From positions 1,738,001 to 1,802,000 of the forward strand of contig NZ_CP018155.1 of assembly GCF_001889045.1 (NCBI RefSeq): a stretch of DNA of 64,000 nt, in the 5' to 3' direction. Position 1 is the stretch's first letter; each line of letters begins with the position of its first letter. The DNA comes from Tenacibaculum todarodis (GTDB taxonomy: Bacteria > Bacteroidota > Bacteroidia > Flavobacteriales > Flavobacteriaceae). A program made the position numbers and the translations under genes. Shown piece after piece: positions 1-64,000 of this stretch. The notes under the pieces are model-generated. The model was not told where the DNA came from, made no database searches, and saw only the letters and a program-made list of their open reading frames with translations.

Positions 1-919
1 TATTGTGTCCCAACAACGGAAACGGCGTTAAAGCCAAGTTGAAACCATACATTTCATAATCTGGTGTTTTTATATGGTTTTGATACCAAACGGAAGGTTG
101 AGAAAAACCAATATGTGGATCATTTGCAAAAATTACTTTTCCGTTTTTTGTTTTATCTGCTCCAATTACCCAAGAATTACTTCCAATAAAAGGAGAAATT
201 GGTAATTTCTCTAACAACACATTCATTGAAGCAGCAAAATCTGCTTTCAATTCTGGATTCTTTTCATTTTTGATTAAGGTTAAATTCTGAAATTCAGCAC
301 CTACTAATTCATTAAAATAAGCATCGCCTAATTTTTCTTTCACTTCCGTTAACATTGGATCGGTTTTATGAGCAACCGCAAAACTAAAAGCCATATATCC
401 AAAAACATTATATATATCTTTTATGGAATATTTCTCTTTTTCCAATCCTATTAAATGAAACTCTAATGGTGTTGTTCCTTCAGTAATAAATTGATTTATT
501 CCATTTAAATAAGCTTCCGTAAGTTTATATGCTTCCGAATTTTTATCTAAGTTTTCAATCGTTTTTTCAGCAGCTTCTTCAATACCTAAACCAGAGAAAA
601 ACTTGTCTGTTCTCACTAAATCTTTACCAAAAAGTTCTGCTAATCTACCCGCAGAAATTCTTCTAATCAATTCCATTTGCCACAATCTATCTTGCGCATG
701 CACATAGCCCAAAGCCACATATGCATCTTGTTGGTTTTCCGCGTTAATATGCGGCACGCCAACTTCATCATAATAGACAGTTACTTTATCAGAAATGTTC
801 GTTAATTCTAATTCTCCATTATAAGTTGGATGCAAAGTTCTTGAGAAAACCCATGCTCCAGCTACAAGAAGAATTAATAAAATAAAAATTACTTTTACTG
901 CCTTTTTAAATAGTTTCAT
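1..919 (-). CDS. Penicillin acylase family protein (N-terminal part, runs off the left edge)
   Basis: The frame stays open from the ATG at 919 to the window edge and gives the first 306 residues. This family are N-terminal nucleophile amidohydrolases that hydrolyse amide bonds (beta-lactams, acyl-homoserine lactones or other amides); the substrate cannot be told from sequence. Residues 8-23 form a membrane or signal segment. The family block DEVGVPHINAENQQDAY is at 51-67, followed by GYVHAQDRLWQMELIRR. The autoprocessing site Gly246/Ser247 lies in IGSNSWVIG; Ser247 would be the catalytic nucleophile of the beta chain after self-cleavage. The C-terminal two thirds lie outside the window. The gene is divergent from the aminotransferase at 994, with its own -7 box. 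Confidence 0.9.
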   Translation of the reverse strand, partial: MKLFKKAVKVIFILLILLVAGAWVFSRTLHPTYNGELELTNISDKVTVYYDEVGVPHINAENQQDAYVALGYVHAQDRLWQMELIRRISAGRLAELFGKDLVRTDKFFSGLGIEEAAEKTIENLDKNSEAYKLTEAYLNGINQFITEGTTPLEFHLIGLEKEKYSIKDIYNVFGYMAFSFAVAHKTDPMLTEVKEKLGDAYFNELVGAEFQNLTLIKNEKNPELKADFAASMNVLLEKLPISPFIGSNSWVIGADKTKNGKVIFANDPHIGFSQPSVWYQNHIKTPDYEMYGFNLALTPFPLLGHN

Positions 920-935
920 TTGATAAATTTAATTC

Positions 936-943
936 CAAAGATA
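936..943 (-). promoter_or_regulatory. -7 box of the penicillin acylase gene
   Basis: On the minus strand this reads TATCTTTG, a match to the Bacteroidota TAnnTTTG element, 16 nt before the ATG at 919. Confidence 0.5.
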
Positions 944-959
944 ACAGAAATTTAATTCG

Positions 960-967
960 TATTTTTG
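960..967 (+). promoter_or_regulatory. -7 box of the aminotransferase/galE operon
   Basis: TATTTTTG matches TAnnTTTG and lies 26 nt before the ATG at 994. It is back to back with the minus-strand box at 936-943, so both promoters share a 75-nt gap. Confidence 0.5.
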
Positions 968-993
968 GTGTTCTAAAAAATTCATTCAACAAG

Positions 994-2121
994 ATGAAAA
1001 AAATTCAAATGGTTGACCTACAAGGTCAATATGCAAAGATAAAATCGCAAGTAAACACCGCTTTTGAAAGTGTTTTAGACACAGCTTACTATATTGGAGG
1101 CCCTGAAGTTAAAGGCTTTGGAGCAGATTTAGAAAAATATTTAGATGTAAAACACGTAATTCCATGTGCAAACGGAACCGACGCTTTGCAAATTGCAATG
1201 ATGGGTTTAGGTTTAGAACAAGGAGATGAAGTTATAACGGCAGATTTTACTTTTGCTGCAACAGTAGAAGTGATTGCACTATTAAAATTAACGCCAGTTT
1301 TGGTTGATGTTGAACCTGATACTTTTAATATAGATATTGAAGCGTTAAAAAAAGCTATTACTCCAAAAACAAAAGCTATTGTTCCTGTTCATTTATTTGG
1401 ACAATGTGCCAATATGGAAGCCGTAATGGAAGTTGCTAAAGAGCATAATCTTTATGTAATTGAAGATAATGCACAAGCAATTGGTGCAGATTATACATTC
1501 TCAGATGGAACAAAAAAGAAATCTGGTACTATTGGAAATGTAGGAACTACTTCATTTTTTCCATCTAAAAACTTAGGATGTTATGGAGATGGTGGCGCAA
1601 TTTTTACAAATGATGACGATTTAGCCCACACAATAAGAGGTATTGTAAATCACGGAATGTACAAACGCTATTACCACGATGTTGTTGGAGTAAATTCTCG
1701 TTTAGACAGTTTACAAGCTGCTGTTTTACAAATAAAATTACCTTTACTGGATGGTTTTTGTGATGCACGAAGAAGCGCTGCGGAATACTATTCTACTGCT
1801 TTTGCTAACAATCCAAATATTATTACACCAGTAATTAGCGATTTTACAACTCATGTTTTTCATCAGTATACTTTAAAAATTACGAATGGAAAACGTAATG
1901 AATTGCATCAACATTTATTAGATAATAATATTCCAAATGCAATTTATTATCCAGTTCCTTTACATGCGCAAAAGGCTTATAAAGACGAACGTTATAATGA
2001 AGCAGATTTTAAAGTTACCAATCAATTAATTGATGAAGTCATTTCTTTACCAATGCACACAGAGTTAGATGAAGAACAATTAGCATTTATAACTAAAACA
2101 ATTTTAAATTTTATTAAGTAA
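994..2121 (+). CDS. DegT/DnrJ/EryC1/StrS family PLP-dependent aminotransferase
   Basis: A 375-residue fold-type I aminotransferase of the sugar-nucleotide family, which typically transfers an amino group from glutamate to a keto-sugar nucleotide for surface polysaccharide synthesis. The cofactor lysine is Lys192 in SFFPSKNLGCYGDGGA. CANGTDALQIAM (58-69) forms the phosphate-binding region and VIEDNAQAIG (155-164) carries the Asp that contacts the pyridine nitrogen. Length is normal for the family. galE follows after 37 nt and a small membrane protein after that, so a three-gene operon for sugar-nucleotide supply is likely. The exact sugar substrate cannot be assigned. Confidence 0.93.
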   Translation: MKKIQMVDLQGQYAKIKSQVNTAFESVLDTAYYIGGPEVKGFGADLEKYLDVKHVIPCANGTDALQIAMMGLGLEQGDEVITADFTFAATVEVIALLKLTPVLVDVEPDTFNIDIEALKKAITPKTKAIVPVHLFGQCANMEAVMEVAKEHNLYVIEDNAQAIGADYTFSDGTKKKSGTIGNVGTTSFFPSKNLGCYGDGGAIFTNDDDLAHTIRGIVNHGMYKRYYHDVVGVNSRLDSLQAAVLQIKLPLLDGFCDARRSAAEYYSTAFANNPNIITPVISDFTTHVFHQYTLKITNGKRNELHQHLLDNNIPNAIYYPVPLHAQKAYKDERYNEADFKVTNQLIDEVISLPMHTELDEEQLAFITKTILNFIK

Positions 2122-2158
2122 AAATCATAAAATATTATTTACCCCCTAAAATAATAAA

Positions 2159-3166
2159 ATGAAAAAAATCCTTGTTACTGGCGGATTAGGTTTTATAGGT
2201 TCTCACACTGTTGTAGAGTTACAAAACGCTGGATTTAATGTTTTAATTATTGACAACCTTTCTAATTCTAGAATAGAGGCTTTAGAACAAATAAAATCCA
2301 TAACAAGTGTAAAACCAGATTTTTACAATATTGATATTCGTAGTAAAGAAGCTTTAAAAAGTTTTTTTGATACTGAAAAAGTAGACGGAATTATTCATTT
2401 CGCAGCTTTAAAAAGTGTTGGTGAAAGCGTACAAAAACCACAAGAGTATTTTGAAAATAATGTAGATGGTTTAGTTAATCTATTAGCTGAAATTAAAAAC
2501 AGAAACCTCAATAATTTAATTTTCAGTTCTTCTTGTACCGTTTATGGACAAGCAGATGAATTGCCGATTACAGAAAACGCTCCACTTAAACCTGCGGAAT
2601 CTCCGTATGGAGAAACCAAACAAATTGGCGAAAAAATTATAAATGAAAGTTGTCTTTCAAACAATTTAAAGGCAATAGCATTGCGTTATTTTAATCCTAT
2701 TGGCGCGCACAAAAGTGCTAAAATTGGCGAATTACCTTTAGGAATTCCACAAAATTTAATTCCGTACGTAACCCAAACTGCAGCTGGAATTAGAGAACAA
2801 TTATCTGTTTTTGGAGACGATTATCCAACTAAAGACGGAACCGCTGTTCGTGATTATATACACGTTGTAGATTTAGCAAAAGCACATATTTCAGCATTAA
2901 AAAGACTCATCAATAAAAGTAACAAAACAAATTTTGAAGTTTTTAATATAGGAACTGGAAAAGGAACTTCAGTTTTAGAAATTATAAAAACTTTTGAAAA
3001 AGTAACCAATCAAAAACTAAATTATAAAATTGTTGAAAGACGCTCTGGAGATATAACTTCTGCCTATGCAGATACTACTCTCGCCAACAAAGAACTGAAT
3101 TGGAAAACAGAAAAAACTTTAGACCAAGCGTTACTCTCTGCCTGGAAATGGCAACAAAAACAATAA
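2159..3166 (+). CDS. galE: UDP-glucose 4-epimerase
   Basis: Interconverts UDP-glucose and UDP-galactose with bound NAD, feeding galactose into glycans or the Leloir pathway. It is a 335-residue extended short-chain dehydrogenase with the nucleotide-binding glycine motif TGGLGFIGS at 7-15, the catalytic Ser in SSSCTVYG (123-130) and the YxxxK pair Tyr150/Lys154 in SPYGETK. The C-terminal RRSGDITSAYAD block is the typical GalE substrate-binding region. Only 6 nt separate it from the next membrane protein gene, so the two are probably co-transcribed with the upstream aminotransferase. Confidence 0.95.
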   Translation: MKKILVTGGLGFIGSHTVVELQNAGFNVLIIDNLSNSRIEALEQIKSITSVKPDFYNIDIRSKEALKSFFDTEKVDGIIHFAALKSVGESVQKPQEYFENNVDGLVNLLAEIKNRNLNNLIFSSSCTVYGQADELPITENAPLKPAESPYGETKQIGEKIINESCLSNNLKAIALRYFNPIGAHKSAKIGELPLGIPQNLIPYVTQTAAGIREQLSVFGDDYPTKDGTAVRDYIHVVDLAKAHISALKRLINKSNKTNFEVFNIGTGKGTSVLEIIKTFEKVTNQKLNYKIVERRSGDITSAYADTTLANKELNWKTEKTLDQALLSAWKWQQKQ

Positions 3167-3172
3167 TAAATT

Positions 3173-3574
3173 ATGGAAAACGAAATTAAGACATTAAAAA
3201 TTATTCATTTTGCATTATTAGCAGGATTAACACTTGGCTATTTTATAATTGGAGACATCTTAAACATTACGGTTCCTACACTAGAAGGAGAAAACTTGTA
3301 TTATATATTTATTCCTGCAATTGCAGTTTTAGCAAGTAACTTTGTATTTAAAAACTTACTATCAAAAATAGATAAGATACAATCTAAAGAAGAAAAAATG
3401 ATGCAATATCAAACAGCTTCAATTGTTCGTTGGGCAATTCTAGAAGGTAGTGCATTTTTAATTTTATTTCTAAAACCTGAATTAGCTATTTTTGGGCTTT
3501 TACTAATATTATACTTATTTTTAGTAAAACCTACTAAAGAAAAAATTGAAAACGAGTTAGATATTAAACTATAG
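3173..3574 (+). CDS. Small four-helix inner-membrane protein of unknown function
   Basis: A 133-residue hydrophobic protein with four probable transmembrane segments near residues 10-30, 43-61, 84-101 and 104-119, and a charged cytoplasmic loop (KIDKIQSKEEKM) between helices 2 and 3. I recognise no enzyme motif. It starts 6 nt after galE stops and a strong terminator follows it, so it is the last gene of the aminotransferase-galE unit. The position may be only operon economy and does not prove a role in glycan synthesis. Confidence 0.75.
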   Translation: MENEIKTLKIIHFALLAGLTLGYFIIGDILNITVPTLEGENLYYIFIPAIAVLASNFVFKNLLSKIDKIQSKEEKMMQYQTASIVRWAILEGSAFLILFLKPELAIFGLLLILYLFLVKPTKEKIENELDIKL

Positions 3575-3618
3575 CGTTTGTAGTTTTAAATGAAACATTA
3601 TAACAACTAATTTTAAAG

Positions 3619-3653
3619 AAAACTCAAACTATATCTAGTTTGAGTTTTTTTTT
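3619..3653 (+). terminator. Rho-independent terminator after the galE operon
   Basis: Perfect 11-bp stem AACTCAAACTA / TAGTTTGAGTT (3621-3631 and 3636-3646) with a TATC loop, ending in a run of nine T. Confidence 0.85.
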
Positions 3654-3717
3654 AACAATACATAAAGATTTTCCTAATTTAGTTTTAGTAATTTTATAAA
3701 CTCAAAAATCAACTCAA

Positions 3718-6549
3718 ATGAAAAAAATATGTATCGCTTTTTTAGCAATTACAAGTTTAATAGCTTGTAATACTTCCAAAGAAAAAACACCGGAACTAAG
3801 TATTAATTACAAAAAAATAGAATTAAAAAATGGATTAGATGTTATCTTTCATGTAGACAAATCAGATCCTGTAGTTGCAGTAGAGTTAATGGTACACGTT
3901 GGTTCTGCTAGAGAAATTGAAGGCCGAACAGGTTTTGCTCATTTATTTGAACATTTATTATTTCTAGAATCTGAAAACTTAGGAAAAGGTGGGTTAGATA
4001 AAATGAGCGCAAGAATTGGTGGTTCTGGAGCAAATGGATCTACTTCTAGAGACAGAACAAACTACTTGCAAACTGTACCAAAAAATGGTTTAGAAAAAAT
4101 GATTTGGGCAGAGGCAGATAAATTAGGTTGGTTTATAAACACCGTTACAGACCCAGTTTTAGCAAAAGAAAAACAAGTTGTAAAGAACGAAAAAAGACAG
4201 AGTAATGATAATAGACCTTATGGTCATAATCAATATGTAATTGGTAAAAACTTATATCCAAAAGATCATCCTTATAACTGGCAAGTAATTGGTTCTTTAG
4301 AAGATTTACAAAATGCTACTTTGCAAGATGTAAAAACATTTTTTAAAAAATGGTATGTTCCTAATAATTCAACCTTAGTTTTGTCTGGAGATATAGATGT
4401 AGAACAGGCAACAAAATGGGTTCATAAATATTTTGATGAAATCCCTAAAGGAAATGAAATTCCTGCATTAGAAAAAAGACCAGGAAAAGTTAACCAAATT
4501 AAATCTTTATATTACGAAGATAATTTTGCAAGAGTACCACAATTAACTATGGTTTGGCCAACTGTTGAACAATACCATCCAGATTCTTATGCATTAAACG
4601 TTTTATCCCAATATTTAACAGACGGAAAATCGGCTCCATTTAATACAATTTTAATTGATGATTTAAAACTAACTTCTCGTACAGGAATGTATAGTAGAAA
4701 TTCCGAATTAGCAGGAGAAACACAAATTGCAATTAGAGCTTTTAACAATGTAAAATTAGATGATGTAAAAGCTGGAATAGAAAAAGCTTTTGCAAAATTT
4801 GAAGAAGAAGGTATTTCTGAAAAAGATTTAAATAGAATTAAAGCCGGACAAGAAACACGCTTTTACAGTAGCTTATCTAGCGTATTAGGAAAAGGAACCA
4901 ATTTAGCTTCTTACAATACATATACAGGAAATCCTGGCTTTGTAACACAAGACATAAAAAACACACTTGCTGTAACAACAGAAGATGTAATACGTGTTTA
5001 TAACAAATACATTAAAGCCAAAAATTATGTAGCCACTAGTTTTGTTCCTAGAAGTTCTGCAGAATTAGCTTTAACAGGAGCTATTTTAGCGGATGTTGTA
5101 GAAGAGAAAATTGTAACAGGAGCAGAAGAGAAATTCGATCCAAAAATTGCTGCAACTTACGAGAAAACCCCTTCTACTTTTGATAGAAGTATAGAACCTC
5201 CATACGGAAATACTCCTTCATTAGCAGTTCCTAAAGTTTATGAGAGTAGCCTAGAAAATGGCTTAAAAATATTCGGAATACAAAATGATGAAGTTCCTTT
5301 AGTGCGTTTTAATATTACTATTGATGGCGGACAATTACTAGAGTCTATGGATAAATTAGGCGTTGCTAATTTAACAGCAGACTTGTTAAACAAAGGAACA
5401 AAAAACAAAAGTGTAAAAGAATTAGAAGAAGCAATTCAAGATTTGGGCGCTACAATTAATGTATATTCAGATACAGAAAACATTACTTTAAGCGGAACAA
5501 CTTTAGCTAAAAACTACACCCAAACATTGGCATTAGCTGAAGAAATTTTGTTAGAACCTAGATTCGATAAAAAAGAGTTCGAATTACTTAAAAAAGCTGC
5601 AATTACTAACTTACGCCAGCAAGAAGCAAATCCAAATTCAGTTGCAAGTAATGCTTACAACGAATTAATTTACGGAAAAGATAATATCCGCTCTAAAAAT
5701 ATTTTAGGTAATTTAACGTCTGTAGAAAAAATAACAATTGACGATTTAAAAACCTATTACAATAATTACATTTCTCCATCTGTCACAAAAATGTTAGTTG
5801 TTGGAGATATTTCTAAAGAAAAAGTAATAACATCTCTAGAAAATTTGAATACAAAATGGAAAGCAAAAGAAGTTACAATACCCGTGTACAAAACACCAGA
5901 TGCTCCTACTAAACCAACAGTTTATTTTTATGACATTCCTAATGCAAAACAATCAACTTTAAAATTTGGTGCTCCAGCTTTAGCGGTAACAGACAAAGAG
6001 TATCATGCAGCTACTGTTATGAATTATATTCTTGGCGGAGGTGGATTTGCTTCTCGTCTAACACAGGAACTAAGAGAAGGAAAAGGGTATACTTACGGAA
6101 TCCGTTCTGGTTTTTCTGGTACAAAAGCAAAAGGAGCTTTCACAATTTCAAGTGGAGTTCGTTCTAATGTTACATTAGAATCTGCACAAGCAGTTAAAAA
6201 AATACTAGAAGACTATCCAACTACTTTTTCTGATAAAGATTTAGAAACAACAAAAAGTTTCTTAATTAAAAGTAATGCAAGAGCATTTGAAACCTCTTGG
6301 GCAAAACTAAATATGCTTTCCAATATTAGTGATTACGGGTTAAAAGCTGATTATGTGAACGACTTTGAAAAAATAGTAAATAATATGACAAAAGAACGTG
6401 TTAAGGAACTTGCTAATAAATATGTAAACCCAAATAAAATGATTTGGTTAGTTGTTGGTGATGCAGAAACACAACTAGAAAGAATGAAAGAATTAGGCTA
6501 TGGAGAACCAATTCTATTAAATAAAAGGCAGCAGAAAATTAAGAACTAG
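3718..6549 (+). CDS. M16 (pitrilysin) family zinc metalloprotease, duplicated, lipoprotein
   Basis: A 943-residue exported peptidase made of two M16 halves. The N-terminus MKKICIAFLAITSLIAC is a lipoprotein signal with lipid-anchor Cys17. The first half carries the inverted zinc motif HLFEH (75-79) with the third ligand Glu158 in VVKNEKRQ, so this half is catalytic. The second half, from about residue 505, has LGVANLTADLLNKG where the zinc motif would be and is a non-catalytic partner domain; its GGGGFASRLTQELREGKGYTYG block is the usual family signature. Likely role: degradation of short peptides in the periplasm. It stands alone between two terminators. Confidence 0.93.
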   Translation: MKKICIAFLAITSLIACNTSKEKTPELSINYKKIELKNGLDVIFHVDKSDPVVAVELMVHVGSAREIEGRTGFAHLFEHLLFLESENLGKGGLDKMSARIGGSGANGSTSRDRTNYLQTVPKNGLEKMIWAEADKLGWFINTVTDPVLAKEKQVVKNEKRQSNDNRPYGHNQYVIGKNLYPKDHPYNWQVIGSLEDLQNATLQDVKTFFKKWYVPNNSTLVLSGDIDVEQATKWVHKYFDEIPKGNEIPALEKRPGKVNQIKSLYYEDNFARVPQLTMVWPTVEQYHPDSYALNVLSQYLTDGKSAPFNTILIDDLKLTSRTGMYSRNSELAGETQIAIRAFNNVKLDDVKAGIEKAFAKFEEEGISEKDLNRIKAGQETRFYSSLSSVLGKGTNLASYNTYTGNPGFVTQDIKNTLAVTTEDVIRVYNKYIKAKNYVATSFVPRSSAELALTGAILADVVEEKIVTGAEEKFDPKIAATYEKTPSTFDRSIEPPYGNTPSLAVPKVYESSLENGLKIFGIQNDEVPLVRFNITIDGGQLLESMDKLGVANLTADLLNKGTKNKSVKELEEAIQDLGATINVYSDTENITLSGTTLAKNYTQTLALAEEILLEPRFDKKEFELLKKAAITNLRQQEANPNSVASNAYNELIYGKDNIRSKNILGNLTSVEKITIDDLKTYYNNYISPSVTKMLVVGDISKEKVITSLENLNTKWKAKEVTIPVYKTPDAPTKPTVYFYDIPNAKQSTLKFGAPALAVTDKEYHAATVMNYILGGGGFASRLTQELREGKGYTYGIRSGFSGTKAKGAFTISSGVRSNVTLESAQAVKKILEDYPTTFSDKDLETTKSFLIKSNARAFETSWAKLNMLSNISDYGLKADYVNDFEKIVNNMTKERVKELANKYVNPNKMIWLVVGDAETQLERMKELGYGEPILLNKRQQKIKN

Positions 6550-6568
6550 ATTTAAAATAATTAAATAA

Positions 6569-6605
6569 GAAAGCTCCAATGTTAAATTTAACATTGGGGC
6601 TTTCT
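6569..6605. terminator. Bidirectional terminator between the M16 protease and fabD
   Basis: GAAAGCTCCAATGTTAAA and its near-perfect complement form a long stem with one G-T pair. There is an A-rich left arm and a T-rich right arm, so it can stop both the rightward M16 gene and the leftward fabD transcript. Confidence 0.8.
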
Positions 6606-6623
6606 ATTATTAATAACCTAAAA

Positions 6624-7511
6624 TTATTCCGATAATACAGCTCCACTAGCAGCAACGCTTCTATCAATTTTACGCATTAAACCTTGTAAAACTTTACCTG
6701 GCCCAACTTCAATAAATTCAGTTCCTCCATCAGCAATCATAGCCTGAATACACTGTGTCCATTTTACAGGCGCAGTTAATTGTTTTATTAAATTCTCTTT
6801 AATTTCAGCAGGATTTGTAACCGCTTTTGCTGGCACATTTTGATACACAGCACAAGTAGGTTCATTAAATACAGTTGCTTCAATCGCAGCAGCTAATTCC
6901 TCTCTTGCTGGCTCCATCATTGGTGAGTGAAAAGCTCCACCAACAGGTAACATTAAAGCTCTTCTTGCACCTTTTTCTTTAAAAACTTCACACGCTTTTT
7001 CAATAGCAGAAACTTCACCAGAAATTACTAATTGTCCAGGACAATTGTAATTTGCCGCTACCACTACTCCATCAATTTCTTCACAAGTATCTTCTACTAT
7101 TTTATCATCCAAACCTAAAACCGCTGCCATTGTAGATGGAGCAATTTCACACGCTTTTTGCATTGCCAAAGCACGTTTAGAAACCAAGGTTAATCCGTCT
7201 TCAAAAGACAAAACTCCGTTGGCAACTAATGCCGATAATTCTCCTAAAGAATGTCCTGCAACCATTTCTGGTTTAAAAGAATCTCCTAAAACTTTCGCTA
7301 AAATTACAGAATGCAAAAAGATGGCAGGTTGCGTAACTTTAGTTTGTTTTAACTCTTCTGCGGTTCCTTCAAACATTACGTCCGTAATAGAAAAACCTAA
7401 AATAGTATTTGCTTTTTCAAACAGTTCTTGCGCTAACGGATAGTTTTCGTATAAATCCAATCCCATTCCTGTAAATTGCGCTCCTTGACCCGGAAAAATA
7501 TATGCTTTCAT
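6624..7511 (-). CDS. fabD: Malonyl-CoA:ACP transacylase
   Basis: Moves malonyl groups from CoA to acyl carrier protein, the entry step of type II fatty-acid synthesis. The 295-residue protein starts MKAYIFPGQGAQ; the catalytic Ser88 is in AGHSLGE and the catalytic His195 in GAFHSPMM. The open frame extends 15 codons further upstream (to 7556), but a TAnnTTTG box occupies 7554-7561 and would place the RNA start inside that extension. I therefore use the Met at 7511, which is also the usual N-terminus of the family. It is monocistronic here. Confidence 0.95.
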   Translation of the reverse strand: MKAYIFPGQGAQFTGMGLDLYENYPLAQELFEKANTILGFSITDVMFEGTAEELKQTKVTQPAIFLHSVILAKVLGDSFKPEMVAGHSLGELSALVANGVLSFEDGLTLVSKRALAMQKACEIAPSTMAAVLGLDDKIVEDTCEEIDGVVVAANYNCPGQLVISGEVSAIEKACEVFKEKGARRALMLPVGGAFHSPMMEPAREELAAAIEATVFNEPTCAVYQNVPAKAVTNPAEIKENLIKQLTAPVKWTQCIQAMIADGGTEFIEVGPGKVLQGLMRKIDRSVAASGAVLSE

Positions 7512-7553
7512 GTATTGTGTATTTGTGTAACTGTTTATTCGTTTAATTGTTGG

Positions 7554-7561
7554 CAAAAATA
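7554..7561 (-). promoter_or_regulatory. -7 box of fabD
   Basis: Minus-strand TATTTTTG. It overlaps the first codons of the longest open frame and supports the internal Met at 7511 as the true start. Confidence 0.5.
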
Positions 7562-7571
7562 AACATTTTAA

Positions 7572-7712
7572 TTTGAAGCTATTTCCCGCTTTCCGCTATA
7601 TCTTTTTTACCTCTGTTCTCGATACAAATTTGTTCATACTTCACAAATTCACTCGAACTGACAGTAAAAAAGGATGCCGCTACAATCGGGGCTAAACTTG
7701 TTTGCTAACTTT
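7572..7712 (+). repeat. Composite dispersed repeat, copy A (subtype i, with an insert)
   Basis: The left half contains GCTTTCCGCTATATCTTTT and the right half AAAAAAGGATGCCGCTACAAT, then ACTTGTTTGCTAACTTT. The same halves recur in copies at 19277, 33342 and 48215, and the outer ends recur in all seven copies. Here the spacer between the halves is filled by a second palindromic repeat (7613-7664). Confidence 0.7.
7613..7664. repeat. TCTCGATACA palindromic repeat nested in copy A
   Basis: TTCTCGATACA at the left and TTCACTCGAACTGACAG at the right flank a stem AATTTGT / ACAAATT. The same ends, in inverse orientation, occur at 21908-21957. Confidence 0.55.
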
Positions 7713-7777
7713 AGTCATCAATTCTAAAAATCTAATAATCTAACTATCGAGTTATCTAAAATCACTATTTTCGTTCT

Positions 7778-8464
7778 ATGACACTAGAAAACAAAAATCT
7801 TGCCCAAAATATTTATCTAATTCTGGCTGCATTGTTTATTGCGTCTTTGGTAGCATCAAACTTAATATTTCAGAAATTCTTTTATTGGGAACCATTTGGT
7901 TTGTACCGATTTGAAATTTCTGTTGGAATACTTCCCTATCCGATTACTTTTTTAATAACCGATATTTTATCAGAAATCTACGGAAAAAAGAAAGCAAATC
8001 AAGTTGTAATTGCTGGTATTTTTGCATCCTTTTTTTCAATGTTAATTATTTTAGTGGCAGATTTCACTCCTGCAATTGATAATTCTCCAATAGATAATAA
8101 AACCTTTCATCAAGTTTTTGGATTATCTCCTTTAGCAGTTTTAGCATCCATGTTGGCATATTTACTTGCGCAGTTTATAGATATTAGAATTTTTCATTTC
8201 TGGAAAAAACTAACTAAAGGAAAACACCTTTGGTTACGTAATAACTTTTCAACCTTTGCTTCACAATTTATAGACACTTTTACAGTAGTTTCCTTATTAT
8301 CTATTTTTGGTATTTTACCTTGGTCTATTTTTACATCATTACTAATAAGCGGATTTTTATTCAAAGTAATTATAGCGGCTTTAGACACTCCAATTTTATA
8401 CGGAATTATATACCTTTTCCGAAGAAAATTCAATTTAAAAGTAGGTGAAGAAATTTTGGATTAA
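7778..8464 (+). CDS. Queuosine precursor transporter (YhhQ/DUF165 family)
   Basis: A 228-residue integral membrane protein with about six hydrophobic segments. Its blocks LPYPITFLITDILSEIYGKK (51-70) and FASQFIDTFTVV are typical of the DUF165/VUT_1 family, which imports the queuosine precursors preQ0 or preQ1 used for tRNA modification. I see no preQ1 riboswitch in the upstream gap, which instead holds a dispersed repeat. DUF547 follows 54 nt downstream on the same strand; co-transcription is possible but no functional link is evident. Confidence 0.88.
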   Translation: MTLENKNLAQNIYLILAALFIASLVASNLIFQKFFYWEPFGLYRFEISVGILPYPITFLITDILSEIYGKKKANQVVIAGIFASFFSMLIILVADFTPAIDNSPIDNKTFHQVFGLSPLAVLASMLAYLLAQFIDIRIFHFWKKLTKGKHLWLRNNFSTFASQFIDTFTVVSLLSIFGILPWSIFTSLLISGFLFKVIIAALDTPILYGIIYLFRRKFNLKVGEEILD

Positions 8465-8518
8465 TTTTTGTAATCAATAGTAAAAGGTTTCGTCTAAAAA
8501 ACAATAAATTATATAAAA

Positions 8519-9229
8519 ATGAAGAATTTTATAACAGCAATACTTTTAATGTTATTTGTTTCAGCAAGTGCACAAACTTCAACATTTAATGAACTATTGC
8601 AAAAACATGTTAGCAAACAAGGAAATGTAGATTACAAAGGATTAAAAACTAACGAGACTAAGTTAGACAGTTACCTAAACTATTTAGCTACAACAACTCC
8701 AGATAAATCTTGGTCTACAAATAAGCAAAAAGCCTTTTGGATTAACGCTTATAATGCATATACTCTAAAATTAATTTTAAGTAATTATCCTTTAAAAAGC
8801 ATTACAGATATAAAGGAAAAAGGCAATATAGCTTGGAAAATTCCATTTGTAAAAGTTGGTAAAAAAACTTATACATTGGATCATCTTGAACACAAGATTT
8901 TGCGTAAAGACTTATTTGACCCTAGAGTTCATGTTGGCGTAAATTGTGCATCTGGTTCTTGTCCTAAGTTACACAACAAGGCTTTTACAGAAGAAAACAT
9001 TAATGCCGAATTGGATAAACTAATGGTTGCTTTTGTTAATGATAGCAACAAAAACAAACTAAATAAAAAGAGTACTGTTCATCTTTCAGAAATTTTTAAC
9101 TGGTTTAAAGAGGATTTTACAAAAGATGGTTCTGTTATAGATTTCATTAATAAATACGCATCAGAAAAAGTAAATACGGATGCTAAAATTCATTATTTAC
9201 CTTACGATTGGAATCTTAACGGTAAGTAG
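8519..9229 (+). CDS. DUF547 domain-containing exported protein
   Basis: A 236-residue protein with a signal peptide (residues 1-18, MKNFITAILLMLFVSASA). The rest is one DUF547 domain: KQKAFWINAYNAYTLKLIL (64-82), DPRVHVGVNCASGSCPKL (around 138-155) and the C-terminal LPYDWNLN are its hallmark blocks. The biochemical role is unknown, although the conserved Cys and His of the VNCASxSCP segment suggest a catalytic or metal site. The gene lies 74 nt before the arsenosugar block, and I recall DUF547 genes near such clusters in other genomes, but involvement here is inference. Confidence 0.88.
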   Translation: MKNFITAILLMLFVSASAQTSTFNELLQKHVSKQGNVDYKGLKTNETKLDSYLNYLATTTPDKSWSTNKQKAFWINAYNAYTLKLILSNYPLKSITDIKEKGNIAWKIPFVKVGKKTYTLDHLEHKILRKDLFDPRVHVGVNCASGSCPKLHNKAFTEENINAELDKLMVAFVNDSNKNKLNKKSTVHLSEIFNWFKEDFTKDGSVIDFINKYASEKVNTDAKIHYLPYDWNLNGK

Positions 9230-9303
9230 GTAGCGTTGCTACTTTATTTAAAATATAATTGAAAACAATTTGTACTTTTACTTTTCAACTGAAATAAAAC
9301 AAA

Positions 9304-9639
9304 ATGTCAAAAACATATTACGATCCAGCTGATTTAAGAAAGTTTGGAAAAATAACAGAATGGAACGAAGAACTTGGAAACAAGTTCTTTGATTATTACG
9401 GAAAAGTCTTTGAAGAAGGTGCTTTAACTGCTCGTGAAAAAAGCTTAATTGCTTTAGCTGTTGCACATACGGAACAATGTCCGTATTGTATTGACGCGTA
9501 TACAAAAGATAGTTTACAACGTGGTATTACAAAAGAACAAATGATGGAAGCCATTCACGTTGGAGCAGCCATAAAAAGTGGCGCAACTTTAGTACATGGA
9601 GTTCAAATGATGAATAAAGTGAATAAATTAGACGGATAA
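9304..9639 (+). CDS. Arsenosugar-associated peroxidase-like (AhpD/CMD fold) protein
   Basis: A 111-residue all-alpha protein of the carboxymuconolactone decarboxylase/AhpD type. The redox pair Cys59-x-x-Cys62 in EQCPYCIDAY, followed by an AIHVGAAIKSGATLVHG helix (84-100), is the AhpD-like active-site layout. The subfamily with this length and the N-terminus YYDPADLRKFGKI is the one found next to ArsS genes. It may handle thiol or peroxide chemistry around trivalent arsenic; that role is inferred from context only. It is the first gene of the arsenosugar block. Confidence 0.88.
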   Translation: MSKTYYDPADLRKFGKITEWNEELGNKFFDYYGKVFEEGALTAREKSLIALAVAHTEQCPYCIDAYTKDSLQRGITKEQMMEAIHVGAAIKSGATLVHGVQMMNKVNKLDG

Positions 9640-9642
9640 ATA

Positions 9643-9716
9643 AGTACACAGTTTACAGTATCAGTTGGCAGATAAACCTGCTCAAACTGTTTACTGCGAC
9701 TGAAAACTGAAAACTA
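9643..9716. repeat. CAGT/ACTG element 1
   Basis: This fills the gap between the peroxidase-like gene and arsS. The left half has CAGTTTACAGTATCAGT and the right half AAACTGTTTACTG...ACTGAAAACTGAAAACTA, so the whole has dyad character and could fold as a loose hairpin. Confidence 0.6.
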
Positions 9717-9720
9717 AAAA

Positions 9721-10776
9721 ATGGCTACAAAGTCTTTAAAAGCAAGAAATAACGATTTAGCAAACACACAGCGTCAAATGGAAATTCTTTCAAACGGAAT
9801 TTTCGCAGACGGTGAGTTGCCAACTTTTGCTAATAAAATAAAGGAAACAAATCAGCTTCCTTTACGTCCAAAGAAATTAGAAATTCTACAAATAAATTTA
9901 GGTTATATGTGTAACCAAGTTTGTGCACATTGTCATGTAGATGCGGGTCCAGATCGAAAAGAGATTATGACCATTGAAACCATGCAACAATGTTTAGATG
10001 TTATTAAAAAAACGGAAGCGCATACACTAGATTTAACTGGTGGCGCACCAGAAATGAACCCAAATTTTAGGTGGTTTGTAGAAGAAGCTTCTAAAGCAGG
10101 AATTAAAGATTTTATTGTTCGTTCTAACTTAACAATTATTAGAGCCAATAAAAAGTATTACGATTTACCTGAATTTTTCAAGAAACACAATGTTCATGTA
10201 GTTTCTTCAATGCCACATTGGACACGTGGAAAAACCGATAAACAACGTGGTGATGGTGTTTTTGACAAGTCAATCAAAGCATTACAAATGCTAAACGAAG
10301 TTGGTTACGGAATGGAAGGTTCTAACCTAAAATTAGATCTAGTGTACAATCCGTCTGGTGCATTTTTACCAGGAGATCAAATGGCGCTAGAAAACGATTT
10401 CAAAAAAGCTTTGAAAGACGATTTTAATATTGACTTTCATAGTTTATTTGCAATCACAAATTTACCAATTAGTAGATTTTTAGATTATTTAATTGCTTCA
10501 GAAAATTACGAAGATTATATGCATTCTTTAGTTGACGCATACAATCCTGCTGCAGTAGAAAACGTAATGTGTACAAACACACTTTCTATAAGTTGGGATG
10601 GTTGGTTGTACGATTGCGATTTTAATCAAATGCTGAATTTAAAAGTTAATTCTAAAGTAAAACATATTTCCGAATACAACGAAGAATTGTTACAGGATAG
10701 AAATATAATTATCAACCAACATTGTTACGGTTGTACTGCTGGTGCTGGAAGTAGTTGCCAAGGAGTTGTGGCGTAA
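9721..10776 (+). CDS. arsS: Arsenosugar biosynthesis radical SAM protein ArsS
   Basis: Radical SAM enzyme thought to add the 5'-deoxyadenosyl group of SAM to dimethylated arsenic, giving the precursor of arsenosugars. The 4Fe-4S cluster motif is Cys64-x3-Cys68-x2-Cys71 in YMCNQVCAHCHVDAGP, followed by LDLTGGAPEMNP, the glycine-rich SAM-contacting segment. The C-terminal domain ends CYGCTAGAGSSCQG, with Cys335, Cys338 and Cys346; some members of this family use selenocysteine in this tail, here all are Cys. The 351-residue length is normal. ArsM lies four genes downstream in the same direction. Confidence 0.95.
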   Translation: MATKSLKARNNDLANTQRQMEILSNGIFADGELPTFANKIKETNQLPLRPKKLEILQINLGYMCNQVCAHCHVDAGPDRKEIMTIETMQQCLDVIKKTEAHTLDLTGGAPEMNPNFRWFVEEASKAGIKDFIVRSNLTIIRANKKYYDLPEFFKKHNVHVVSSMPHWTRGKTDKQRGDGVFDKSIKALQMLNEVGYGMEGSNLKLDLVYNPSGAFLPGDQMALENDFKKALKDDFNIDFHSLFAITNLPISRFLDYLIASENYEDYMHSLVDAYNPAAVENVMCTNTLSISWDGWLYDCDFNQMLNLKVNSKVKHISEYNEELLQDRNIIINQHCYGCTAGAGSSCQGVVA

Positions 10777-10778
10777 AA

Positions 10779-10808
10779 TTCAGTTATCAGTCGGCAGTTA
10801 TCAGTAAA
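10779..10808. repeat. CAGT element 2
   Basis: Three CAGT units (TTCAGTTATCAGTCGGCAGT and a further TATCAGT) fill most of the 41-nt gap after arsS. Confidence 0.5.
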
Positions 10809-10817
10809 CAATATTAA

Positions 10818-11306
10818 ATGAAGAACGTTTTTTTTATACTATTAATTTTAAGTCAAACTATTTGTTCCCAAAATAGTTTAGATAAATTATTGAAGAAGTA
10901 CAACACAGAAAGTGTTCCATATATTTCTGTAGATAGTTTAAAAAACATTTCTAAGGATGTTGTTTTATTAGACGCACGTGAGAAAGACGAATTTAAAACC
11001 AGTCATTTAGAAAATGCTGTGTTTGTTGGTTATGACAAATTCAACCTTAAAAAAACTATTAAAAAGCTTCCAAATAAAAATGCTGAAATAGTAGTGTATT
11101 GTTCTCTTGGAGTAAGATCTGAAGATGTTGCAGAACAACTTAAAAAAGCAGGTTACACAAATGTTTTAAATTTATATGGAGGAATTTTTGAATGGAAAAA
11201 TCTCAATCAAAAAGTATACAATTCTAAAGGAAAAGAAACAGAAAAAGTACATGCTTTTTCTAAAGAATGGAGTAAATGGCTTTTAAAAGGCGAAAAAGTA
11301 TACTAA
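10818..11306 (+). CDS. Exported rhodanese-like domain protein
   Basis: A 162-residue protein with an N-terminal hydrophobic signal (residues 1-17) and one rhodanese domain at about 32-130. The active-site loop VVYCSLGVRSEDVA contains Cys95, the persulfide-forming residue, followed by the R-S of the sulfurtransferase loop; LLDAREKDEF (50-59) is the usual early motif. It probably moves sulfane sulfur or reduces an oxyanion in the periplasm. It sits inside the arsenosugar block, where sulfur or thiol chemistry on arsenic is plausible but not shown. Confidence 0.88.
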   Translation: MKNVFFILLILSQTICSQNSLDKLLKKYNTESVPYISVDSLKNISKDVVLLDAREKDEFKTSHLENAVFVGYDKFNLKKTIKKLPNKNAEIVVYCSLGVRSEDVAEQLKKAGYTNVLNLYGGIFEWKNLNQKVYNSKGKETEKVHAFSKEWSKWLLKGEKVY

Positions 11307-11310
11307 AAAA

Positions 11311-11351
11311 GTTTGCAGTAGGCAGTAACAGTTTTCAGTTCTTACTGTTAT
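11311..11351. repeat. CAGT/ACTG element 3
   Basis: GTTTGCAGTAGGCAGTAACAG, then TTTTCAGTTCTTACTGTTA, in the gap between the rhodanese and glycosyltransferase genes. It has the same units as elements 1, 2 and 4. Confidence 0.5.
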
Positions 11352-11365
11352 GGATAAAATAAAAA

Positions 11366-11980
11366 ATGAATCAAAAAAATAAAAACTTACTACTAATCTT
11401 TACTAGAAATCCAGAATTAGGTAAAGCAAAAACAAGATTAGCTAAATCCGTTGGAGATGAAACTGCCTTAGAAATTTATAAGTTCCTACTCAATAAAACC
11501 AAAGAAATTACTCAGAATTTAACGTGTGATAAAGCAGTTTATTATTCGGTAAAAATTAGAGATAATGATATTTGGAGTTCATCCATTTACCAAAAACACC
11601 AACAGTTTGGCGAAGATTTAGGCTTTAGAATGCAAAATGCATTTAAAAATTCTTTTGAAGCTGGTTATCAAAAAGTAATGATTGTTGGTAGCGATTTATA
11701 CGATTTAACACCAACAATTATTGAAGATGCTTTTTCAAAATTAAACACAAACGATGTTGTTCTTGGACCTGCTGAAGATGGCGGTTATTATCTTTTAGGA
11801 ATGAAAACGTTACAGCCTAATATTTTTGAAAACAAAACTTGGGGAACTTCAACTGTAAGAGCAGAAACGCTTATCGATTTAGAAAAAGTAAACGTACATT
11901 TGTTGCAAGAATTAAATGATGTTGATGTTATTGAAGACATCGAAAATCATCCAGCATTTCAAAAATTTCTAAAGAACTAA
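11366..11980 (+). CDS. Arsenosugar biosynthesis glycosyltransferase (TIGR04282/DUF2064 family)
   Basis: A 204-residue GT-A-like nucleotidyl/glycosyltransferase. The start LLLIFTRNPELGKAKTRLA (9-27) is the nucleotide-binding segment of the family, VGSDLYDLTP holds the acidic metal-binding part, and GPAEDGGYYLLG is the most conserved block. This subfamily is defined by its co-occurrence with ArsS. It is proposed to add the aglycone or trim the ribose-arsenic intermediate, but the donor is not known from sequence. It ends 1 nt before the phosphorylase starts, which points to translational coupling. Confidence 0.88.
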   Translation: MNQKNKNLLLIFTRNPELGKAKTRLAKSVGDETALEIYKFLLNKTKEITQNLTCDKAVYYSVKIRDNDIWSSSIYQKHQQFGEDLGFRMQNAFKNSFEAGYQKVMIVGSDLYDLTPTIIEDAFSKLNTNDVVLGPAEDGGYYLLGMKTLQPNIFENKTWGTSTVRAETLIDLEKVNVHLLQELNDVDVIEDIENHPAFQKFLKN

Positions 11981-11981
11981 A

Positions 11982-12797
11982 ATGAAAAAAGAGCAACTAC
12001 AAGAAACAATAGATTTTTTAAAATCAAACGGAATTACAAATCCACAAATAGGAATTGTTTTAGGAACAGGTTTAGGAAAATTAGTTGACGAAATAGAAAT
12101 CGAAAAAGAAATTGCCTATTCAGAAATCCCAAATTTTCCACAAGCAACTGTAGAGTTTCATTCTGGAAAATTAATTTACGGAACTTTATCTGGCAAGAAA
12201 GTAATCGTTATGTCTGGTCGTTTTCATGTATATGAAGGTTATAATCTTTGGGAAGTTACCTACGGAATTAGAACAATGCACGGTTTAGGAATTTCAACTT
12301 TATTGATTTCTAATGCTGCTGGAGCAATCAATCTTTCTTATAAAAAAGGCGATTTAATGTTGTTAGAAGATCATTTAAATTTACAAGGAGGTTCTCCCCT
12401 AGCGTTTAAAGGCGCAAACGAATTCGGAAACATTTTTGCTGATATGTTAGAACCGTATTCGAAAAAAATCAATAAACAACTGAAAGAAATTGCAAAAGCT
12501 AACGACATACAATTGCACGAAGGAATGTATGCAAGTGTTGTTGGTCCACAATTAGAAACCAGAGCAGAATACAGAATGTTACAAATTCTAGAAGCTGATG
12601 CTGTAGGAATGAGCACAGTTCCAGAAGTTATTGTTGCAAAGCAATTAAATTTACCTTGTGCGGCTATTTCTGTGTTAACAGATGAGTGTGATCCAAAGAA
12701 TTTACAACCTGTAGATATTGGAGAAATCATTGCTGTTGCAGGAAAAGCAGAACCAAAAATGATAACATTATTTAAAGAATTAATAAAAATAAGTTAG
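11982..12797 (+). CDS. Purine-nucleoside phosphorylase
   Basis: A 271-residue trimeric-type PNP. Motifs: GIVLGTGLGKL (23-33, phosphate loop), MSGRFHVYEGY (the FHxYEG base and ribose site), ISNAAGAINLSYKKGDLM and the VGMSTVPEVIVAK block. It phosphorolyses purine nucleosides to base plus ribose-1-phosphate. Within an arsenosugar operon the natural reading is removal of adenine from 5'-deoxy-5'-dimethylarsinoyl-adenosine made by ArsS, which would free the arsenic-ribose unit for glycosylation; that assignment is contextual. The stop codon merges with the CAGT element that follows. Confidence 0.92.
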   Translation: MKKEQLQETIDFLKSNGITNPQIGIVLGTGLGKLVDEIEIEKEIAYSEIPNFPQATVEFHSGKLIYGTLSGKKVIVMSGRFHVYEGYNLWEVTYGIRTMHGLGISTLLISNAAGAINLSYKKGDLMLLEDHLNLQGGSPLAFKGANEFGNIFADMLEPYSKKINKQLKEIAKANDIQLHEGMYASVVGPQLETRAEYRMLQILEADAVGMSTVPEVIVAKQLNLPCAAISVLTDECDPKNLQPVDIGEIIAVAGKAEPKMITLFKELIKIS

Positions 12798-12863
12798 CAG
12801 TAATTCAGTAGCAGTATTCAGTTAATCTGATACTGAAAACTGAAAACTGCAAACTGTAAACTG
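12797..12863. repeat. CAGT/ACTG element 4
   Basis: The left half CAGTAATTCAGTAGCAGTATT carries CAGT units, and the right half carries five ACTG units (ACTGAAAACTGAAAACTG and on). It reaches to within a few bases of the arsM start and begins at the stop codon of the phosphorylase. Confidence 0.6.
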
Positions 12864-12868
12864 AGAAT

Positions 12869-13837
12869 ATGAGTTACCTAGAAACCACACACAACGTTTA
12901 TAAAGAAGCAGCCTTAACACCAGATGTTGGACTTTGCTGTACTACAAATCCTATTTGGGAATTACCTGGATTAAAAATTCCACGTATCATGCAAGAAATG
13001 AACTACGGTTGTGGTTCAACTGTGCATGCAAGAGATTTAACTAACAATCCAAAAATGCTATATGTTGGTGTTGGTGGCGGAATGGAATTATTACAATTTG
13101 CATATTTCAATAGAAATAAAGGCGGTGTAATTGGTTTAGATGTTGTGGATGAAATGTTAGAAGCTTCACGTAAAAACTTTATAATTGCTGAAGAACAAAA
13201 CGATTGGTTTAAATCTGATTTTGTTGATTTACGCAAAGGTGATGCAATGAATTTACCTGTTGAAGATAATTCTATTGATGTTGCTGCACAGAATTGTTTA
13301 TTCAATATTTTTAAGTCTGACGATTTAAAAAAGGCGATTGCAGAAATGTACAGAGTTTTAAAACCGAACGGTAAATTGGTAATGAGCGATCCTACTTGTG
13401 AGCAACCAATGAATGACGAATTGCGTAACGACGAACGTTTACGTGCTTTGTGTTTAAGTGGAAGTTTAACAATAGCCGATTATGTAAAAGCTTTAACAGA
13501 TGCTGGCTTTGGAACTATTGAAATTAGAGCCAGAAAACCCTACAGAATTTTAGACCCAAAAAATTATCCAACAGATGAGTTAATTTATATAGAGTCTATT
13601 GAAGTTGCTGCAATTAAAGATCCAATGCCAGAAGATGGTCCTTGTATTTTTACAGGAAAAGCTGCTATTTATTATGGTGACGAAGATTTCTTTGATGACG
13701 GAAAAGGACATACATTATTAAAAAACCAACCTATAGCAATTTGCGATAAAACTGCAGGAGATTTACAAGCTTTAGGTAGAGATGATATTTATTTCTCAGA
13801 ATCTACTTTTCATTATGATGGAGGCGGATGTTGCTAG
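12869..13837 (+). CDS. arsM: Arsenosugar biosynthesis arsenite methyltransferase ArsM
   Basis: SAM-dependent methyltransferase that methylates arsenite toward dimethylarsenic, the substrate of ArsS. The 322-residue protein has the SAM motif VGVGGGMELL (67-76), motif II GLDVVDEMLEAS, and the ArsM-like C-terminal domain. Candidate arsenic-binding cysteines are the pair in DVGLCCTTNP (23-24), Cys48 in NYGCGST and the C-terminal CC. This long variant is the arsenosugar-associated form, not the short detoxifying ArsM. It is the last gene of the block, with a terminator behind it; no ArsR repressor is visible in the window. Confidence 0.93.
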   Translation: MSYLETTHNVYKEAALTPDVGLCCTTNPIWELPGLKIPRIMQEMNYGCGSTVHARDLTNNPKMLYVGVGGGMELLQFAYFNRNKGGVIGLDVVDEMLEASRKNFIIAEEQNDWFKSDFVDLRKGDAMNLPVEDNSIDVAAQNCLFNIFKSDDLKKAIAEMYRVLKPNGKLVMSDPTCEQPMNDELRNDERLRALCLSGSLTIADYVKALTDAGFGTIEIRARKPYRILDPKNYPTDELIYIESIEVAAIKDPMPEDGPCIFTGKAAIYYGDEDFFDDGKGHTLLKNQPIAICDKTAGDLQALGRDDIYFSESTFHYDGGGCC

Positions 13838-13862
13838 GCGATAATCAACATTAAATTATTTT

Positions 13863-13903
13863 AAAAACGTTTATTTCATTAACTTTGAAGTAAACGTTTT
13901 TAC
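13863..13903 (+). terminator. Terminator of the arsenosugar operon
   Basis: The 11-nt arm AAAAACGTTTA (13863-13873) pairs with TAAACGTTTTT (13891-13901) across a 17-nt loop. The right arm ends in five T and overlaps the -7-like box of the next gene. Confidence 0.65.
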
Positions 13904-13908
13904 TTTTG
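13901..13908 (+). promoter_or_regulatory. -7-like box overlapping the TTG start of the hydroxylase
   Basis: TACTTTTG matches TAnnTTTG, with TTTG at 13884-13887 as a possible upstream element (13-nt spacing, shorter than usual). If it is used, the RNA would begin after the TTG codon. Confidence 0.35.
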
Positions 13909-14790
13909 AATAAATATATCGACATAATAAAAAACTCCTATTCCAATTACTGGAATTACATTAAACAATCTGTTTTAATGGAATTAAATTGGGAAAACTA
14001 TTTCTACGGACTAATAATTATTTCTTTGGTAGTTTGGGCTTTGGAAGCTATTTTCCCTTGGCGAAAAAATCAATCGTTGTTTAGAAAAGACTTTTGGTTA
14101 GATGTATTTTACATGTTCTTCAATTTCTTTTTATTGAACTTAATTGTATTAATTGCCTTATCAAATTCTGCCGCAGCAATTTTTAATGATATTTTAGGAG
14201 TTATTGGTTTGTCAATTACAAATTTTCAGATTTTTGATGTTAATACGTTTCCTCTTTGGTTGCGTCTTTTTGTCTTTTTTATCATCATCGATTTTGTACA
14301 ATGGTTTACACATACTTTATTGCATAAATTTGAATTTCTTTGGAATTTCCATAAAGTACATCACTCGGTAAAAGAAATGGGATTTGCAGCACATCTACGT
14401 TATCATTGGATGGAACCAGTTTTGTACAATTCTATGAAATATATTCCACTAGCAATTATGGGCGGTTTTACAGCGCAAGATGTTGCAATAGTTCACTTTT
14501 TTAATATTACAATTGGACATTTAAATCACGCTAATATTAATTGGAATTATGGTTTTTTAAAGTACATTTTAAACAATCCCAAAATGCACATTTGGCATCA
14601 TGCTAAAGAATTACCTGAAGGAAGAAAAAACGGTGTAAACTTCGGAATTACATTAAGTATTTGGGATTATATTTTCAAAACCAATTACATTCCGCATTCA
14701 GGTCGCGATATTGAATTAGGTTTTGATGGCGAAGAAGATTTTCCTAAAGATTTTCTTGGGCAAGAACTATATCCTATGAATAAAAAATAA
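13906..14790 (+). CDS. Sterol desaturase / fatty acid hydroxylase superfamily membrane protein
   Basis: A 294-residue integral membrane di-iron oxygenase. The histidine clusters are HTLLH (HxxxH), NFHKVHHS (HxxHH), NHAN and HIWHHAKE, the three or four boxes of the family; several hydrophobic helices lie between them. It probably hydroxylates or desaturates a membrane lipid; the substrate is unknown. The start is open. The frame begins at a TTG (13906), and the region 1-24 (KNSYSNYWNYIKQS) looks coding, but a promoter-like box overlaps that TTG. The ATG at 13978 would give 270 residues and keep every histidine box. Confidence 0.88.
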   Translation: MNKYIDIIKNSYSNYWNYIKQSVLMELNWENYFYGLIIISLVVWALEAIFPWRKNQSLFRKDFWLDVFYMFFNFFLLNLIVLIALSNSAAAIFNDILGVIGLSITNFQIFDVNTFPLWLRLFVFFIIIDFVQWFTHTLLHKFEFLWNFHKVHHSVKEMGFAAHLRYHWMEPVLYNSMKYIPLAIMGGFTAQDVAIVHFFNITIGHLNHANINWNYGFLKYILNNPKMHIWHHAKELPEGRKNGVNFGITLSIWDYIFKTNYIPHSGRDIELGFDGEEDFPKDFLGQELYPMNKK

Positions 14791-14792
14791 GA

Positions 14793-14818
14793 CACGGATT
14801 ACACAGATTTTCACGAAT
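14793..14818. repeat. Short GGATTACACAGATTTTCACG motif
   Basis: A low-complexity intergenic motif of a type I recall from Bacteroidota intergenic regions. There is only one copy here and nothing more can be said. Confidence 0.25.
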
Positions 14819-14859
14819 AACTGAATCTTGTTTCAGAATCTCATCTAACATTTCTTTAT

Positions 14860-14867
14860 TACATTTG
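14860..14867 (+). promoter_or_regulatory. -7 box of the permease gene
   Basis: TACATTTG lies only 5 nt before the ATG at 14873, so the transcript should be leaderless or nearly so. Confidence 0.5.
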
Positions 14868-14872
14868 TTAAA

Positions 14873-15934
14873 ATGAATAACTCCAACTCACTTTGGCAAC
14901 TTGCCATCCAAAAATTTAAGAAAAACAAAACAGGAGTTGTGAGCTTTTGGTATATTATTCTTTGTGGATTTATTGCGGTTTTTTGCTATGTTTTAGCACC
15001 AGATAACAGCAATTCTGCAAATCAAATGCATGTAGAAATTCATTCTAAAAAACCTGGTTTTTCTGTACAAATGCTTTCCATACCTTCGGAAGAAAAAAAT
15101 ACACAATCTTGGTTTAACAAGTTTCTATACGGAAAACGTATTTCTTCCACTGAAATTCCAATAAAGTCTCATAAAACTGAAGGGAATAAACTACACGTAA
15201 TTACCTTTTCAGACGGATTAACAAAAGAATATCCAGCTTCGTATTCTAAAAACATTGAACAAAGGACCTTCTATTTTGGAACCGATAAATATGGAAGAGA
15301 TTTATTAAGTCGATTATTAATTGGAGCAAGAATTTCGTTTTTTATTGGTTTTATTGCCGTGTTTATTTCGCTTTTAATTGGAATTCCAATTGGCGCAATT
15401 GCTGGTTATTTTGGCGGAAAAGTAGACACAATTATTATGTGGTTTATTAATATTACGTGGTCAATTCCTACGCTGTTATTAGTAATTGCAATTACTTTAG
15501 CTTTAGGAAAAGGATATTGGCAAGTATTTATTGCGGTTGGTTTAACAATGTGGGTAGAAGTTGCCAGAGTTGTTCGTGGGCAAGTGATAACTACCAAACA
15601 GCAACAATATGTAGAGGCTGCAAAAGCATTAGGTTTTTCTGATTTCAGAATTATTTTTAAGCATATTTTACCGAATATAATTGCACCAGTAATTGTAATT
15701 TCTGCTGCAAATTTTGCAGGAGCAATTTTAATAGAAAGTGGTTTAAGTTTCTTAGGAATTGGAGCACAACCTCCAACGCCTTCTTGGGGCGCAATGATTA
15801 AGAATCACTACAACTATATTATTTTAGGAAAACCGTATTTAGCATTAATACCTGGTTTGGCAATTATGAGCTTAGTGATGGCTTTTATGTTGGTTGGTAA
15901 TGCATTGAGAGACGCTCTTGATGTAAAAAGCTAG
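14873..15934 (+). CDS. ABC transporter permease, peptide type (OppC/DppC-like)
   Basis: A 353-residue inner-membrane permease. After an N-terminal helix (24-43) comes a periplasmic insert of about 90 residues, as I recall for Bacteroidota members. FGTDKYGRDLLSRLLIGARIS (about 134-154) opens the five-helix BPD_transp_1 domain. The EAA loop EAAKALGFSDFRIIFKHILP is the ATPase contact, and GAQPPTPSWGAMI is typical of OppC. No ATPase, OppB or binding-protein gene is adjacent, so it is an orphan subunit that must pair with parts encoded elsewhere. The last codons and stop lie inside the left end of repeat copy B. Confidence 0.9.
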   Translation: MNNSNSLWQLAIQKFKKNKTGVVSFWYIILCGFIAVFCYVLAPDNSNSANQMHVEIHSKKPGFSVQMLSIPSEEKNTQSWFNKFLYGKRISSTEIPIKSHKTEGNKLHVITFSDGLTKEYPASYSKNIEQRTFYFGTDKYGRDLLSRLLIGARISFFIGFIAVFISLLIGIPIGAIAGYFGGKVDTIIMWFINITWSIPTLLLVIAITLALGKGYWQVFIAVGLTMWVEVARVVRGQVITTKQQQYVEAAKALGFSDFRIIFKHILPNIIAPVIVISAANFAGAILIESGLSFLGIGAQPPTPSWGAMIKNHYNYIILGKPYLALIPGLAIMSLVMAFMLVGNALRDALDVKS

Positions 15935-16060
15935 CAAGTAAACCCGCGTTAGGGATTGAAGCAGTTGTTTGAGCTCTTTTTTTGTTTTGATTATTGAGCG
16001 AAGCGGGAAATACAAAACAAAAAAAAGCGAGTGCGGAAAGCCCGCTCGAACGCCCAAAAA
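15926..16060 (-). repeat. Composite dispersed repeat, copy B (subtype ii)
   Basis: On the minus strand it reads GGGCGTTCGAGCGGGCTTTC, CGCACTCGCTTTTTTTTG, then AGAGCTCAAACAACTGCTTC and AATCCCTAACGCGGGTTTAC. Its outer edge overlaps the stop codon of the permease gene. Confidence 0.7.
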
Positions 16061-16096
16061 AAATGTATTTTCGCATTTCTAAAAAAAAAGATAACA

Positions 16097-16540
16097 ATGA
16101 GTTTTACTGTAAATTTTACAACACGTTGGGCAGATTTTGATGCCAATATTCACATGCGTCACACGTCTTATAATGACTACGCTGCAGAAGTTAGATTGCG
16201 TTATTTTAAAGAAAAAAATATTACTATAAAAGATTTTGGGAAGGAGAAAATTGGTCCTATTTTGTTTGAAGAGAACACTCGTTTTTTAAAAGAAATACAT
16301 TTAGGAGAAAATATTTCGGCCAATGTTAAAGTTTTAGGTTTATCGAGAAACGGAGAACGTTGGAAATTACAGCACGAAGTTTTTAATGAAGCAGGAAAAT
16401 TATCGGCAGTTATTACAGTTTACGGAGCTTGGTTAGATTTAGTAAAAAGAAAATTAACGGTTCTGCCAACAAAATTTCAAGAGCTTTTTAAAGATGCTGA
16501 AAAGACTGAAGATTTTGAAGAAATTATACTAAAAAAGTAA
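16097..16540 (+). CDS. Acyl-CoA thioesterase, hotdog fold
   Basis: A 147-residue 4-hydroxybenzoyl-CoA-thioesterase-like protein. TTRWADFDANIHMRHTSYNDY carries the Asp of the active site (WADFDxNxHM), and FEENTRFLKEIHLGENI is the second strand block. It hydrolyses an acyl-CoA or acyl-ACP thioester of unknown chain. The open frame runs 22 codons further upstream (16031) into repeat copy B, and that translation (RKARSNAQKKC) is repeat-derived, so I take the ATG at 16097. The nuclease gene follows after 3 nt. Confidence 0.88.
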   Translation: MSFTVNFTTRWADFDANIHMRHTSYNDYAAEVRLRYFKEKNITIKDFGKEKIGPILFEENTRFLKEIHLGENISANVKVLGLSRNGERWKLQHEVFNEAGKLSAVITVYGAWLDLVKRKLTVLPTKFQELFKDAEKTEDFEEIILKK

Positions 16541-16543
16541 TCC

Positions 16544-17344
16544 ATGAATAAGAAGAGAATTATATCTGCAATTGCTTTAGTTGTCTTACTGACTGTTTAT
16601 TATTTTCAAGAGAAAAATGAAAACACAATATCTGTAATTTCTAATGATGTGGTAGTTAATACAGAAGGATTTAACTATTTTCCAACTTCTACAACAGGGC
16701 AAATAGTACAGCATAGCGGTTATAATTTATCGTATTCAGAAAAACATGAACAAGCGGAATGGGTTGCGTATTCTTTAGATAAAAAAGACATTGTTTACAC
16801 GGATAGAAAACGACCGTATTTTTACGTAGATAAAAAAGTAAAAACAACAGCTGCGCATTGGAGAAGCTATAAAAAATCGGGTTATGATCGCGGTCATTTA
16901 TGCCCTGCTGGAGATAGAAAACTAACAGAAGAGAGCTTTAACGAAACCTTTTTAACGTCTAATATTTCTCCTCAAAAACACGATTTTAATGCTGGGATTT
17001 GGAACAGGTTAGAACAGAAAACTCGTTATTGGGCAAAGAAATACGATCATTTATTTGTTGTAACTGGTGGCGTTTTAAAAGGAAATATGAAAACTATTGG
17101 AAAAGATAAAGTTGCAGTTCCAAATCAGTTTTACAAAGTTTTGTTAGATTATACGCAACCACAAATTAAAGCGATTGCCTTTTTATTACCTCACAAAGAA
17201 AGTAACAAACCTTTATACGAGTTTGTAGTTTCGATAGATGAATTGGAACAAAAAACGGGCATCGATTTTTTCCCTGAATTACCAGATAATATTGAAACCA
17301 AACTAGAAGCTTCGAGTGATTATAAAGGCTGGAGTTTTAGATAA
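16544..17344 (+). CDS. DNA/RNA non-specific endonuclease (NUC1 family), exported
   Basis: A 266-residue beta-beta-alpha-metal nuclease. The catalytic motif is Asp115-Arg-Gly-His118 in GYDRGHLCPAGDRK, and the Mg-binding region is PQKHDFNAGIWNRLE (143-157). The N-terminal hydrophobic segment (residues 5-21) is a signal or membrane anchor, so the enzyme probably works in the envelope or outside, on extracellular DNA or RNA. It is 3 nt behind the thioesterase gene; the pair looks co-transcribed without a clear functional link. Confidence 0.92.
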   Translation: MNKKRIISAIALVVLLTVYYFQEKNENTISVISNDVVVNTEGFNYFPTSTTGQIVQHSGYNLSYSEKHEQAEWVAYSLDKKDIVYTDRKRPYFYVDKKVKTTAAHWRSYKKSGYDRGHLCPAGDRKLTEESFNETFLTSNISPQKHDFNAGIWNRLEQKTRYWAKKYDHLFVVTGGVLKGNMKTIGKDKVAVPNQFYKVLLDYTQPQIKAIAFLLPHKESNKPLYEFVVSIDELEQKTGIDFFPELPDNIETKLEASSDYKGWSFR

Positions 17345-17355
17345 AAAAATAAAAT

Positions 17356-17598
17356 TTACTTTATAGGAGGTAATGAATTAAATTGCAAAGGTTTTGGTTG
17401 ATAATAATTCTCCCAACCAACAATACAAGACCTAACTGGATAAGATTCTATATAATGATAATCTAAGCCATTAATAAATTCAGCTAAAGGAACAAATGCG
17501 AAAATTAGAATCAAACAAATAGAGATAAGTTTAAAAAAAGAAGAAACTTTTTTTGTTCCTAAATATTCTATTTGAAGTTGATTAAAATTAGTATCCAT
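17356..17598 (-). CDS. Small single-helix membrane protein, hypothetical
   Basis: An 80-residue frame starting MDTNFNQLQIEYLGTKKVSS, with one strong transmembrane segment at about 22-42 (FFKLISICLILIFAFVPLAEF) and an outward tail rich in Tyr and Pro with two Cys. I recognise no family. It is the only frame in the gap and has normal-looking composition, but no clear promoter: it lies behind the tRNA-Leu terminator. Confidence 0.5.
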   Translation of the reverse strand: MDTNFNQLQIEYLGTKKVSSFFKLISICLILIFAFVPLAEFINGLDYHYIESYPVRSCIVGWENYYQPKPLQFNSLPPIK

Positions 17599-17631
17599 AA
17601 ATCAATAATAATAAAATTTTCATTAAACTAA

Positions 17632-17660
17632 AAAAAGCTTCTCTAAATGAGAAGCTTTTT
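17632..17660 (-). terminator. Terminator of tRNA-Leu
   Basis: Stem AAAAAGCTTCTC / GAGAAGCTTTTT with a five-base loop. On the minus strand it ends in T7, immediately behind the tRNA. Confidence 0.75.
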
Positions 17661-17665
17661 GTTTG

Positions 17666-17747
17666 TACAGGCGGAGAGACTCGAACTCTCACACCTTGCG
17701 GCACTAGATCCTAAGTCTAGCGTGTCTACCAATTCCACCACGCCTGC
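17666..17747 (-). tRNA. tRNA-Leu (anticodon TAG, reads CUA)
   Basis: 82 nt on the minus strand. The acceptor stem GCAGGCG/CGCCTGT has a G-U first pair, the D-arm contains GGTAGACAC, the anticodon stem-loop is CTAGA-CTTAGGA-TCTAG with TAG at the anticodon positions, there is a long variable arm (TGCCGCAAGGTG) as in class II tRNAs, and the T-arm is GAGAGTTCGAGTCTCTC. Discriminator A; CCA is not encoded. Confidence 0.96.
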
Positions 17748-17772
17748 AACTTATCCGAAGTAAATCGGGATG

Positions 17773-17780
17773 CAAATATA
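17773..17780 (-). promoter_or_regulatory. Promoter of tRNA-Leu
   Basis: Minus-strand TATATTTG, with TTTG 18 nt upstream (17799-17802). This is the full two-part Bacteroidota promoter. Confidence 0.65.
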
Positions 17781-17822
17781 AACAATAAGCAGAAACTACA
17801 AAGCAGTTCATAATTATTTTTC

Positions 17823-17830
17823 TATTTTTG
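17823..17830 (+). promoter_or_regulatory. -7 box of the dipeptidase gene
   Basis: TATTTTTG, 21 nt before the ATG at 17852. Confidence 0.5.
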
Positions 17831-17851
17831 AGTTAAAATAAAATTCAACCA

Positions 17852-19240
17852 ATGAGTACTATAAAATCTTACATAGAAAACAATAAAGATCGTTTTATAA
17901 ACGAATTAGTAGAACTGTTAAAAATACCATCTGTAAGTGCAGACTCTGCTTACAAAAAAGACGTTTTATTAACGGCCGATTTTGTTTTGGATAGTTTAAA
18001 AAAAGCAGGATGCGATAAAGTTGAACTATGTGAAACGCCTGGTTATCCAATAATTTATGGAGAAAAAATAATTGATAAAAATTTACCTACAATATTAGTA
18101 TATGGACATTATGATGTTCAACCTGCAGATCCAATTGAATTATGGACTTCTCCTCCATTTGAACCTGTAATAAAAAAAACTGACAAACATCCTGAAGGAG
18201 CAATCTTTGCTCGTGGAGCTTGTGATGATAAAGGACAAATGTACATGCACGTTAAAGCATTAGAATACATGACTTCAACAGGAAATTTACCTTGTAACGT
18301 AAAGTTTATGATAGAAGGTGAAGAAGAAGTTGGATCAGAAAGTTTAGCTTGGTTTGTTCCAAGAAACAAAGAAAAATTAGCCAACGATGTTATTTTAATT
18401 TCTGATACAGGAATGATTGCCAACGATATTCCGTCAATTACCACAGGTTTACGTGGTTTAAGTTATGTAGAAGTAGAAGTTACAGGCCCAAATAGAGACT
18501 TACACTCTGGTTTATATGGAGGCGCAGTTGCAAATCCAATCAATATTTTAACAAAAATGATTGCTTCTTTACACGACGAAAACAATCACATTACCATTCC
18601 TGGTTTTTACGATAATGTAGAAGAACTTTCTTTAGAAGAAAGAGCAGAAATGGCAAAAGCACCATTTTCATTAGAGAACTATAAAGATGCATTAAAAATT
18701 GATGCTGTTCATGGTGAAAAAGGTTACACAACCAACGAACGTAATTCAATTAGACCAACTTTAGACGTAAACGGAATTTGGGGAGGTTACATTGGCGAAG
18801 GCGCAAAAACGGTAATTGCAAGCAAAGCTTATGCTAAAATCTCTATGCGTTTAGTGCCAAATCAAGATTGGAAAGACATTACTGAATTGTTTAAAAAGCA
18901 TTTTGAAAGTATTGCTCCAAAATCGGTTACCGTTGTTGTAAAACCACATCATGGTGGTCAAGGTTATGTAACGCCAATAGACAATATTGCGTACAAAGCG
19001 GCAAGTAAAGCGTACGAAACTACCTTTGGTAAAACGCCAATTCCACAACGTAGCGGCGGAAGTATTCCTATTGTTTCTTTGTTTGAACAAGAACTAAAAA
19101 GTAAGACTATTTTAATGGGCTTCGGTTTAGATTCTGATGCAATTCACTCGCCAAACGAGCATTTCGGAATTTTTAATTACCTAAAAGGAATTGAAACCAT
19201 TCCATATTTCTATACCTATTTTACAGAAATGTCAAAATAA
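17852..19240 (+). CDS. M20 family dipeptidase (carnosinase-like)
   Basis: A 462-residue di-zinc aminoacyl hydrolase that cleaves dipeptides in the cytoplasm. His86 and Asp88 in YGHYDVQP, the bridging Asp in RGACDDKGQM (121-130), the catalytic base and zinc ligand in IEGEEEVGSES (154-164), and the C-terminal His in DSDAIHSPNEHFG are the expected active-site residues. The lid/dimerisation domain starts near VEVTGPNRDLHSGLYGG. There is no signal peptide. It stands alone between its own promoter and terminator. Confidence 0.94.
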   Translation: MSTIKSYIENNKDRFINELVELLKIPSVSADSAYKKDVLLTADFVLDSLKKAGCDKVELCETPGYPIIYGEKIIDKNLPTILVYGHYDVQPADPIELWTSPPFEPVIKKTDKHPEGAIFARGACDDKGQMYMHVKALEYMTSTGNLPCNVKFMIEGEEEVGSESLAWFVPRNKEKLANDVILISDTGMIANDIPSITTGLRGLSYVEVEVTGPNRDLHSGLYGGAVANPINILTKMIASLHDENNHITIPGFYDNVEELSLEERAEMAKAPFSLENYKDALKIDAVHGEKGYTTNERNSIRPTLDVNGIWGGYIGEGAKTVIASKAYAKISMRLVPNQDWKDITELFKKHFESIAPKSVTVVVKPHHGGQGYVTPIDNIAYKAASKAYETTFGKTPIPQRSGGSIPIVSLFEQELKSKTILMGFGLDSDAIHSPNEHFGIFNYLKGIETIPYFYTYFTEMSK

Positions 19241-19247
19241 AACAAAC

Positions 19248-19277
19248 AATCCGTTCAGCAATGAGCGGATTTTTTTT
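19248..19277 (+). terminator. Terminator of the dipeptidase gene
   Basis: AATCCGTTCA - GCAA - TGAGCGGATT stem-loop followed by T8. Repeat copy C begins directly behind it. Confidence 0.8.
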
Positions 19278-19390
19278 GGGGCGTTACCCAATTATTTATC
19301 AAATAATTGGGTCAGGCTTTACACTATATCTTTTTTTAAAACAAAAAAAGGATGCCGTTTCAATCCTTAACGCGGGCATACTTGCCAACT
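19277..19390 (+). repeat. Composite dispersed repeat, copy C (subtype i)
   Basis: GGGGCGTTACCC, then an 11-bp hairpin (ACCCAATTATT / AATAATTGGGT), AGGCTTTACACTATATC, AAAAGGATGCCGTTTCAATC and TTAACGCGGGC, ending CTTGCCAACT. The left arm differs from the other copies by its AT-rich hairpin. Confidence 0.65.
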
Positions 19391-19417
19391 CCAATTAAAA
19401 CTTCAAAGATTTTTTAC

Positions 19418-19431
19418 TCTACATTTGTAGA
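19418..19431. promoter_or_regulatory. BlaI-type operator 1
   Basis: TCTACATTTGTAGA is a 14-bp palindrome (CTACA-TT-TGTAG core), close to the known BlaI/MecI operator (TACA/TGTA). It contains TACATTTG, a perfect TAnnTTTG box, so a bound repressor would cover the promoter. Confidence 0.7.
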
Positions 19432-19445
19432 ATTAAAGTATTTAT

Positions 19446-19459
19446 TCTATGTTTGTAGA
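19446..19459. promoter_or_regulatory. BlaI-type operator 2
   Basis: TCTATGTTTGTAGA has the same palindrome with one mismatch, 28 bp (centre to centre) downstream of operator 1. It also contains a TAnnTTTG box (TATGTTTG) and lies 14 nt before the blaI start. Confidence 0.6.
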
Positions 19460-19473
19460 GTAAAAATGAATTT

Positions 19474-19845
19474 ATGATGCAATTATCAAAATCCGAAGAA
19501 CAATTAATGCAATATTTATGGAAGCGAGAAAAAGCTTTTATGAAAGATTTATTAGAAGATTTTCCAACACCAAAACCAGCAACAACAACCGTTGCAACCT
19601 TATTAAAAAGAATGAGTGATAAAGGTTTTATTGCCTATACTTTATTTGGAAAATCAAGAGAATATTATCCGTTAGTTAAAAAGACCGATTATTTTTCTAA
19701 ACATGTAAACGGATTAATTAAAAACTTCTTTAACGATTCTGCAAGTCAGTTTGCGTCATTTTTCACAAAAGAAACCAATCTCACAACAGAAGAGTTAGAA
19801 GCTTTAAAAAAGATAATAGATACTCAAATTAAAAAGCAAGAATAA
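19474..19845 (+). CDS. BlaI/MecI/CopY family transcriptional repressor
   Basis: A 123-residue winged-helix repressor. KSEEQLMQYLWKREKAFMKDLLEDFP is the start of the winged helix and PATTTVATLLKRMSDKGFI (about 35-53) the recognition helix and wing; the C-terminal half is the dimerisation helix. It should bind the two operators at 19418 and 19446 and so regulate itself and the downstream M56 gene, whose ATG overlaps this stop codon by 1 nt. Members are inactivated by cleavage through the M56 partner. Two adjacent Met codons open the frame; either could be the start. Confidence 0.92.
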   Translation: MMQLSKSEEQLMQYLWKREKAFMKDLLEDFPTPKPATTTVATLLKRMSDKGFIAYTLFGKSREYYPLVKKTDYFSKHVNGLIKNFFNDSASQFASFFTKETNLTTEELEALKKIIDTQIKKQE

Positions 19846-21821
19846 TGATAACTTACTTATTAAAATCCGCATTATGTTTAGCGCTATTATTAGGTTTTTA
19901 TCACTCAGTATTAGAGCGAGAAAAAATGCATAAATTCAATCGTTTTTATTTATTAGGTAGCATTTTATTTGCATTTTTTGCACCCGCTTTTATAATTTAT
20001 GTGGAGGCAATTCCAGCTTTAACAGCAATTCCAGAAACAACACAAGAATTTACAACTTTAGAGTTTCCTATATCTGAAAACATTGTAGAAGAAAGTATCA
20101 ATTGGACTACAATTTTAACGAGTCTTTATATTTTAATTTCTGCTGTTTTCGGAATTCGTTTTATCAGAAATTTGTATAAAATAATCAGTAAAGTAAAGCA
20201 GAACACACATGTAAATTTAAAATCTGCAACACTTGTTTTAGTGGAAACTAAAATTTTACCACATTCATTTTGGAACTATATTTTTATCAATAAAAACGAA
20301 TATAACAACGGTGCAATTGAAGACGAGTTATTTACACACGAGCTTACGCACGTAACTCAAAAACACACTTTTGATGTTATCTTAATAGAACTGCTTCAAA
20401 TAGTATTTTGGATAAATCCAATGTTTATTTTACTAAAAAAAGCAATACAATTAAATCACGAATTTTTGGCCGATGAAAAGGTTATCAATCAACATAAAAA
20501 CACTTTCCAATATCAGCATTTATTATTGAACAAAGCTGCATGGAACAACGAATATTACTTGGCCAGTAATTTGAATTATTCACTTACAAAAAAAAGATTA
20601 AAAATGATGACAACAAAAAGTTCACAAGTAAAAATTTTGCTTAAAAAACTGGCGGTAATTCCGCTTTTAGCAGGGTTTCTATTCCTCTTTGCAGAAAGAG
20701 TTGAAGCACAGGAAATAATTGAGATTGTTGAAGAAAGAATTCCTCCACCTCCACCAATGTCTCCTTTACAATATGTTAAAAAACAAAAAAACAAGGATAC
20801 ATCTTATTTCTATAATGAAAAAGAGATTAATTATTCTGAAGCTATAGAGTTAATTAAAAAGGTAAAAGATATAAATATTGAATCTAAAGAAATTAATAGC
20901 AAAACAATTATTAATTTATCTAAAGAACCAATAATAATTTATGAGCAAGAACCTAAGAAAAGAAAATCTTCAAAACAAAGTATTTCACCTAATCCTGTTT
21001 TAGAAGATATTAAACTAAAATTAGAAGATGTAAATGCTCTTAAAATGAGGCTTACTCAAAAAGACACTATAAAAAAGCCAATTACTATTAAGTATGAAAA
21101 ACTTTCAGCTTCAAAAGCAGAATTGGAAGAATACAATTCCATAATAGAAAGAGGTAAAAAAGACAGATTATTTAAAAATAAGGATATTATAAAACTACAA
21201 TATCTATATAGTTCTATGTCTAAAGAGCAGAAAAATTCTGTTGAAGACTATCAATATATAATTCCACCACCACCTCCACCAATAAAGGTAAAGAAAGGTG
21301 AAAAGTCAAACATTCCGACACCACCGCCTGCTCCAAAGGTTAAAAAAGGAGAAGAATCTAATATCCCACCTCCTCCACCGCCAGTTAAAACTAAAAACGG
21401 AATTGAAAAAGGTTGGTCTTATACAAATAACCAAACATTATATTATGTAAAAGAAAAAGGAGAAACTAAATATTTTAATCGTTGGGGAAAGGAAGTAGAT
21501 GAAAAAGGGAAAGAACTAACATCTAAACAAAAAAGTAAATCTAAATGGGTAGTTGATCCAAAAGTAAATATTATAGAAGAAAAACAGATAAAAGAAAAAC
21601 CAAAAAACAACAATTATTTACTAAATCATTCAAAACAGATTAAAGATCATTATTATTTAGAGGATAAAAAAATTTCTAAAAAAGAATACTTTAAACTGAT
21701 AAAAAACGATAAAGATTATCTTATAAGTAGTAGATATGCAAATAAAGAAAAAAGTATTTCAAATTGGTATCTAACTAAAAGCCAAGATAAAATGTTCGAG
21801 TTACTCACAAAAAATTATTGA
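19845..21821 (+). CDS. M56 family (BlaR1-like) membrane metallopeptidase with proline-rich tail
   Basis: A 658-residue signal-sensing protease partner of BlaI. Membrane helices lie at about 5-20, 34-52 and 90-105; the zinc motif is HELTH (165-169) in ELFTHELTHVTQKH, with the downstream Glu in NHEFLADEKVI; another helix follows near 270-285. After it comes a tail of about 370 residues with three polyproline blocks separated by KVKKGE-type linkers (IPPPPPPPIKVKKGEKSNIP and relatives). No penicillin-binding sensor domain is recognisable, so the signal is unknown and a beta-lactam role should not be assumed. It is translationally coupled to blaI. Confidence 0.88.
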   Translation: MITYLLKSALCLALLLGFYHSVLEREKMHKFNRFYLLGSILFAFFAPAFIIYVEAIPALTAIPETTQEFTTLEFPISENIVEESINWTTILTSLYILISAVFGIRFIRNLYKIISKVKQNTHVNLKSATLVLVETKILPHSFWNYIFINKNEYNNGAIEDELFTHELTHVTQKHTFDVILIELLQIVFWINPMFILLKKAIQLNHEFLADEKVINQHKNTFQYQHLLLNKAAWNNEYYLASNLNYSLTKKRLKMMTTKSSQVKILLKKLAVIPLLAGFLFLFAERVEAQEIIEIVEERIPPPPPMSPLQYVKKQKNKDTSYFYNEKEINYSEAIELIKKVKDINIESKEINSKTIINLSKEPIIIYEQEPKKRKSSKQSISPNPVLEDIKLKLEDVNALKMRLTQKDTIKKPITIKYEKLSASKAELEEYNSIIERGKKDRLFKNKDIIKLQYLYSSMSKEQKNSVEDYQYIIPPPPPPIKVKKGEKSNIPTPPPAPKVKKGEESNIPPPPPPVKTKNGIEKGWSYTNNQTLYYVKEKGETKYFNRWGKEVDEKGKELTSKQKSKSKWVVDPKVNIIEEKQIKEKPKNNNYLLNHSKQIKDHYYLEDKKISKKEYFKLIKNDKDYLISSRYANKEKSISNWYLTKSQDKMFELLTKNY

Positions 21822-21831
21822 TTTTTTTGTT

Positions 21832-21859
21832 AAAAGCCTCACAATGTGAGGCTTTTTTT
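21832..21859 (+). terminator. Terminator of the blaI-M56 operon
   Basis: AAAGCCTCAC - AAT - GTGAGGCTTT stem-loop followed by further T. Confidence 0.85.
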
Positions 21860-21907
21860 GTAACAATTTCTAAAATTGTTCGTTGTTTAAGTATAAACAA
21901 TCACACA

Positions 21908-21957
21908 CTGTCACATCGAGTGATTCCGCTTTTGGGCGGAATTGTATCGAGAAGTTT
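21908..21957. repeat. TCTCGATACA palindromic repeat, second copy
   Basis: CTGTCACATCGAGTG, then the perfect stem ATTCCGC - TTTTGG - GCGGAAT, then TGTATCGAGAAGTTT. Its reverse complement has the same ends as the element nested at 7613-7664. Confidence 0.55.
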
Positions 21958-21996
21958 CTAATATTAATTAGAACAAACAATACTTAAAAACAACCA

Positions 21997-23097
21997 ATGC
22001 TTAAAAAATTCTTCCTAATCTGCTCTGGAGTAGATTTAAAACTTATAGATAACTGCGCTAACGGAGAACAAAACAAATACGTTGGTATTGGCGCAACAGT
22101 TTTCTTTACCGCAATTATGGCAACTATTGCTGGTAGTTATGCTTTGTTTACTGTTTTCGATAATCCATATACTTCAATCTTCTTTGGAATCATTTGGGGT
22201 TTACTAATCTTTAATTTAGATCGATTTATAGTTGCTACAATCAAAAAAAACGATTCTAAATGGAAAGAATTTTTACAAGCTTCACCAAGAATTTTATTAG
22301 CTATAATTATTGCCGTAGTTATTTCTAAACCGTTGGAATTAAAGATTTTTGAGAAAGAAATCAATCAGGTTTTATTGACAGAAAAAAACCAAATGACGCT
22401 GGATAATAAAACGCAAATTGCACAACAATTTACACCTGAAATTGCAAAAATTAATTCTGAAATTGAAGTTTTAAAAACAGAAATAGCAACAAAAGAAACA
22501 GAAACTGATGCTTTATACGAAACTTATATTGCAGAAGCAGAAGGAAGAAAAGGAACTAAATTATTAGGAAAAGGACCGGTTTACAAAGAAAAACGAGAAA
22601 AACACGATGCTGCTTTAGCAGAATTAAATCAGTTGAAAACAACAAATACTGATAAGATTAACCAAAAAGAAACTGCAATTGCTTCATTAATTGAAAATCA
22701 AAAATTAACAGAAACAAAAACACAACCGATTATAAACAATTTCGACGGATTAATGGCAAGAGTTACCGCACTAAACAAATTACCTTGGCTACCATCGTTC
22801 TTTATATTTCTATTATTTTTAGCAATTGAAACATCGCCTATTTTCGCTAAATTAATTTCACCAAAGGGCGAATATGACTTTAAATTACAAGACCAAGAAA
22901 CGGCTATTAAAACTTGGGTACAACAACAAGTTAATCAGCGAGAGGAAATGCTACAAGCAGATATTGATATCAATAAAAAAGTATATGAAGACATTAAAAA
23001 CGAAGAAGAAATTTATGCCTATAAACAAAAAATGGCTCGCGATTTATTAAAACTGCAAGCCGATTCTTTTTATAAAAAACAACAAAAAATGTTGTAA
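21997..23097 (+). CDS. DUF4407 domain-containing membrane protein
   Basis: A 366-residue protein with three N-terminal hydrophobic segments (about 31-50, 56-74 and 96-112), a long charged coiled-coil region (about 125-245, rich in KTEIATKETE-like heptads), a further helix at about 262-282 and a cytoplasmic coiled-coil tail. VGIGATVFFTAIMATIAG and NLDRFIV are the recurrent blocks of DUF4407. Function unknown; the architecture suggests a structural or scaffold membrane protein. It is monocistronic and its 3' end meets repeat copy D. Confidence 0.88.
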   Translation: MLKKFFLICSGVDLKLIDNCANGEQNKYVGIGATVFFTAIMATIAGSYALFTVFDNPYTSIFFGIIWGLLIFNLDRFIVATIKKNDSKWKEFLQASPRILLAIIIAVVISKPLELKIFEKEINQVLLTEKNQMTLDNKTQIAQQFTPEIAKINSEIEVLKTEIATKETETDALYETYIAEAEGRKGTKLLGKGPVYKEKREKHDAALAELNQLKTTNTDKINQKETAIASLIENQKLTETKTQPIINNFDGLMARVTALNKLPWLPSFFIFLLFLAIETSPIFAKLISPKGEYDFKLQDQETAIKTWVQQQVNQREEMLQADIDINKKVYEDIKNEEEIYAYKQKMARDLLKLQADSFYKKQQKML

Positions 23098-23103
23098 TAC
23101 TAT

Positions 23104-23230
23104 TTGTTTGCAAACACGCCCGCGTTAGCGATTGTAGCATTTGTTTGAGCTCTTTTTTGGTTGTTGAGCGTAGTCGAAACACTAAAAAAAGCGAGTGCGG
23201 AAAGCGCGACCTGAAAGGGAACGCCCAAAT
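23104..23230 (-). repeat. Composite dispersed repeat, copy D (subtype ii)
   Basis: On the minus strand: TTTGGGCGTTCCCTTTCAGG, TCGCGCTTTCCGCACTCGC, then AGAGCTCAAACAAATGC and AATCGCTAACGCGGGCG. The spacer holds TTGAGCGTAGTCGAAAC, a short repeat seen again at 46127. It lies between two convergent genes. Confidence 0.7.
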
Positions 23231-23234
23231 AAAT

Positions 23235-23831
23235 TTACTCCTTTTCAGACATTTTTTTAACGTAATCTGTAATAATTACAATCTGAGTTGGTCCAACTTT
23301 ACCTTCAATAAAGTTAGCATTTTCATGATCTAAAGAAATTCTACGCACCGCAGTTCCTTGTTTTGCAACCATGCTAGAACCCTTTACTTTTAAATCTTTA
23401 ATTAAAACCACAGAATCTCCAGCCTGTAAAATTACACCGTTTGCATCTCTATGAATTATCTTTTCGCTCTCATCTAAATGATCTCCAGATTCTTTTGCAA
23501 AACGCAAATCATCATCCTCCAAGTACATCATATCTAACAAATCTTTTGGCCAACCTTCGTTACGTAAACGAGACAACATACGCCAAGCAACTACTTTTAC
23601 CGCTCTGTGCTCACTCCACATAGAATCGTTTAAACAACGCCAATGGTTTGCTTCCGTAGCTTCCGCATCATCAATTTGAATTCTACAAGTTTCACAAGCT
23701 AGTAAACTTCCATCAACTCCACCTCCACCTGTTATGGTTGGTTTTACATCATAAATTGCTAAATTATTGGTTGACGCACACAATTCGCACTTATTTCCAC
23801 TTCTGCTTTCTAATTCTTCTTGTAAACTCAT
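23235..23831 (-). CDS. PhnA domain-containing protein (YjdM-like, zinc ribbon)
   Basis: A 198-residue protein with an N-terminal zinc ribbon (Cys15-x2-Cys18 in KCELC and Cys46-x2-Cys49 in ACETC) and a C-terminal PhnA domain (about 130-198: DANGVILQAGDSVVLIKDLK). The old name 'alkylphosphonate uptake' for this family does not describe a proven function; the true role is unknown. The frame could start 7 codons earlier (23852), but the -7 box at 23850-23857 overlaps that codon, so I use MSLQEEL at 23831. Both ends are flanked by composite repeats D and E. Confidence 0.87.
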   Translation of the reverse strand: MSLQEELESRSGNKCELCASTNNLAIYDVKPTITGGGGVDGSLLACETCRIQIDDAEATEANHWRCLNDSMWSEHRAVKVVAWRMLSRLRNEGWPKDLLDMMYLEDDDLRFAKESGDHLDESEKIIHRDANGVILQAGDSVVLIKDLKVKGSSMVAKQGTAVRRISLDHENANFIEGKVGPTQIVIITDYVKKMSEKE

Positions 23832-23849
23832 ATTATAAATTTTATAGCG

Positions 23850-23857
23850 CAAAAGTA
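23850..23857 (-). promoter_or_regulatory. -7 box of the PhnA-domain gene
   Basis: Minus-strand TACTTTTG, 18 nt before the ATG at 23831. Confidence 0.5.
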
Positions 23858-23866
23858 CTATTTTAT

Positions 23867-23972
23867 TTTGAAGCTATTCCTGCTTTCCGCACTCGCTTTT
23901 TTATTCCGAAAAAGAATAAAAAGAGCTCAAACAAATGCTTTAATCAGGGCTAAGCATACTTGCCAACTTTTA
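23867..23972 (+). repeat. Composite dispersed repeat, copy E (subtype ii)
   Basis: TTTTGAAGCTATTCCTGC, CTTTCCGCACTCGCTTTTTT, then AGAGCTCAAACAAATGC, TTTAATCAGGGCTAAGC and ACTTGCCAACTTT. The core matches copies B and D, while the left edge (TTTGAAGCTATT) matches copy A. Confidence 0.7.
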
Positions 23973-24002
23973 CACTTAACCAATTAAGTTTATCTTTACT
24001 TT

Positions 24003-24506
24003 ATGAATTTAGAAAGCCAACGTTTAATTATTAGAGAAATTGAAATTAGTGATGCTCCATTTTACTTTGCGTTATTTAACGATCCAGATTGGATTAAATT
24101 TATTTCTGACAAAAACTTAAAATCCATTGAAGAAACTGAAGCTTATCTTAAAAAAATGAAAGTAGATAACGCTAAACTTGGCGGATTAGGATTCTTCACT
24201 GTACTCTTAAAGGAAACCAATAAAGCAATTGGTGTTTCTACAGCTTTACAACGCGACAATTTAGATTTTGTAGATATTGGTTACGGATTTTTACCAAAAT
24301 ATCGTGGAAAAGGATATGCTTCAGAAGCAACAAAACTAATTATTGAATACGTTCGTAAAAAATTTAAACAGCAAAAGGTGTTAGCTTTTACAATGCCTGA
24401 TAATGTGGCTTCTCAAAAATTATTAAAGAACTTAAATTTTAAGTACGTTGGTTTACAAGTTATTTTTGAAAACGAAGAAGACGCAGTTTTTGAATTATTA
24501 TTTTGA
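24003..24506 (+). CDS. GNAT family N-acetyltransferase (RimJ/RimL type)
   Basis: A 167-residue acetyl-CoA-dependent acetyltransferase. The start LESQRLIIREIEISDAPFYF and the acetyl-CoA loop GFLPKYRGKGYASEATKLII (Arg/Gly-x-Gly-x-Ala) are typical of the RimJ/RimL group. The substrate (protein N-terminus or a small amine) is not predictable. It stands alone. The RiPP-like cassette promoter lies directly downstream. Confidence 0.9.
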   Translation: MNLESQRLIIREIEISDAPFYFALFNDPDWIKFISDKNLKSIEETEAYLKKMKVDNAKLGGLGFFTVLLKETNKAIGVSTALQRDNLDFVDIGYGFLPKYRGKGYASEATKLIIEYVRKKFKQQKVLAFTMPDNVASQKLLKNLNFKYVGLQVIFENEEDAVFELLF

Positions 24507-24523
24507 TATTAGAAAAATATATT

Positions 24524-24531
24524 TATATTTG
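24524..24531 (+). promoter_or_regulatory. Promoter of the peptide cassette
   Basis: TATATTTG preceded by TTTTG at 24501-24505 with an 18-nt spacer. This implies an untranslated leader of about 140 nt before the peptide gene, long for this window. Confidence 0.6.
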
Positions 24532-24554
24532 CATCGCTTTTAAAAAGGCATTAG

Positions 24555-24594
24555 ATTTTTAGTTGAACTTATCTCCCGTTCCTTCCAACTAAAA
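24555..24594 (+). other. Leader hairpin upstream of the peptide gene
   Basis: TTTTTAGTTG and CAACTAAAAA are complementary arms separated by 20 nt with two C-rich patches (TCTCCCGTTCCTTC). No T run follows on the plus strand, so it is not a terminator for this direction. Confidence 0.4.
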
Positions 24595-24630
24595 AACATC
24601 CCCCATAAATTATAATATTGAAATAACTTG

Positions 24631-24649
24631 TTTGGTAAAATTTACCAAA
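24631..24649. promoter_or_regulatory. Perfect inverted repeat in the peptide leader
   Basis: TTTGGTAAA - A - TTTACCAAA, a perfect 9-1-9 palindrome 33 nt before the peptide start. Candidate operator or RNA hairpin. Confidence 0.45.
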
Positions 24650-24681
24650 TACAGTTTTAATTAATCGTTAATATATATTTT

Positions 24682-24876
24682 ATGCAAAATTTGGAACAAA
24701 AATTATCTAATTTTTCAATAGAAAAATTAGAAGAAAGAAAAGAATTTACTTTTTACTACTCTCATAGTCACAGTTGTTACTGTAGTTGTGATAACGGTGA
24801 CGGTGGAAACGGTGACGGTGGAAACGGAAACGGTGGAAACGGAAACGGTGACGGAAACGGAGGCGGAAACGGATAG
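24682..24876 (+). CDS. Putative RiPP precursor peptide, Cys motif plus Gly/Asn/Asp tail
   Basis: A 64-residue peptide with three zones. Residues 1-22 (MQNLEQKLSNFSIEKLEERK) are charged and helical, like leader peptides of Bacteroidota RiPPs. Residues 23-38 are aromatic and nucleophile-rich: TFYYSHSHSCYCSCDN with Cys32, Cys34 and Cys36. Residues 39-64 consist only of Gly, Asn and Asp. It has its own promoter, and a terminator-like hairpin separates it from two downstream genes (a terpene-synthase-like protein and an M50 protease), a layout that makes excess precursor over enzyme. I know no named family with this core. A small structural or metal-binding protein is the alternative. Confidence 0.75.
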   Translation: MQNLEQKLSNFSIEKLEERKEFTFYYSHSHSCYCSCDNGDGGNGDGGNGNGGNGNGDGNGGGNG

Positions 24877-24898
24877 GATAAATACAATTTCACTTTAG

Positions 24899-24933
24899 AA
24901 AAGCTTGGGTTAATATTAATTCAAGCTTTTTTT
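24899..24933 (+). terminator. Terminator/attenuator between the peptide and enzyme genes
   Basis: AAAAGCTTG / CAAGCTTTT outer stem continued by an inner TTAA/TTAA stem, followed by T7. No second promoter is seen before 24951, so read-through probably supplies the downstream genes. Confidence 0.7.
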
Positions 24934-24950
24934 ATATTATTACTTAAAAA

Positions 24951-25766
24951 ATGAAAGCAACTAAAGATAATAAAATCTTTTTCTTTAAAAATCAGGTTTC
25001 CTTTCTAAAAGAAGCTTTTTTAATAAATAATATTGATTTATTTAATGATTTTAATGAAGCTGTAGAATTATATTGCTATTATACTTTAGAACTAGATAAA
25101 ATCGTTGATGGAGAATCTAACTTTATAGCTCAGCACAAAGCAAAAGTAAACAACACACTTCAAGCAGTTAAAAGCGGTCAAGTTTCTATACAAATACTAT
25201 CTAAGATTTTTGAGAAAAAAAATTCTTTCTGGAATGATTTAGATAATATGCAAGAGCTATACTATCAGAATACTTTAACAGAAAAACATCAAAACATCCA
25301 GAAACCAAACTTTACAGTTAAAGATTTTGAAATATATGCAGAAGCTAAACATTGCTTAGCTTATATACCAATTTTAGGTTTAGATTATTTATTTAATGGC
25401 TATCATGATAAAATGACGCTTAAAAAAATTTATAAGCACATATTTTTTGCTATTCAAATGAATGATGATTTAGAAGACTATACAAAAGACATCAACAATA
25501 ATCAATGGACATACTTACATGCAAATGTTGATAATTTTATTGAACAAGAAAAAATAAAAAACAATACAGATTTAACCAACTTTAAAGAACGAGTTTTATA
25601 TGTTTCTGGCATAGGATCAGAAGCTATAACATACTCTAAAAAACATTTTAATAAAGCTTTAGAATTATCTTTAGAATTAAAGCTAACAGAATTAACTTCT
25701 TGGCTTAAAAAAACTATTTCAGATATAGAAAGTAACGAGAAATTAATACTAAGTTTATTAGACTAA
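24951..25766 (+). CDS. Terpene-synthase-like (class I isoprenoid synthase fold) protein, possible peptide-modifying enzyme
   Basis: A 271-residue all-helical protein. Two acidic motifs sit where class I isoprenoid enzymes bind Mg-diphosphate: LDKIVDGE (Asp49, Asp53) and IQMNDDLEDYTKD (168-180), followed by NNNQWTYL, much like the Q-x-x-N-D-x-x-x-D...YL stretch of phytoene/squalene synthases. Overall similarity to known synthases is low and the first motif lacks a full DDxxD. ComQ, which prenylates the ComX pheromone, belongs to this fold, so a prenyl-transfer role on the peptide at 24682 is a reasonable hypothesis. The next gene follows after 12 nt. The prediction rests on motifs and needs a structure model. 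Confidence 0.65.
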   Translation: MKATKDNKIFFFKNQVSFLKEAFLINNIDLFNDFNEAVELYCYYTLELDKIVDGESNFIAQHKAKVNNTLQAVKSGQVSIQILSKIFEKKNSFWNDLDNMQELYYQNTLTEKHQNIQKPNFTVKDFEIYAEAKHCLAYIPILGLDYLFNGYHDKMTLKKIYKHIFFAIQMNDDLEDYTKDINNNQWTYLHANVDNFIEQEKIKNNTDLTNFKERVLYVSGIGSEAITYSKKHFNKALELSLELKLTELTSWLKKTISDIESNEKLILSLLD

Positions 25767-25778
25767 TATTTTTTATTG

Positions 25779-26927
25779 ATGTCTTTAATTAAAAAAACAT
25801 ACATACTCTCTTCTTATCAAAAAGATAAATGGGTAATTGAAGTAGATAATAATCATTTTATTATTTTAGAAAATGTAAAAGAGTTATTAAAAATCTTAGA
25901 AAACAACAATACCCCTAATGAAGCTTTAATTAATTTTAATTTACATTTTAATGATAATTTAAATGAAATAGAATTTGAAGAATTCATTCATAAAACACTT
26001 ACAAAATTAAATTTACTTGACAGTAAAGAACCAACCAAGACAAAAAGCTTTATTAAATTTGAGAAAATTATTTTAAATAAAAATAGAGCTGGAAAAATCT
26101 CCTCTTATTTTGAGTTTTTATTCAACCCAATTTTTTTTTGGTTTTCATTTTTTATTTTAATTATTATTGCTATAATTTCTGTAATCAAGCTTCCTATATA
26201 CGGTAATACAAGGTTACCCGTGTTTTTAATTATGCTACTTTATTTCCCTACCATATTACTACACGAAATTGGCCATGTTGCTGCTTGTAAGAAGTTTACC
26301 GGAAGATCAAGTGAAATTGGCATGGGTATTTATATAGTTTTTCCTGTTTTTTTCTCAAGTATATCTGCTATTTGGCATGGTAAAAAAGAAGAAAGAATTA
26401 TAGCTAATTTAGCAGGAATCTACATGCAACTCTGGTGTATGTTACTTTTTATTGGCTTATATTTTATTACAAAATCTCCTATTTTTATTCATATGATTTT
26501 TTTAACAGGAGTTTATAATTTTATTCAATTACTACCATTTATTAGAAGTGATGGTTATTGGTTATTATCTGACCTTACTTCTACACCAAACCTGTTATCT
26601 AAATCTAAAGAGGTTCTTAAAGAAATATTGCTTCCTCCATACTTTTTAAAAGGAAAAATAAAACTAAAAAAAGTATTTTTATTTTTCTACGGAGCTTTTA
26701 ACTTTATAATAATAGGTAATTTTATTTTTTTTCAATTAAAATATAATTGGGTTGGTATTTCTGAATTTCCAGCGACAATATGGAACTTAATTAAAAACAT
26801 TTTTACTTTACAATTTTCTAAAGTAATAATACAATACAACTATGTAACAATTTCTATTTTCTATATGATAGTATTTACTTATCTAAAGAAATGGGTTAAA
26901 ATTTTAAAAGACAAAATCACTTCTTAA
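25779..26927 (+). CDS. M50-type membrane metalloprotease with PqqD/RRE-like N-terminus
   Basis: A 382-residue protein. Residues 1-80 look like a PqqD-type RiPP recognition element (beta strands around KDKWVIEVDNNHFIILENV, then helices). Several transmembrane helices follow (about 117-138, 146-161 and 210-265). The zinc motif is HEIGH (162-166) in LLHEIGHVAACKKF, and the third ligand is probably Asp258 in LPFIRSDGYWLL, the M50 second motif. Related enzymes with this plan, such as YydH in the epipeptide cluster, process or export RiPPs. It would recognise the leader of the 64-residue peptide and cut it in the membrane. I start at ATG 25779; an in-frame TTG precedes it. Confidence 0.8.
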   Translation: MSLIKKTYILSSYQKDKWVIEVDNNHFIILENVKELLKILENNNTPNEALINFNLHFNDNLNEIEFEEFIHKTLTKLNLLDSKEPTKTKSFIKFEKIILNKNRAGKISSYFEFLFNPIFFWFSFFILIIIAIISVIKLPIYGNTRLPVFLIMLLYFPTILLHEIGHVAACKKFTGRSSEIGMGIYIVFPVFFSSISAIWHGKKEERIIANLAGIYMQLWCMLLFIGLYFITKSPIFIHMIFLTGVYNFIQLLPFIRSDGYWLLSDLTSTPNLLSKSKEVLKEILLPPYFLKGKIKLKKVFLFFYGAFNFIIIGNFIFFQLKYNWVGISEFPATIWNLIKNIFTLQFSKVIIQYNYVTISIFYMIVFTYLKKWVKILKDKITS

Positions 26928-26943
26928 TAAAAGTCTTAGACAT

Positions 26944-26972
26944 AAAAAAGCATCCAAATTGGATGCTTTTTT
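26944..26972. terminator. Bidirectional terminator between the peptide cassette and pckA
   Basis: AAAAAAGCATCC - AAATT - GGATGCTTTTTT, a perfect 12-bp stem with A and T tails on the two sides. Confidence 0.88.
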
Positions 26973-26994
26973 ATATCTAATAGAATCTGATAAA

Positions 26995-28605
26995 TTAAAA
27001 AGTAAATCGCTGAGGACCACCTCTTCTTATATCTTCATTTGCAACGTCTTCAAATTGCGTAAAGTTATTTCTAAATGCATTCGATAATTTAAATGCTGTT
27101 TTATAATATTCTTCATCATTATTCCAAGTAGCTCTTGGGCTTAATAACTCTGTTGGAACTCCAGGACATGTTCTTGGTTGTGCTACACCAAATACAGAAT
27201 GGATATGATAATCTTCATATCTGTAACTTCCTAAATCTCCATTTAAAACAGCAGAAATCATTGCTCTTGTGTATTTTAATGGCATTCTTCTACCAACTCC
27301 ATACTTACCACCAGACCAGCCAGTGTTAATTAGCCAAACATTTACATTTGCATCTTTCATCTTTTTACTAAGCATCTCTGCATATTTTGTAGGATGTAAG
27401 GGCATAAACGGTGCTCCAAAACATGCAGAAAAACTTGGTGTTGGCTCTGTAACTCCAGCTTCTGTACCTGCAACTTTAGCTGTATAACCAGAAATAAAGT
27501 GATACGCTGCTTGGTTTGGTGTTAATTTAGATATTGGAGGCAAAACACCAAAAGCATCTGCCGTTAAGAAGAAAATATTTTTTGGATTCTTACCAATTGA
27601 TGGCTCTTTAATATTTTCTATATGATAAATTGGATAACTAACTCTTGTATTCTGAGTAATTGAAGTATCAGCAAAGTCGATAGCTCCTTTATCATCCATT
27701 ACAATATTTTCTAAGATAGCTCCTTTTTTAATTGCTCCAAAAATTTCTGGCTCTTGCTCTTGCGATAAGTTAATCACTTTTGCGTAACAACCTCCTTCAA
27801 AGTTAAAAACAGTGTTTTCAGCAGTCCAACCATGTTCGTCATCACCAATTAAACTTCTATCAGGATCTGTAGAAAGTGTAGTTTTTCCTGTACCCGATAA
27901 TCCGAAGAAAATTGCTGTATCTCCATCTTTACCAACGTTTGCAGAACAATGCATTGGCAACGTATTTTTATAAACTGGTAAAATAAAGTTTAAAGCAGAA
28001 AAAATTCCTTTTTTAATTTCACCTGTATAACCTGTACCTCCAATTAATGCAATTTTCTTTTCAAAATTTAAAATTGCAAAATTGTGTTGACGAGTTCCAT
28101 CAACTTCAGCATCAGCCATAAAACCTGGTGCGTTTATTACTGTCCACTCTGGAGAAAAATCTTTTAACTCTTCTTCTGTAGGTCTTAAAAACATATTATA
28201 AGCAAACATGTTGCTCCAAGGATATTCATTTACTACACGAATATTTAACTTGTAATCTTCGTCTGCACACGCATAAGAATCTCTAACAAAAATTTCTTTA
28301 TTAGAGAGATAAGCTACAACTTTATCATACAATTTATCAAATTTAACTGCATCAAAAGGAATGTTAATATCTCCCCACCAAACTTTGTCTTTAGTAATAT
28401 TGTCTTTTACAATAAACCTGTCCATTGGTGAACGTCCTGTAAACTCTCCTGTATTAACAGCAATTGCCCCTAAAGAAGATTCTTTTCCTTGTTTTTTTTC
28501 TAAAACTTCAGCATGTAAATCATCTGAAGATAATTGATAACGAATTGTTGCGTTTTTAATTCCTAAACCGTCTAACGAAATCGTTTTCGTATTAAGATCT
28601 GTCAT
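26995..28605 (-). CDS. pckA: Phosphoenolpyruvate carboxykinase (ATP)
   Basis: Converts oxaloacetate and ATP to phosphoenolpyruvate and CO2, the first committed step of gluconeogenesis. The 536-residue length is normal. Visible motifs: FTGRSPMDRFIV near the N-terminus (substrate site), the kinase P-loop GLSGTGKTTLS, LIGDDEHGW (metal-binding Asp residues) and NTGWSGGKYGVGRRM near the C-terminus. It has its own promoter (28638-28645) and shares the terminator at 26944 with the convergent peptide cassette. Confidence 0.97.
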   Translation of the reverse strand: MTDLNTKTISLDGLGIKNATIRYQLSSDDLHAEVLEKKQGKESSLGAIAVNTGEFTGRSPMDRFIVKDNITKDKVWWGDINIPFDAVKFDKLYDKVVAYLSNKEIFVRDSYACADEDYKLNIRVVNEYPWSNMFAYNMFLRPTEEELKDFSPEWTVINAPGFMADAEVDGTRQHNFAILNFEKKIALIGGTGYTGEIKKGIFSALNFILPVYKNTLPMHCSANVGKDGDTAIFFGLSGTGKTTLSTDPDRSLIGDDEHGWTAENTVFNFEGGCYAKVINLSQEQEPEIFGAIKKGAILENIVMDDKGAIDFADTSITQNTRVSYPIYHIENIKEPSIGKNPKNIFFLTADAFGVLPPISKLTPNQAAYHFISGYTAKVAGTEAGVTEPTPSFSACFGAPFMPLHPTKYAEMLSKKMKDANVNVWLINTGWSGGKYGVGRRMPLKYTRAMISAVLNGDLGSYRYEDYHIHSVFGVAQPRTCPGVPTELLSPRATWNNDEEYYKTAFKLSNAFRNNFTQFEDVANEDIRRGGPQRFTF

Positions 28606-28637
28606 TCCTTAATTTTTAGTTGTGTTATAATAAAGTT

Positions 28638-28645
28638 CAAAAGTA
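28638..28645 (-). promoter_or_regulatory. -7 box of pckA
   Basis: Minus-strand TACTTTTG, 32 nt before the ATG at 28605. Confidence 0.5.
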
Positions 28646-28692
28646 CAGAATATTTTAAGATAAAAAACTCTAAGTTAAATTTTTATCAACTA

Positions 28693-29073
28693 TTACTTAT
28701 TAATAACTTTTTTTACAAAATTGATAAAAAGCAAAATCCATCCTATACAAAAAAACAATCCACCTAATGGTGTAATAAACCAGATAGTTTTTGCTGATAA
28801 ATTTAGTAAATGTATAGCATAAATGGATCCAGAGAAGCATAAAATTCCTGCAAAGAACAAATTACTAAGGTAGTTTTTTTGTTTTTCAGAAAATTGAGTG
28901 AACGTATTTATAAATAAAAGTACAATTACATGATACATTTGATAACGTACTGCTGTTTCAAAACTAAGTAAAGCTTCAATTGAAAGAGATTCTTTTAAAG
29001 CGTGTGCTCCAAAAGCACCTAAAATAATTGCTAAAAGCCCTAAGAATGCTGTAATAGATAAATTTTTATACAT
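28693..29073 (-). CDS. DUF423 family small membrane protein (YgdD-like)
   Basis: A 126-residue protein with four hydrophobic helices. The N-terminal block AFLGLLAIILGAFGAHALK (9-27) is the hallmark of DUF423, and FETAVRYQMYHVIVLLFI follows as usual. Function unknown. It is divergent from the saccharopine-dehydrogenase-like gene and separated from pckA by a promoter region. Confidence 0.9.
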   Translation of the reverse strand: MYKNLSITAFLGLLAIILGAFGAHALKESLSIEALLSFETAVRYQMYHVIVLLFINTFTQFSEKQKNYLSNLFFAGILCFSGSIYAIHLLNLSAKTIWFITPLGGLFFCIGWILLFINFVKKVINK

Positions 29074-29118
29074 GTTTGTTTTTTTAGAATTGAAAATTGC
29101 TAATTTCGCTATTGAGGA

Positions 29119-29138
29119 TTTGCTAATTTTTTAGCAAA
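29119..29138. promoter_or_regulatory. Perfect inverted repeat in the divergent DUF423/dehydrogenase gap
   Basis: TTTGCTAA - TTTT - TTAGCAAA (8-4-8), 18 nt before the start of the dehydrogenase-like gene. It could be an operator or a weak hairpin. Confidence 0.4.
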
Positions 29139-29156
29139 AATAAAGAGAATTTTACA

Positions 29157-30521
29157 ATGAGAAAAGTTTTAGTAATTGGTGCTGGTAGATCTAGTTCGTC
29201 ATTAATTCAATATTTATTAGATAAATCTACAAGTGAAAACTTACATATTACCATTGCAGATATTTCTTTAGAAAATGCAAAAGAGAGAGCTAATAATCAT
29301 AAAAATGCAACTGCTTTACTTTTTGATGTTTTTAATACTAAACAACGTAGAGAAGAAATTGAAAAAGCTACCATTGTAATATCAATGCTACCTGCTCGTT
29401 TCCATATTGAAGTTGCTAAAGATTGTGTTGATTTAGATAAACACATGGTTACAGCTTCTTACATTTCTAAAGAAATGAAAGAATTAGACGAAGCTGTAAA
29501 AAAGAAAGGTTTAGTTTTTATGAATGAAATTGGGCTAGATCCTGGTTTAGACCACATGAGCGCAATGCAAGTTATTGATAAAATTAAAGAGAATGGCGCT
29601 AAAATGCTGCTTTTTGAATCTTTTTGCGGTGGATTAGTTGCTCCGGAAAGTGATACAAATCTTTGGAATTATAAGTTTACTTGGAACCCTAGAAATGTTG
29701 TTTTAGCTGGTCAAGGAGGTGCAGCAATGTTTATACAAGAAAGCACTTACAAATACATTCCTTATCATAAATTATTTAGAAGAACAGAATTTTTAAACAT
29801 AGATGGAAGTGGTAAATTTGAAGCCTATGCAAATAGAGATTCTTTAAAATACAGAAGTGTTTATGGTCTGGATAACATACCAACAATGTACAGAGGAACA
29901 ATAAGAAAAGTGGGGTTTTCTAGAGCTTGGAATGTTTTTGTTCAATTAGGTATGACTGATGATACTTACACTATTGAAGACTCTATGAATATGTCTTATA
30001 GAGATTTTACAAATTTATTTTTAGCGTATTCTCCTTCAGACTCTGTGGAATTAAAGTTTCGTTCTTACTTAAAAATTGAACAAGATGATATTATGTGGGA
30101 CAAGTTTTTAGAACTTGATATTTTTAATCCGGATAAGAATATTGGCTTAGAAAATGCAACTCCCGCACAAATTCTTCAAAAAATATTAATGGATCAATGG
30201 ACGTTACAAGAACATGATAAAGACATGATTGTAATGCATCACAAATTTGGTTATGAACACCAAGGTGAAAGACGTCAAATTGAAAGTAGTATGGTAATTA
30301 ATGGAGAAGACCAAACGTTTACAGCAATGGCTAAAACCGTAGGTTTACCAGTAGCAATGGCAACTCTAAAAATATTGAATACAGAAATAACAACTCCTGG
30401 TGTACAGTTACCAATTACAAAAGAAGTTTACGAACCTATTTTAAAAGAATTGGAAGAATATGGTATCAATTTTATAGAGAAAAAAGTAGACTACTTTGGA
30501 TATAACCCAATGAATCTCTAA
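29157..30521 (+). CDS. Saccharopine dehydrogenase family protein
   Basis: A 454-residue NAD(P)-dependent oxidoreductase. The Rossmann motif is VIGAGRSSSSLI (6-17), the substrate domain begins after MLPARFHIEVAKDC, and FMNEIGLDPGLDHMSAMQ (about 121-138) is the conserved block of saccharopine dehydrogenase (glutamate-forming) and its relatives. In animals this half degrades lysine; in Bacteroidota a lysine-catabolic role is plausible but no partner LKR gene is adjacent. It is convergent with rnhB with only 4 nt between the stops. Confidence 0.9.
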   Translation: MRKVLVIGAGRSSSSLIQYLLDKSTSENLHITIADISLENAKERANNHKNATALLFDVFNTKQRREEIEKATIVISMLPARFHIEVAKDCVDLDKHMVTASYISKEMKELDEAVKKKGLVFMNEIGLDPGLDHMSAMQVIDKIKENGAKMLLFESFCGGLVAPESDTNLWNYKFTWNPRNVVLAGQGGAAMFIQESTYKYIPYHKLFRRTEFLNIDGSGKFEAYANRDSLKYRSVYGLDNIPTMYRGTIRKVGFSRAWNVFVQLGMTDDTYTIEDSMNMSYRDFTNLFLAYSPSDSVELKFRSYLKIEQDDIMWDKFLELDIFNPDKNIGLENATPAQILQKILMDQWTLQEHDKDMIVMHHKFGYEHQGERRQIESSMVINGEDQTFTAMAKTVGLPVAMATLKILNTEITTPGVQLPITKEVYEPILKELEEYGINFIEKKVDYFGYNPMNL

Positions 30522-30525
30522 GAGT

Positions 30526-31131
30526 TTATAGCTTTAACTTAAACTGCTCAGGTAATAATTTAAAGGTTTTGCGATGATATTTTGTCGCTCCAAATTCTCG
30601 AATTGCATTTCTATGTTCTTTGGTTGGGTAACCTTTATTTTTTTTCCAATTATACATAGGAAACTCTTGATGAATTTTCTCCATATAATCATCTCTATAT
30701 GTTTTTGCTAATACTGAAGCTGCTGCAATACTCATAAATTTAGCATCTCCTTTTACAATTGTTTCGTGTGGTATATCTTTAAATGGATTAAATTTATTTC
30801 CATCAACTATTATAAATTCTGGTGTAACATTTAATGCAGAAATGGAACGATGCATTCCTGTAATGGAAGCTTGTAAAACATTAATCTCATCAACTTCTTT
30901 TTGACCAACAAAAGAAACACCAAAAGCAAGTGCATTTTCTTCTATATAAGGACGTAATTCTTGTCGCTTTTTTTCCGACAATTGTTTAGAATCATTTAAA
31001 AAAGGATGCGTAAATCCTTCAGGTAAAATTACAGCAGCAGCTACAACAGGACCACTTAAACAGCCTCTACCCGCTTCGTCTGTCCCTACCTCTAAAGAAA
31101 ATCCACTAAAATTAAATTCTAACATTAACAC
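30526..31131 (-). CDS. rnhB: Ribonuclease HII
   Basis: Endonuclease that nicks RNA in RNA-DNA hybrids, including single ribonucleotides left in DNA. 201 residues; the catalytic acidic residues are Asp18 and Glu19 in VGTDEAGRG, with later Asp residues in IIVDGNK and in [12 protein letters not shown]. The frame opens MLMLEF; the second Met (31125) is an equally good start. It is divergent from the porin gene. Confidence 0.95.
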
Positions 31132-31207
31132 AATGTTACAATTTCTAAAGAAATTATTACTAATTTTTTCCGTTTTATTATTTTACATTTGCTTTATAAA
31201 ATTCTTT

Positions 31208-33340
31208 ATGAATAAATTTTTATTTTTTACTTTTTTACTACTGTTTTTTAATAGCTTTTCTAGTTTTTCTCAAAAAAGAAAATTAAGCAGAAGTGGTATT
31301 AATACGCCTAAATCTGGAGGAATCGGTGGTAATATAAACGACTCTATATCTTCTGGAGAAATTGATGTAACATTAAGCGGAAAAACTAAATACACAGACT
31401 ATAAAATTATTTCTCATAAAAGAGATACAACTATAATAGATACAACTCTTACCATACAAAAAGAGTATAAATTTAACTTTTTAAGAAAAGATAACTTTGA
31501 ATTATTACCTTTTCATAACCAAGGACAAACATTTAATAATTTAGGTTACGACTTTTCCAACAGTTCCCTTTATCCTGATATAGGTTTTAGTGCTAAACAA
31601 TTTAACTTTTATCAAATAGAAGATATAAATTACTATCATTTACCAACCCCTACAACACAAATTATGTACAGAAGCGGTATGGAACAAGGACAGGTTTTAG
31701 ATGCTCTTTTTACATTAAACTTCTCTAAACGATTAAATGTTGCCTTAGAATACAAAGGATTGCGTTCTTTAGGGCATTATCGTAGTTCCTTAGCAAGTCA
31801 TGGAAACTTTAGAGCTTCCTTTACTTATGAAACTAAAGAGGGGCAATACACAATAAAAGGACATACAGCAATCCAAGATATTTTTAATGAAGAAAGCGGT
31901 GGTTTAACTGACGATTCTTTAACAGCCTTTGTTACAAACGATGAAAATTCCGCCAACGATAGAGGTCGTTTAGATGTTAATTTAACCGATACAGAAAATT
32001 ATTTTGACGGTAAACGCTATTATTTAGAGCATAGTTTTAGGTTATTTTCTACAGAAAGCAAAAAGAAAGGAAAAGAAAAAACAAATACTAAAACTGAGAT
32101 CCCAAGAGATTCTTTATTTATCAACATAAAAGATAGCATAGCTAAAAATAAAGCAATTACTAAAATAAATACTTCCTCTAAAAAGGATAGTATTGCTAAT
32201 AAAACGCTTGCAAAAGAAAAGACGAACTTCACCAATTTAAAAGTTGGACATGTAGTTTTACTAGACAATAAATTTTACAAATTTGAACAACCAACATTAA
32301 ACACAACAATGTTTGGAAACGCAAATGTTACAGGAAATATAGCTACAATAACCGATTATCAATTTTTAAGCAATCAGTTTTTTTTAGACTTTAATTCAAA
32401 ATATATTTTAGGAAATTTTAGAGCAAAAGTTACACATTCTACTTATGAATACGGTTATAACGAATTAACAAACATAAATGCATATCCTGATGTTAATGTA
32501 GATAAATTAAGCGGAGACGCAATTTCATTTGGAGCAGATTGGAATGGAAAAATAGACAAGTTTAAGGTTAACGCAAGTGCACAAATTACACCAGGAAACG
32601 GGCGTTTAGCGGGTAACCATTTAAGAGCAGAAGCTACTTATAAAAAAGACAGCGTTTTCACTATTAAAGGAAGATTAAATATTAATTCTAGATCTCCAAA
32701 TTTCAACACCTTATTACACCAAAGTAATTATGACAATTACAATTGGCAAAACAATTTTGAAAATATAGGAACTAGAAACATTGGCGGAACTTTTGAAAGC
32801 AAATGGGGAAATGCTTCTATTGACATTACCAATATTGATAGCTATGTTTATTTTGATGAAAACGGAACGCCGCAACAAACATCAGAAAACATAAATTATC
32901 TAAAAGCTAAAGTATCAAAAGAATTTAAGTTTGGTAAGTTTGCTTTAGACAACACCTTAATGTATCAAAATGTATCTAACGGAAGCTCGGTTTTTAGAGT
33001 CCCAGAATTAGTTTCTAGAAACACTCTATATTATGCCGACAGTTGGTTTAAAGGAAAGCCAATACTCGTAAATATTGGAGCAACTTTTAAATACTTCTCT
33101 AAATACAAAGCCAACGCATACAACCCGTTATTAGCAGAATTTCAGCTACAAAACGACACAGAAATTGGCTACCCAACAGTTGACGTTTTCTTTAATGCCA
33201 GAGTTCGTAGAACAAGAATTTATTTAAAATTAGAAAATGTAACTTCCAGTTTTGCTGAAAAAAATTACTTCTCTGCACCTAGTTATCCGTATAGAGATTT
33301 TTCTATTCGTTTTGGTTTAGTGTGGAATTGGTTTATATAG
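31208..33340 (+). CDS. Putative outer-membrane porin
   Basis: A 710-residue exported protein. MNKFLFFTFLLLFFNSFSSFSQ is a signal peptide with cleavage after SFS or SFSQ, which is why I start at 31208 and not at the longer open frame at 31133. The mature protein is rich in Tyr, Asn and alternating beta-strand patterns, with GMEQGQVLDALFTLNFSKRL and the C-terminal SAPSYPYRDFSIRFGLVWNWF ending in an aromatic residue, as in outer-membrane barrels. It matches the 'putative porin' family of Bacteroidota. A Lys/Thr-rich insert lies at about residues 275-330. Substrate unknown. Confidence 0.85.
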   Translation: MNKFLFFTFLLLFFNSFSSFSQKRKLSRSGINTPKSGGIGGNINDSISSGEIDVTLSGKTKYTDYKIISHKRDTTIIDTTLTIQKEYKFNFLRKDNFELLPFHNQGQTFNNLGYDFSNSSLYPDIGFSAKQFNFYQIEDINYYHLPTPTTQIMYRSGMEQGQVLDALFTLNFSKRLNVALEYKGLRSLGHYRSSLASHGNFRASFTYETKEGQYTIKGHTAIQDIFNEESGGLTDDSLTAFVTNDENSANDRGRLDVNLTDTENYFDGKRYYLEHSFRLFSTESKKKGKEKTNTKTEIPRDSLFINIKDSIAKNKAITKINTSSKKDSIANKTLAKEKTNFTNLKVGHVVLLDNKFYKFEQPTLNTTMFGNANVTGNIATITDYQFLSNQFFLDFNSKYILGNFRAKVTHSTYEYGYNELTNINAYPDVNVDKLSGDAISFGADWNGKIDKFKVNASAQITPGNGRLAGNHLRAEATYKKDSVFTIKGRLNINSRSPNFNTLLHQSNYDNYNWQNNFENIGTRNIGGTFESKWGNASIDITNIDSYVYFDENGTPQQTSENINYLKAKVSKEFKFGKFALDNTLMYQNVSNGSSVFRVPELVSRNTLYYADSWFKGKPILVNIGATFKYFSKYKANAYNPLLAEFQLQNDTEIGYPTVDVFFNARVRRTRIYLKLENVTSSFAEKNYFSAPSYPYRDFSIRFGLVWNWFI

Positions 33341-33341
33341 T

Positions 33342-33427
33342 TTTTGGGCGTTCCCTTCGGTCGCGCTTTCCACTATATCTTTTACTAACGTAAAAGGATG
33401 CCGTTTCAATCGCTAACGCGGCTTATC
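33342..33427 (+). repeat. Composite dispersed repeat, copy F (subtype i)
   Basis: TTTTGGGCGTTCCCTTCGG, TCGCGCTTTCCACTATATC, AAAAGGATGCCGTTTCAATC and GCTAACGCGGC. It is the cleanest short copy, starting right after the porin stop. Confidence 0.75.
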
Positions 33428-33491
33428 AATAAACTAAGTGCAATTAATTGATTAATTTGCTTATTTAAAAATTTATCTAAGAAATAAAAAG

Positions 33492-33764
33492 ATGTTGTTA
33501 ATACTTATTCTTTCTCTTTTCGGTTTTAGTTTTTCTAGCTTACTTCTTTTAATAAAGTGGAAAAGGTTAGTTGAATTTATTTTTATAAATTTATCAATAG
33601 TTTTTATTTACACATTTTTAGCGTATAAATTTGATAACAATAAAGTTATTCCAGGGTTTTACTTTAAAACTTTAGTATTCTTAACATTACATTCATTTTT
33701 GATCTTTATTTTTTCAATCTATATATTTGCTACAACAAAAAAGAAAAATGAAAAAACAACTTAA
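33492..33764 (+). CDS. Small three-helix membrane protein, hypothetical
   Basis: A 90-residue, almost entirely hydrophobic protein with helices at about 2-20, 25-46 and 58-80 and a short basic tail KKKNEKTT. No family recognised. Its 3' end overlaps the next small membrane protein by 17 nt in another frame, suggesting coupled translation. Confidence 0.55.
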   Translation: MLLILILSLFGFSFSSLLLLIKWKRLVEFIFINLSIVFIYTFLAYKFDNNKVIPGFYFKTLVFLTLHSFLIFIFSIYIFATTKKKNEKTT

Positions 33765-33984
33765 ACAAAACTGGAAATTATTTTTAATAGCAAGTTTAAC
33801 CTTAGGTTTAGCTCCATTTAATCCGCCACACATTGTCGGTAAACTAAATTGGCTTCTAGGTGGAAATGCTTTTAGCGGAGAAAACGCAATGCAAAGCAAA
33901 GATTTGTTTGATATCTTTTTACATGGAACTCCATGGCTTTTGCTACTAATTTCTGGAATTTTAAATATTTCAAGAAAGAAATAA
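33748..33984 (+). CDS. Small conserved membrane protein
   Basis: A 78-residue protein, MKKQLKQNWKLFLIASLTLG at the start, then APFNPPHIVGKLNWLLGG and a second helix TPWLLLLISGIL. I recall similar small proteins with the APFNPxPHIxGKxxW pattern in other Flavobacteriia, so it is probably real; function unknown. The frame can be extended 7 codons upstream (33727), but the Met at 33748 precedes the natural basic N-terminus. It overlaps the preceding gene by 17 nt and ends against the convergent GNAT gene. Confidence 0.7.
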   Translation: MKKQLKQNWKLFLIASLTLGLAPFNPPHIVGKLNWLLGGNAFSGENAMQSKDLFDIFLHGTPWLLLLISGILNISRKK

Positions 33985-34443
33985 TTACATGTTTTCTGGG
34001 AACTCTAATTCCATTTCTGGTAAAAATCTTCCTTCAATAGAACTTTCTCTTCTTGCAATTACTTTAAAACCTTGTTTTATATAAAATGCTTCTGCATTTG
34101 GATCCGATAAAACATTTAAAATAGCTGAACTCCCTTCTATACAATATGCAATTGCATGATCTAAAAGTTGTTTCCCAATTCCTTGTTTTATAAACTCTGG
34201 AGAAATAAATAAAAAATGAAGAACGCTTGTTCTAATATTAACTCTTTCTAAAATATAGAATCCAGCTATTTTGTCATCAACAAAATATTTGTAGATATTA
34301 GAGTCATCATACATTTTGGCGGTAATTGTTAAATCTTCTCGCCAACTTTCAATAATTTCATCAGAATAACCCCAAAACGCTTTCGATTTTAAAGCAATTT
34401 CAGTGAGTTGTTTCGCGTCAGAAATAATAGCTTTTACAATCAT
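33985..34443 (-). CDS. GNAT family N-acetyltransferase
   Basis: A 152-residue acetyltransferase. The acetyl-CoA loop is SPEFIKQGIGKQLLDHAI (Gln/Gly-x-Gly-Lys) and the C-terminal FYIKQGFKVIARRES is the usual beta6-beta7 end. It starts 1 nt after the nhaC stop and is co-transcribed with it. Substrate unknown. Confidence 0.9.
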   Translation of the reverse strand: MIVKAIISDAKQLTEIALKSKAFWGYSDEIIESWREDLTITAKMYDDSNIYKYFVDDKIAGFYILERVNIRTSVLHFLFISPEFIKQGIGKQLLDHAIAYCIEGSSAILNVLSDPNAEAFYIKQGFKVIARRESSIEGRFLPEMELEFPENM

Positions 34444-34444
34444 A

Positions 34445-35911
34445 TTATTTCTTAACTAATTGCTTAATTTTAATTCTAAAAGCTGCAAACAATAAGGTTG
34501 TAAAAGGAGATAACCAGTTAAATATAGCATAAGCAAAATACTCTCCTACTCCAACTCCTAAAACTCCAGATTGGTATGCTCCACAAGTATTCCAAGGAAT
34601 TAAAACCGATGTTACAGTTCCAGAATCTTCTAGAGTTCTACTTAAATTCTCTGGTGCTAATCCTTTATCCTCATAAGCCTTTTTAAACATTTTTCCTGGA
34701 ATTACTAATGCTAAATATTGATCTGAAGCAATTACATTTAAACCTAAACAACTTACAACAGTACTTGCAAATAATCCGAAAACTGAAGTTGCAACAGATA
34801 ACAATGCTTTTGTAATTTTTGCCAATGCTCCGATTGCATCCATAATACCTCCAAAAACCATTGCACAGATAATCAATAGGATTGTCCAAATCATTCCTAA
34901 AATTCCACCAGAACTAAATAATTCTGTTAATTTTTCGTTATCAGTTGTTATTTGAGTATCAGTCCAGATTGCATTCAATATTGAAGAAAATTTAGTATCA
35001 GACAAGGTATTTAACACATCAGCTTGAAAAATAAATGCAAAAACCGCTGCTAATAAAACACCAGTTCCTAATGCAATTAATGGTTTCGTTTTTAATAAAA
35101 TCATTGCAATTACGGCTCCTGGAACTAAAAACAACCAAGGTGTAATTGTAAAAGTATTATCAATTGACACTAACAAATTACTTACATCTGCGCTACCAGT
35201 TGTATCAATTGTTCCGCTTAAAACAGCAAATACAATTAGCGTTACAATAATTGTTGGCACTGTAGTATAAGCCATATATTTTATGTGTGTAAACAAATCG
35301 GTTCCTGCCATTGCAGGCGCTAAATTTGTAGTATCCGAAAGTGGCGACATTTTATCTCCAAAATACGCTCCAGAAATTACGGCTCCTGCAATCATTCCAG
35401 ATGGAATTCCTAATGCGCTTCCAATTCCAACCAATGCAATACCAACAGTTGCAGAAGTTGTCCAAGAACTTCCTGTGGCAATAGAAATTATTGCTGCAAT
35501 TATTACTGATGCTGGTAAAAATATTTCGGGACTTAATACTTGTAATCCGTAATACACCATTGCTGGAATTATTCCGCTCACCAACCAAGTTCCTGCCAAT
35601 GCACCAACGAGAAATAAAATCATTATCGGTACAAAAACACTTTTCCAGTTTTCAATAACTTCAGTAATCATTCTATTAATAGAAACCTTATTAAATAAAC
35701 CTACCGCAGCTGCAACTAAACCTCCTAATAATAAAATATATTGATTAGAATAATCTCCCAACCAAGCGCCATCTGCATAAAAAATATTATAAGCTAACAT
35801 TCCCATTAAAATAAAAACTGGAATTAAAGCTTCCCAAATATTTAATTCTTTGTTGTCAATTATTTTTTGATCTTCAATTTTAATTTCAGATATATTCTTA
35901 TCGTCTTGCAT
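34445..35911 (-). CDS. nhaC: Na+/H+ antiporter NhaC
   Basis: A 488-residue inner-membrane antiporter with about twelve helices that exports sodium in exchange for protons. Family blocks: GSSWTTSATVGIALVGIG, GAYFGDKMSPLSDTTNLAPA (substrate region with Asp) and LEDSGTVTSVLIPWNTCGAY. Length is normal. It fits a marine, salt-exposed lifestyle. A GNAT gene is coupled downstream. Confidence 0.94.
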   Translation of the reverse strand: MQDDKNISEIKIEDQKIIDNKELNIWEALIPVFILMGMLAYNIFYADGAWLGDYSNQYILLLGGLVAAAVGLFNKVSINRMITEVIENWKSVFVPIMILFLVGALAGTWLVSGIIPAMVYYGLQVLSPEIFLPASVIIAAIISIATGSSWTTSATVGIALVGIGSALGIPSGMIAGAVISGAYFGDKMSPLSDTTNLAPAMAGTDLFTHIKYMAYTTVPTIIVTLIVFAVLSGTIDTTGSADVSNLLVSIDNTFTITPWLFLVPGAVIAMILLKTKPLIALGTGVLLAAVFAFIFQADVLNTLSDTKFSSILNAIWTDTQITTDNEKLTELFSSGGILGMIWTILLIICAMVFGGIMDAIGALAKITKALLSVATSVFGLFASTVVSCLGLNVIASDQYLALVIPGKMFKKAYEDKGLAPENLSRTLEDSGTVTSVLIPWNTCGAYQSGVLGVGVGEYFAYAIFNWLSPFTTLLFAAFRIKIKQLVKK

Positions 35912-36031
35912 CGTCTAAATTTTGGTTTTGTAATGTTACGATTTTGTAAAGAATTACACAAACCCTCATCGAGGGATTTTAAATACACAGACTTGTTCTA
36001 AAATGAAATGATAAAATACATAACTCTTTCT

Positions 36032-36039
36032 TACTTTTG
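36032..36039 (+). promoter_or_regulatory. -7 box of the metal-dependent hydrolase gene
   Basis: TACTTTTG, 8 nt before the ATG at 36048. A very short or absent leader is expected. Confidence 0.5.
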
Positions 36040-36047
36040 TAAACTAT

Positions 36048-37070
36048 ATGGATTCATTAACACAAATAGTTTTAGGCGCAGCTTGTGGCGAATTAGTTTT
36101 AGGTAAAAAAATTGGCAATAAAGCAATGATTTTTGGCGCAATTGGCGGTACAATACCGGATTTAGATGTGTTTATAGGAAGATTATTTTACAGCAATGAA
36201 ATTGATATAATGATGTTTCATAGAGGTTTTATGCACTCTATTTTGTTTGCTTTTATTGGCGCTTTTGTCTTTGGTTATCTGTTTTACAAACTCTATAACT
36301 TCGGAAAAAGGAAAGACACCACAACTCAAAAAGATTGGATTTGGTTGTTCTTTTTATCAATTTTTACACATCCAATTTTAGATTGTTTTACACCTTACGG
36401 AACACAATTATTTGCTCCTTTCTCTGATTACAGAGTTGCTTTTAACAATATTTCTGTGGCAGATCCTGCATATACTGTTCCGTTTTTGCTGTGTTTACTA
36501 ATTGCTATGTTTTTCAACCGAAATAATATCCGAAGAAAGAAATGGGTAAAAGCAGGTATTTATATCAGTTCGGCATACATGTTATTTACAATAGGAAATA
36601 AGTTATATATGGATTCTGTTTTTAAAAAATCATTTGTAAAAGCTGGAATTGAATACAACCGCTTTTCTGCGCAACCTTCAATATTGAATAATGTCTTATG
36701 GTATGCAATCGCAGAAACCGACACAAACTTTAAAGTAACCTTTTATTCTTTATTAGATAAAAGTGCTACTGCTGATAATATTTTAACCATTCCTAAAAAT
36801 CATGATTTGGTTGATATACATCATCCAGATATTAAAAAATTAAGGTGGTTTAGTAATAATTATTTCAACTTAATTCAAAAAGATTCTACCGAAACAATTC
36901 AGTATAATGATTTACGTTATCCGTTATTAAACTCAAACGATCCAAATTCTTCCGTGTTTAGTTTTTCACTGAAACAAGAAGGAACTCGTTGGGATATAAT
37001 TCCGTTTAGAGGAACGCCTCCAAATAAAGAAGATTTAAATGCTTTTTTTGAACGTATAAAAGGAATATAA
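36048..37070 (+). CDS. Membrane metal-dependent hydrolase (YdjM/DUF457 family)
   Basis: A 340-residue protein. MDSLTQIVLGAACGELVLG is the usual N-terminus; the putative metal residues are in IPDLDVFIGRLF (Asp pair), FHRGFMHSI (two His) and THPILDCFTPYG. Helices lie at 64-82, 100-113 and 140-155, and a C-terminal soluble domain of about 170 residues follows. The 'hydrolase' label comes from the conserved His/Asp pattern; the substrate is unproven. Confidence 0.88.
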   Translation: MDSLTQIVLGAACGELVLGKKIGNKAMIFGAIGGTIPDLDVFIGRLFYSNEIDIMMFHRGFMHSILFAFIGAFVFGYLFYKLYNFGKRKDTTTQKDWIWLFFLSIFTHPILDCFTPYGTQLFAPFSDYRVAFNNISVADPAYTVPFLLCLLIAMFFNRNNIRRKKWVKAGIYISSAYMLFTIGNKLYMDSVFKKSFVKAGIEYNRFSAQPSILNNVLWYAIAETDTNFKVTFYSLLDKSATADNILTIPKNHDLVDIHHPDIKKLRWFSNNYFNLIQKDSTETIQYNDLRYPLLNSNDPNSSVFSFSLKQEGTRWDIIPFRGTPPNKEDLNAFFERIKGI

Positions 37071-37087
37071 ACCCATAATGGGTTTTT
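37069..37087 (+). terminator. Short terminator after the hydrolase gene
   Basis: AACCCAT - A - ATGGGTT followed by TTT. The 7-bp stem has an impossibly tight 1-nt loop, so in practice it is a 6-bp stem; weak. Confidence 0.45.
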
Positions 37088-37129
37088 GATATTAATTTAT
37101 CTTACTCTTACTTAAAAAACTTAAACTAA

Positions 37130-37582
37130 ATGAAAGCTGTTATTCAACGAGTGTCTAAAGCAAGTGTAACTATTGATAAAAATAAGGTTGCAGATATTAA
37201 AAACGGATTATTAATTCTTATAGGAATTGTAGATGAAGACACACAAGAAGACATAACTTGGTTATCAAAAAAAATTGTAAATCTGCGTATTTTTAATGAT
37301 GAAAATAATGTGATGAATACTTCGTTATTAGATAGTAACGGAGATGCAATTGTTGTTAGTCAATTTACTTTACAAGCTTCCACTAAAAAAGGAAACAGAC
37401 CTAGTTATATAAAAGCTGCAAAACCGGAAGTTGCGATTCCATTGTATGAAAACTTTATTTTTCAGGTTGAAAAAGACTTGGGAAAGAAAATTCAAACAGG
37501 CCAATTTGGTGCAGACATGCAAGTAGAATTACTAAACGACGGACCTGTTACCATAATAATTGACAGTAAAAATAAAAATTAG
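37130..37582 (+). CDS. dtd: D-aminoacyl-tRNA deacylase
   Basis: Removes D-amino acids, and glycine mischarged on tRNA-Ala, from tRNA. A 150-residue DTD1 protein with the two signature motifs: SQFTLQA (78-84) and NDGPVTIIID (136-145, the Gly-cisPro region). MKAVIQRVSKASV is the typical start. It is a housekeeping gene with no clear operon partner. Confidence 0.96.
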   Translation: MKAVIQRVSKASVTIDKNKVADIKNGLLILIGIVDEDTQEDITWLSKKIVNLRIFNDENNVMNTSLLDSNGDAIVVSQFTLQASTKKGNRPSYIKAAKPEVAIPLYENFIFQVEKDLGKKIQTGQFGADMQVELLNDGPVTIIIDSKNKN

Positions 37583-37604
37583 TTTCCACGGAAAATAAAT
37601 TTTG

Positions 37605-37612
37605 TATATTTG
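37605..37612 (+). promoter_or_regulatory. -7 box of the YceI gene
   Basis: TATATTTG, 41 nt before the ATG at 37654. Confidence 0.5.
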
Positions 37613-37653
37613 TACTCAATAAAGAACATAAATCAATTAAATAATTATTAAAA

Positions 37654-38292
37654 ATGAAAAAAGTAATTTTATCACTTGTTGTTATAGCATCAGTTTTAAC
37701 AGCTTGTAAAGGAGAAAAAAAAGAAGAAGTTGCGGTTAAAGAAGAAGTAAAAGTTGTAGAAGTACAAGAACTTAAAAATAACTTAGACTTAGATGCTTCA
37801 GTTTTAACTTGGAAAGGAACAAAACCAACAGGAGCTCATGATGGAATTGTTTCTCTTAAAGAAGGTAATTTAACAGTTGAAAACGGAGTTTTAACTTCTG
37901 GGGAGTTTGTAATAGATATGAATTCTATTACTAATTTAGACATGAAAGGAAGTGACGGTGCAGGAAAATTAGAAGGTCATTTAAAAAATGCTGACTTTTT
38001 TGATGTTGAAAAATACCCAACTTCTAAATTTACAATTACTAGTGTTGCAAAAGGTGAAAACGTTTTAAATGTTACAGGTAACTTAACAGTAAAAGATGTT
38101 ACTAAAAGTATTACAATACCAGCTACAGTTTCTGAAACTGATGGCGTTGTAACTTTTAAAAGTGAAAAATTTAACATTAACAGAGCAGATTTTAATGTAA
38201 AATATGGCTCTAAATCTTTCTTTGATAATTTAAAAGACAAGTTTATTAATGACTTAATGGAAATGTCTTTTGAAGTAAAAACAAAAGCATAA
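37654..38292 (+). CDS. YceI family lipoprotein
   Basis: A 212-residue exported lipocalin-like protein. The signal MKKVILSLVVIASVLTAC has lipid-anchor Cys18, then a Lys/Glu-rich linker (KGEKKEEVAVKEEVKV). The YceI beta-barrel covers about 45-210: VLTWKGTKPTGAHDGIVSL, GHLKNADFFDVEKYPTSKF and FNINRADFNVKYGSKSFF are its hallmark blocks. YceI proteins bind isoprenoid or amide lipids; the ligand here is unknown. Confidence 0.93.
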   Translation: MKKVILSLVVIASVLTACKGEKKEEVAVKEEVKVVEVQELKNNLDLDASVLTWKGTKPTGAHDGIVSLKEGNLTVENGVLTSGEFVIDMNSITNLDMKGSDGAGKLEGHLKNADFFDVEKYPTSKFTITSVAKGENVLNVTGNLTVKDVTKSITIPATVSETDGVVTFKSEKFNINRADFNVKYGSKSFFDNLKDKFINDLMEMSFEVKTKA

Positions 38293-38314
38293 ATTAAAGT
38301 TTTTAAAACTTTTC

Positions 38315-38349
38315 AAAAAATCCCAAAACATTGTTTTGGGATTTTTTTT
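38315..38349 (+). terminator. Terminator of the YceI gene
   Basis: TCCCAAAAC - ATT - GTTTTGGGA stem with an A6 left flank and T8 right flank. The next gene starts 19 nt later. Confidence 0.85.
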
Positions 38350-38367
38350 ATATTGCATGAAAAAACT

Positions 38368-40281
38368 ATGATAAAAGGTTATTTGCCTATTCTTTTCCTG
38401 TTCCTGCTTTTTTCTTTTAAAGCAACTTCACAAGACCTAAATCTTTCATCTTTAATAATACCTTTAGAATTAAAAGAGAACGCAAATGCTGTTGTTAGGG
38501 ACAACGTTATTGAAGTCTTTATTGAAGATATCGATAAAATGAGAATTAAAAAAAAGCGTGTAATTACAGTTTTAAATAAAGTTGGTGATAGAGAAATAGA
38601 TACTTATATTCATTATAATGATGATACAAAAATATCTAAACTTTCAGTAAAAATATATAATGCTTTAGGAAAAGAAATAAAAAAGTATTCTAAGAAGAAA
38701 TTTACTGATATTAGCGCCGTTAGTGGCGGAACTTTATATTCAGACGCTAGAGTAAAATATATAGATTATACACCAACAGATTATCCTTACACAGTTGTTT
38801 ATGAGAGTGAATACATTAACTCATCAACTGGGTTTATTCCAAAATGGTATCCATTAGAGTCATTTTATGTTTCTATCCAAAGTAGTACCTACAAACTTTA
38901 CAACCCAAAAAACTTAACATTAAGAACTAAAGAGAAAAATTTTGATGGTTTTCCAATTCAAAAAACAGAAAATTCAGATGCAGAGATTCATTATGAAATG
39001 GAAAATCAACCTGCAATTAAATATGAAAACAACACACTCTCTTTTGTTGACTTGATGCCTAGTCTTTTAGTTGCATCTAATAATTTTTCACTAAAAAAAG
39101 TAAAAGGTTTTGGTGAAGATTGGAAATCATTTGGAAAATGGATGAACGACAATTTATTATTAGGAAGAAATAAATTAGAGCCAGCTACAATAGCTAAGAT
39201 TACTAACTTAGTAAAAGATGCAAAAACAGATTTAGAAAAAGCAAAAATTGTATACAAATACATGCAAGATAAAACTCGCTATATAAGTGTACAAGTTGGT
39301 ATTGGTGGTTGGGAGCCAATACTTGCAAGTGAGGTTGACAAAGTTGGTTATGGAGATTGTAAAGGTCTTACAAATTACACAAAAGCTTTATTAGATGTAG
39401 TTGGTGTAAAATCTAATTACACGGTAGTTTTTGCTAAAGATAGAAGAGATATTGAACCTGATTTCACTTCAATGCAAGGGAATCATGTAATACTTAATTT
39501 ACCAAATAACGGTAATGATGTTTGGTTAGAATGTACAAGCCAAACTATTCCGTTCGGATTTTTAGGAGATTTTACAGATGATAGAAATGTATTAGTTGTA
39601 ACTCCAGAAGGCGGTGTAATTAAAAGAACACCTGCTTATAAAAACAAAACAAATTTACAAACATTAAAAGCCAATATTCAATTAGACACTAAAGGAAAAA
39701 TTGATGCAAAACTTAATATCGAGTCAAAAGGAATTCAATACGATAATAAATCTTATATAGAATCTAAAACTAAAAAAGAGTTAGAAAAATATTACAAATC
39801 TTCTATTTGGAGCTATATCAATAATTTAGAAATTAATTCTATCGATATAAAAAACAATAAAGAAAAAGTTGTTTTTTCTGAAAACCTAGACCTTTCTTTA
39901 TATAATTATGCTACCGTAAATGAAAGTGAATATTTATTTAGAGTAAACGTATTCAATAAAAATAATTATATCCCAAAAAGAAACAGAAGTAGAAAATTAC
40001 CTTTAAAAATTGAAAGAGGTTATAAGGATGTTGATGAATTTAAAATAACAATTCCTGAAGGATATTTAATCAATCAATTACCTAATAAAAAAGAAATTAC
40101 TTCAAAATTTGGTTCTTATACAGCTTCAATTGAAAAATTAAATGAGAATACTATTTTATATAAAAAATCACTATTAATTAAAGAAGGCATTTACTCAAAA
40201 GAAGATTATAAATTATACAGAAGTTTTAGAAAAAAAATAGCTAAATACGAAAACTTAAGAATTGCTATAACTAAAAAATAA
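38368..40281 (+). CDS. DUF3857/transglutaminase-like exported protein 1 (catalytic Cys present)
   Basis: A 637-residue exported protein. Signal peptide MIKGYLPILFLFLLFSFKATS; I use this Met and not the TTG 5 codons upstream. DUF3857 covers about 45-210, the transglutaminase-like domain about 275-400, and a beta-rich tail follows. The catalytic Cys331 is in VGYGDCKGLTNY and the His373 in QGNHVILNLP; the third position reads WLECTSQ. It may cleave or cross-link peptides in the periplasm. The stop overlaps the next ATG by 1 nt, so the three paralogues form one operon. Confidence 0.88.
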   Translation: MIKGYLPILFLFLLFSFKATSQDLNLSSLIIPLELKENANAVVRDNVIEVFIEDIDKMRIKKKRVITVLNKVGDREIDTYIHYNDDTKISKLSVKIYNALGKEIKKYSKKKFTDISAVSGGTLYSDARVKYIDYTPTDYPYTVVYESEYINSSTGFIPKWYPLESFYVSIQSSTYKLYNPKNLTLRTKEKNFDGFPIQKTENSDAEIHYEMENQPAIKYENNTLSFVDLMPSLLVASNNFSLKKVKGFGEDWKSFGKWMNDNLLLGRNKLEPATIAKITNLVKDAKTDLEKAKIVYKYMQDKTRYISVQVGIGGWEPILASEVDKVGYGDCKGLTNYTKALLDVVGVKSNYTVVFAKDRRDIEPDFTSMQGNHVILNLPNNGNDVWLECTSQTIPFGFLGDFTDDRNVLVVTPEGGVIKRTPAYKNKTNLQTLKANIQLDTKGKIDAKLNIESKGIQYDNKSYIESKTKKELEKYYKSSIWSYINNLEINSIDIKNNKEKVVFSENLDLSLYNYATVNESEYLFRVNVFNKNNYIPKRNRSRKLPLKIERGYKDVDEFKITIPEGYLINQLPNKKEITSKFGSYTASIEKLNENTILYKKSLLIKEGIYSKEDYKLYRSFRKKIAKYENLRIAITKK

Positions 40282-42224
40282 TGATAAAAAAAATTACCTG
40301 CCTCCTATTTTTGACCGTTTTTGTAGGGTTTTCTCAACAAGAGAAGTCGCAAAAAATTGGACAAGTCACAAAAGATGAATTAAAAATGACTCTCTATGAA
40401 AAAGACTCAACCGCCAATGCTGTTGTTCTTTATGAGCATGCAAATGTTTACATAGACCCAAAAAATAAATTTCAATTTAGAACAGATTATTACTTTAGAA
40501 TTAAGCTCTTTAATAAAGAATCTTTTGATTTAGCTGATATTGAAATACCTTTTTATAAAAAAGAAAAACTTCTAGAAATAAAAGCAGTAACCTATAATTT
40601 AGAAGAAGACTTTATCAAGAAAAAATTTGTTGGTGATAGTAAAATTTTCACCACGCAAAGAAATGAATCTTGGAAAGAAACAAAATTTACGTTACCTAAC
40701 TTAAAAAATGGTAGTGTAATTGAATACGTTTATAGTGTTCTTAGCCCATATCCACAGATAGATGACTGGAATTTTCAATCAAGTATACCAAAAATTAAAA
40801 GTGAGTTTGACATCGCAATCTTAGGGAATTATAAATATAACATTAGAGTAATTGGTTTTAAAGCATTAGATAAAAGTGATTCCTCTATAAAAAAAGGCTG
40901 TCTATACATACCTGGTATTGGAAACGGAAATTGCTTATTGTCTTCCTTCGGAATGAACAATGTACCAGCTTTTAAAGAAGAAGATTACATGTTGAATAAG
41001 AAGAATTTTATGTCAAGATTGGTTTTTGATTTAATTTCTTATACTGCTGTTGATGGCTCCAAAACAAACTATACTAAAACATGGAAAAATGCAGACAGAA
41101 CTTTAAGAGTGTTTTTATTAGACAAACAAACTTCTAAAAAAAACTATTTCAAAAAAAACTTACCTAAAGATATTCTAACTATAGAAAATGAACTTGATAA
41201 GGCTAAAAAAGTATATAGTCATATCCAAGAAAAATTAAATTGGAATGAGAAATATTGGACTAGGGAAGATTTAAAAATTAAGAAAGTTTATGAGGAAGGC
41301 TCTGGAAGTGTAGATGCTATAAATTTAATTTTATACAATAGCTTACAAGCCGCAAATATAGAAAGTTACCTTGTTGCACTTTCTACTAGAAATAATGGAC
41401 TACCAACAAAACTTTTTCCTGTTGTAAACGACTTTAATTACATTTTAGTAAAAGTTATTATTAATGGAGAAAGTTTTTTCGTTGATGCTTCTAACAAAAA
41501 TTTAGCATTTGGTCAAATACCTTTTAAATGTATTAATGGAGATGGAAGGGTATTAGATTTTAAAAAAGGTAGTTATTGGGAGGAATTGAAAAGTAGTATA
41601 AAATCTATTATAAATACTAGAGTAAAACTAGAGTTTAATGAAAGTAATAATCTCATTGGTAATATAGACGTTACAAAAAAGGGATATTTCGCATCAGATG
41701 AGAGAGAAAAATTATCAGATATAAATGAGGAAGAGTACTTAGATAATTTTGAATCTGAAAACACAAGTTTAGAGGTTGATGATTATTTAAGTACCAATTT
41801 AGAAAACAATAATATCAAGTTAAAACAAAGCTTTAAAGTTTTAATAGAAAACGACAATGACAACAATATCATAAACTTTAACCCTTTTTTTTATGGGAAG
41901 ATTTCTACAAACCCATTTAAACTAAATGAAAGGTATTACCCTGTTGATTATGGGTATAAAAGGTCATTTACTTATAATTTAAAAATTGAAATGCCTGAAA
42001 AATATGAAGTATTAAATTTACCGAAAGAAAAAACTCTGGCCTTACCAAATAAAGGAGGTATCATTATATTTAAATGTAACTATAAAGATAATGCTATAAA
42101 CATTTACTTAAAATATAGTGTCAATAAAAAAATATATTCTAAAGATGAATACCACTATTTAAAAGAGTTTTACAACCAATTAATACAAATACAAAACGGA
42201 ACTATCAAATTAAAAACTTTATAA
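40281..42224 (+). CDS. DUF3857/transglutaminase-like exported protein 2 (catalytic Cys and His missing)
   Basis: A 647-residue paralogue with signal peptide MIKKITCLLFLTVFVGFS. DUF3857 covers about 45-200. In the transglutaminase-like domain the active-site stretch reads EEGSGSVDAINLIL: Val344 stands where copy 1 has its Cys. The His position reads DFNYILVKV (Asn-Tyr), while the later acidic residue is present (FFVDASN). It is therefore probably a non-catalytic binding or scaffold protein. It starts on the last base of copy 1's stop codon, and copy 3 follows after 8 nt. Confidence 0.85.
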   Translation: MIKKITCLLFLTVFVGFSQQEKSQKIGQVTKDELKMTLYEKDSTANAVVLYEHANVYIDPKNKFQFRTDYYFRIKLFNKESFDLADIEIPFYKKEKLLEIKAVTYNLEEDFIKKKFVGDSKIFTTQRNESWKETKFTLPNLKNGSVIEYVYSVLSPYPQIDDWNFQSSIPKIKSEFDIAILGNYKYNIRVIGFKALDKSDSSIKKGCLYIPGIGNGNCLLSSFGMNNVPAFKEEDYMLNKKNFMSRLVFDLISYTAVDGSKTNYTKTWKNADRTLRVFLLDKQTSKKNYFKKNLPKDILTIENELDKAKKVYSHIQEKLNWNEKYWTREDLKIKKVYEEGSGSVDAINLILYNSLQAANIESYLVALSTRNNGLPTKLFPVVNDFNYILVKVIINGESFFVDASNKNLAFGQIPFKCINGDGRVLDFKKGSYWEELKSSIKSIINTRVKLEFNESNNLIGNIDVTKKGYFASDEREKLSDINEEEYLDNFESENTSLEVDDYLSTNLENNNIKLKQSFKVLIENDNDNNIINFNPFFYGKISTNPFKLNERYYPVDYGYKRSFTYNLKIEMPEKYEVLNLPKEKTLALPNKGGIIIFKCNYKDNAINIYLKYSVNKKIYSKDEYHYLKEFYNQLIQIQNGTIKLKTL

Positions 42225-42232
42225 AATACACT

Positions 42233-44242
42233 ATGAAAAAACTATTATTTATTTTAATTACAATTGCATCAATAAATTGTTTCTCTCAAGAAATTGAGTT
42301 TGGAAAAGTATCAAAAATAGAATTAGAAGAAAAATTTTACCCACTAGACTCTACAACAGACGCGGCATATTTATATAGAGGCAGGAAAACATATTATGAT
42401 TTTAACCAACAGGAAGGAAGCTTTAATGTTACAACAGAAGTACATAATAGAATAAAAATTTATAATAAAGAAGGTTTTGATAAAGCTACCCAAAACATTT
42501 ATTATTATAAACCTAGTAGTAATAAAGACACTGAAAAAGTAACTTCTATAAAAGCATACACGTTTAATTTAGGAGAAAAAAAACAAAAATTATCTAGTCG
42601 TGATATTTTTGATAAGGAAGAAAATAAATATTGGAGTCTAAAAAAGCTAACAATGCCTAATATAAAAGAAGGATGTATTATTGATATAAAATACAAAATA
42701 ATATCTCCTTTTTATAATAAAATTGATGATTTGGATTTTCAATTTGAGATACCTGTAAAGAACTTAGATTATTCATTACTTATTCCTGAATATTTTTTAT
42801 TTAATAACATTCCTAAAGGTTATTATTATATTAAACCTAAAATAGAAAGAAAAAGCAATTTCATTGAAATTAACACTAAGAATAGAAGTGGGTGGAATAC
42901 TTCGAAAACCACATATAACTATAGTAAAATAGATTACGTAAGTCTTTCATCAAAATATAATGCTAAAAATATACCCGCTTTAAAAGACAACGAAACTTTT
43001 GTAAGTAACATTAGTAATTATAGAGGAGGTGTGAAATTTGAATTAAGGGAAATAAATTTTTTTAAATTAGGAGGATCCATAAACACCTATTCAACTTCTT
43101 GGGAAAATGTTAGTAAGAAAATATACCAATCATCTAGCTTTGGTAGTGAACTTAATAAAACTAATTATTTTAAAAATGATCTACAAAATTTAATTAAAAC
43201 CAATTCTTCTAACTTAGAAAAAACAATTGCTATTTTTCAATTTGTAAAGTCAAAAGTTAAATGGAATGGTTACAATGGAAAATACACAGATGTTGGTGTA
43301 AAAAAAGCATATAAAGAGGGTGTTGGTAATGTTGCTGATATAAATTTAATACTTACCTCAATGCTTAGAGAAGCAGGCTTAAATGCAAGTCCTGTTTTAG
43401 TTAGTACAAGAAAAAATGGAGTTCCTCTTTTCCCAACTCTTGAAGGGTTTAATTATGTAATTGCATTAGTAGAATTCCCTAATAATACCTATACTTTACT
43501 TGATGCTACAGAACCTTATAGTTCTCCAAACATATTGCCCACAAGAGCACTAAATTGGAATGGTAGAAAGGTAACAAGAGAAGGGAAATCTTCTTGGATA
43601 AAATTAACTTCAAATAAACTAGCTGAAGAAGAAAATACTGTTACTATTAAAATTGCTTCAGACACATCTGGATCAGGTTTTTTAAGATCAAAACTTGACA
43701 ATCTAAATGCATTAAATTTCAGAAAATCGTATAGCCATATTAAAAATGAAGAATTAATTAATAAACTAGAAGAAAAATATAATATTGAAATTGAAAACTA
43801 TAGATTATCAAATAAAAAAAATATAAGTAAACCTATCAACCAAATGTCAAAATTTTCTTCTGAAGATTTAGTTGAACGTATTAACGGGAAACTATATGTA
43901 CACCCACTATTATTCTTAACACAAACAGAAAATCCTTTTAAAGCTGAAAGTAGAAAATTCCCTGTAGACTTTACTTCTCCTTGGAAAGAAATTAATAAAA
44001 CATCAATTGAAATACCCGAAGGTTATAAGATTGAAACAACTCCCGATAATTTAGCAATAGGATTACCAGATAATTTAGGCTTTTTTAAATTTCAAACTAC
44101 AACTACCGAAAAAAAAATAAAAGTACTTTCTCACATACAATTTAACTCAGCTATAATTTCACCACAATATTATCCTATTTTAAAAGAATTTTATAGCAAA
44201 GTAGTTGCTAAACAACTTGAAAAAATAGTGTTATCAAAATAA
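42233..44242 (+). CDS. DUF3857/transglutaminase-like exported protein 3 (catalytic Cys and His missing)
   Basis: A 669-residue paralogue with signal peptide MKKLLFILITIASINCFS. The transglutaminase-like active-site stretch reads KEGVGNVADINLILTSM, with Val367 at the Cys position, and GFNYVIALVEF at the His position; LLDATEP keeps the Asp. Copies 2 and 3 resemble each other more (shared FGKVSKIELEEKFY / IGQVTKDELKMTLY opening and STRxNGxP block) than copy 1. It is the last gene of the operon, with a bidirectional terminator behind it. Confidence 0.85.
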   Translation: MKKLLFILITIASINCFSQEIEFGKVSKIELEEKFYPLDSTTDAAYLYRGRKTYYDFNQQEGSFNVTTEVHNRIKIYNKEGFDKATQNIYYYKPSSNKDTEKVTSIKAYTFNLGEKKQKLSSRDIFDKEENKYWSLKKLTMPNIKEGCIIDIKYKIISPFYNKIDDLDFQFEIPVKNLDYSLLIPEYFLFNNIPKGYYYIKPKIERKSNFIEINTKNRSGWNTSKTTYNYSKIDYVSLSSKYNAKNIPALKDNETFVSNISNYRGGVKFELREINFFKLGGSINTYSTSWENVSKKIYQSSSFGSELNKTNYFKNDLQNLIKTNSSNLEKTIAIFQFVKSKVKWNGYNGKYTDVGVKKAYKEGVGNVADINLILTSMLREAGLNASPVLVSTRKNGVPLFPTLEGFNYVIALVEFPNNTYTLLDATEPYSSPNILPTRALNWNGRKVTREGKSSWIKLTSNKLAEEENTVTIKIASDTSGSGFLRSKLDNLNALNFRKSYSHIKNEELINKLEEKYNIEIENYRLSNKKNISKPINQMSKFSSEDLVERINGKLYVHPLLFLTQTENPFKAESRKFPVDFTSPWKEINKTSIEIPEGYKIETTPDNLAIGLPDNLGFFKFQTTTTEKKIKVLSHIQFNSAIISPQYYPILKEFYSKVVAKQLEKIVLSK

Positions 44243-44245
44243 ATT

Positions 44246-44279
44246 AAAAAAATCCCAAAACATAGTTTTGGGATTTTTT
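44246..44279. terminator. Bidirectional terminator between DUF3857 operon and lrp
   Basis: AAAAAATCCCAAAAC - ATA - GTTTTGGGATTTTTT, an almost perfect 15-bp stem. It is nearly the same sequence as the terminator at 38315. Confidence 0.85.
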
Positions 44280-44736
44280 ATACTACAATTTTAGTCTCAT
44301 TTTTAACTACAGTAATTGCAAAAGAACTGTGCGTGCTTCCAATATGTTTTAGAGCTGTAACTTTATTCACCATAAACTCTCTGTATTCTTGCATGTCTTT
44401 TACATAGATTTTTAGGATGTAATCGTAATCTCCACTTACATGAAAACATTCAGAAACCTCTTCTAATTTCTGAACCTCTTTCTCAAAATTAGACAAATAT
44501 TCTTTGGTATGCTGAATTAATTTAATGTGGCAAAAAACCAAAAAAGAACGATTCACTTTTTGCTTATCTACCAACGCAACATAATTAGTAATAACATTTT
44601 CTTTTTCTAATTTCTTTATACGTTCATAAACTGCCGTCACTGACAAGTTTAATTGCAAAGACAACTGTTTTGTAGTCTGTTTACTATCACTTTGTAATAA
44701 ATTAATTAGTTTTTTATCCGTTGCATCTAAATTCAT
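44278..44736 (-). CDS. Lrp/AsnC family transcriptional regulator
   Basis: A 152-residue protein: winged helix-turn-helix at 1-60 (DATDKKLINLLQSDSKQTTK, then SVTAVYERIKKLEKENVITN) and a C-terminal RAM ligand-binding domain (YDYILKIYVKDMQEYREFM). Lrp-type proteins sense amino acids. It is divergent from the Cys/Met lyase gene at 44901, and the natural inference is that it controls that gene in response to methionine or a related amino acid. Confidence 0.92.
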   Translation of the reverse strand: MNLDATDKKLINLLQSDSKQTTKQLSLQLNLSVTAVYERIKKLEKENVITNYVALVDKQKVNRSFLVFCHIKLIQHTKEYLSNFEKEVQKLEEVSECFHVSGDYDYILKIYVKDMQEYREFMVNKVTALKHIGSTHSSFAITVVKNETKIVV

Positions 44737-44830
44737 AATGAAAAAAATTCTAAAATTATTATTAAAAACACATTTACATAGTTATTAAAACTATTAACTA
44801 ATACAAAATTAGAAAATTAAACTATATTTA

Positions 44831-44842
44831 AATCAATTGATT
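44831..44842. promoter_or_regulatory. Palindrome in the lrp/lyase divergent region
   Basis: AATCAATTGATT, a perfect 12-bp palindrome 22 nt before the -7 box of the lyase gene. Candidate binding site of the Lrp-type regulator. Confidence 0.4.
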
Positions 44843-44863
44843 GATTATTTTTCTACTCAATAG

Positions 44864-44871
44864 TATTTTTG
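44864..44871 (+). promoter_or_regulatory. -7 box of the Cys/Met lyase gene
   Basis: TATTTTTG, 29 nt before the ATG at 44901. Confidence 0.5.
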
Positions 44872-44900
44872 TCTAAAACAAACTACTAATACTATTTCTT

Positions 44901-46118
44901 ATGAAAGACTTTAAACCTGCAAACGAAATTCAAGATTTACAATATTTTGGCGAATTCGGTGGCGTAAATCCATCAATATCAGACTCTTCAACCTATACCT
45001 TTTTATCAGCAAAAACAATGTTCGATACTTTTGAAGGAAACACAGACGGCTGTTATTTATATTCTCGCCATTCTACTCCTTCAAACCTGTATTTAAGTGA
45101 AGCATTAGCAGCAATGGAAGGCACAGAATCTGCAAATGTTACTGGTTCAGGAATGGGCGCAATTACACCAACTATTTTACAAATTTGTGGCGCTGGAGAT
45201 CATATTGTTTCAAGCAGAACAATTTATGGCGGAACGTATGCTTTCTTAAAAAACTTTACACCAAGAATGGGAATTGAAACTTCGTTTGTAGACATTACTA
45301 AATTGGATATTGTTGAAGCTGCGATCACAGAAAATACAAAAATAATTTATTGCGAATCGGTAAGTAATCCGTTGTTAGAAGTTGCCGATATTAAAGGATT
45401 ATCCACTTTAGCCAAAAAACATAATTTACAATTAGTGGTTGATAATACCTTTTCTCCGTTATCAATTTCTCCTGCTAAATTAGGTGCAGATGTTGTAATT
45501 CATAGTTTAACAAAGTTTATTAATGGTTCTTCAGACACAATGGGCGGCGTTATTTGCGGAACTTCAGACTTTGTAAATGCTACTAAAAGTGTTATTGATG
45601 GTGCAAGTATGTTATTAGGCGCTTCGATGGATTCTCTTCGTTCTTCTTCAATTTTAAAGAATATGAGAACTTTGCATATAAGAATGAAACAACACAGTAA
45701 AAATGCTGCTTTTTTAGCTGAAAAATTTGAATCAATCGGTTTAAAAACGGTTTATCCAGGATTAAAATCGCATACTTCACACGAAGTTTTTAAATCAATG
45801 ATGAATAAAGAATATGGTTTTGGAGGAATGTTAACTATTGATGCTGGTTCTTTAGAAAAAGCAAATGCGTTGATGGAATTAATGCAAGAAAAAAACTTGG
45901 GATATTTAGCAGTAAGTTTAGGTTTTTATAAAACATTATTTTCTGCTCCAGGAACTTCAACTTCTTCAGAGATTCCAGCAGACGAACAAAAAGAAATGGG
46001 TTTAACAGATGGTTTAATTAGATTTTCTATTGGTTTAGATAATGATATTGAACGTACTTATCAAATGATGAAAGAATCCATGTTGGAAGTAGGAGTTTTA
46101 AAACCAGAAATGGTTTAA
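44901..46118 (+). CDS. Cys/Met metabolism PLP-dependent enzyme, probable methionine gamma-lyase
   Basis: A 405-residue fold-type I PLP enzyme of the cystathionine gamma-synthase/MegL group. Cofactor Lys205 in IHSLTKFINGSSDTMGG; TGSGMGAITPTIL binds phosphate; VVDNTFSPLSISPAKLGADV contains the Asp for the pyridine nitrogen. The active-site Cys of classical methionine gamma-lyases is hard to place here, so cystathionine gamma-lyase or another family member is possible. It would split methionine to methanethiol, 2-oxobutyrate and ammonia. Divergent Lrp gene probably regulates it. Confidence 0.88.
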   Translation: MKDFKPANEIQDLQYFGEFGGVNPSISDSSTYTFLSAKTMFDTFEGNTDGCYLYSRHSTPSNLYLSEALAAMEGTESANVTGSGMGAITPTILQICGAGDHIVSSRTIYGGTYAFLKNFTPRMGIETSFVDITKLDIVEAAITENTKIIYCESVSNPLLEVADIKGLSTLAKKHNLQLVVDNTFSPLSISPAKLGADVVIHSLTKFINGSSDTMGGVICGTSDFVNATKSVIDGASMLLGASMDSLRSSSILKNMRTLHIRMKQHSKNAAFLAEKFESIGLKTVYPGLKSHTSHEVFKSMMNKEYGFGGMLTIDAGSLEKANALMELMQEKNLGYLAVSLGFYKTLFSAPGTSTSSEIPADEQKEMGLTDGLIRFSIGLDNDIERTYQMMKESMLEVGVLKPEMV

Positions 46119-46126
46119 AAAAACAG

Positions 46127-46150
46127 GTAGTTGAGCGTAGCCGAAACTAC
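46127..46150. repeat. TTGAGCGTAG palindromic repeat
   Basis: GTAGTT - GAGCGTAGCCG - AAACTAC. Its TTGAGCGTAG(T/C)CGAAAC core also occurs inside repeat copy D (23163-23180). It provides the stop codon of trmN6 on the minus strand. Confidence 0.5.
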
Positions 46151-46866
46151 ATCTTCAAATAAAAATCTTTCGTCAATGCTATATATTCTTTTGTATAGTT
46201 ATGGCGAGAGATTTCAATTATCAATTCCTCTTCAATAAGTGTAGATTCTTCAAAAGAAAACTCCAACAAACTGCGTTTAATTTCTGAAGTTTCAGTTCCT
46301 TTTACACGACAAGCTCTATTTAAAAACAAGTTTTGTTTTAAAGCTAAAGCAACAAAAGAATCTTCTTCTTTCTTCGGAATTACAACAGAAAACGTTCCGC
46401 TTTTCGATAAAATTTTAGAAACTCCACTTATTAACGCTTCAAAAGATAAAGAAGATATAAAACGAGCTTTATTCCTGGCTTCGTTATCGGTTTCAAATTC
46501 ATCAGTATAAAAAGGCGGATTCGATATAATTAAATCGTACGTTTCTTCTTCCTCTGCTATTTCTTCTGCAAAATCCTGAAAAGAAGCATTATAACAATAC
46601 AAACGATCTCCCCAATCTGATTGCTCAAAATTTTCAACCGTTTGTTCGTACGCATTTTCGTCTATTTCAACCGCATCAATTGTCATAGCATCGCAGCGTT
46701 GAGCAATCATTAAAGAAATAATTCCTGTTCCAGAACCAATATCTAAAACAGCATTTGGATAATTATCAACAGTACACCAAGCGCCTAATAAAACAGCATC
46801 TGTACCAATTTTCATGGCCGTTTTGTCTTGGCTAACTGTAAATTCTTTAAATCGGAATGGTTTCAA
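46147..46866 (-). CDS. trmN6: tRNA1(Val) adenine-N6-methyltransferase
   Basis: Methylates A37 of tRNA-Val. 239 residues from a TTG start: LKPFRFKEFTVSQDKTAMKIGTDAVLLG is the conserved family N-terminus, so the start must be near here although the open frame runs on into the tRNA-Ser gene (to 46977). The SAM motif is LDIGSGTGIISLM and the catalytic NPPF motif is in IISNPPFYTDEF. The TTG at 46866 is the only reasonable codon at this point. It follows rimM and tRNA-Ser on the same strand, a run of translation-related genes. Confidence 0.9.
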   Translation of the reverse strand: MKPFRFKEFTVSQDKTAMKIGTDAVLLGAWCTVDNYPNAVLDIGSGTGIISLMIAQRCDAMTIDAVEIDENAYEQTVENFEQSDWGDRLYCYNASFQDFAEEIAEEEETYDLIISNPPFYTDEFETDNEARNKARFISSLSFEALISGVSKILSKSGTFSVVIPKKEEDSFVALALKQNLFLNRACRVKGTETSEIKRSLLEFSFEESTLIEEELIIEISRHNYTKEYIALTKDFYLKM

Positions 46867-46895
46867 TATAAAAATTAATTGATTAATTTTTTGTT

Positions 46896-46912
46896 CCTTC
46901 CCTTTGGGAAGG
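46896..46912. repeat. CCTTCCC-TTT-GGGAAGG inverted repeat
   Basis: Perfect 7-bp hairpin between tRNA-Ser and trmN6, followed by TTAGGATGGG. I recall this GC-rich motif as dispersed in Flavobacteria. No T run follows on the minus strand, so it is not a standard terminator for the tRNA. Confidence 0.45.
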
Positions 46913-46933
46913 TTAGGATGGGATTTTTTTTTG

Positions 46934-47020
46934 CAGAGAGAAAGGGATTCGAACCCTTGGTACCGTTTCCAGTACACTACCTTTCCAAGGTAGCCTATTC
47001 GGCCGCTCTAGCACCTCTCT
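46934..47020 (-). tRNA. tRNA-Ser (anticodon GGA, reads UCC/UCU)
   Basis: 87 nt on the minus strand. The acceptor is AGAGAGG/TCTCTCT, the D-arm contains AGAGCGGCCGAATAGGC, the anticodon arm is ACCTTGGAAAGGT with GGA, the variable arm is long (GTACTGGAAACGGTAC), and the T-arm is AAGGGTTCGAATCCCTT. Discriminator G; CCA is not fully encoded. It starts 5 nt after the rimM stop, so it is probably cut from the rpsP-rimM transcript. Confidence 0.96.
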
Positions 47021-47025
47021 AGTTT

Positions 47026-47559
47026 TTAGTTTTCTAAATACAAATCAATCAAACCTTCAGGAGTTTCAACTTCAAAAACCTTGTTTTCTCTGTCTATTTT
47101 CTTGATAAAGTCATCAATCATAGGAATTAGAACTGTACTTCCATCTCGCTCAACTTCTAAAAGCGGATGTGCTACTCTTTTATCATTTATAAAAACCAAC
47201 TCTCCTACTTCTCCAAAATTAGTATCAACCACAGTAAAACCAATTACTTCGTGATAATAAAATTTGTTTCCAGACAGTTTTGGTAATAAATCTAATGGTA
47301 AATAAATACCAGCTCGCATCATAGCATCTGCGTCAGCTTCATTAGAAATTCCTTCAAATTTAACACGCAAAGCAGTGCCTTTACTTAAAGAAGATTTTTC
47401 AATAAAAAATGGAACCAGATTATTGCCTAAATCGACAAAAACTGATTCCATATTTCCATATAGTTCGGGTTCATCGGTATCTAATTTGATAACCACTTCA
47501 CCTTTAAAACTATGTTTTTTAACAATATTACCTAAATAAAAACAATCTTCTTTACGCAT
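47026..47559 (-). CDS. rimM: Ribosome maturation factor RimM
   Basis: Assembly factor for the 30S head that binds S19. A 177-residue protein with the two usual beta-barrel domains: DCFYLGNIVKKHSFKGEVVI at the N-terminus and the PRC-barrel FYYHEVIGFTVVDTNFGEVG onward, ending with LIPMIDDFIKKIDRENKVFE. It lies 14 nt behind rpsP, the conserved bacterial order, and directly in front of tRNA-Ser. Confidence 0.95.
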   Translation of the reverse strand: MRKEDCFYLGNIVKKHSFKGEVVIKLDTDEPELYGNMESVFVDLGNNLVPFFIEKSSLSKGTALRVKFEGISNEADADAMMRAGIYLPLDLLPKLSGNKFYYHEVIGFTVVDTNFGEVGELVFINDKRVAHPLLEVERDGSTVLIPMIDDFIKKIDRENKVFEVETPEGLIDLYLEN

Positions 47560-47573
47560 ATTGTTACTATAAT

Positions 47574-48074
47574 TTATTCTTCGCTATCTCCTGCAGTTGC
47601 AGCAACCTCTTCAGTGTCTTCAACAACTGGTGCAGCAGCAGCAATACGCGCTTCGTTTACAGCTTTTTCAGCTTCTAAAGCTTTAATTTTTGCATCAGCA
47701 TCTGCTTTAGATAAACCTTCTTTTTTAGCTAAAATCTTTGAAGCTTTTTCTTCTAACCAAGCAGTAAATTTAGCTTCTGCTTGCTCTTCAGTTAAAGCAC
47801 CTTTAGCAACACCTCCTGCTAAATGATTTTTTAACATTGCACCTTTGTAAGATAATAATGCTTTCGCAGTATCTGTAGGTTGTGCACCTTTTTGTAACCA
47901 ATCTACAGCTTTATCAACATCTAAGTCAATAATTGCAGGATTAGTGTTAGGATTGTACGTTCCAATTTTTTCTAAGTAACGTCCATCTCTTTTTGCTCTA
48001 CTATCAGCAGCAACAACCCAATAAAAAGGTTTTCCTTTTTTACCGTGTCTTTGTAATCTAATTTTTACTGGCAT
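47574..48074 (-). CDS. rpsP: 30S ribosomal protein S16 with C-terminal extension
   Basis: A 166-residue S16. The conserved core is at 1-85 ([20 protein letters not shown], then [16 protein letters not shown], then [17 protein letters not shown]). The remaining 80 residues form an Ala/Glu/Lys-rich helical extension that Escherichia coli S16 lacks and that I recall from Bacteroidota. First gene of an rpsP-rimM-tRNA-Ser unit with a TAnnTTTG promoter at 48142. Confidence 0.96.
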
Positions 48075-48141
48075 AATTTTAATTTTTAAGGTTCGCGACC
48101 TTTGTTATTAATAAATCCTACTATCTCGTAGTAAGTGGGCG

Positions 48142-48149
48142 CAAAAATA
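48142..48149 (-). promoter_or_regulatory. Promoter of rpsP
   Basis: Minus-strand TATTTTTG. The leader that follows is about 60 nt and contains two small stems (ACTACGAGATAGT and AAGGTCGCGAACCTT) that could serve autogenous control. The gap 48075-48450 also holds repeat copy G and the promoter of the next gene; nothing else is seen in it. Confidence 0.5.
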
Positions 48150-48214
48150 CAAAACCTTTTTAAACTAAAACGCTAATTTTCAATAATATTTACATTAAAT
48201 CTAATCCAAATATT

Positions 48215-48300
48215 TAGGGCGTTCGAGCGGGCTTTCCGTTATATCTTTTTTTCGTACCTCAAAAAAGGATACCACTGCAATCCCTAACGCGCTCACTGTT
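48215..48300 (+). repeat. Composite dispersed repeat, copy G (subtype i)
   Basis: TAGGGCGTTCGAGCGGGC, TTTCCGTTATATCTTTTTTT, AAAAAAGGATACCACTGC and AATCCCTAACGCGCTC. It lies in the divergent gap between rpsP and the DUF2383 gene. Confidence 0.7.
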
Positions 48301-48378
48301 ATGTTAGTATTAACAATTAAAAAATGAAATGAGTTAATTTCTAAACCTTATGAGCAAAAACAAACTGCAAACAAGATA

Positions 48379-48386
48379 TATATTTG
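48379..48386 (+). promoter_or_regulatory. -7 box of the DUF2383 gene
   Basis: TATATTTG, 64 nt before the ATG at 48451. Confidence 0.45.
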
Positions 48387-48450
48387 TACCAGATGCGAAA
48401 CAATACACATCTTAAAATAATTTATTGGAATTTAAAATGAATAAGATATT

Positions 48451-48900
48451 ATGAAATACACAGAAAAAATTTCGAACAAATTAAACGAATTATTAGAAAA
48501 AAACTACGATGCTGAAAAAGGATACTTAAACTCTGCTGACAATGTAGACAGTGCTAGTTTAAAAATTTTCTTTAAAAAAAGAGCTTCAGAAAGAAGTCAA
48601 TTTGCTAAAGAATTAAGAACCGAAATTTTGTCTTACGGACAAATACCAGAAGACAATGGTTCAATTAAAGGTGCAATACACAGAAATTGGATGTCTTTAA
48701 AATCACTTTTTAGTGGAAATAACGAAGAAGCCATTTTAGAAGAGGCAATAAGAGGAGAAAAAGCAAGTTTAAATGAATACAATGAAATATTAAAAGAACA
48801 AGCCTTTGTGCCCTCAACAAGAAAAATGTTAGAAAATCAAAAGCAACAAATTCAATCTGCTATTAACACCTTAAAATTAGAAGAACATTTAGTTTCTTAA
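48451..48900 (+). CDS. PA2169 family four-helix-bundle protein (DUF2383)
   Basis: A 149-residue ferritin-like four-helix bundle. Helices are delimited as KISNKLNELLEKNYDAEKGY, then SASLKIFFKKRASERSQFAK, GAIHRNWMSLKSLFSG and EEAIRGEKASLNEYNEIL. The repeated Glu/His positions that bind iron in ferritins are only partly present, so iron storage is not assured. Members are often stress-induced; no regulator is visible here. A terminator follows. Confidence 0.88.
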   Translation: MKYTEKISNKLNELLEKNYDAEKGYLNSADNVDSASLKIFFKKRASERSQFAKELRTEILSYGQIPEDNGSIKGAIHRNWMSLKSLFSGNNEEAILEEAIRGEKASLNEYNEILKEQAFVPSTRKMLENQKQQIQSAINTLKLEEHLVS

Positions 48901-48944
48901 TTAGAGAGTTTAAGCAAAAAAATAGTTCTATACTATAAAATTAA

Positions 48945-48978
48945 AAAGTTAACCATATTTAATGGTTAACTTTTTTTT
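48945..48978 (+). terminator. Terminator of the DUF2383 gene
   Basis: GTTAACCAT - ATTTA - ATGGTTAAC, perfect 9-bp stem with T8 behind it. Confidence 0.88.
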
Positions 48979-49068
48979 GTTAATAAATCAAAGTAAGTTA
49001 ATATTCATTTATCATTTTCGTTTTTGTAATTTTAACTTTCCAAAACTATTCTAATTTAGAACCCATTT

Positions 49069-52000
49069 ATGTACTTAATTTTCGACACGGAAACCACTGG
49101 ATTACCTAAAAGTTGGAACGCTCCAATTACCGACACAGACAACTGGCCAAGGTGTATTCAAATTGCGTGGCAATTGCATGACAAAATGGGAAACGTTTTA
49201 GAACACAACGATTTTCTAATTCAACCAGATGGATTCAATATTCCGTTTGATGCAGAAAGAATTCATGGTATTTCTACCGAATTAGCAGCCAAAGACGGAA
49301 TTACTTTACCCGAAGGATTGCAACTATTTAACGAAGCCTTACAAAAAACAAAATTTATTGTTGGTCAAAATGTAGGTTTCGATATTAATATTATGGGATG
49401 TGAATTCCACAGATTAGGTGTTGAAAATAATTTAACAACACTTCCACTTTTAGATACTTGTACGGAGAAAACTGCATTAATGTGTCAGATTCCTGGAGGT
49501 CGTGGCGGAAAGTTTAAATTACCAACCTTAACAGAATTACACAATCATTTATTTGGTACTGGTTTTGGCGAAGCACACAACGCAACTGCCGATGTTGAGG
49601 CAACTACACGTTGTTTTTTAGAGTTAATTCGTTTACAAGAATTTACCAAAGAACAATTAGATGCTGATGACGATTATTTCAAAAATTTCTCTGAAGCGAA
49701 TCCAAAACCGATTCAAGTAATTGGTTTAAAACACATCAACCTTAAAAGGGAAAGTGAGAAGATTCGTAAAAGTCTTGAGAAGTTAAAAGACACAGCTGAC
49801 ACTAAATCTACCTCAGCAGGTTTAGCGGAATTAGAAGGTGTTCAGTTTTCACATTTACACAATCACACACAATACTCTGTACTACAATCTACCATGCAAA
49901 TTGGTAATATTGTTAAAGCCGCAGCAGAAGACAACATGCCAGCAGTTGCAATGACAGATACTGCAAACATGATGGCTTCATTTCATTTTGTTAGCGCTGT
50001 TTTAAAGCACAATAAAACTGCTGAAACTCCAATGAAACCAATTATTGGTTGTGAGTTTAATGTATGTACAGATCATAAAAACAAATCGCAAAAAGACAAC
50101 GGTTATCAAGTTGTTTTATTGGCAAAAAATAAAAAAGGATATCACAATTTAGCAAAAATGTCTTCCATTGCTTTTGTGGATGGATTCTATTATGTTCCAA
50201 GAATTGATAGAGAAGTTATAAAACAATACAAAGAAGATATTATTGTTTTAACAGGAAATTTATACGGTGAAGTACCAAGTAAAATTCTAAATGTTGGAGA
50301 AAAACAAGCTGAAGAAGCATTGCTTTGGTGGAAAGAAGAATTTAAAGAAGATTTTTACATTGAGTTGATGCGTCATAATCAACAAGATGAAAAAATTGTA
50401 AATGAAACGTTATTAAAATTCTCTAAAAACCATGATATTAAAATTGTTGCCACAAACAACACTTTCTATTTAGAGAAAAAAGATGCAAATGCACACGATA
50501 TTTTATTGTGTGTAAAAGATGGAGAAAAACAAGCTACGCCAAAAGGAAAAGGTCGTGGTTATCGATATGGTTTACCTAACGAAGAGTATTATTTCAAGTC
50601 TACCAACGAAATGAAAAATCTCTTTGCAGATTTACCAGAAGCTATTATCAACATTCAAGAAATTGTAGATAAAATTGAAATTTTCACACTTGCAAGAGAC
50701 GTTTTATTACCTGCTTTTGATATTCCTGAAGAATTTAAAGATGCAGAAGATGAAATAGATGGCGGAAAACGAGGTGAAAATAATTTCCTTAAACACCTAA
50801 CTTTTGAAGGTGCTAAAAAACGTTATGGAGAAATTACAGAATCCATTAAAGAACGTTTAGATTTTGAATTGGAAGTAATTGAAAAAACAGGTTATCCTGG
50901 TTATTTTTTAATTGTTGAAGATTTTATTCGCGAAGCAAGAAACATGGACGTTTCTGTCGGTCCAGGACGTGGTTCTGCAGCTGGTTCTGTAGTTGCCTAT
51001 TGTTTATGGATTACCAATATTGACCCAATAAAATACGATTTACTTTTTGAGCGTTTCTTAAATCCGGAACGTGTTTCCATGCCCGATATTGATATTGATT
51101 TCGATGATGAAGGTCGTGGACGAGTAATGGATTATGTAATTGATAAATATGGCGCAAATCAAGTTGCACAAATTATTACTTACGGAACAATGGCGGCAAA
51201 ATCTTCTATTAGAGATACTGCCAGGGTTTTAGATTTACCACTTTTTGAAGCCGATAGAATTGCCAAATTAATTCCAGGAATTAAACTTAAAAATATTTTT
51301 GGAGATGATGCAAAAAGTATCGGGAAAGTTGCTGGCTTACGTTCAGAAGAAAAGCAATTAGTAGAAGAATTAAAAAACATGTCTTTCGGAAACGATTTGG
51401 TTTCAGAAACAATAAATAAAGCTACAATATTAGAAGGTTCTGTTAGAAATACTGGTATTCATGCTTGTGGTGTAATCATTACACCTGGAGATATTACAAA
51501 CTATGTTCCGGTTGCTTTGGCAAAAGACTCCGACATGTATGTTACCCAGTTTGATAACTCTGTAGTAGAATCTGCAGGTTTATTAAAAATGGATTTCTTG
51601 GGTTTAAAAACGTTGACTTTAATTAAAGACACCGTTAAAATTGTAAAGGCAAAACATAATGTAGATTTAGATCCAGAGAATTTTCCTTTAGATGATGAAA
51701 AAACATATGAGCTTTTCCAAAGAGGAGAAACTGTAGGTATTTTTCAATATGAATCTCCAGGAATGCAAAAACACATGCGCTCTTTAAAACCTACGGTTTT
51801 TGCAGATTTAATTGCAATGAACGCATTGTACAGACCTGGACCAATGGAATATATTCCGTCTTTTATTAATAGAAAGCACGGAACCGAAGATATTGAGTAC
51901 GATTTACCTGCCATGGAAGAATATTTGGCAGAAACTTACGGAATTACAGTTTACCAAGAGCAAGTAATGTTACTCTCGCAAAAATTGGCAGATTTTACAA

Positions 52001-53409
52001 AAGGTGAAGCCGATGTTTTGCGTAAAGCAATGGGTAAAAAGCAAATTGCAGTACTTGATAAAATGAAACCAAAGTTTATTGAGCAAGCTGGAAAAAATGG
52101 GCACGATGAAGAAAAATTAGAGAAAATTTGGAAAGACTGGGAAGCCTTTGCAAGTTATGCCTTTAACAAATCTCACTCTACCTGTTATGCTTGGATTGCT
52201 TATCAAACCGCATATTTAAAAGCACATTATCCAGCAGAATATATGGCTTCCGTACTTTCAAACAACATGAAAGATATAAAAGCAGTTTCATTTTTTATGG
52301 AAGAATGTAAACGAATGGGACTACAAGTTTTTGGTCCAGATTTAAATGAATCTTATTTAAAATTCTCTGTAAATGATGAAGGTGCAGTTCGTTTTGGAAT
52401 GGCAGCAGTTAAAGGTGTTGGTGCAGGAGCTGTAAGAGCAATTATTGAAGAAAGAAGAGAAAATGGAAACTACACTTCTATTTTCGATTTAGCTAAACGT
52501 GTTGATTTGCGATCTGCCAACAAAAAGTCTTTTGATAGTTTGATAAAAGCAGGTGCTTTTGATTCTTTTACAGATACACACAGAGCCCAATATTTTGCAA
52601 CCGATGAAAAAGGCTTGACCTTTTTGGAACGTGCCATGAAATTTGGAAGTAAATTTCAAGAAAACGAAAATTCCTCGCAAGTTTCTATGTTTGGAGAAGC
52701 TTCTACGGTTCAATTTCCAGAACCAGACATTCCTGAATGTGAAACTTGGGGAACTATGGAACTTTTATCGCAAGAAAAAGAAGTTATTGGTATCTATATC
52801 TCTGCACATCCGTTAGATGATTTTAAAAATGAAATGATTTTTTGCAACGCAACAATAAGACATTTCAAAGATGATTTTAGTAAATATGTTGGAGCAAACT
52901 TATCTTTTGCTGGCATTGTTACTGATGTACAACACAGAGTTTCTAAAGCTGGAAAAGGCTGGGCAGCTTTTACAATTGAAGACTATTCAGATAGTAATGA
53001 ATTTAGAGTTTTTGGAGAAGATTACTTAAAATTTAAACACTTTTTAGTTCCAAATTCATTCCTTTTTGTACGCTCTACTATTCAAGCAGGCTGGACAAAT
53101 AAAAATACAGGAGTTGTTGGTGAACCAAGATTAAAGTTTTTAGACTTTAAACTGTTACATGATATAATGGGTGAGTTATGTAAAAAAATAACCTTAAAAA
53201 TACCTTTACATCAAATTACAAAAGACACCATTAAAAATCTAGAACACACATTTGCAACCAATAGCGGAAGTCAATCTTTGCATTTTACTATTTGGGATGC
53301 AGCAGAGAAAATTGAAGTAAATACACCAAGTAGAAATACAAAAGTGAATATTACTAATGAATTTTTGAGTTCACTTAAAACTAATAATATAGACTTTAAG
53401 TTGAATTAA
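49069..53409 (+). CDS. dnaE: DNA polymerase III alpha subunit with N-terminal DnaQ-like exonuclease
   Basis: A 1446-residue replicative polymerase. Residues 1-190 form a DEDDh 3'-5' exonuclease: Asp6 and Glu8 in IFDTETTG, then VGQNVGFDINIM and HNATADVEAT. The PHP domain begins near 255 (FSHLHNHTQYSVL). The polymerase catalytic aspartates are in PDIDIDFDDEGRG (672-684), after the PGRGSAAGS motif; thumb and finger helices, the tandem HhH region (VKGVGAGAVRAI) and an OB fold (LSFAGIVTDVQHRVS) follow. The polymerase and proofreading activities are thus one polypeptide, a layout known in Bacteroidota. Normal in all key residues. Confidence 0.95.
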   Translation: MYLIFDTETTGLPKSWNAPITDTDNWPRCIQIAWQLHDKMGNVLEHNDFLIQPDGFNIPFDAERIHGISTELAAKDGITLPEGLQLFNEALQKTKFIVGQNVGFDINIMGCEFHRLGVENNLTTLPLLDTCTEKTALMCQIPGGRGGKFKLPTLTELHNHLFGTGFGEAHNATADVEATTRCFLELIRLQEFTKEQLDADDDYFKNFSEANPKPIQVIGLKHINLKRESEKIRKSLEKLKDTADTKSTSAGLAELEGVQFSHLHNHTQYSVLQSTMQIGNIVKAAAEDNMPAVAMTDTANMMASFHFVSAVLKHNKTAETPMKPIIGCEFNVCTDHKNKSQKDNGYQVVLLAKNKKGYHNLAKMSSIAFVDGFYYVPRIDREVIKQYKEDIIVLTGNLYGEVPSKILNVGEKQAEEALLWWKEEFKEDFYIELMRHNQQDEKIVNETLLKFSKNHDIKIVATNNTFYLEKKDANAHDILLCVKDGEKQATPKGKGRGYRYGLPNEEYYFKSTNEMKNLFADLPEAIINIQEIVDKIEIFTLARDVLLPAFDIPEEFKDAEDEIDGGKRGENNFLKHLTFEGAKKRYGEITESIKERLDFELEVIEKTGYPGYFLIVEDFIREARNMDVSVGPGRGSAAGSVVAYCLWITNIDPIKYDLLFERFLNPERVSMPDIDIDFDDEGRGRVMDYVIDKYGANQVAQIITYGTMAAKSSIRDTARVLDLPLFEADRIAKLIPGIKLKNIFGDDAKSIGKVAGLRSEEKQLVEELKNMSFGNDLVSETINKATILEGSVRNTGIHACGVIITPGDITNYVPVALAKDSDMYVTQFDNSVVESAGLLKMDFLGLKTLTLIKDTVKIVKAKHNVDLDPENFPLDDEKTYELFQRGETVGIFQYESPGMQKHMRSLKPTVFADLIAMNALYRPGPMEYIPSFINRKHGTEDIEYDLPAMEEYLAETYGITVYQEQVMLLSQKLADFTKGEADVLRKAMGKKQIAVLDKMKPKFIEQAGKNGHDEEKLEKIWKDWEAFASYAFNKSHSTCYAWIAYQTAYLKAHYPAEYMASVLSNNMKDIKAVSFFMEECKRMGLQVFGPDLNESYLKFSVNDEGAVRFGMAAVKGVGAGAVRAIIEERRENGNYTSIFDLAKRVDLRSANKKSFDSLIKAGAFDSFTDTHRAQYFATDEKGLTFLERAMKFGSKFQENENSSQVSMFGEASTVQFPEPDIPECETWGTMELLSQEKEVIGIYISAHPLDDFKNEMIFCNATIRHFKDDFSKYVGANLSFAGIVTDVQHRVSKAGKGWAAFTIEDYSDSNEFRVFGEDYLKFKHFLVPNSFLFVRSTIQAGWTNKNTGVVGEPRLKFLDFKLLHDIMGELCKKITLKIPLHQITKDTIKNLEHTFATNSGSQSLHFTIWDAAEKIEVNTPSRNTKVNITNEFLSSLKTNNIDFKLN

Positions 53410-53431
53410 TTTTTTTTATCGAAAGAATAAA

Positions 53432-54757
53432 ATGAACCAAGATATAAACGGAGTTTGGAATAGTTGGAATGAAAACATTTCTTTCAATTACAAATCACTA
53501 TATAAAATCAACTCAGAAGAAGAACTTCAAGAAGTTGTAAGAAATTCAGAAAAAATTCGTGTTTTTGGAAACAAACAATCTTCTTCAGATATTGTTTCAG
53601 GAGCTTCAACTTTAGTTGACATTAAAACGTATAATAAAATTTTATCTTTTAATGATTCCGAAAAAACAGTTACAGTTCAGTCTGGTGTAATTTTAGGAGA
53701 TTTACTAGAAGCTATCGAAGCAAAAGGTTGGTGTATTCCTTGTTTACCAGATATTAATACAATTACTATTGGTGGTGCCTTAACAACAGGAACCCATGGA
53801 ACTAGTGGGAAATTATTAAGTGAATACATGACAGAATGTAAAATTATTTTAGCAGATGGTTCGCTAAAAGAAATTACAGAAAAAGACAAATTGATACATG
53901 CCGTAAGAGTTTCTCTGGGTGTTTTAGGTGTACTGTCTGAAATCACATTTAAATGTGAAGATATTTATACTTTACACGTAAAAGAAGGTCCTGAAAATGA
54001 TAGTGATTGGTTGCCAAAAATTAAGGAGCGTCTAAAAAAACATGATTTTCTTAGAATTTTATGGCTTCCTCATACAGATAAAGGCTATGTTATTATTGGT
54101 GATAAGATTGCAGCTGATACAGAAATACAAGAAAACTTAGGCCCTAAATTCTTGAAACATAGAAGAAAAGCATCAAAAATCTTATACAAGTACACGCACA
54201 TTTTTCCTTGGATAACTGCAATTGCAAATAAACTTTTATATAGAGGGTTTTTCAGCGCTACAAAAGAACACAAAGGTTCTTTATACCAAGCAACCGTTAC
54301 TAAATCTAGAGGCTCTACTTTAGAGTTAGCAGAATGGACAATTGGATTAGATAAATTTCCAACGGTTTTTGAAGAGTTAAAAACAGAAATTAACAAATGG
54401 TCTAATAAATCGTTTATTCATATTCCTATGGATGTTCGCTTTATTTACAAAGACACCTCTTGGTTAAGCTATGCTTACGAAGAGGATATTGTAACAATGG
54501 GTTGTGTTTCCAGAAACGCGGCCACTGCAGATACTTATGAGGCATTTAAAAGTATTGAAAAAATATTCTTAAAGTATGGAGGAAAACCTCATTGGGGAAA
54601 ACGATTTACCGCTAAAGACGCTGAACTTTCTAAAATCTACGATAAGTGGGAAGACTTTAAAGTTTTAAGAAAAGAGTTAGATCCTAACAATAAGTTTTTA
54701 AACCCATATTTGGCTGAATTATTTAATGAAAAACTAACAACTAATGAAACTACCTAA
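53432..54757 (+). CDS. FAD-dependent oxidase, D-arabinono-1,4-lactone oxidase-like
   Basis: A 441-residue VAO-family flavoprotein. The FAD domain is at 20-200 with TIGGALTTGTHGTSGKL (about 109-125) as diphosphate-binding motif, and the substrate domain ends with HWGKRFTAKDAELSKIY (about 390-406), the HWGK signature of aldonolactone/alditol oxidases. In that group FAD is usually linked to a His in a GSGHSF motif; here the same place reads FGNKQSSSD (46-54), so the cofactor is probably not covalently bound. Likely oxidises a sugar lactone or alditol. The last 14 nt overlap the HAD gene. Confidence 0.87.
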   Translation: MNQDINGVWNSWNENISFNYKSLYKINSEEELQEVVRNSEKIRVFGNKQSSSDIVSGASTLVDIKTYNKILSFNDSEKTVTVQSGVILGDLLEAIEAKGWCIPCLPDINTITIGGALTTGTHGTSGKLLSEYMTECKIILADGSLKEITEKDKLIHAVRVSLGVLGVLSEITFKCEDIYTLHVKEGPENDSDWLPKIKERLKKHDFLRILWLPHTDKGYVIIGDKIAADTEIQENLGPKFLKHRRKASKILYKYTHIFPWITAIANKLLYRGFFSATKEHKGSLYQATVTKSRGSTLELAEWTIGLDKFPTVFEELKTEINKWSNKSFIHIPMDVRFIYKDTSWLSYAYEEDIVTMGCVSRNAATADTYEAFKSIEKIFLKYGGKPHWGKRFTAKDAELSKIYDKWEDFKVLRKELDPNNKFLNPYLAELFNEKLTTNETT

Positions 54758-55400
54758 AGGATTTTTATTTGACTTTGATGGAGTTGTTGTTGACAGTAAA
54801 GAAAGTCATAATTCTGCCTGGGCTTCAGCTTTTAAAGAGTTATTTAATTCAGAAATAGCTCCATTTCCTAAAACGCATGCAGGAAAGTCGCCAATGATTA
54901 TTGCTGAATACTTTTGCAGCGTTATTGGTCAAGAAAAAAGAACGGAAGAATTGTTTTATTTGAAAGATACTCATTTAGATAAATATTTTAAAGTACCTAA
55001 ATTACTGCCTGGAGTTAGAGAGTTTACAACTTTTTTATCCAAAAAAAACATTTCTTATGGAATTGCAAGTAACGCTACAAAACAATTTTTAAAGAACAGT
55101 ATTCATCATTTAAATTTAGAGTTTACTACCATTTTTGGTGTACAAGATTACATAAAACCAAAACCAGCTCCGGAAGCTTATATTACACTTGCAAAAGCTT
55201 TAAATTTTAAAGAAACAGACTTTAAAGATATTTGGGTTTTTGAAGATAGTTTAACAGGTGTAACAGCAGCAAAATTAGCTGGCATGATTCCAATTGGGAT
55301 TACTACACAGTATTCTAAAGAAGAATTAAAGAAAGCAGGAAGTATTTTAGTTTTCCCAACTTTGTTGGAAGCTTATCAGTTTTTAACCAGCAAAATTTAA
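54744..55400 (+). CDS. HAD family phosphatase
   Basis: A 218-residue haloacid-dehalogenase phosphatase of the beta-phosphoglucomutase/phosphoglycolate type. Motif I is LFDFDGVVVDS (8-18) with nucleophile Asp10 and acid/base Asp12; motif II is GIASNATK; the Lys of motif III is in YIKPKPAPEAY; motif IV is VFEDSLTGVTAAKLAG. The cap domain lies between motifs I and II. Overlap with the preceding oxidase gene suggests that both act on one sugar or sugar phosphate. Its stop overlaps that of gldA on the other strand. Confidence 0.9.
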   Translation: MKLPKGFLFDFDGVVVDSKESHNSAWASAFKELFNSEIAPFPKTHAGKSPMIIAEYFCSVIGQEKRTEELFYLKDTHLDKYFKVPKLLPGVREFTTFLSKKNISYGIASNATKQFLKNSIHHLNLEFTTIFGVQDYIKPKPAPEAYITLAKALNFKETDFKDIWVFEDSLTGVTAAKLAGMIPIGITTQYSKEELKKAGSILVFPTLLEAYQFLTSKI

Positions 55401-56290
55401 TTGGTTAATTCTCTAAATAGTTTTTCTAAATTTTTGTTTTCAGAGTTTAATTCAAGAATCTTAAGCTCATGTTCTTGCGCAAAGTCAAATATTTTTGGAC
55501 GCATGTCTTCATCCGAAGAAAAAGTAAGCAACCACGAATTATCGAAGTTGTTTTTTATTGTTTTTACGTTTGGTAAACGTTGTAAAAACTGTTCCTCAAT
55601 CTTATAATCAAACATAACATTTAGTACTTGTTCTTTTTGATTTTTAAGTTCACTAAGCGGTTTATTAATTACAATTTCGCCTTTATCAACAATTATAACA
55701 CTGTCGCACATTGCTTCTACTTCTTGCATTATATGCGTAGAAAGCAACACTGTCTTTTCTTTTCCTAATTCTTTAATCAACTCTCTAATTTCTACTAACT
55801 GATTTGGATCTAAACCCGTTGTTGGCTCATCTAAAATCAACACATCTGGATTATGAATAATTGCTGCGGCTAAACCAATTCTCTGTCTATAACCTTTAGA
55901 TAATTGGCTTATTTTTTTTGAAGCTTCTAATGTTAATCCAACTTTTTCAATTACACTTTCAATTTGAGATTTATCAACCTTAAAAATTGAAGCTTGAAAT
56001 TGTAGATATTCACGCACATACATTTCTAAATATAAAGGATTGTGTTCTGGCAAGTAACCAATCGTTTTTTGTGCCGATATTGGATTTGCGATAACATCAA
56101 TATCATTTATTTTAATTTCACCTTCGGTAGGTTTTAAAAAACCTGTTAGCATTTTCATTGTAGTAGACTTTCCAGCTCCATTTGGACCTAAAAAACCTAT
56201 AATTTGACCTTTTCTTGCTGAAAAAGAAATATCGTTTACAGCTTTTTGTTCTCCGTAATTTTTAGAAAGTGATGTTACTTGTATAGACAT
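55397..56290 (-). CDS. gldA: Gliding-motility ABC transporter ATP-binding protein GldA
   Basis: A 297-residue ABC ATPase. Walker A GPNGAGKST (35-43), signature LSKGYRQRIG, Walker B VLILDEPT and the H-loop LSTHIMQEVE are intact. The C-terminal part (about 215-297) with the KIEEQFLQRLPNVKTI block matches GldA, which with GldF and GldG forms a transporter needed for gliding in flavobacteria. GldF and GldG are not adjacent, as in other Flavobacteria where gldA is separate. Confidence 0.9.
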   Translation of the reverse strand: MSIQVTSLSKNYGEQKAVNDISFSARKGQIIGFLGPNGAGKSTTMKMLTGFLKPTEGEIKINDIDVIANPISAQKTIGYLPEHNPLYLEMYVREYLQFQASIFKVDKSQIESVIEKVGLTLEASKKISQLSKGYRQRIGLAAAIIHNPDVLILDEPTTGLDPNQLVEIRELIKELGKEKTVLLSTHIMQEVEAMCDSVIIVDKGEIVINKPLSELKNQKEQVLNVMFDYKIEEQFLQRLPNVKTIKNNFDNSWLLTFSSDEDMRPKIFDFAQEHELKILELNSENKNLEKLFRELTN

Positions 56291-56294
56291 TTTT

Positions 56295-56302
56295 CAAAAA
56301 TA
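56295..56302 (-). promoter_or_regulatory. -7 box of gldA
   Basis: Minus-strand TATTTTTG only 4 nt before the ATG at 56290; a leaderless message is implied. Confidence 0.5.
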
Positions 56303-56349
56303 TAAATGATTTATCTATTCAACGAAGTTTTTACCTAATTAGTTTGCAT

Positions 56350-56383
56350 AAAAAAACCGATTGAATAATTCAATCGGTTTTTT
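56350..56383. terminator. Terminator of the secreted protease gene
   Basis: AAAAAACCGATTGAAT and ATTCAATCGGTTTTTT form a long perfect stem with a tiny loop, T-rich on both strands. Confidence 0.88.
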
Positions 56384-56399
56384 ATACTTTGTAAAAAGT

Positions 56400-59300
56400 T
56401 TATTTTATAATAATTTTCCTTGTGGAAACTTTCCCTCCATTAGAAATTCTTAATAAATAAATTCCTGTTGTAATAGTATCGTATGTTAACTTTTCAGAGA
56501 ATTGTGTTGAAACATTTTTAAATGTTTGTTGACTTACTTTTCTTCCTCTTAAATCATATAACTGAGTTTTAACTTCATCTGTATTAATTACTTCAAAAGC
56601 TAAATTAATTTCCCCATTTGAAGGGTTTGGGTATAAATTGAAACCACTAAAAGCAAAATCTTCTATTGATGCCGATGGGTTCTGAATTTCTAATGTATAA
56701 TCTTCTGTTTCTCCATAACCACTAGAATAATTAGCAGTACATGGACCGTCTCCATGCAGTTGATCATTTTTAGTATACTCTAAGACTACCCTCATTCTAG
56801 TATTACCAATTACTGCATTAGCTGGGATTGTTATATTCATTGTTGCTGTTGAAACGTCATCAAAATGAGTACCTAAATCATAACGTTCATCAGTAAGATT
56901 AAATTGGTAATCTTGATTCCAATCTATAAAAACATAAACATGATCTTGAAAACCTGCTGTATCAAAAGTTACACTTACCTCATACATATCACTAGTATTT
57001 AATACTGTAGAAATAGCAGTAAAATCCTGATAACCATCTAATACACCATCTGTATTTGAATCATAATCATTATCTGAATCATTATTTATTGTATTAAATG
57101 TAACATTAGAAATCCATTCACTATTCGCTGACTCACTAAAGGTAGAGTCGCAATAAGCAGGTGCTAGTGTTGTAAAACTATAAATAGTAGAAAAAGAACC
57201 TTCTCCACAATTATTTTTAGGTTTTACTCTCCAAAAATAAGTTGTACTTACGTTTAAAGTAGACGAAACCGTATATGAATTAGTATTAATAGTCTCTTCT
57301 ACCACTAGTGCAGAAAACGCGTTATCTGTAGCCACCTGAACATCATAAACATCTGCATTATCAATTAGCTCCCAATTAAGTTCTGGTAAAAGAACCACAT
57401 CTACCTGATTATTCGAAGGTGAGTTTAGCGTTAAGTCAGAAAAAGAATTCCCAATAATTTCTAGTTTTGCATTTACAGTTTTACTAATTCCAGTTGTTGC
57501 AGAAGTAGCTGTTACTTCAATTGTATTTAATTGTTCTGTAGCTCCATCCAAATTACTTACAGTCATAGTTACATTACCATCTCCACTAATAGTTGAAGGT
57601 GAAAAAGAAACAATTGCACCAACAGGTTGATTAATTGCTGAAAATGAAACATTTTCAGCAAAACCATTTACAAAATCTAAATTTAAAATATAACTAACAG
57701 AATCGCTTCCAGTATTACAAGCTCTTTGTGTATCTGTTGAATTACTAAAATTAAAAGTAGGTGTTGTTGAGTTTATAATAAAACCTGCTGAATTAAGGTT
57801 GTAAAAAATATTCCCAACTGCCTCTACCATAATCCTAGCAGAAGTTGTTGGATGATCTGGGACTGTTATTGAATGACTTCCATCATTAGGTGTGCTTTCA
57901 GCTAAAACTATCGGAAATGTATTTCCTCCATCTATAGATAATTTAATTTTCACATTAGCACAGTTTATAGGTGCTATATTGGTTGTGCTTTTATCCCAAG
58001 TAATAGTTTGTGTAGTTCCTGAATCCCAAGTTTCTGAAGAACTCTGAGATGTTACTAAAAAAGGATTTGCATCCGTAACAGTAACCTCCATATCATCTCT
58101 TGCACTTGCTCCACCTCCTGCTTTATTGTCTCTAACAACTAAAGAAAAATTCATTTTTCTTGCTACAGCAGGAACAACCTCCCAAGTATTTGCTGTACTT
58201 CCACCAAGAACAGTGGTTAATGATGGCATATACCTATTCGGTGAAATACTTGATGGTGAAGATCTAAAATTAGGCCCAGCTGTGTTTGTTGGTAAAGGTG
58301 GCTGAGTAGAAAGCTCATTATCTTGCTGCTCCCAGTTATAGGTCAAACTTTCATTTCCGTCTGCATCAGTCCCAATACCCTTAAGTATGAAAGGAGTAGA
58401 TCTAGGAATACTAACATCATTTCCTGCATTTGCTACAGGAGTAGCGTTATTTGTGTCGATAGCGGTTGCATCAGCGCAACTTCCACTTACTTGAATATGA
58501 GTCCACATTTGATCGATACTAATAGCGTTAAAATGATCATCACTATTACTTTGAACATTTGGACCACAAATACCTGCATACCCCATAATAGTTGATGCAC
58601 TACCTGGTTCTACAGCTGTGTTATCTGACCTGTTACAACCATTATTTTGAGTATGTGTTGCACCAAATTGATGACCAATCTCATGCGACACATAATCTAT
58701 ATCATAAGGATCTCCTACTGGAGTAGCAATACCTGTAACTCCTTTTGCTTTTATCCCATTAATACAAACCGAATTCACCCTAGCTAAACCAGATCCTGCA
58801 GTACTAAAAACATGACCTATATCATAATTAGAAGCACCAATAAAATTATCACAAATTGTTTGAACTTCATTTATCATTGCACCAGCATCCCCGTCAGTAA
58901 TATTATCTGTAGCTGCATCTAAAAAAATAACATCTTCATTATTAGATACTATAACCATCTTCACACTTAAATCTCTTTCATACACACCATTTATTCTTGA
59001 CATAGAGGTATTCATTGCCGACAACACTGCTGCTTTTTTTACTGCATCAGTTGCAGAAGCTGGTACTCCTTGAGCATTTATATGAAATTGAGCATACTCT
59101 CCAGAGCACACAATTGCTAATCGATATTCTCTTAACTTACTATCACCCGCATTTCTTGCACTAGTCCTTGTCTCAATTTTAGTGTTTGGCAAGCTTTGGT
59201 TCTCATCAATTAGACATTCAAACTCTTTATTACCACTTGGCAAACTCTTTCTTTCATACCCTATATAACTGCCAATATCTTTTGTATAAGGGTCTACATA

Positions 59301-59717
59301 AAAAGTACTATGTTTACCTGACATTATCATTATGTGGACACCATCTGTACCAATACTAATTTTTGCAACAGCAGTTGGGTCACTTATCCCCTGTGCTGAA
59401 TAAGAGTTAATTTGATTAAATTTAGTACTAAGCTTAGTACTAAAATTAGAATCTTCTTTTATAGAAAATTTAGCTAATTCCCCACCTACAGAAGGCAATA
59501 AAATAACTTTTTGTTTAGATTTAGAAACATCAGACAATGAACCCCTAAAATCATTTAAATTTAAAGTATAAATATCGAATTTATTAGGGATCGTTTTTCT
59601 AACCTTTAGCTCAGATTTAGAAAATATCTTTTCTGAATTAACTTGTTTCTTCCACAATGTTTGTGCATTCGTCATCGAAAAGCAAAACAAGAAAATTAAT
59701 AAAGTAATTTTTTTCAT
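56400..59717 (-). CDS. Secreted reprolysin-like metalloprotease with T9SS sorting tail
   Basis: A 1105-residue exported protease. Signal peptide MKKITLLIFLFCFSMTNA; the open frame extends 9 codons upstream, but the -7 box at 59742 overlaps that start, so I use 59717. A propeptide-like region precedes the catalytic domain, whose zinc motif HEIGHQFGATH begins at His345 (HExxHxxGxxH) and is followed by a Met-turn (STIMGYAG). Next come beta-sandwich domains, a fibronectin-type repeat (TYFWRVKPKNNCGEGSF), a GEVED domain and a C-terminal type A sorting signal (FNLYPNPSNGEI, ending RKIIIK) for type IX secretion. It should act outside the cell or on its surface. Confidence 0.93.
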   Translation of the reverse strand: MKKITLLIFLFCFSMTNAQTLWKKQVNSEKIFSKSELKVRKTIPNKFDIYTLNLNDFRGSLSDVSKSKQKVILLPSVGGELAKFSIKEDSNFSTKLSTKFNQINSYSAQGISDPTAVAKISIGTDGVHIMIMSGKHSTFYVDPYTKDIGSYIGYERKSLPSGNKEFECLIDENQSLPNTKIETRTSARNAGDSKLREYRLAIVCSGEYAQFHINAQGVPASATDAVKKAAVLSAMNTSMSRINGVYERDLSVKMVIVSNNEDVIFLDAATDNITDGDAGAMINEVQTICDNFIGASNYDIGHVFSTAGSGLARVNSVCINGIKAKGVTGIATPVGDPYDIDYVSHEIGHQFGATHTQNNGCNRSDNTAVEPGSASTIMGYAGICGPNVQSNSDDHFNAISIDQMWTHIQVSGSCADATAIDTNNATPVANAGNDVSIPRSTPFILKGIGTDADGNESLTYNWEQQDNELSTQPPLPTNTAGPNFRSSPSSISPNRYMPSLTTVLGGSTANTWEVVPAVARKMNFSLVVRDNKAGGGASARDDMEVTVTDANPFLVTSQSSSETWDSGTTQTITWDKSTTNIAPINCANVKIKLSIDGGNTFPIVLAESTPNDGSHSITVPDHPTTSARIMVEAVGNIFYNLNSAGFIINSTTPTFNFSNSTDTQRACNTGSDSVSYILNLDFVNGFAENVSFSAINQPVGAIVSFSPSTISGDGNVTMTVSNLDGATEQLNTIEVTATSATTGISKTVNAKLEIIGNSFSDLTLNSPSNNQVDVVLLPELNWELIDNADVYDVQVATDNAFSALVVEETINTNSYTVSSTLNVSTTYFWRVKPKNNCGEGSFSTIYSFTTLAPAYCDSTFSESANSEWISNVTFNTINNDSDNDYDSNTDGVLDGYQDFTAISTVLNTSDMYEVSVTFDTAGFQDHVYVFIDWNQDYQFNLTDERYDLGTHFDDVSTATMNITIPANAVIGNTRMRVVLEYTKNDQLHGDGPCTANYSSGYGETEDYTLEIQNPSASIEDFAFSGFNLYPNPSNGEINLAFEVINTDEVKTQLYDLRGRKVSQQTFKNVSTQFSEKLTYDTITTGIYLLRISNGGKVSTRKIIIK

Positions 59718-59741
59718 AATAATTAAAATTAGTATATCTAG

Positions 59742-59749
59742 CAAAAATA
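59742..59749 (-). promoter_or_regulatory. -7 box of the secreted protease gene
   Basis: Minus-strand TATTTTTG, 24 nt before the ATG at 59717. It excludes the upstream in-frame Met at 59744. Confidence 0.5.
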
Positions 59750-59775
59750 TGAATTGCTATAATTTATAAAAAAGG

Positions 59776-59783
59776 TATATTTG
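59776..59783 (+). promoter_or_regulatory. -7 box of lipB
   Basis: TATATTTG, 10 nt before the ATG at 59794; the leader should be only a few nucleotides. Confidence 0.55.
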
Positions 59784-59793
59784 TACCAAAGTT

Positions 59794-60498
59794 ATGAATA
59801 AAAACATCCACTTAAAAGATTTATCTCAAAAAGATTACAAAGACACTTGGGATTACCAAACAGTTTTACTACAAGAAACAGTAAATATTAAGTTTGATAA
59901 CCGTAAAAACGAGCAAAAAAAACCAACTCAAAATCACTTTCTTTTTGTTGAGCATCCACACGTTTACACTCTTGGTAAAAGCGGAGATTTAAGTAATCTT
60001 TTATTAAATGAAAAACAACTTGAAGAAAAAGGCGCTGTTTTCTATAAAATAAATCGTGGTGGTGATATTACTTATCATGGTCCTGGGCAAATAGTTGGGT
60101 ATCCTATTTTGGATTTAGAAAATTTTTTTACAGATATTCATAAATACCTTCGTTTACTTGAAGAAGTTATCATTTTAACCATTGCTGAATACGGTTTAAA
60201 AGGCGAAAGAAGCGAAGGAGAAACCGGAGTTTGGCTAGATGTAGGAACACCTTTTGCTCGTAAAATCTGTGCCATGGGAATTAGATCAAGTAGATGGGTA
60301 ACCATGCATGGATTTGCATTAAACGCAAACACAAATCTCGGCTATTTTGATAATATTATTCCATGTGGAATTAAAGGTAAAGCTGTAACTTCAATGGAAG
60401 CAGAACTTGGCACAAAAGTAAACGCAGAAGAAGTAAAATTAAAAATTTTAAAACACTTTAAAGTGCTTTTTGAGGTTGACAAGTTTATCCAGAATTAA
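59794..60498 (+). CDS. lipB: Octanoyl-[ACP]:protein N-octanoyltransferase
   Basis: Transfers octanoyl from ACP to lipoyl domains, the first step of lipoate assembly. A 234-residue LipB: EHPHVYTLGKSGD, the signature INRGGDITYHGPGQIVGYP (86-104), catalytic Lys157 in ARKICAMGIR and catalytic Cys191 in IIPCGIKGKAVTSM. No lipA is adjacent. The 3' end overlaps the convergent hydrolase by 4 nt. Confidence 0.95.
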   Translation: MNKNIHLKDLSQKDYKDTWDYQTVLLQETVNIKFDNRKNEQKKPTQNHFLFVEHPHVYTLGKSGDLSNLLLNEKQLEEKGAVFYKINRGGDITYHGPGQIVGYPILDLENFFTDIHKYLRLLEEVIILTIAEYGLKGERSEGETGVWLDVGTPFARKICAMGIRSSRWVTMHGFALNANTNLGYFDNIIPCGIKGKAVTSMEAELGTKVNAEEVKLKILKHFKVLFEVDKFIQN

Positions 60499-61436
60499 TT
60501 ATTTATAAAATCTTCAAATAGTAATAGACTTTCTTTTGGACTTTCCTCCATTGGAACATGACCTGAGTTTTTTACTATTATTAATTTAGAATTTGGCATT
60601 AAACTATCCATTCTTTTTCCATTATCTAGCGGAATCCAATTGTCATTTTCTCCCCAAATTAATAAAGTTTTATTTTTGATACTTTTCAACTTTTCTAAAT
60701 TTGAATTATCTCCTAATTTAAAATCGGTTTTAGCCCTATCAATAAAGGCTTTTCTATTCCCTTCTCTTAAAGCCATTTCATGATAACGCGTAATTAAATC
60801 TTCAGAAATTTTTGAATCATCTTCATAAACTTGCTCAATATTATCTTTAATAACAGCTCTTGGAGTTACATATAAAAACATTGAATTTACAATAGGCGTT
60901 TTTGCCATTTTAAAAATCCATGGTTGCGGTTTATTTGTTGGCAAACCTGATGCGTCAACTAAAACTAATTTCTTAACAGCCTCAGGATTTTCAGCAGTAA
61001 AATTCCAAGCAATATTTCCTCCCAAAGAATTCCCAACTAAATACATACTATCTAATTCAGCTTTATGTAGAAATTTAGTTAAAAAATTAGTGTAATTTTC
61101 TATTGAATAATCTCCGTTAGAATTTGCTCCCGTTAAACCAAAAGCTGGTAAATCCATTCTTACAACTCTGTGCTTCTCTTTCAATTTTGAAGCCCAATAA
61201 TCCCAAGTATGTAAAGACGCTCCGGTTCCATGAATTAACACAATTGGCATTCCTTTTCCTTCGTCTCTGTAATGCACTTGCATACCATCAATTTCTACAA
61301 ATTTCGAATGTTCATTTGCATATTTCTCTTTTAAAACTTCAACAGAAATATCAGAATAAACAGCTCCTTTTATCAACAGGATTAGACCAATAAGAATTGC
61401 ATAGAAAAGATATTTCTTTTTAGAATTTTTCTTCAT
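60495..61436 (-). CDS. Alpha/beta hydrolase, membrane-anchored
   Basis: A 313-residue alpha/beta hydrolase. N-terminal basic-hydrophobic anchor at about 8-28. The oxyanion HGTGASLHTW (69-78), nucleophile Ser137 in VGNSLGGN, Asp in IWGENDNWIP and His in VKNSGHVPMEE complete the catalytic triad. It resembles epoxide-hydrolase or C-C bond hydrolase types; the substrate is unknown. The cyclase-like gene lies directly upstream on the same strand with 2 nt between them, so the two are co-transcribed. Confidence 0.9.
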   Translation of the reverse strand: MKKNSKKKYLFYAILIGLILLIKGAVYSDISVEVLKEKYANEHSKFVEIDGMQVHYRDEGKGMPIVLIHGTGASLHTWDYWASKLKEKHRVVRMDLPAFGLTGANSNGDYSIENYTNFLTKFLHKAELDSMYLVGNSLGGNIAWNFTAENPEAVKKLVLVDASGLPTNKPQPWIFKMAKTPIVNSMFLYVTPRAVIKDNIEQVYEDDSKISEDLITRYHEMALREGNRKAFIDRAKTDFKLGDNSNLEKLKSIKNKTLLIWGENDNWIPLDNGKRMDSLMPNSKLIIVKNSGHVPMEESPKESLLLFEDFINN

Positions 61437-61438
61437 AA

Positions 61439-62188
61439 TTATTTTATAATCTTATATAAAATAGGCTTACTTGGTGTTGCATCATTTTCAAAAGGCGCAA
61501 TCATTAAATTTAATAAATACTCACCATCTTCTACTGAATTTGGCACATAAATAAACTCCGTTATAGTAGCATCCATTCTTAATTTACCTGCGGTATTCCA
61601 GAAAGCATTATGAGATAAAAGGTTACCATCATCTTTTTCCTTGTCTACAGATGGTAAGTCAATTAATAAATGTTTTATTCCTTTTTCTCTTAAATAAATA
61701 GCTGCTTTTTCAGACAAATAAGTTGGATTTGTATTAGAATATCTCATACTCTTTTTATCTTCTAAGTTGGGTAAAGTTCTTATTACAATCGCATCTCGTT
61801 TTTTATTTCTCAAAGCATTACTCAACTGTTTAACTCCAATAATAAAATCTCCATTATGAAACAAAGGTGCAATCGTAACTACTTCCGCTAGAAAGATGTA
61901 ATATTTTAAATTTTTATTTACAGAATGTACTTCTTCAGTTATATGACCAACACATTCTGTATGTGTAACATGAGAATGTGGATTAAAATGAATATTATTA
62001 AAATTAACAACAGCTCCTTCTGAAACTTTTATCTTTTCTCCATCCATTTCTTCAGGAAAAATTTTTGGATCTTCTATGTACCAAGCATTTACATTTTCCT
62101 TTGAAACATCTATAGGAATTGAAATATCTATTGGATTAGATATATTTACTTCAATTTTTCTAGAGTTATATTCTATTATCGCTTTCAT
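61439..62188 (-). CDS. Cyclase family protein (kynurenine formamidase-like)
   Basis: A 249-residue metal-dependent hydrolase of PF04199. The metal site normally reads H-G-T-H-x-D-x-P-x-H; here it is HSHVTHTECVGH (71-82), with Glu78 for the Asp and Val80 for the Pro, a variant. His residues 67, 71, 73, 76 and 82 are candidates for the ligands. It probably opens a cyclic or formylated small molecule. It is the first gene of a short operon with the alpha/beta hydrolase downstream, which could act on the same compound. Confidence 0.85.
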   Translation of the reverse strand: MKAIIEYNSRKIEVNISNPIDISIPIDVSKENVNAWYIEDPKIFPEEMDGEKIKVSEGAVVNFNNIHFNPHSHVTHTECVGHITEEVHSVNKNLKYYIFLAEVVTIAPLFHNGDFIIGVKQLSNALRNKKRDAIVIRTLPNLEDKKSMRYSNTNPTYLSEKAAIYLREKGIKHLLIDLPSVDKEKDDGNLLSHNAFWNTAGKLRMDATITEFIYVPNSVEDGEYLLNLMIAPFENDATPSKPILYKIIK

Positions 62189-62217
62189 GCTATACTTTTC
62201 TTTTTTTTTATAAAAAC

Positions 62218-63345
62218 CTAATTTACCATAAATAAATCTGCTGAAATACCATCTGATAAAAATTTACCTTTTAAAGTAGTTTTTAAAATTCGATTTTCAA
62301 TATACAATAATTCTTGTTTTATATATTTTTCTGATTGATTTTTTAAGTATTCAACAAAATCGTTACCAAAATCAGTTTTAATTTTATCTAAAGAAACTCC
62401 CCAAATAGTTCTTAAACCTGTCATTATATATTCGTTATAACCATCGGTTTTCGATAGAGTTTCTCTTTCAATTGGTAATTGATTCTCTTGAATCGATTTT
62501 ATATATTTTGAATTGTTTCTCACATTCCAACTTCGTTGAATTCCATCAAAAGAATGTGCTGAAGGACCAATTCCTAAATAACTTTTACCTAACCAATATG
62601 CCGAATTATTTTTACTAAAAAAACCTTCTTTACCAAAGTTAGACAACTCGTAATGCACAAAGTTTTTTTTCTTTAATTCTTCAATTAAAATATGAAATTG
62701 TTCTGAAGCTTTTTCCTCGTCAACGTTTTTAACTTTCCCTTTTGCAATTAACTTTTCTAAAACTGTTTTTGGCTCAACTGTTAATGCATAACTTGAAATA
62801 TGTGGAATTCCATAACTCAAAACAGTCTTAATATTCTCTCTCCATTCATCATTTGTACAATCTGGAATTCCATAAATTAAATCGACTGAAATGTTATCAA
62901 AGTAACGAACAGCAACAGATAAGCTATTTTTTGCTTCTTCAGAATTATGTGCACGATTCATCAATTTTAAATCCTTTTCTAAAAAAGATTGCACACCAAT
63001 ACTCAATCTGTTTATCGGACTTTTAGAAAGTTCTATTATTTTTTCTTCGGATAAATCATCTGGATTTGCTTCCAACGTAATCTCCGGATTTTCGACAACA
63101 TTAAAGTTATCATAAACCGAATTAATCAATAACTCTATTTCACTTGCTGATAATAAACTTGGTGTTCCTCCTCCAAAATAAATGGTTTCAATTGTTGAGT
63201 TTTGCAATTCATCTTTACGCAACTCAACTTCTTTTATCAAACAAGAAATTAGTTCATCTTTCTTTTTTAACGAAGTAGAAAAATGAAAATCGCAATAATT
63301 ACATGCTTGTTTGCAAAACGGTATGTGAATGTAGATTCCGGACAA
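62218..63345 (-). CDS. hemW: Radical SAM heme chaperone HemW
   Basis: A 375-residue radical SAM protein that handles heme for respiratory enzymes; it is related to HemN but not itself a coproporphyrinogen oxidase. The cluster cysteines are Cys11, Cys15 and Cys18 in PFCKQACNYCDFHFS, then YFGGGTPSLL. SIGVQSF and the C-terminal EYIMTGLRTIWGV block are typical. The start is a TTG (63345): translation SGIYIHIPFC matches the family N-terminus and no ATG exists upstream before a stop. That TTG lies 3 nt from a CAGT element. Confidence 0.92.
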   Translation of the reverse strand: MSGIYIHIPFCKQACNYCDFHFSTSLKKKDELISCLIKEVELRKDELQNSTIETIYFGGGTPSLLSASEIELLINSVYDNFNVVENPEITLEANPDDLSEEKIIELSKSPINRLSIGVQSFLEKDLKLMNRAHNSEEAKNSLSVAVRYFDNISVDLIYGIPDCTNDEWRENIKTVLSYGIPHISSYALTVEPKTVLEKLIAKGKVKNVDEEKASEQFHILIEELKKKNFVHYELSNFGKEGFFSKNNSAYWLGKSYLGIGPSAHSFDGIQRSWNVRNNSKYIKSIQENQLPIERETLSKTDGYNEYIMTGLRTIWGVSLDKIKTDFGNDFVEYLKNQSEKYIKQELLYIENRILKTTLKGKFLSDGISADLFMVN

Positions 63346-63347
63346 AA

Positions 63348-63381
63348 TAGTTTTCAGTTTACAGTATCAGTTTGCAGTTAG
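63348..63381. repeat. CAGT element 5, left flank of the four-helix-bundle gene
   Basis: TAGTTTTCAGTTTACAGTATCAGT, then TTGCAGTTAG. It supplies the stop codon of the four-helix gene (minus strand) and lies 3 nt from the hemW TTG start. TAGTTTTCAGT (63348-63358) is the exact inverse of ACTGAAAACTA at 63840-63850. Confidence 0.6.
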
Positions 63382-63743
63382 TTTACTCCAAATTTACCTG
63401 GGTTATTAATCATATAATTTATTAGCTTACCAACCTCACTATTCTCTTTTGATAAATCATCAAATACGTTTTTATCTATATAATTGCATTTTAACGCAAA
63501 TAATAACCAGGTGTAAGTTTCTGAATTTTCCGCATCAGAATCACTTAATTTGCTAACAAAATGCTTGGGGTACAATCTTTTTCTATAAGCTTCAGATATA
63601 TTTGCAGAAACACTTCTCGAAGACCTTCTAATCTGATCCGTTAAAGAATATTTTTCTTCTTTTGGAAAAGACTTAGAAATTTCAAAAATTTTCATAGCTA
63701 AAGAAAATGATTTTTTAAACGCTAATAAATCTGTAAAACTCAT
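63378..63743 (-). CDS. Four-helix-bundle protein (S23/IVP family)
   Basis: A 121-residue member of the family first seen inside 23S rRNA intervening sequences, which also includes the Avd accessory protein of diversity-generating retroelements. Signature blocks: FPKEEKYSLTDQIRRSSRSVSANISEA (25-51) and ENSETYTWLLFALKC (72-86). Its helices may bind nucleic acid. There is no rRNA or retroelement nearby. The gene is bordered on both sides by CAGT-type repeats that end in inverted 11-mers, so it may be a small mobile or hitch-hiking unit. Confidence 0.9.
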   Translation of the reverse strand: MSFTDLLAFKKSFSLAMKIFEISKSFPKEEKYSLTDQIRRSSRSVSANISEAYRKRLYPKHFVSKLSDSDAENSETYTWLLFALKCNYIDKNVFDDLSKENSEVGKLINYMINNPGKFGVN

Positions 63744-63768
63744 ATTATATTAATTCTAATTGAAAAAC

Positions 63769-63850
63769 TTACTACTGCTACTGCTACTGCTACTGCTACT
63801 GCTACTGCTACTGCTACTGCTACTGCTACTGCTACTGCTACTGAAAACTA
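63769..63850. repeat. CTACTG microsatellite, CAGT element 6
   Basis: Twelve perfect tandem CTACTG units (63772-63843), followed by AAAACTA. The reverse complement is CAGTAG, the same word as in element 4. It lies 26 nt upstream of the four-helix-bundle start and between it and ruvC. Confidence 0.9.
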
Positions 63851-63854
63851 AACT

Positions 63855-64000
63855 TTATTTTTTAACGCGTTTCTCATTTTGTTTCACAAAACTTGCCCAA
63901 CCAGAATAACTTTTACCTCCAACTATTTTTCCTGAATTATAAAAATGACAAACCGCAGCTGCTAAACCATCCGTTGCATCTAAGTTTTTTGGTAAGGTTT
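63855..64000 (-). CDS. ruvC: Holliday junction resolvase RuvC (C-terminal end, runs off the right edge)
   Basis: The last 47 residues of RuvC. LPKNLDATDGLAAAVCHFYN contains the DATDGLAxAxCH motif with the last catalytic acidic residue, and the protein ends in a basic tail NEKRVKK. RuvC cuts Holliday junctions at recombination and repair. The remainder is outside the window. Confidence 0.9.
   Translation of the reverse strand, partial: TLPKNLDATDGLAAAVCHFYNSGKIVGGKSYSGWASFVKQNEKRVKK

Follow-up and report, generated by a model that had tools for sequence, protein, structure and literature searches.

Three genes lie side by side in the genome of Tenacibaculum todarodis: a short Gly-rich open reading frame, an isoprenoid-synthase-like gene and a gene for a membrane protease. 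The question that they raise is whether they form a RiPP unit, and what the enzyme would then do to a peptide that contains no Trp. The original prediction was made on a window of 64,000 nucleotides (contig NZ_CP018155.1, positions 1,738,001 to 1,802,000), which is the whole stretch of DNA analysed, and took the three genes for a discrete cassette and the best candidate for an undescribed system. Here the cassette is compared with related loci, with protein profiles and with published systems.

Results

A conserved three-gene unit

The predicted parts (peptide, hairpin, enzyme, M50 protein and palindrome) were all found where they had been placed, between a GNAT gene and a gene called pckA (Table 1). 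The order peptide, enzyme, protease is identical in all nine window-type loci, which come from the window, Algibacter, Chryseobacterium and Leeuwenhoekiella, so that the trio does recur in other genomes, as had been proposed for checking. No further ORF of at least 80 aa is common to the nine loci in the stretches compared, and neither an immunity nor an exporter gene lies within the three-gene unit. Altogether 24 enzyme loci were read, the nine of window type and 15 others, of which 13 encode a fused enzyme and two (L018 and L037) a stand-alone one. At least one leader-motif peptide free of larger ORFs was present in each of the 24, against none of 90 unrelated loci (342 kb); homologues of the enzyme thus do occur with such peptides, which bears on one of the two ways in which the prediction could have failed. 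Peptide, enzyme and protease are one conserved unit.

Table 1. Features of the cassette and its borders (window coordinates).
Feature	Position	Strand	Remarks
GNAT gene	24003-24506		border of cassette; Pfam 1.7e-26
Promoter-like site TTTG-N18-TATATTTG	24502-24531	+	pattern match; its one support is its position upstream of the operon
Perfect 19-bp palindrome TTTGGTAAAATTTACCAAA	24631-24649	.	5' untranslated region; possible operator
Precursor peptide, 64 aa	24682-24876	+	leader to ...EKLEERKE, then FTFYY, then CYCSC-Gly/Asn/Asp core; no Trp
F22-T23-F24-Y25 codons	24745-24756	+	F24-Y25 at the offset of Trp in fused-type precursors
Hairpin with T-run, attenuator-like	24897-24932	+	peptide/enzyme gap; terminator scan; z -4.3
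Trans-isoprenyl-diphosphate-synthase-like enzyme, 271 aa	24951-25766	+	stand-alone, without cyclase domain; family profile
First Asp motif D49-K-I-V-D53	25095-25109	+	DKxxD (canonical DDxxD); paired with DDxxD when profiles are aligned
Second Asp motif Q169-M-N-D-D-L-E-D-Y-T-K-D180	25455-25490	+	27-row alignment
M50 membrane metalloprotease, 382 aa from ATG	25779-26927	+	PqqD/RRE-like N-terminus; NCBIfam daptide_HExxH
PqqD/RRE-like region, residues 17-82	25827-26024	+	hhalign
HEIGH zinc motif, H162-H166	26262-26276	+	HExGH invariant in 17/17 aligned proteases
DGYW motif, D258-W261	26550-26561	+	presumed third zinc ligand Asp; invariant in 17/17
Terminator-like palindrome	26936-26980	.	between protease gene and convergent pckA-called gene; minus-strand listing
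Gene named pckA in the original prediction	26995-28605	-	convergent border of cassette

A single-protein search of genome contigs gave a relative in none of 58 candidate stretches. One match (L008) was discarded as false, a methylase-like protein by its look; three others (L031-L033) are weak, and the last of them resembles an ordinary polyprenyl synthase. A defence or phage system was likewise rejected, as PHROGs gave no match for three proteins at E 0.001 and PADLOC none for two at E 0.01.

The precursor peptide and its candidate acceptors

The leader block EKLEERKEFTFY is invariant in ten peptides of nine loci, although all ten DNA versions differ. The same 12 residues are kept through these different DNA versions, and therefore the peptide is translated, a point on which the prediction had been made to depend. 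Behind the constant leader the cores are divergent and contain Cys, so that ten peptides from nine loci combine the conserved leader, divergent core and adjoining enzyme of a RiPP precursor; together with the protease, found in 9/9 window-type loci, they bear out the RiPP-like logic proposed at the outset. The window peptide is the sole match to the leader in its own genome, and precursors occur in tandem elsewhere, with two in L012 and five in L078.

A chance neighbourhood, in which an untranslated Gly-rich ORF happens to stand beside unrelated genes, might be suggested by the simple-sequence tail of the peptide, and neither peptide nor enzyme has a significant match in Pfam or NCBIfam. Against this stand the ten DNA versions of one leader block, the identical gene order in four genera and the lack of such a peptide in the 90 unrelated loci. 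This reading, to which we give practically no weight, is already refuted by the comparative data.

None of the ten window-type peptides has a Trp after the leader; all ten have Phe at +3 and Tyr at +4 from the leader motif, and their conserved stretch stops exactly at Tyr25. Among the 25 fused-type peptides, 21 (from 11 of 13 loci) have Trp at +3 or +4, and 24 (from 12 of 13 loci) have it no more than nine residues from the leader motif. An alternative acceptor would be a core cysteine, S-prenylated by the trans-isoprenyl-diphosphate-synthase-like (trans-IDS-like) enzyme; Tyr25 would then just belong to the site of cleavage. Cys reacts readily as a nucleophile, it is present in 10/10 window-type cores and in the stand-alone loci L018 and L037, and the end of the conserved stretch at Tyr25 looks like a leader boundary. 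However, the offset of the first Cys varies (+5, +10, +11 or +12) where F+3 and Y+4 are constant, fused-type peptides have Cys as well (21 of 25, most of them, with few exceptions, alongside Trp), and the thiol in eukaryotic enzymes is activated by zinc, as described in a review (PMC13290415). We regard the cysteine reading as unlikely, though a serious contender.

A divergent class I enzyme

The profile of the enzyme family (31 rows) scored 44.6 against 30 polyprenyl synthases, the null maximum being 21.6 in 100 shuffles, and PDB profile matches were obtained with the widest alignment; the 17 window-type rows alone gave an E value of 0.12 and a probability of 0.5%, which is not significant. 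In the profile alignment both Asp motifs fall in register with those of the synthases. By these comparisons the enzyme is a divergent member of the class I (trans-isoprenyl-diphosphate-synthase-like) proteins, recognised through its wider family and not from its own sequence alone, and to that extent the isoprenoid-synthase-like tailoring enzyme of the prediction stands. In the 27-row alignment D49, D53, D172, D173, D176 and D180 are invariant and Q169 is kept in at least 90%. The second motif is complete, the first reads DKxxD; the invariance of the six Asp residues argues for a kept Mg-diphosphate site.

Two further readings concern the chemistry. The branch leading to the window-type clade is long (2.31 changes per column), the first motif is altered and Trp is absent, as might be expected if the class I fold served another peptide chemistry, for example a cross-link through Cys, or acted only as a chaperone; the six invariant Asp speak against this, and we hold it to be quite improbable. 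The enzyme might also make or cyclise a free small isoprenoid, or provide some other enzyme with a prenyl diphosphate. The two Asp motifs are for the most part preserved, the second completely, and PalQ was formerly classed as a terpene synthase (PMC10853753), but a leader peptide is found near the enzyme in 24/24 loci, no other tailoring enzyme exists in the window-type unit, and the host genome already has two ordinary polyprenyl synthases, which leaves a free product very unlikely.

Fused relatives

Thirteen of the 15 loci outside the window type encode the enzyme domain and a squalene-hopene-cyclase-like domain in one fused protein, and their precursors contain Trp. PF13243 was detected in the fused proteins of L007 and L009 and, in another set, in seven of nine proteins, and the C-terminal domain of the L038 fused protein matched PDB entries 8pak, 1gsz and MstE 6sbd. 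Such fused proteins are spread over several families of Bacteroidota. Gene order varies in the fused loci, the peptide lying behind the enzyme in L035; in L037 and L038 it lies several kb from the enzyme, and by profile radical SAM/SPASM RiPP maturases are nearby in L038, L039 and L042. One search from a fused protein gave at least 265 relatives at E ≤0.001 (8000 candidates scored). Most of the 120 matches listed are unnamed and the named ones come from Bacteroidota; labels among them, such as geranylgeranyl pyrophosphate synthase, prenyltransferase and squalene-hopene cyclase, may mislead.

The protease

Among protein profiles, NF041824 (daptide_HExxH; E 4.9e-22) matches the window protease best, over residues 14-286, but its 78.6 bits fall short of the cut-off of 300. 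NF058609 (YydH/LiaK; E 1.7e-13) also matches, with 50.8 bits where the cut-off is 225. HExGH followed by DGYW was found in 23 of 24 enzyme loci, the exception (L035) standing at a contig end, so that by sequence these proteins carry the HExxH and the Asp ligand motif of M50 proteases; the Asp of DGYW we take to be a zinc ligand, as in other M50 proteases. A broken protease in L013 was ruled out, as a GTG start gives 383 aa. The PqqD-like N-terminus that had been proposed finds some support in a profile comparison, where hhalign against 28 PqqD proteins scored 24.9 with a null maximum of 12.0 of 100, but the hhalign probability was only 19%, and the Pfam PqqD model PF05402 had no match anywhere in the genome.

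Predicted expression signals

The consensus promoter is TTTG-N-TAnnTTTG. The two-part promoter of the prediction fits this pattern and lies upstream of the operon, but the pattern is no rarer in the window than by chance (5 found, 7.3 expected). The palindrome TTTGGTAAAATTTACCAAA has a single exact copy in the genome, and visual inspection of the upstream regions of the eight remaining window-type loci showed none like it. A hairpin between peptide and enzyme genes is predicted in all ten intergenic regions analysed, where z runs from -2.9 to -5.5 and, of the 200 shuffles made per region, no more than one did as well; its stems are unrelated from genus to genus, and in L011 and L012 just four T follow it. 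A terminator scan of 24400-27050 gave three matches, the shuffled mean being 0.6, and two of the three are one palindrome, which appears in the minus-strand list alone; for the proposed bidirectional terminator, use on the plus strand is presumed.

Origin of the cassette

Protease and enzyme genes have the lowest and second-lowest GC of the 39 ORFs of at least 200 aa in the window, and among 146 genomes of the genus the stand-alone form is found only in the window's own, the fused form in three others. These values favour the suggestion of a discrete unit that could have been acquired. The pckA-called gene has a match in 57 of 58 genus genomes, its own included. Thirty loci among the matches listed were compared on this side, 29 of them not the window's own; the far side of the gene is kept at these 29, with a 126-aa neighbour in 29/29 and the next gene in 28/29, and a search over 1500 bases gave no match to either the cassette protease or the GNAT gene. 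At two of the 29 (L083 and L109) the cassette side ends early at a contig end. On these grounds a clean empty site in the relatives was not accepted. Acquisition of the cassette by its host is likely on these sequence features, though not proven.

Discussion

A proposed mechanism

Many transcripts would stop at the hairpin, as its position and conservation suggest, and the precursor would be in excess over the enzyme. The enzyme would use D49/D53 and D172/D173/D176/D180 to bind, by way of Mg, a prenyl diphosphate (C10-C20) drawn from host metabolism and, judging from its family, transfer the prenyl chain to the precursor. As Trp is missing from the precursor, Tyr25, at the Trp position of the fused relatives, is the probable acceptor, with a core Cys as the next candidate, and because there is no cyclase domain the chain would be acyclic. 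It would anchor the peptide in the membrane, where the PqqD-like N-terminus of the protease may hold the leader while its M50 active site may cut near FTFY, releasing a lipidated Cys/Gly-rich peptide. This product could be a signal, an antagonist or a surface lipopeptide, perhaps delivered outside as proposed for EpeP, the epipeptide protease, which is thought to cleave and export (PMC10885120).

Several observations weigh against this scheme. The window-type enzymes alone have no significant match to polyprenyl synthases and their first motif is DKxxD instead of DDxxD; all characterised trans-IDS-like enzymes are Trp-specific and PalQ loses its activity when the Trp is replaced, going by the review's account, which also links a Gln to Trp recognition (PMC13290415), and that Gln, Q169, is retained here. 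Conservation of FTFY may reflect a site of cleavage or recognition and not an acceptor, and the variable gene order and displaced peptides of other loci (L035, L037, L038) add to these objections. Most likely, as far as the sequences indicate, the enzyme prenylates the Tyr of Phe-Tyr or one of the Cys residues of the core, which the M50 protease with its PqqD/RRE-like N-terminus then releases in lipidated form. For the whole scheme, a minimal RiPP operon whose enzyme belongs to the trans-IDS-like peptide prenyltransferases, with Tyr25 prenylation, an acyclic chain and M50 release, the balance tips slightly in favour. That a trans-IDS-like branch without cyclase domain has switched its acceptor from Trp to tyrosine or cysteine falls just short of an even call.

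If true, this would be the first non-Trp target in the trans-IDS-like class, going by what PMC13290415 says of characterised members, and acyclic, isoprenoid-tagged, Cys-containing peptides would be made in flavobacteria. An acceptor other than Trp would overturn the rule of Trp specificity among trans-IDS-like peptide prenyltransferases, and comparison of stand-alone with fused enzymes would reveal how acceptor choice evolved. A three-gene operon with an acyclic product would be convenient to test in E. coli, and the relatives of the fused protein are a sizeable pool of candidate isoprenoid-peptide hybrids.

Comparison with known systems

The protease has its closest likeness, N-terminal part included, in the daptide protease MpaP. 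The daptide tailoring gene set is MpaB/C/D/M, and no such genes lie in the three-gene unit. MpaP is described as an RRE-dependent intramembrane metalloprotease of a RiPP (PMC10036551). YydH/LiaK is likewise an M50 protease of a small RiPP cassette, but the window unit has no radical SAM gene. Daptide or epipeptide membership was rejected, with scores below the cut-offs and partner genes absent from the unit. Class II squalene-hopene cyclases and MstE resemble the C-terminal domain of the fused relatives, a domain absent from the window enzyme.

ComQ/ComX of Bacillus and PalQ/PalX of Paenibacillus also pair a stand-alone trans-IDS-like enzyme with a small peptide. Both modify Trp, as the review describes (PMC13290415), whereas the window peptide has none; ComQ is described as having no second Asp motif (PMC10853753), which is complete here; and, unlike ComQXPA and PalQ/PalX, the window unit has an RRE-like M50 protease and no sensor-kinase or regulator genes. 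Instead of comP and comA, its neighbours are the GNAT and pckA-called genes. ComQ/ComX, once proposed as the nearest precedent, was given up for the missing Trp and because ChrPC, whose architecture the fused relatives match, stands closer.

The fused relatives resemble ChrPC (Hubrich et al. 2024), a prenyltransferase-cyclase whose P domain prenylates an internal Trp and whose C domain cyclises, according to the review (PMC13290415). Both systems use a trans-IDS-like prenyltransferase on a ribosomal peptide; the fused relatives share the P-C architecture, have Trp just after the leader, and their leader is related to that of the window. We infer that they belong with ChrPC, compared by architecture only and by the review's description. 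Since that published architecture matches, the kind of system is not undescribed, and the claim of novelty at that level is withdrawn. The window enzyme differs from ChrPC in ending at 271 aa without a cyclase domain and in its DKxxD motif, and its type of precursor in having no Trp acceptor (0/10) and a Cys-containing core. No treatment of the stand-alone variant was recognised in the titles and abstract openings among the literature matches listed, and, with the ChrPC work taken as the review describes it, this variant without cyclase domain and without Trp after the leader looks new.

Conservation of the three-gene cassette

Re-reading of the window sequence bore out the originally predicted positions of all three genes, of the hairpin and of the palindrome that resembles a terminator. 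The peptide has no significant match in Pfam or NCBIfam, and neither has the enzyme, whose top match (SPATA6, E 0.024) lies under its cut-off. In the window's genome, no second precursor was detectable with the window peptide as query, and no second protease of the cassette kind was found.

Named genomes searched with a 17-row enzyme alignment (A1) as query yielded eight loci besides the window, one in Algibacter pacificus, three in Chryseobacterium and four in Leeuwenhoekiella, and in all nine a stand-alone enzyme is immediately preceded by the peptide and immediately followed by the protease (the window type). The nine share no further ORF of at least 80 aa within the flanks compared, which reach up to 8 kb but just 3 kb to one side of L012; the three-gene cassette is a conserved unit. 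A family-level search gave enzyme matches in 7 of 249 genomes; one of these, L008, was rejected as a false match, and L004 and L005 coincide with L010 and L017.

An RNA hairpin is predicted between peptide and enzyme in 10 of 10 intergenic regions (the nine window-type loci and L018), with energies of -14 to -25 kcal/mol and z from -2.9 to -5.5, 0 or 1 of 200 shuffles being as good. The stems are unrelated between genera. The conserved hairpin fits an attenuator holding the precursor in excess, though in L011 and L012 the T-run has a length of just four.

Within the genus, A1 detected the enzyme domain in 4 of 146 genomes, the window's own included, and the stand-alone form in that genome only. 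The protease and the enzyme have the lowest GC (0.24 and 0.25) of the 39 ORFs of at least 200 aa in the window. At the gene called pckA, all 29 of the 29 other loci retain the far side, unlike the cassette side. The cassette was probably acquired, though none of these 29 offered a clean empty site.

Features of the window and of related loci (positions within each)
Locus	Coordinates	Strand	Feature	Remark
Window	24003-24506		GNAT gene	
Window	24631-24649		perfect 19-bp palindrome, 5' untranslated region	sole exact copy in genome; possible operator
Window	24682-24876	+	peptide, 64 aa	
Window	24951-25766	+	enzyme, 271 aa	
Window	25779-26927	+	M50 protease	
Window	26995-28605	-	gene called pckA	convergent
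L011	5362-7704		three similar proteins	directly before precursor, same direction
L012	176-2510		three similar proteins	as in L011
L013	5344-7703		three similar proteins	as in L011
L019	787-1956		CarboxypepD_reg-like protein	by look
L020	5390-6289		second peptide with GG-type leader; C39-peptidase-like ORF	by look; between fused-enzyme protease and MacB-like ABC genes
L035	6049-8037		enzyme frame stopping at 572 aa, together with short frame behind it	
L035	7798-8037		short frame behind enzyme	resembles end of cyclase domain
L036	7372-8544		CarboxypepD_reg-like protein	by profile
L038	7855-8691		CarboxypepD_reg-like protein	by profile
L039	7604-8434		CarboxypepD_reg-like protein	by look
L042	1108-3770		fused enzyme, P450 and radical SAM/SPASM maturase	latter two near the enzyme

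Family of the enzyme

When the profile of 31 N-terminal domains was compared with that of 30 polyprenyl synthases, drawn from the window's genome and from related ones, the score was 44.6 (probability 78%, E 1.8e-5, 222 columns), against at most 21.6 for 100 column shuffles of the synthases and 20.3 for the reversed profile. In this alignment D49/D53 face DDxxD, and QMNDDLED faces the second motif. A 27-row alignment (A3) matched polyprenyl synthetase 4lob in the PDB at 3.4e-6, and 24 of its 28 matches at E <=5 are prenyl diphosphate or terpene synthases, the other four being unrelated. Within these 27 rows D49, D53, D172, D173, D176 and D180 are invariant, and Q169 and K133 reach at least 90%. 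Judged from such profiles, the wider enzyme family is homologous to the polyprenyl synthases. The 17 window-type sequences alone scored 18.7 (E 0.12, probability 0.5%) against the synthases and had three chance matches in the PDB, so that their assignment to this family rests on the intermediates. With a 19-row alignment (A2), an unrelated repeat protein came top (3.7e-5), followed by seven prenyl synthases (best E 0.033).

With broader alignments the domain was found in 13 of 395 Bacteroidota genomes, three of these weak. The neighbourhoods of 24 loci were read (nine window type, two other stand-alone, L018 and L037, and 13 fused), the three weak loci being left out. Outside the window type, the domain is mostly the N-terminal part of proteins of 570-740 aa. 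Seven of nine such proteins scanned match PF13243 (squalene-hopene cyclase), the exceptions being L036 and the stand-alone 316-aa enzyme of L037; L007 and L009 also match, and the enzymes of L077-L079 were outside that scan. PDB matches of L038 include squalene-hopene cyclases and MstE. Of 14 aligned C-terminal halves, 8 carry the acid motif of class II cyclases, DxDD, and the other 6 have DxDS at the same place. A fused protein of Chryseobacterium defluvii as query found at least 265 relatives at E <=0.001 among 8000 candidates scored. The tree groups the window type in a single clade (100/100, 11 rows), which sits among the fused forms on a long branch with its exact place weakly supported; the stand-alone state requires at least two changes.

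Gene order varies among the fused loci. Radical SAM/SPASM maturases lie in the vicinity in L038, L039 and L042 by profile and in L040 and L041 by look; L042 is possibly a richer hybrid pathway. A CarboxypepD_reg-like protein recurs by fused enzymes (Table); its counterpart in L009 and L020 had no such match when tested. The proteins preceding the Chryseobacterium precursors have signal-peptide-like starts and are of the GINT..PQQALHVSG type; the three tested had no Pfam match at E 0.01, and they are possibly surface carriers.

The protease

The window protease matches NCBIfam NF041824 (daptide intramembrane metalloprotease) at 4.9e-22 (78.6 bits, well short of the cut-off, 300), NF058609 (YydH/LiaK) at 1.7e-13, and Pfam M50 at just E 1.2. 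All 17 of the 17 proteases aligned have both HExGH and DGYW; the catalytic motifs are intact. A protease with both lies near the enzyme in 23 of 24 loci, the exception (L035) being at a contig end; that of L013 is counted among the nine window-type units. The proteases of L077, L078 and L079 (689-691 aa), loci from the window's own genus, have an extra C-terminal part.

Compared with 28 PqqD proteins, the N-terminal 118 columns scored 24.9 over 66 columns (hhalign probability 19%), against at most 12.0 for 100 shuffles and 11.8 for the remainder of the protease; the Pfam PqqD model has no match anywhere in the window's genome. The daptide protease MpaP is reported to be an intramembrane peptidase that depends on an RRE (PMC10036551); for EpeP, both cleavage and export have been proposed (PMC10885120). 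Two RRE papers (PMC12710340, PMC7470986) use none of the terms M50, terpene and prenyl in their main texts.

Precursor peptides and the acceptor residue

The original prediction depended on homologues of enzyme and protease occurring with such peptides, and they do: a leader-motif peptide lies outside larger ORFs at 24 of 24 enzyme loci (some kilobases from the enzyme in L037 and L038) and at none of 90 unrelated loci (342 kb). The leader of the precursor is translated; EKLEERKEFTFY is present in ten window-type peptides (two from L012), encoded by ten different DNA versions. The sequence past EKLEERKEFTFY is divergent: the window peptide has CYCSC and Gly/Asn/Asp, the Leeuwenhoekiella cores are rich in Cys/Pro, and those of Chryseobacterium have Cys/Pro/Gly. 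Tandem precursors were seen in L078 (five) and L079 (three).

Among 25 fused-type precursors from 13 loci, 24 (12 loci) carry Trp no more than nine residues from the leader motif, 21 (11 loci) carry it at +3 or +4, and 21 contain Cys; counting by locus is safer because the eight L078 and L079 peptides are near-copies. None of the ten window-type precursors has Trp beyond the leader, and all ten have Phe at +3, Tyr at +4, and Cys. Of the other stand-alone loci, L018 has W at +3 and L037 has no W.

ComQ, PalQ and the P domain of ChrPC, a prenyltransferase-cyclase whose C domain cyclises the prenyl group, are listed as trans-IDS-like prenyltransferases, and Trp is given as the target of all characterised members (PMC13290415); ComQ is described as being without the second Asp motif (PMC10853753). 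For the window cassette we infer prenyl transfer to an acceptor in the peptide, membrane handover and release. It is a variant of the ChrPC-like systems and makes a good candidate for use of an acceptor other than Trp.
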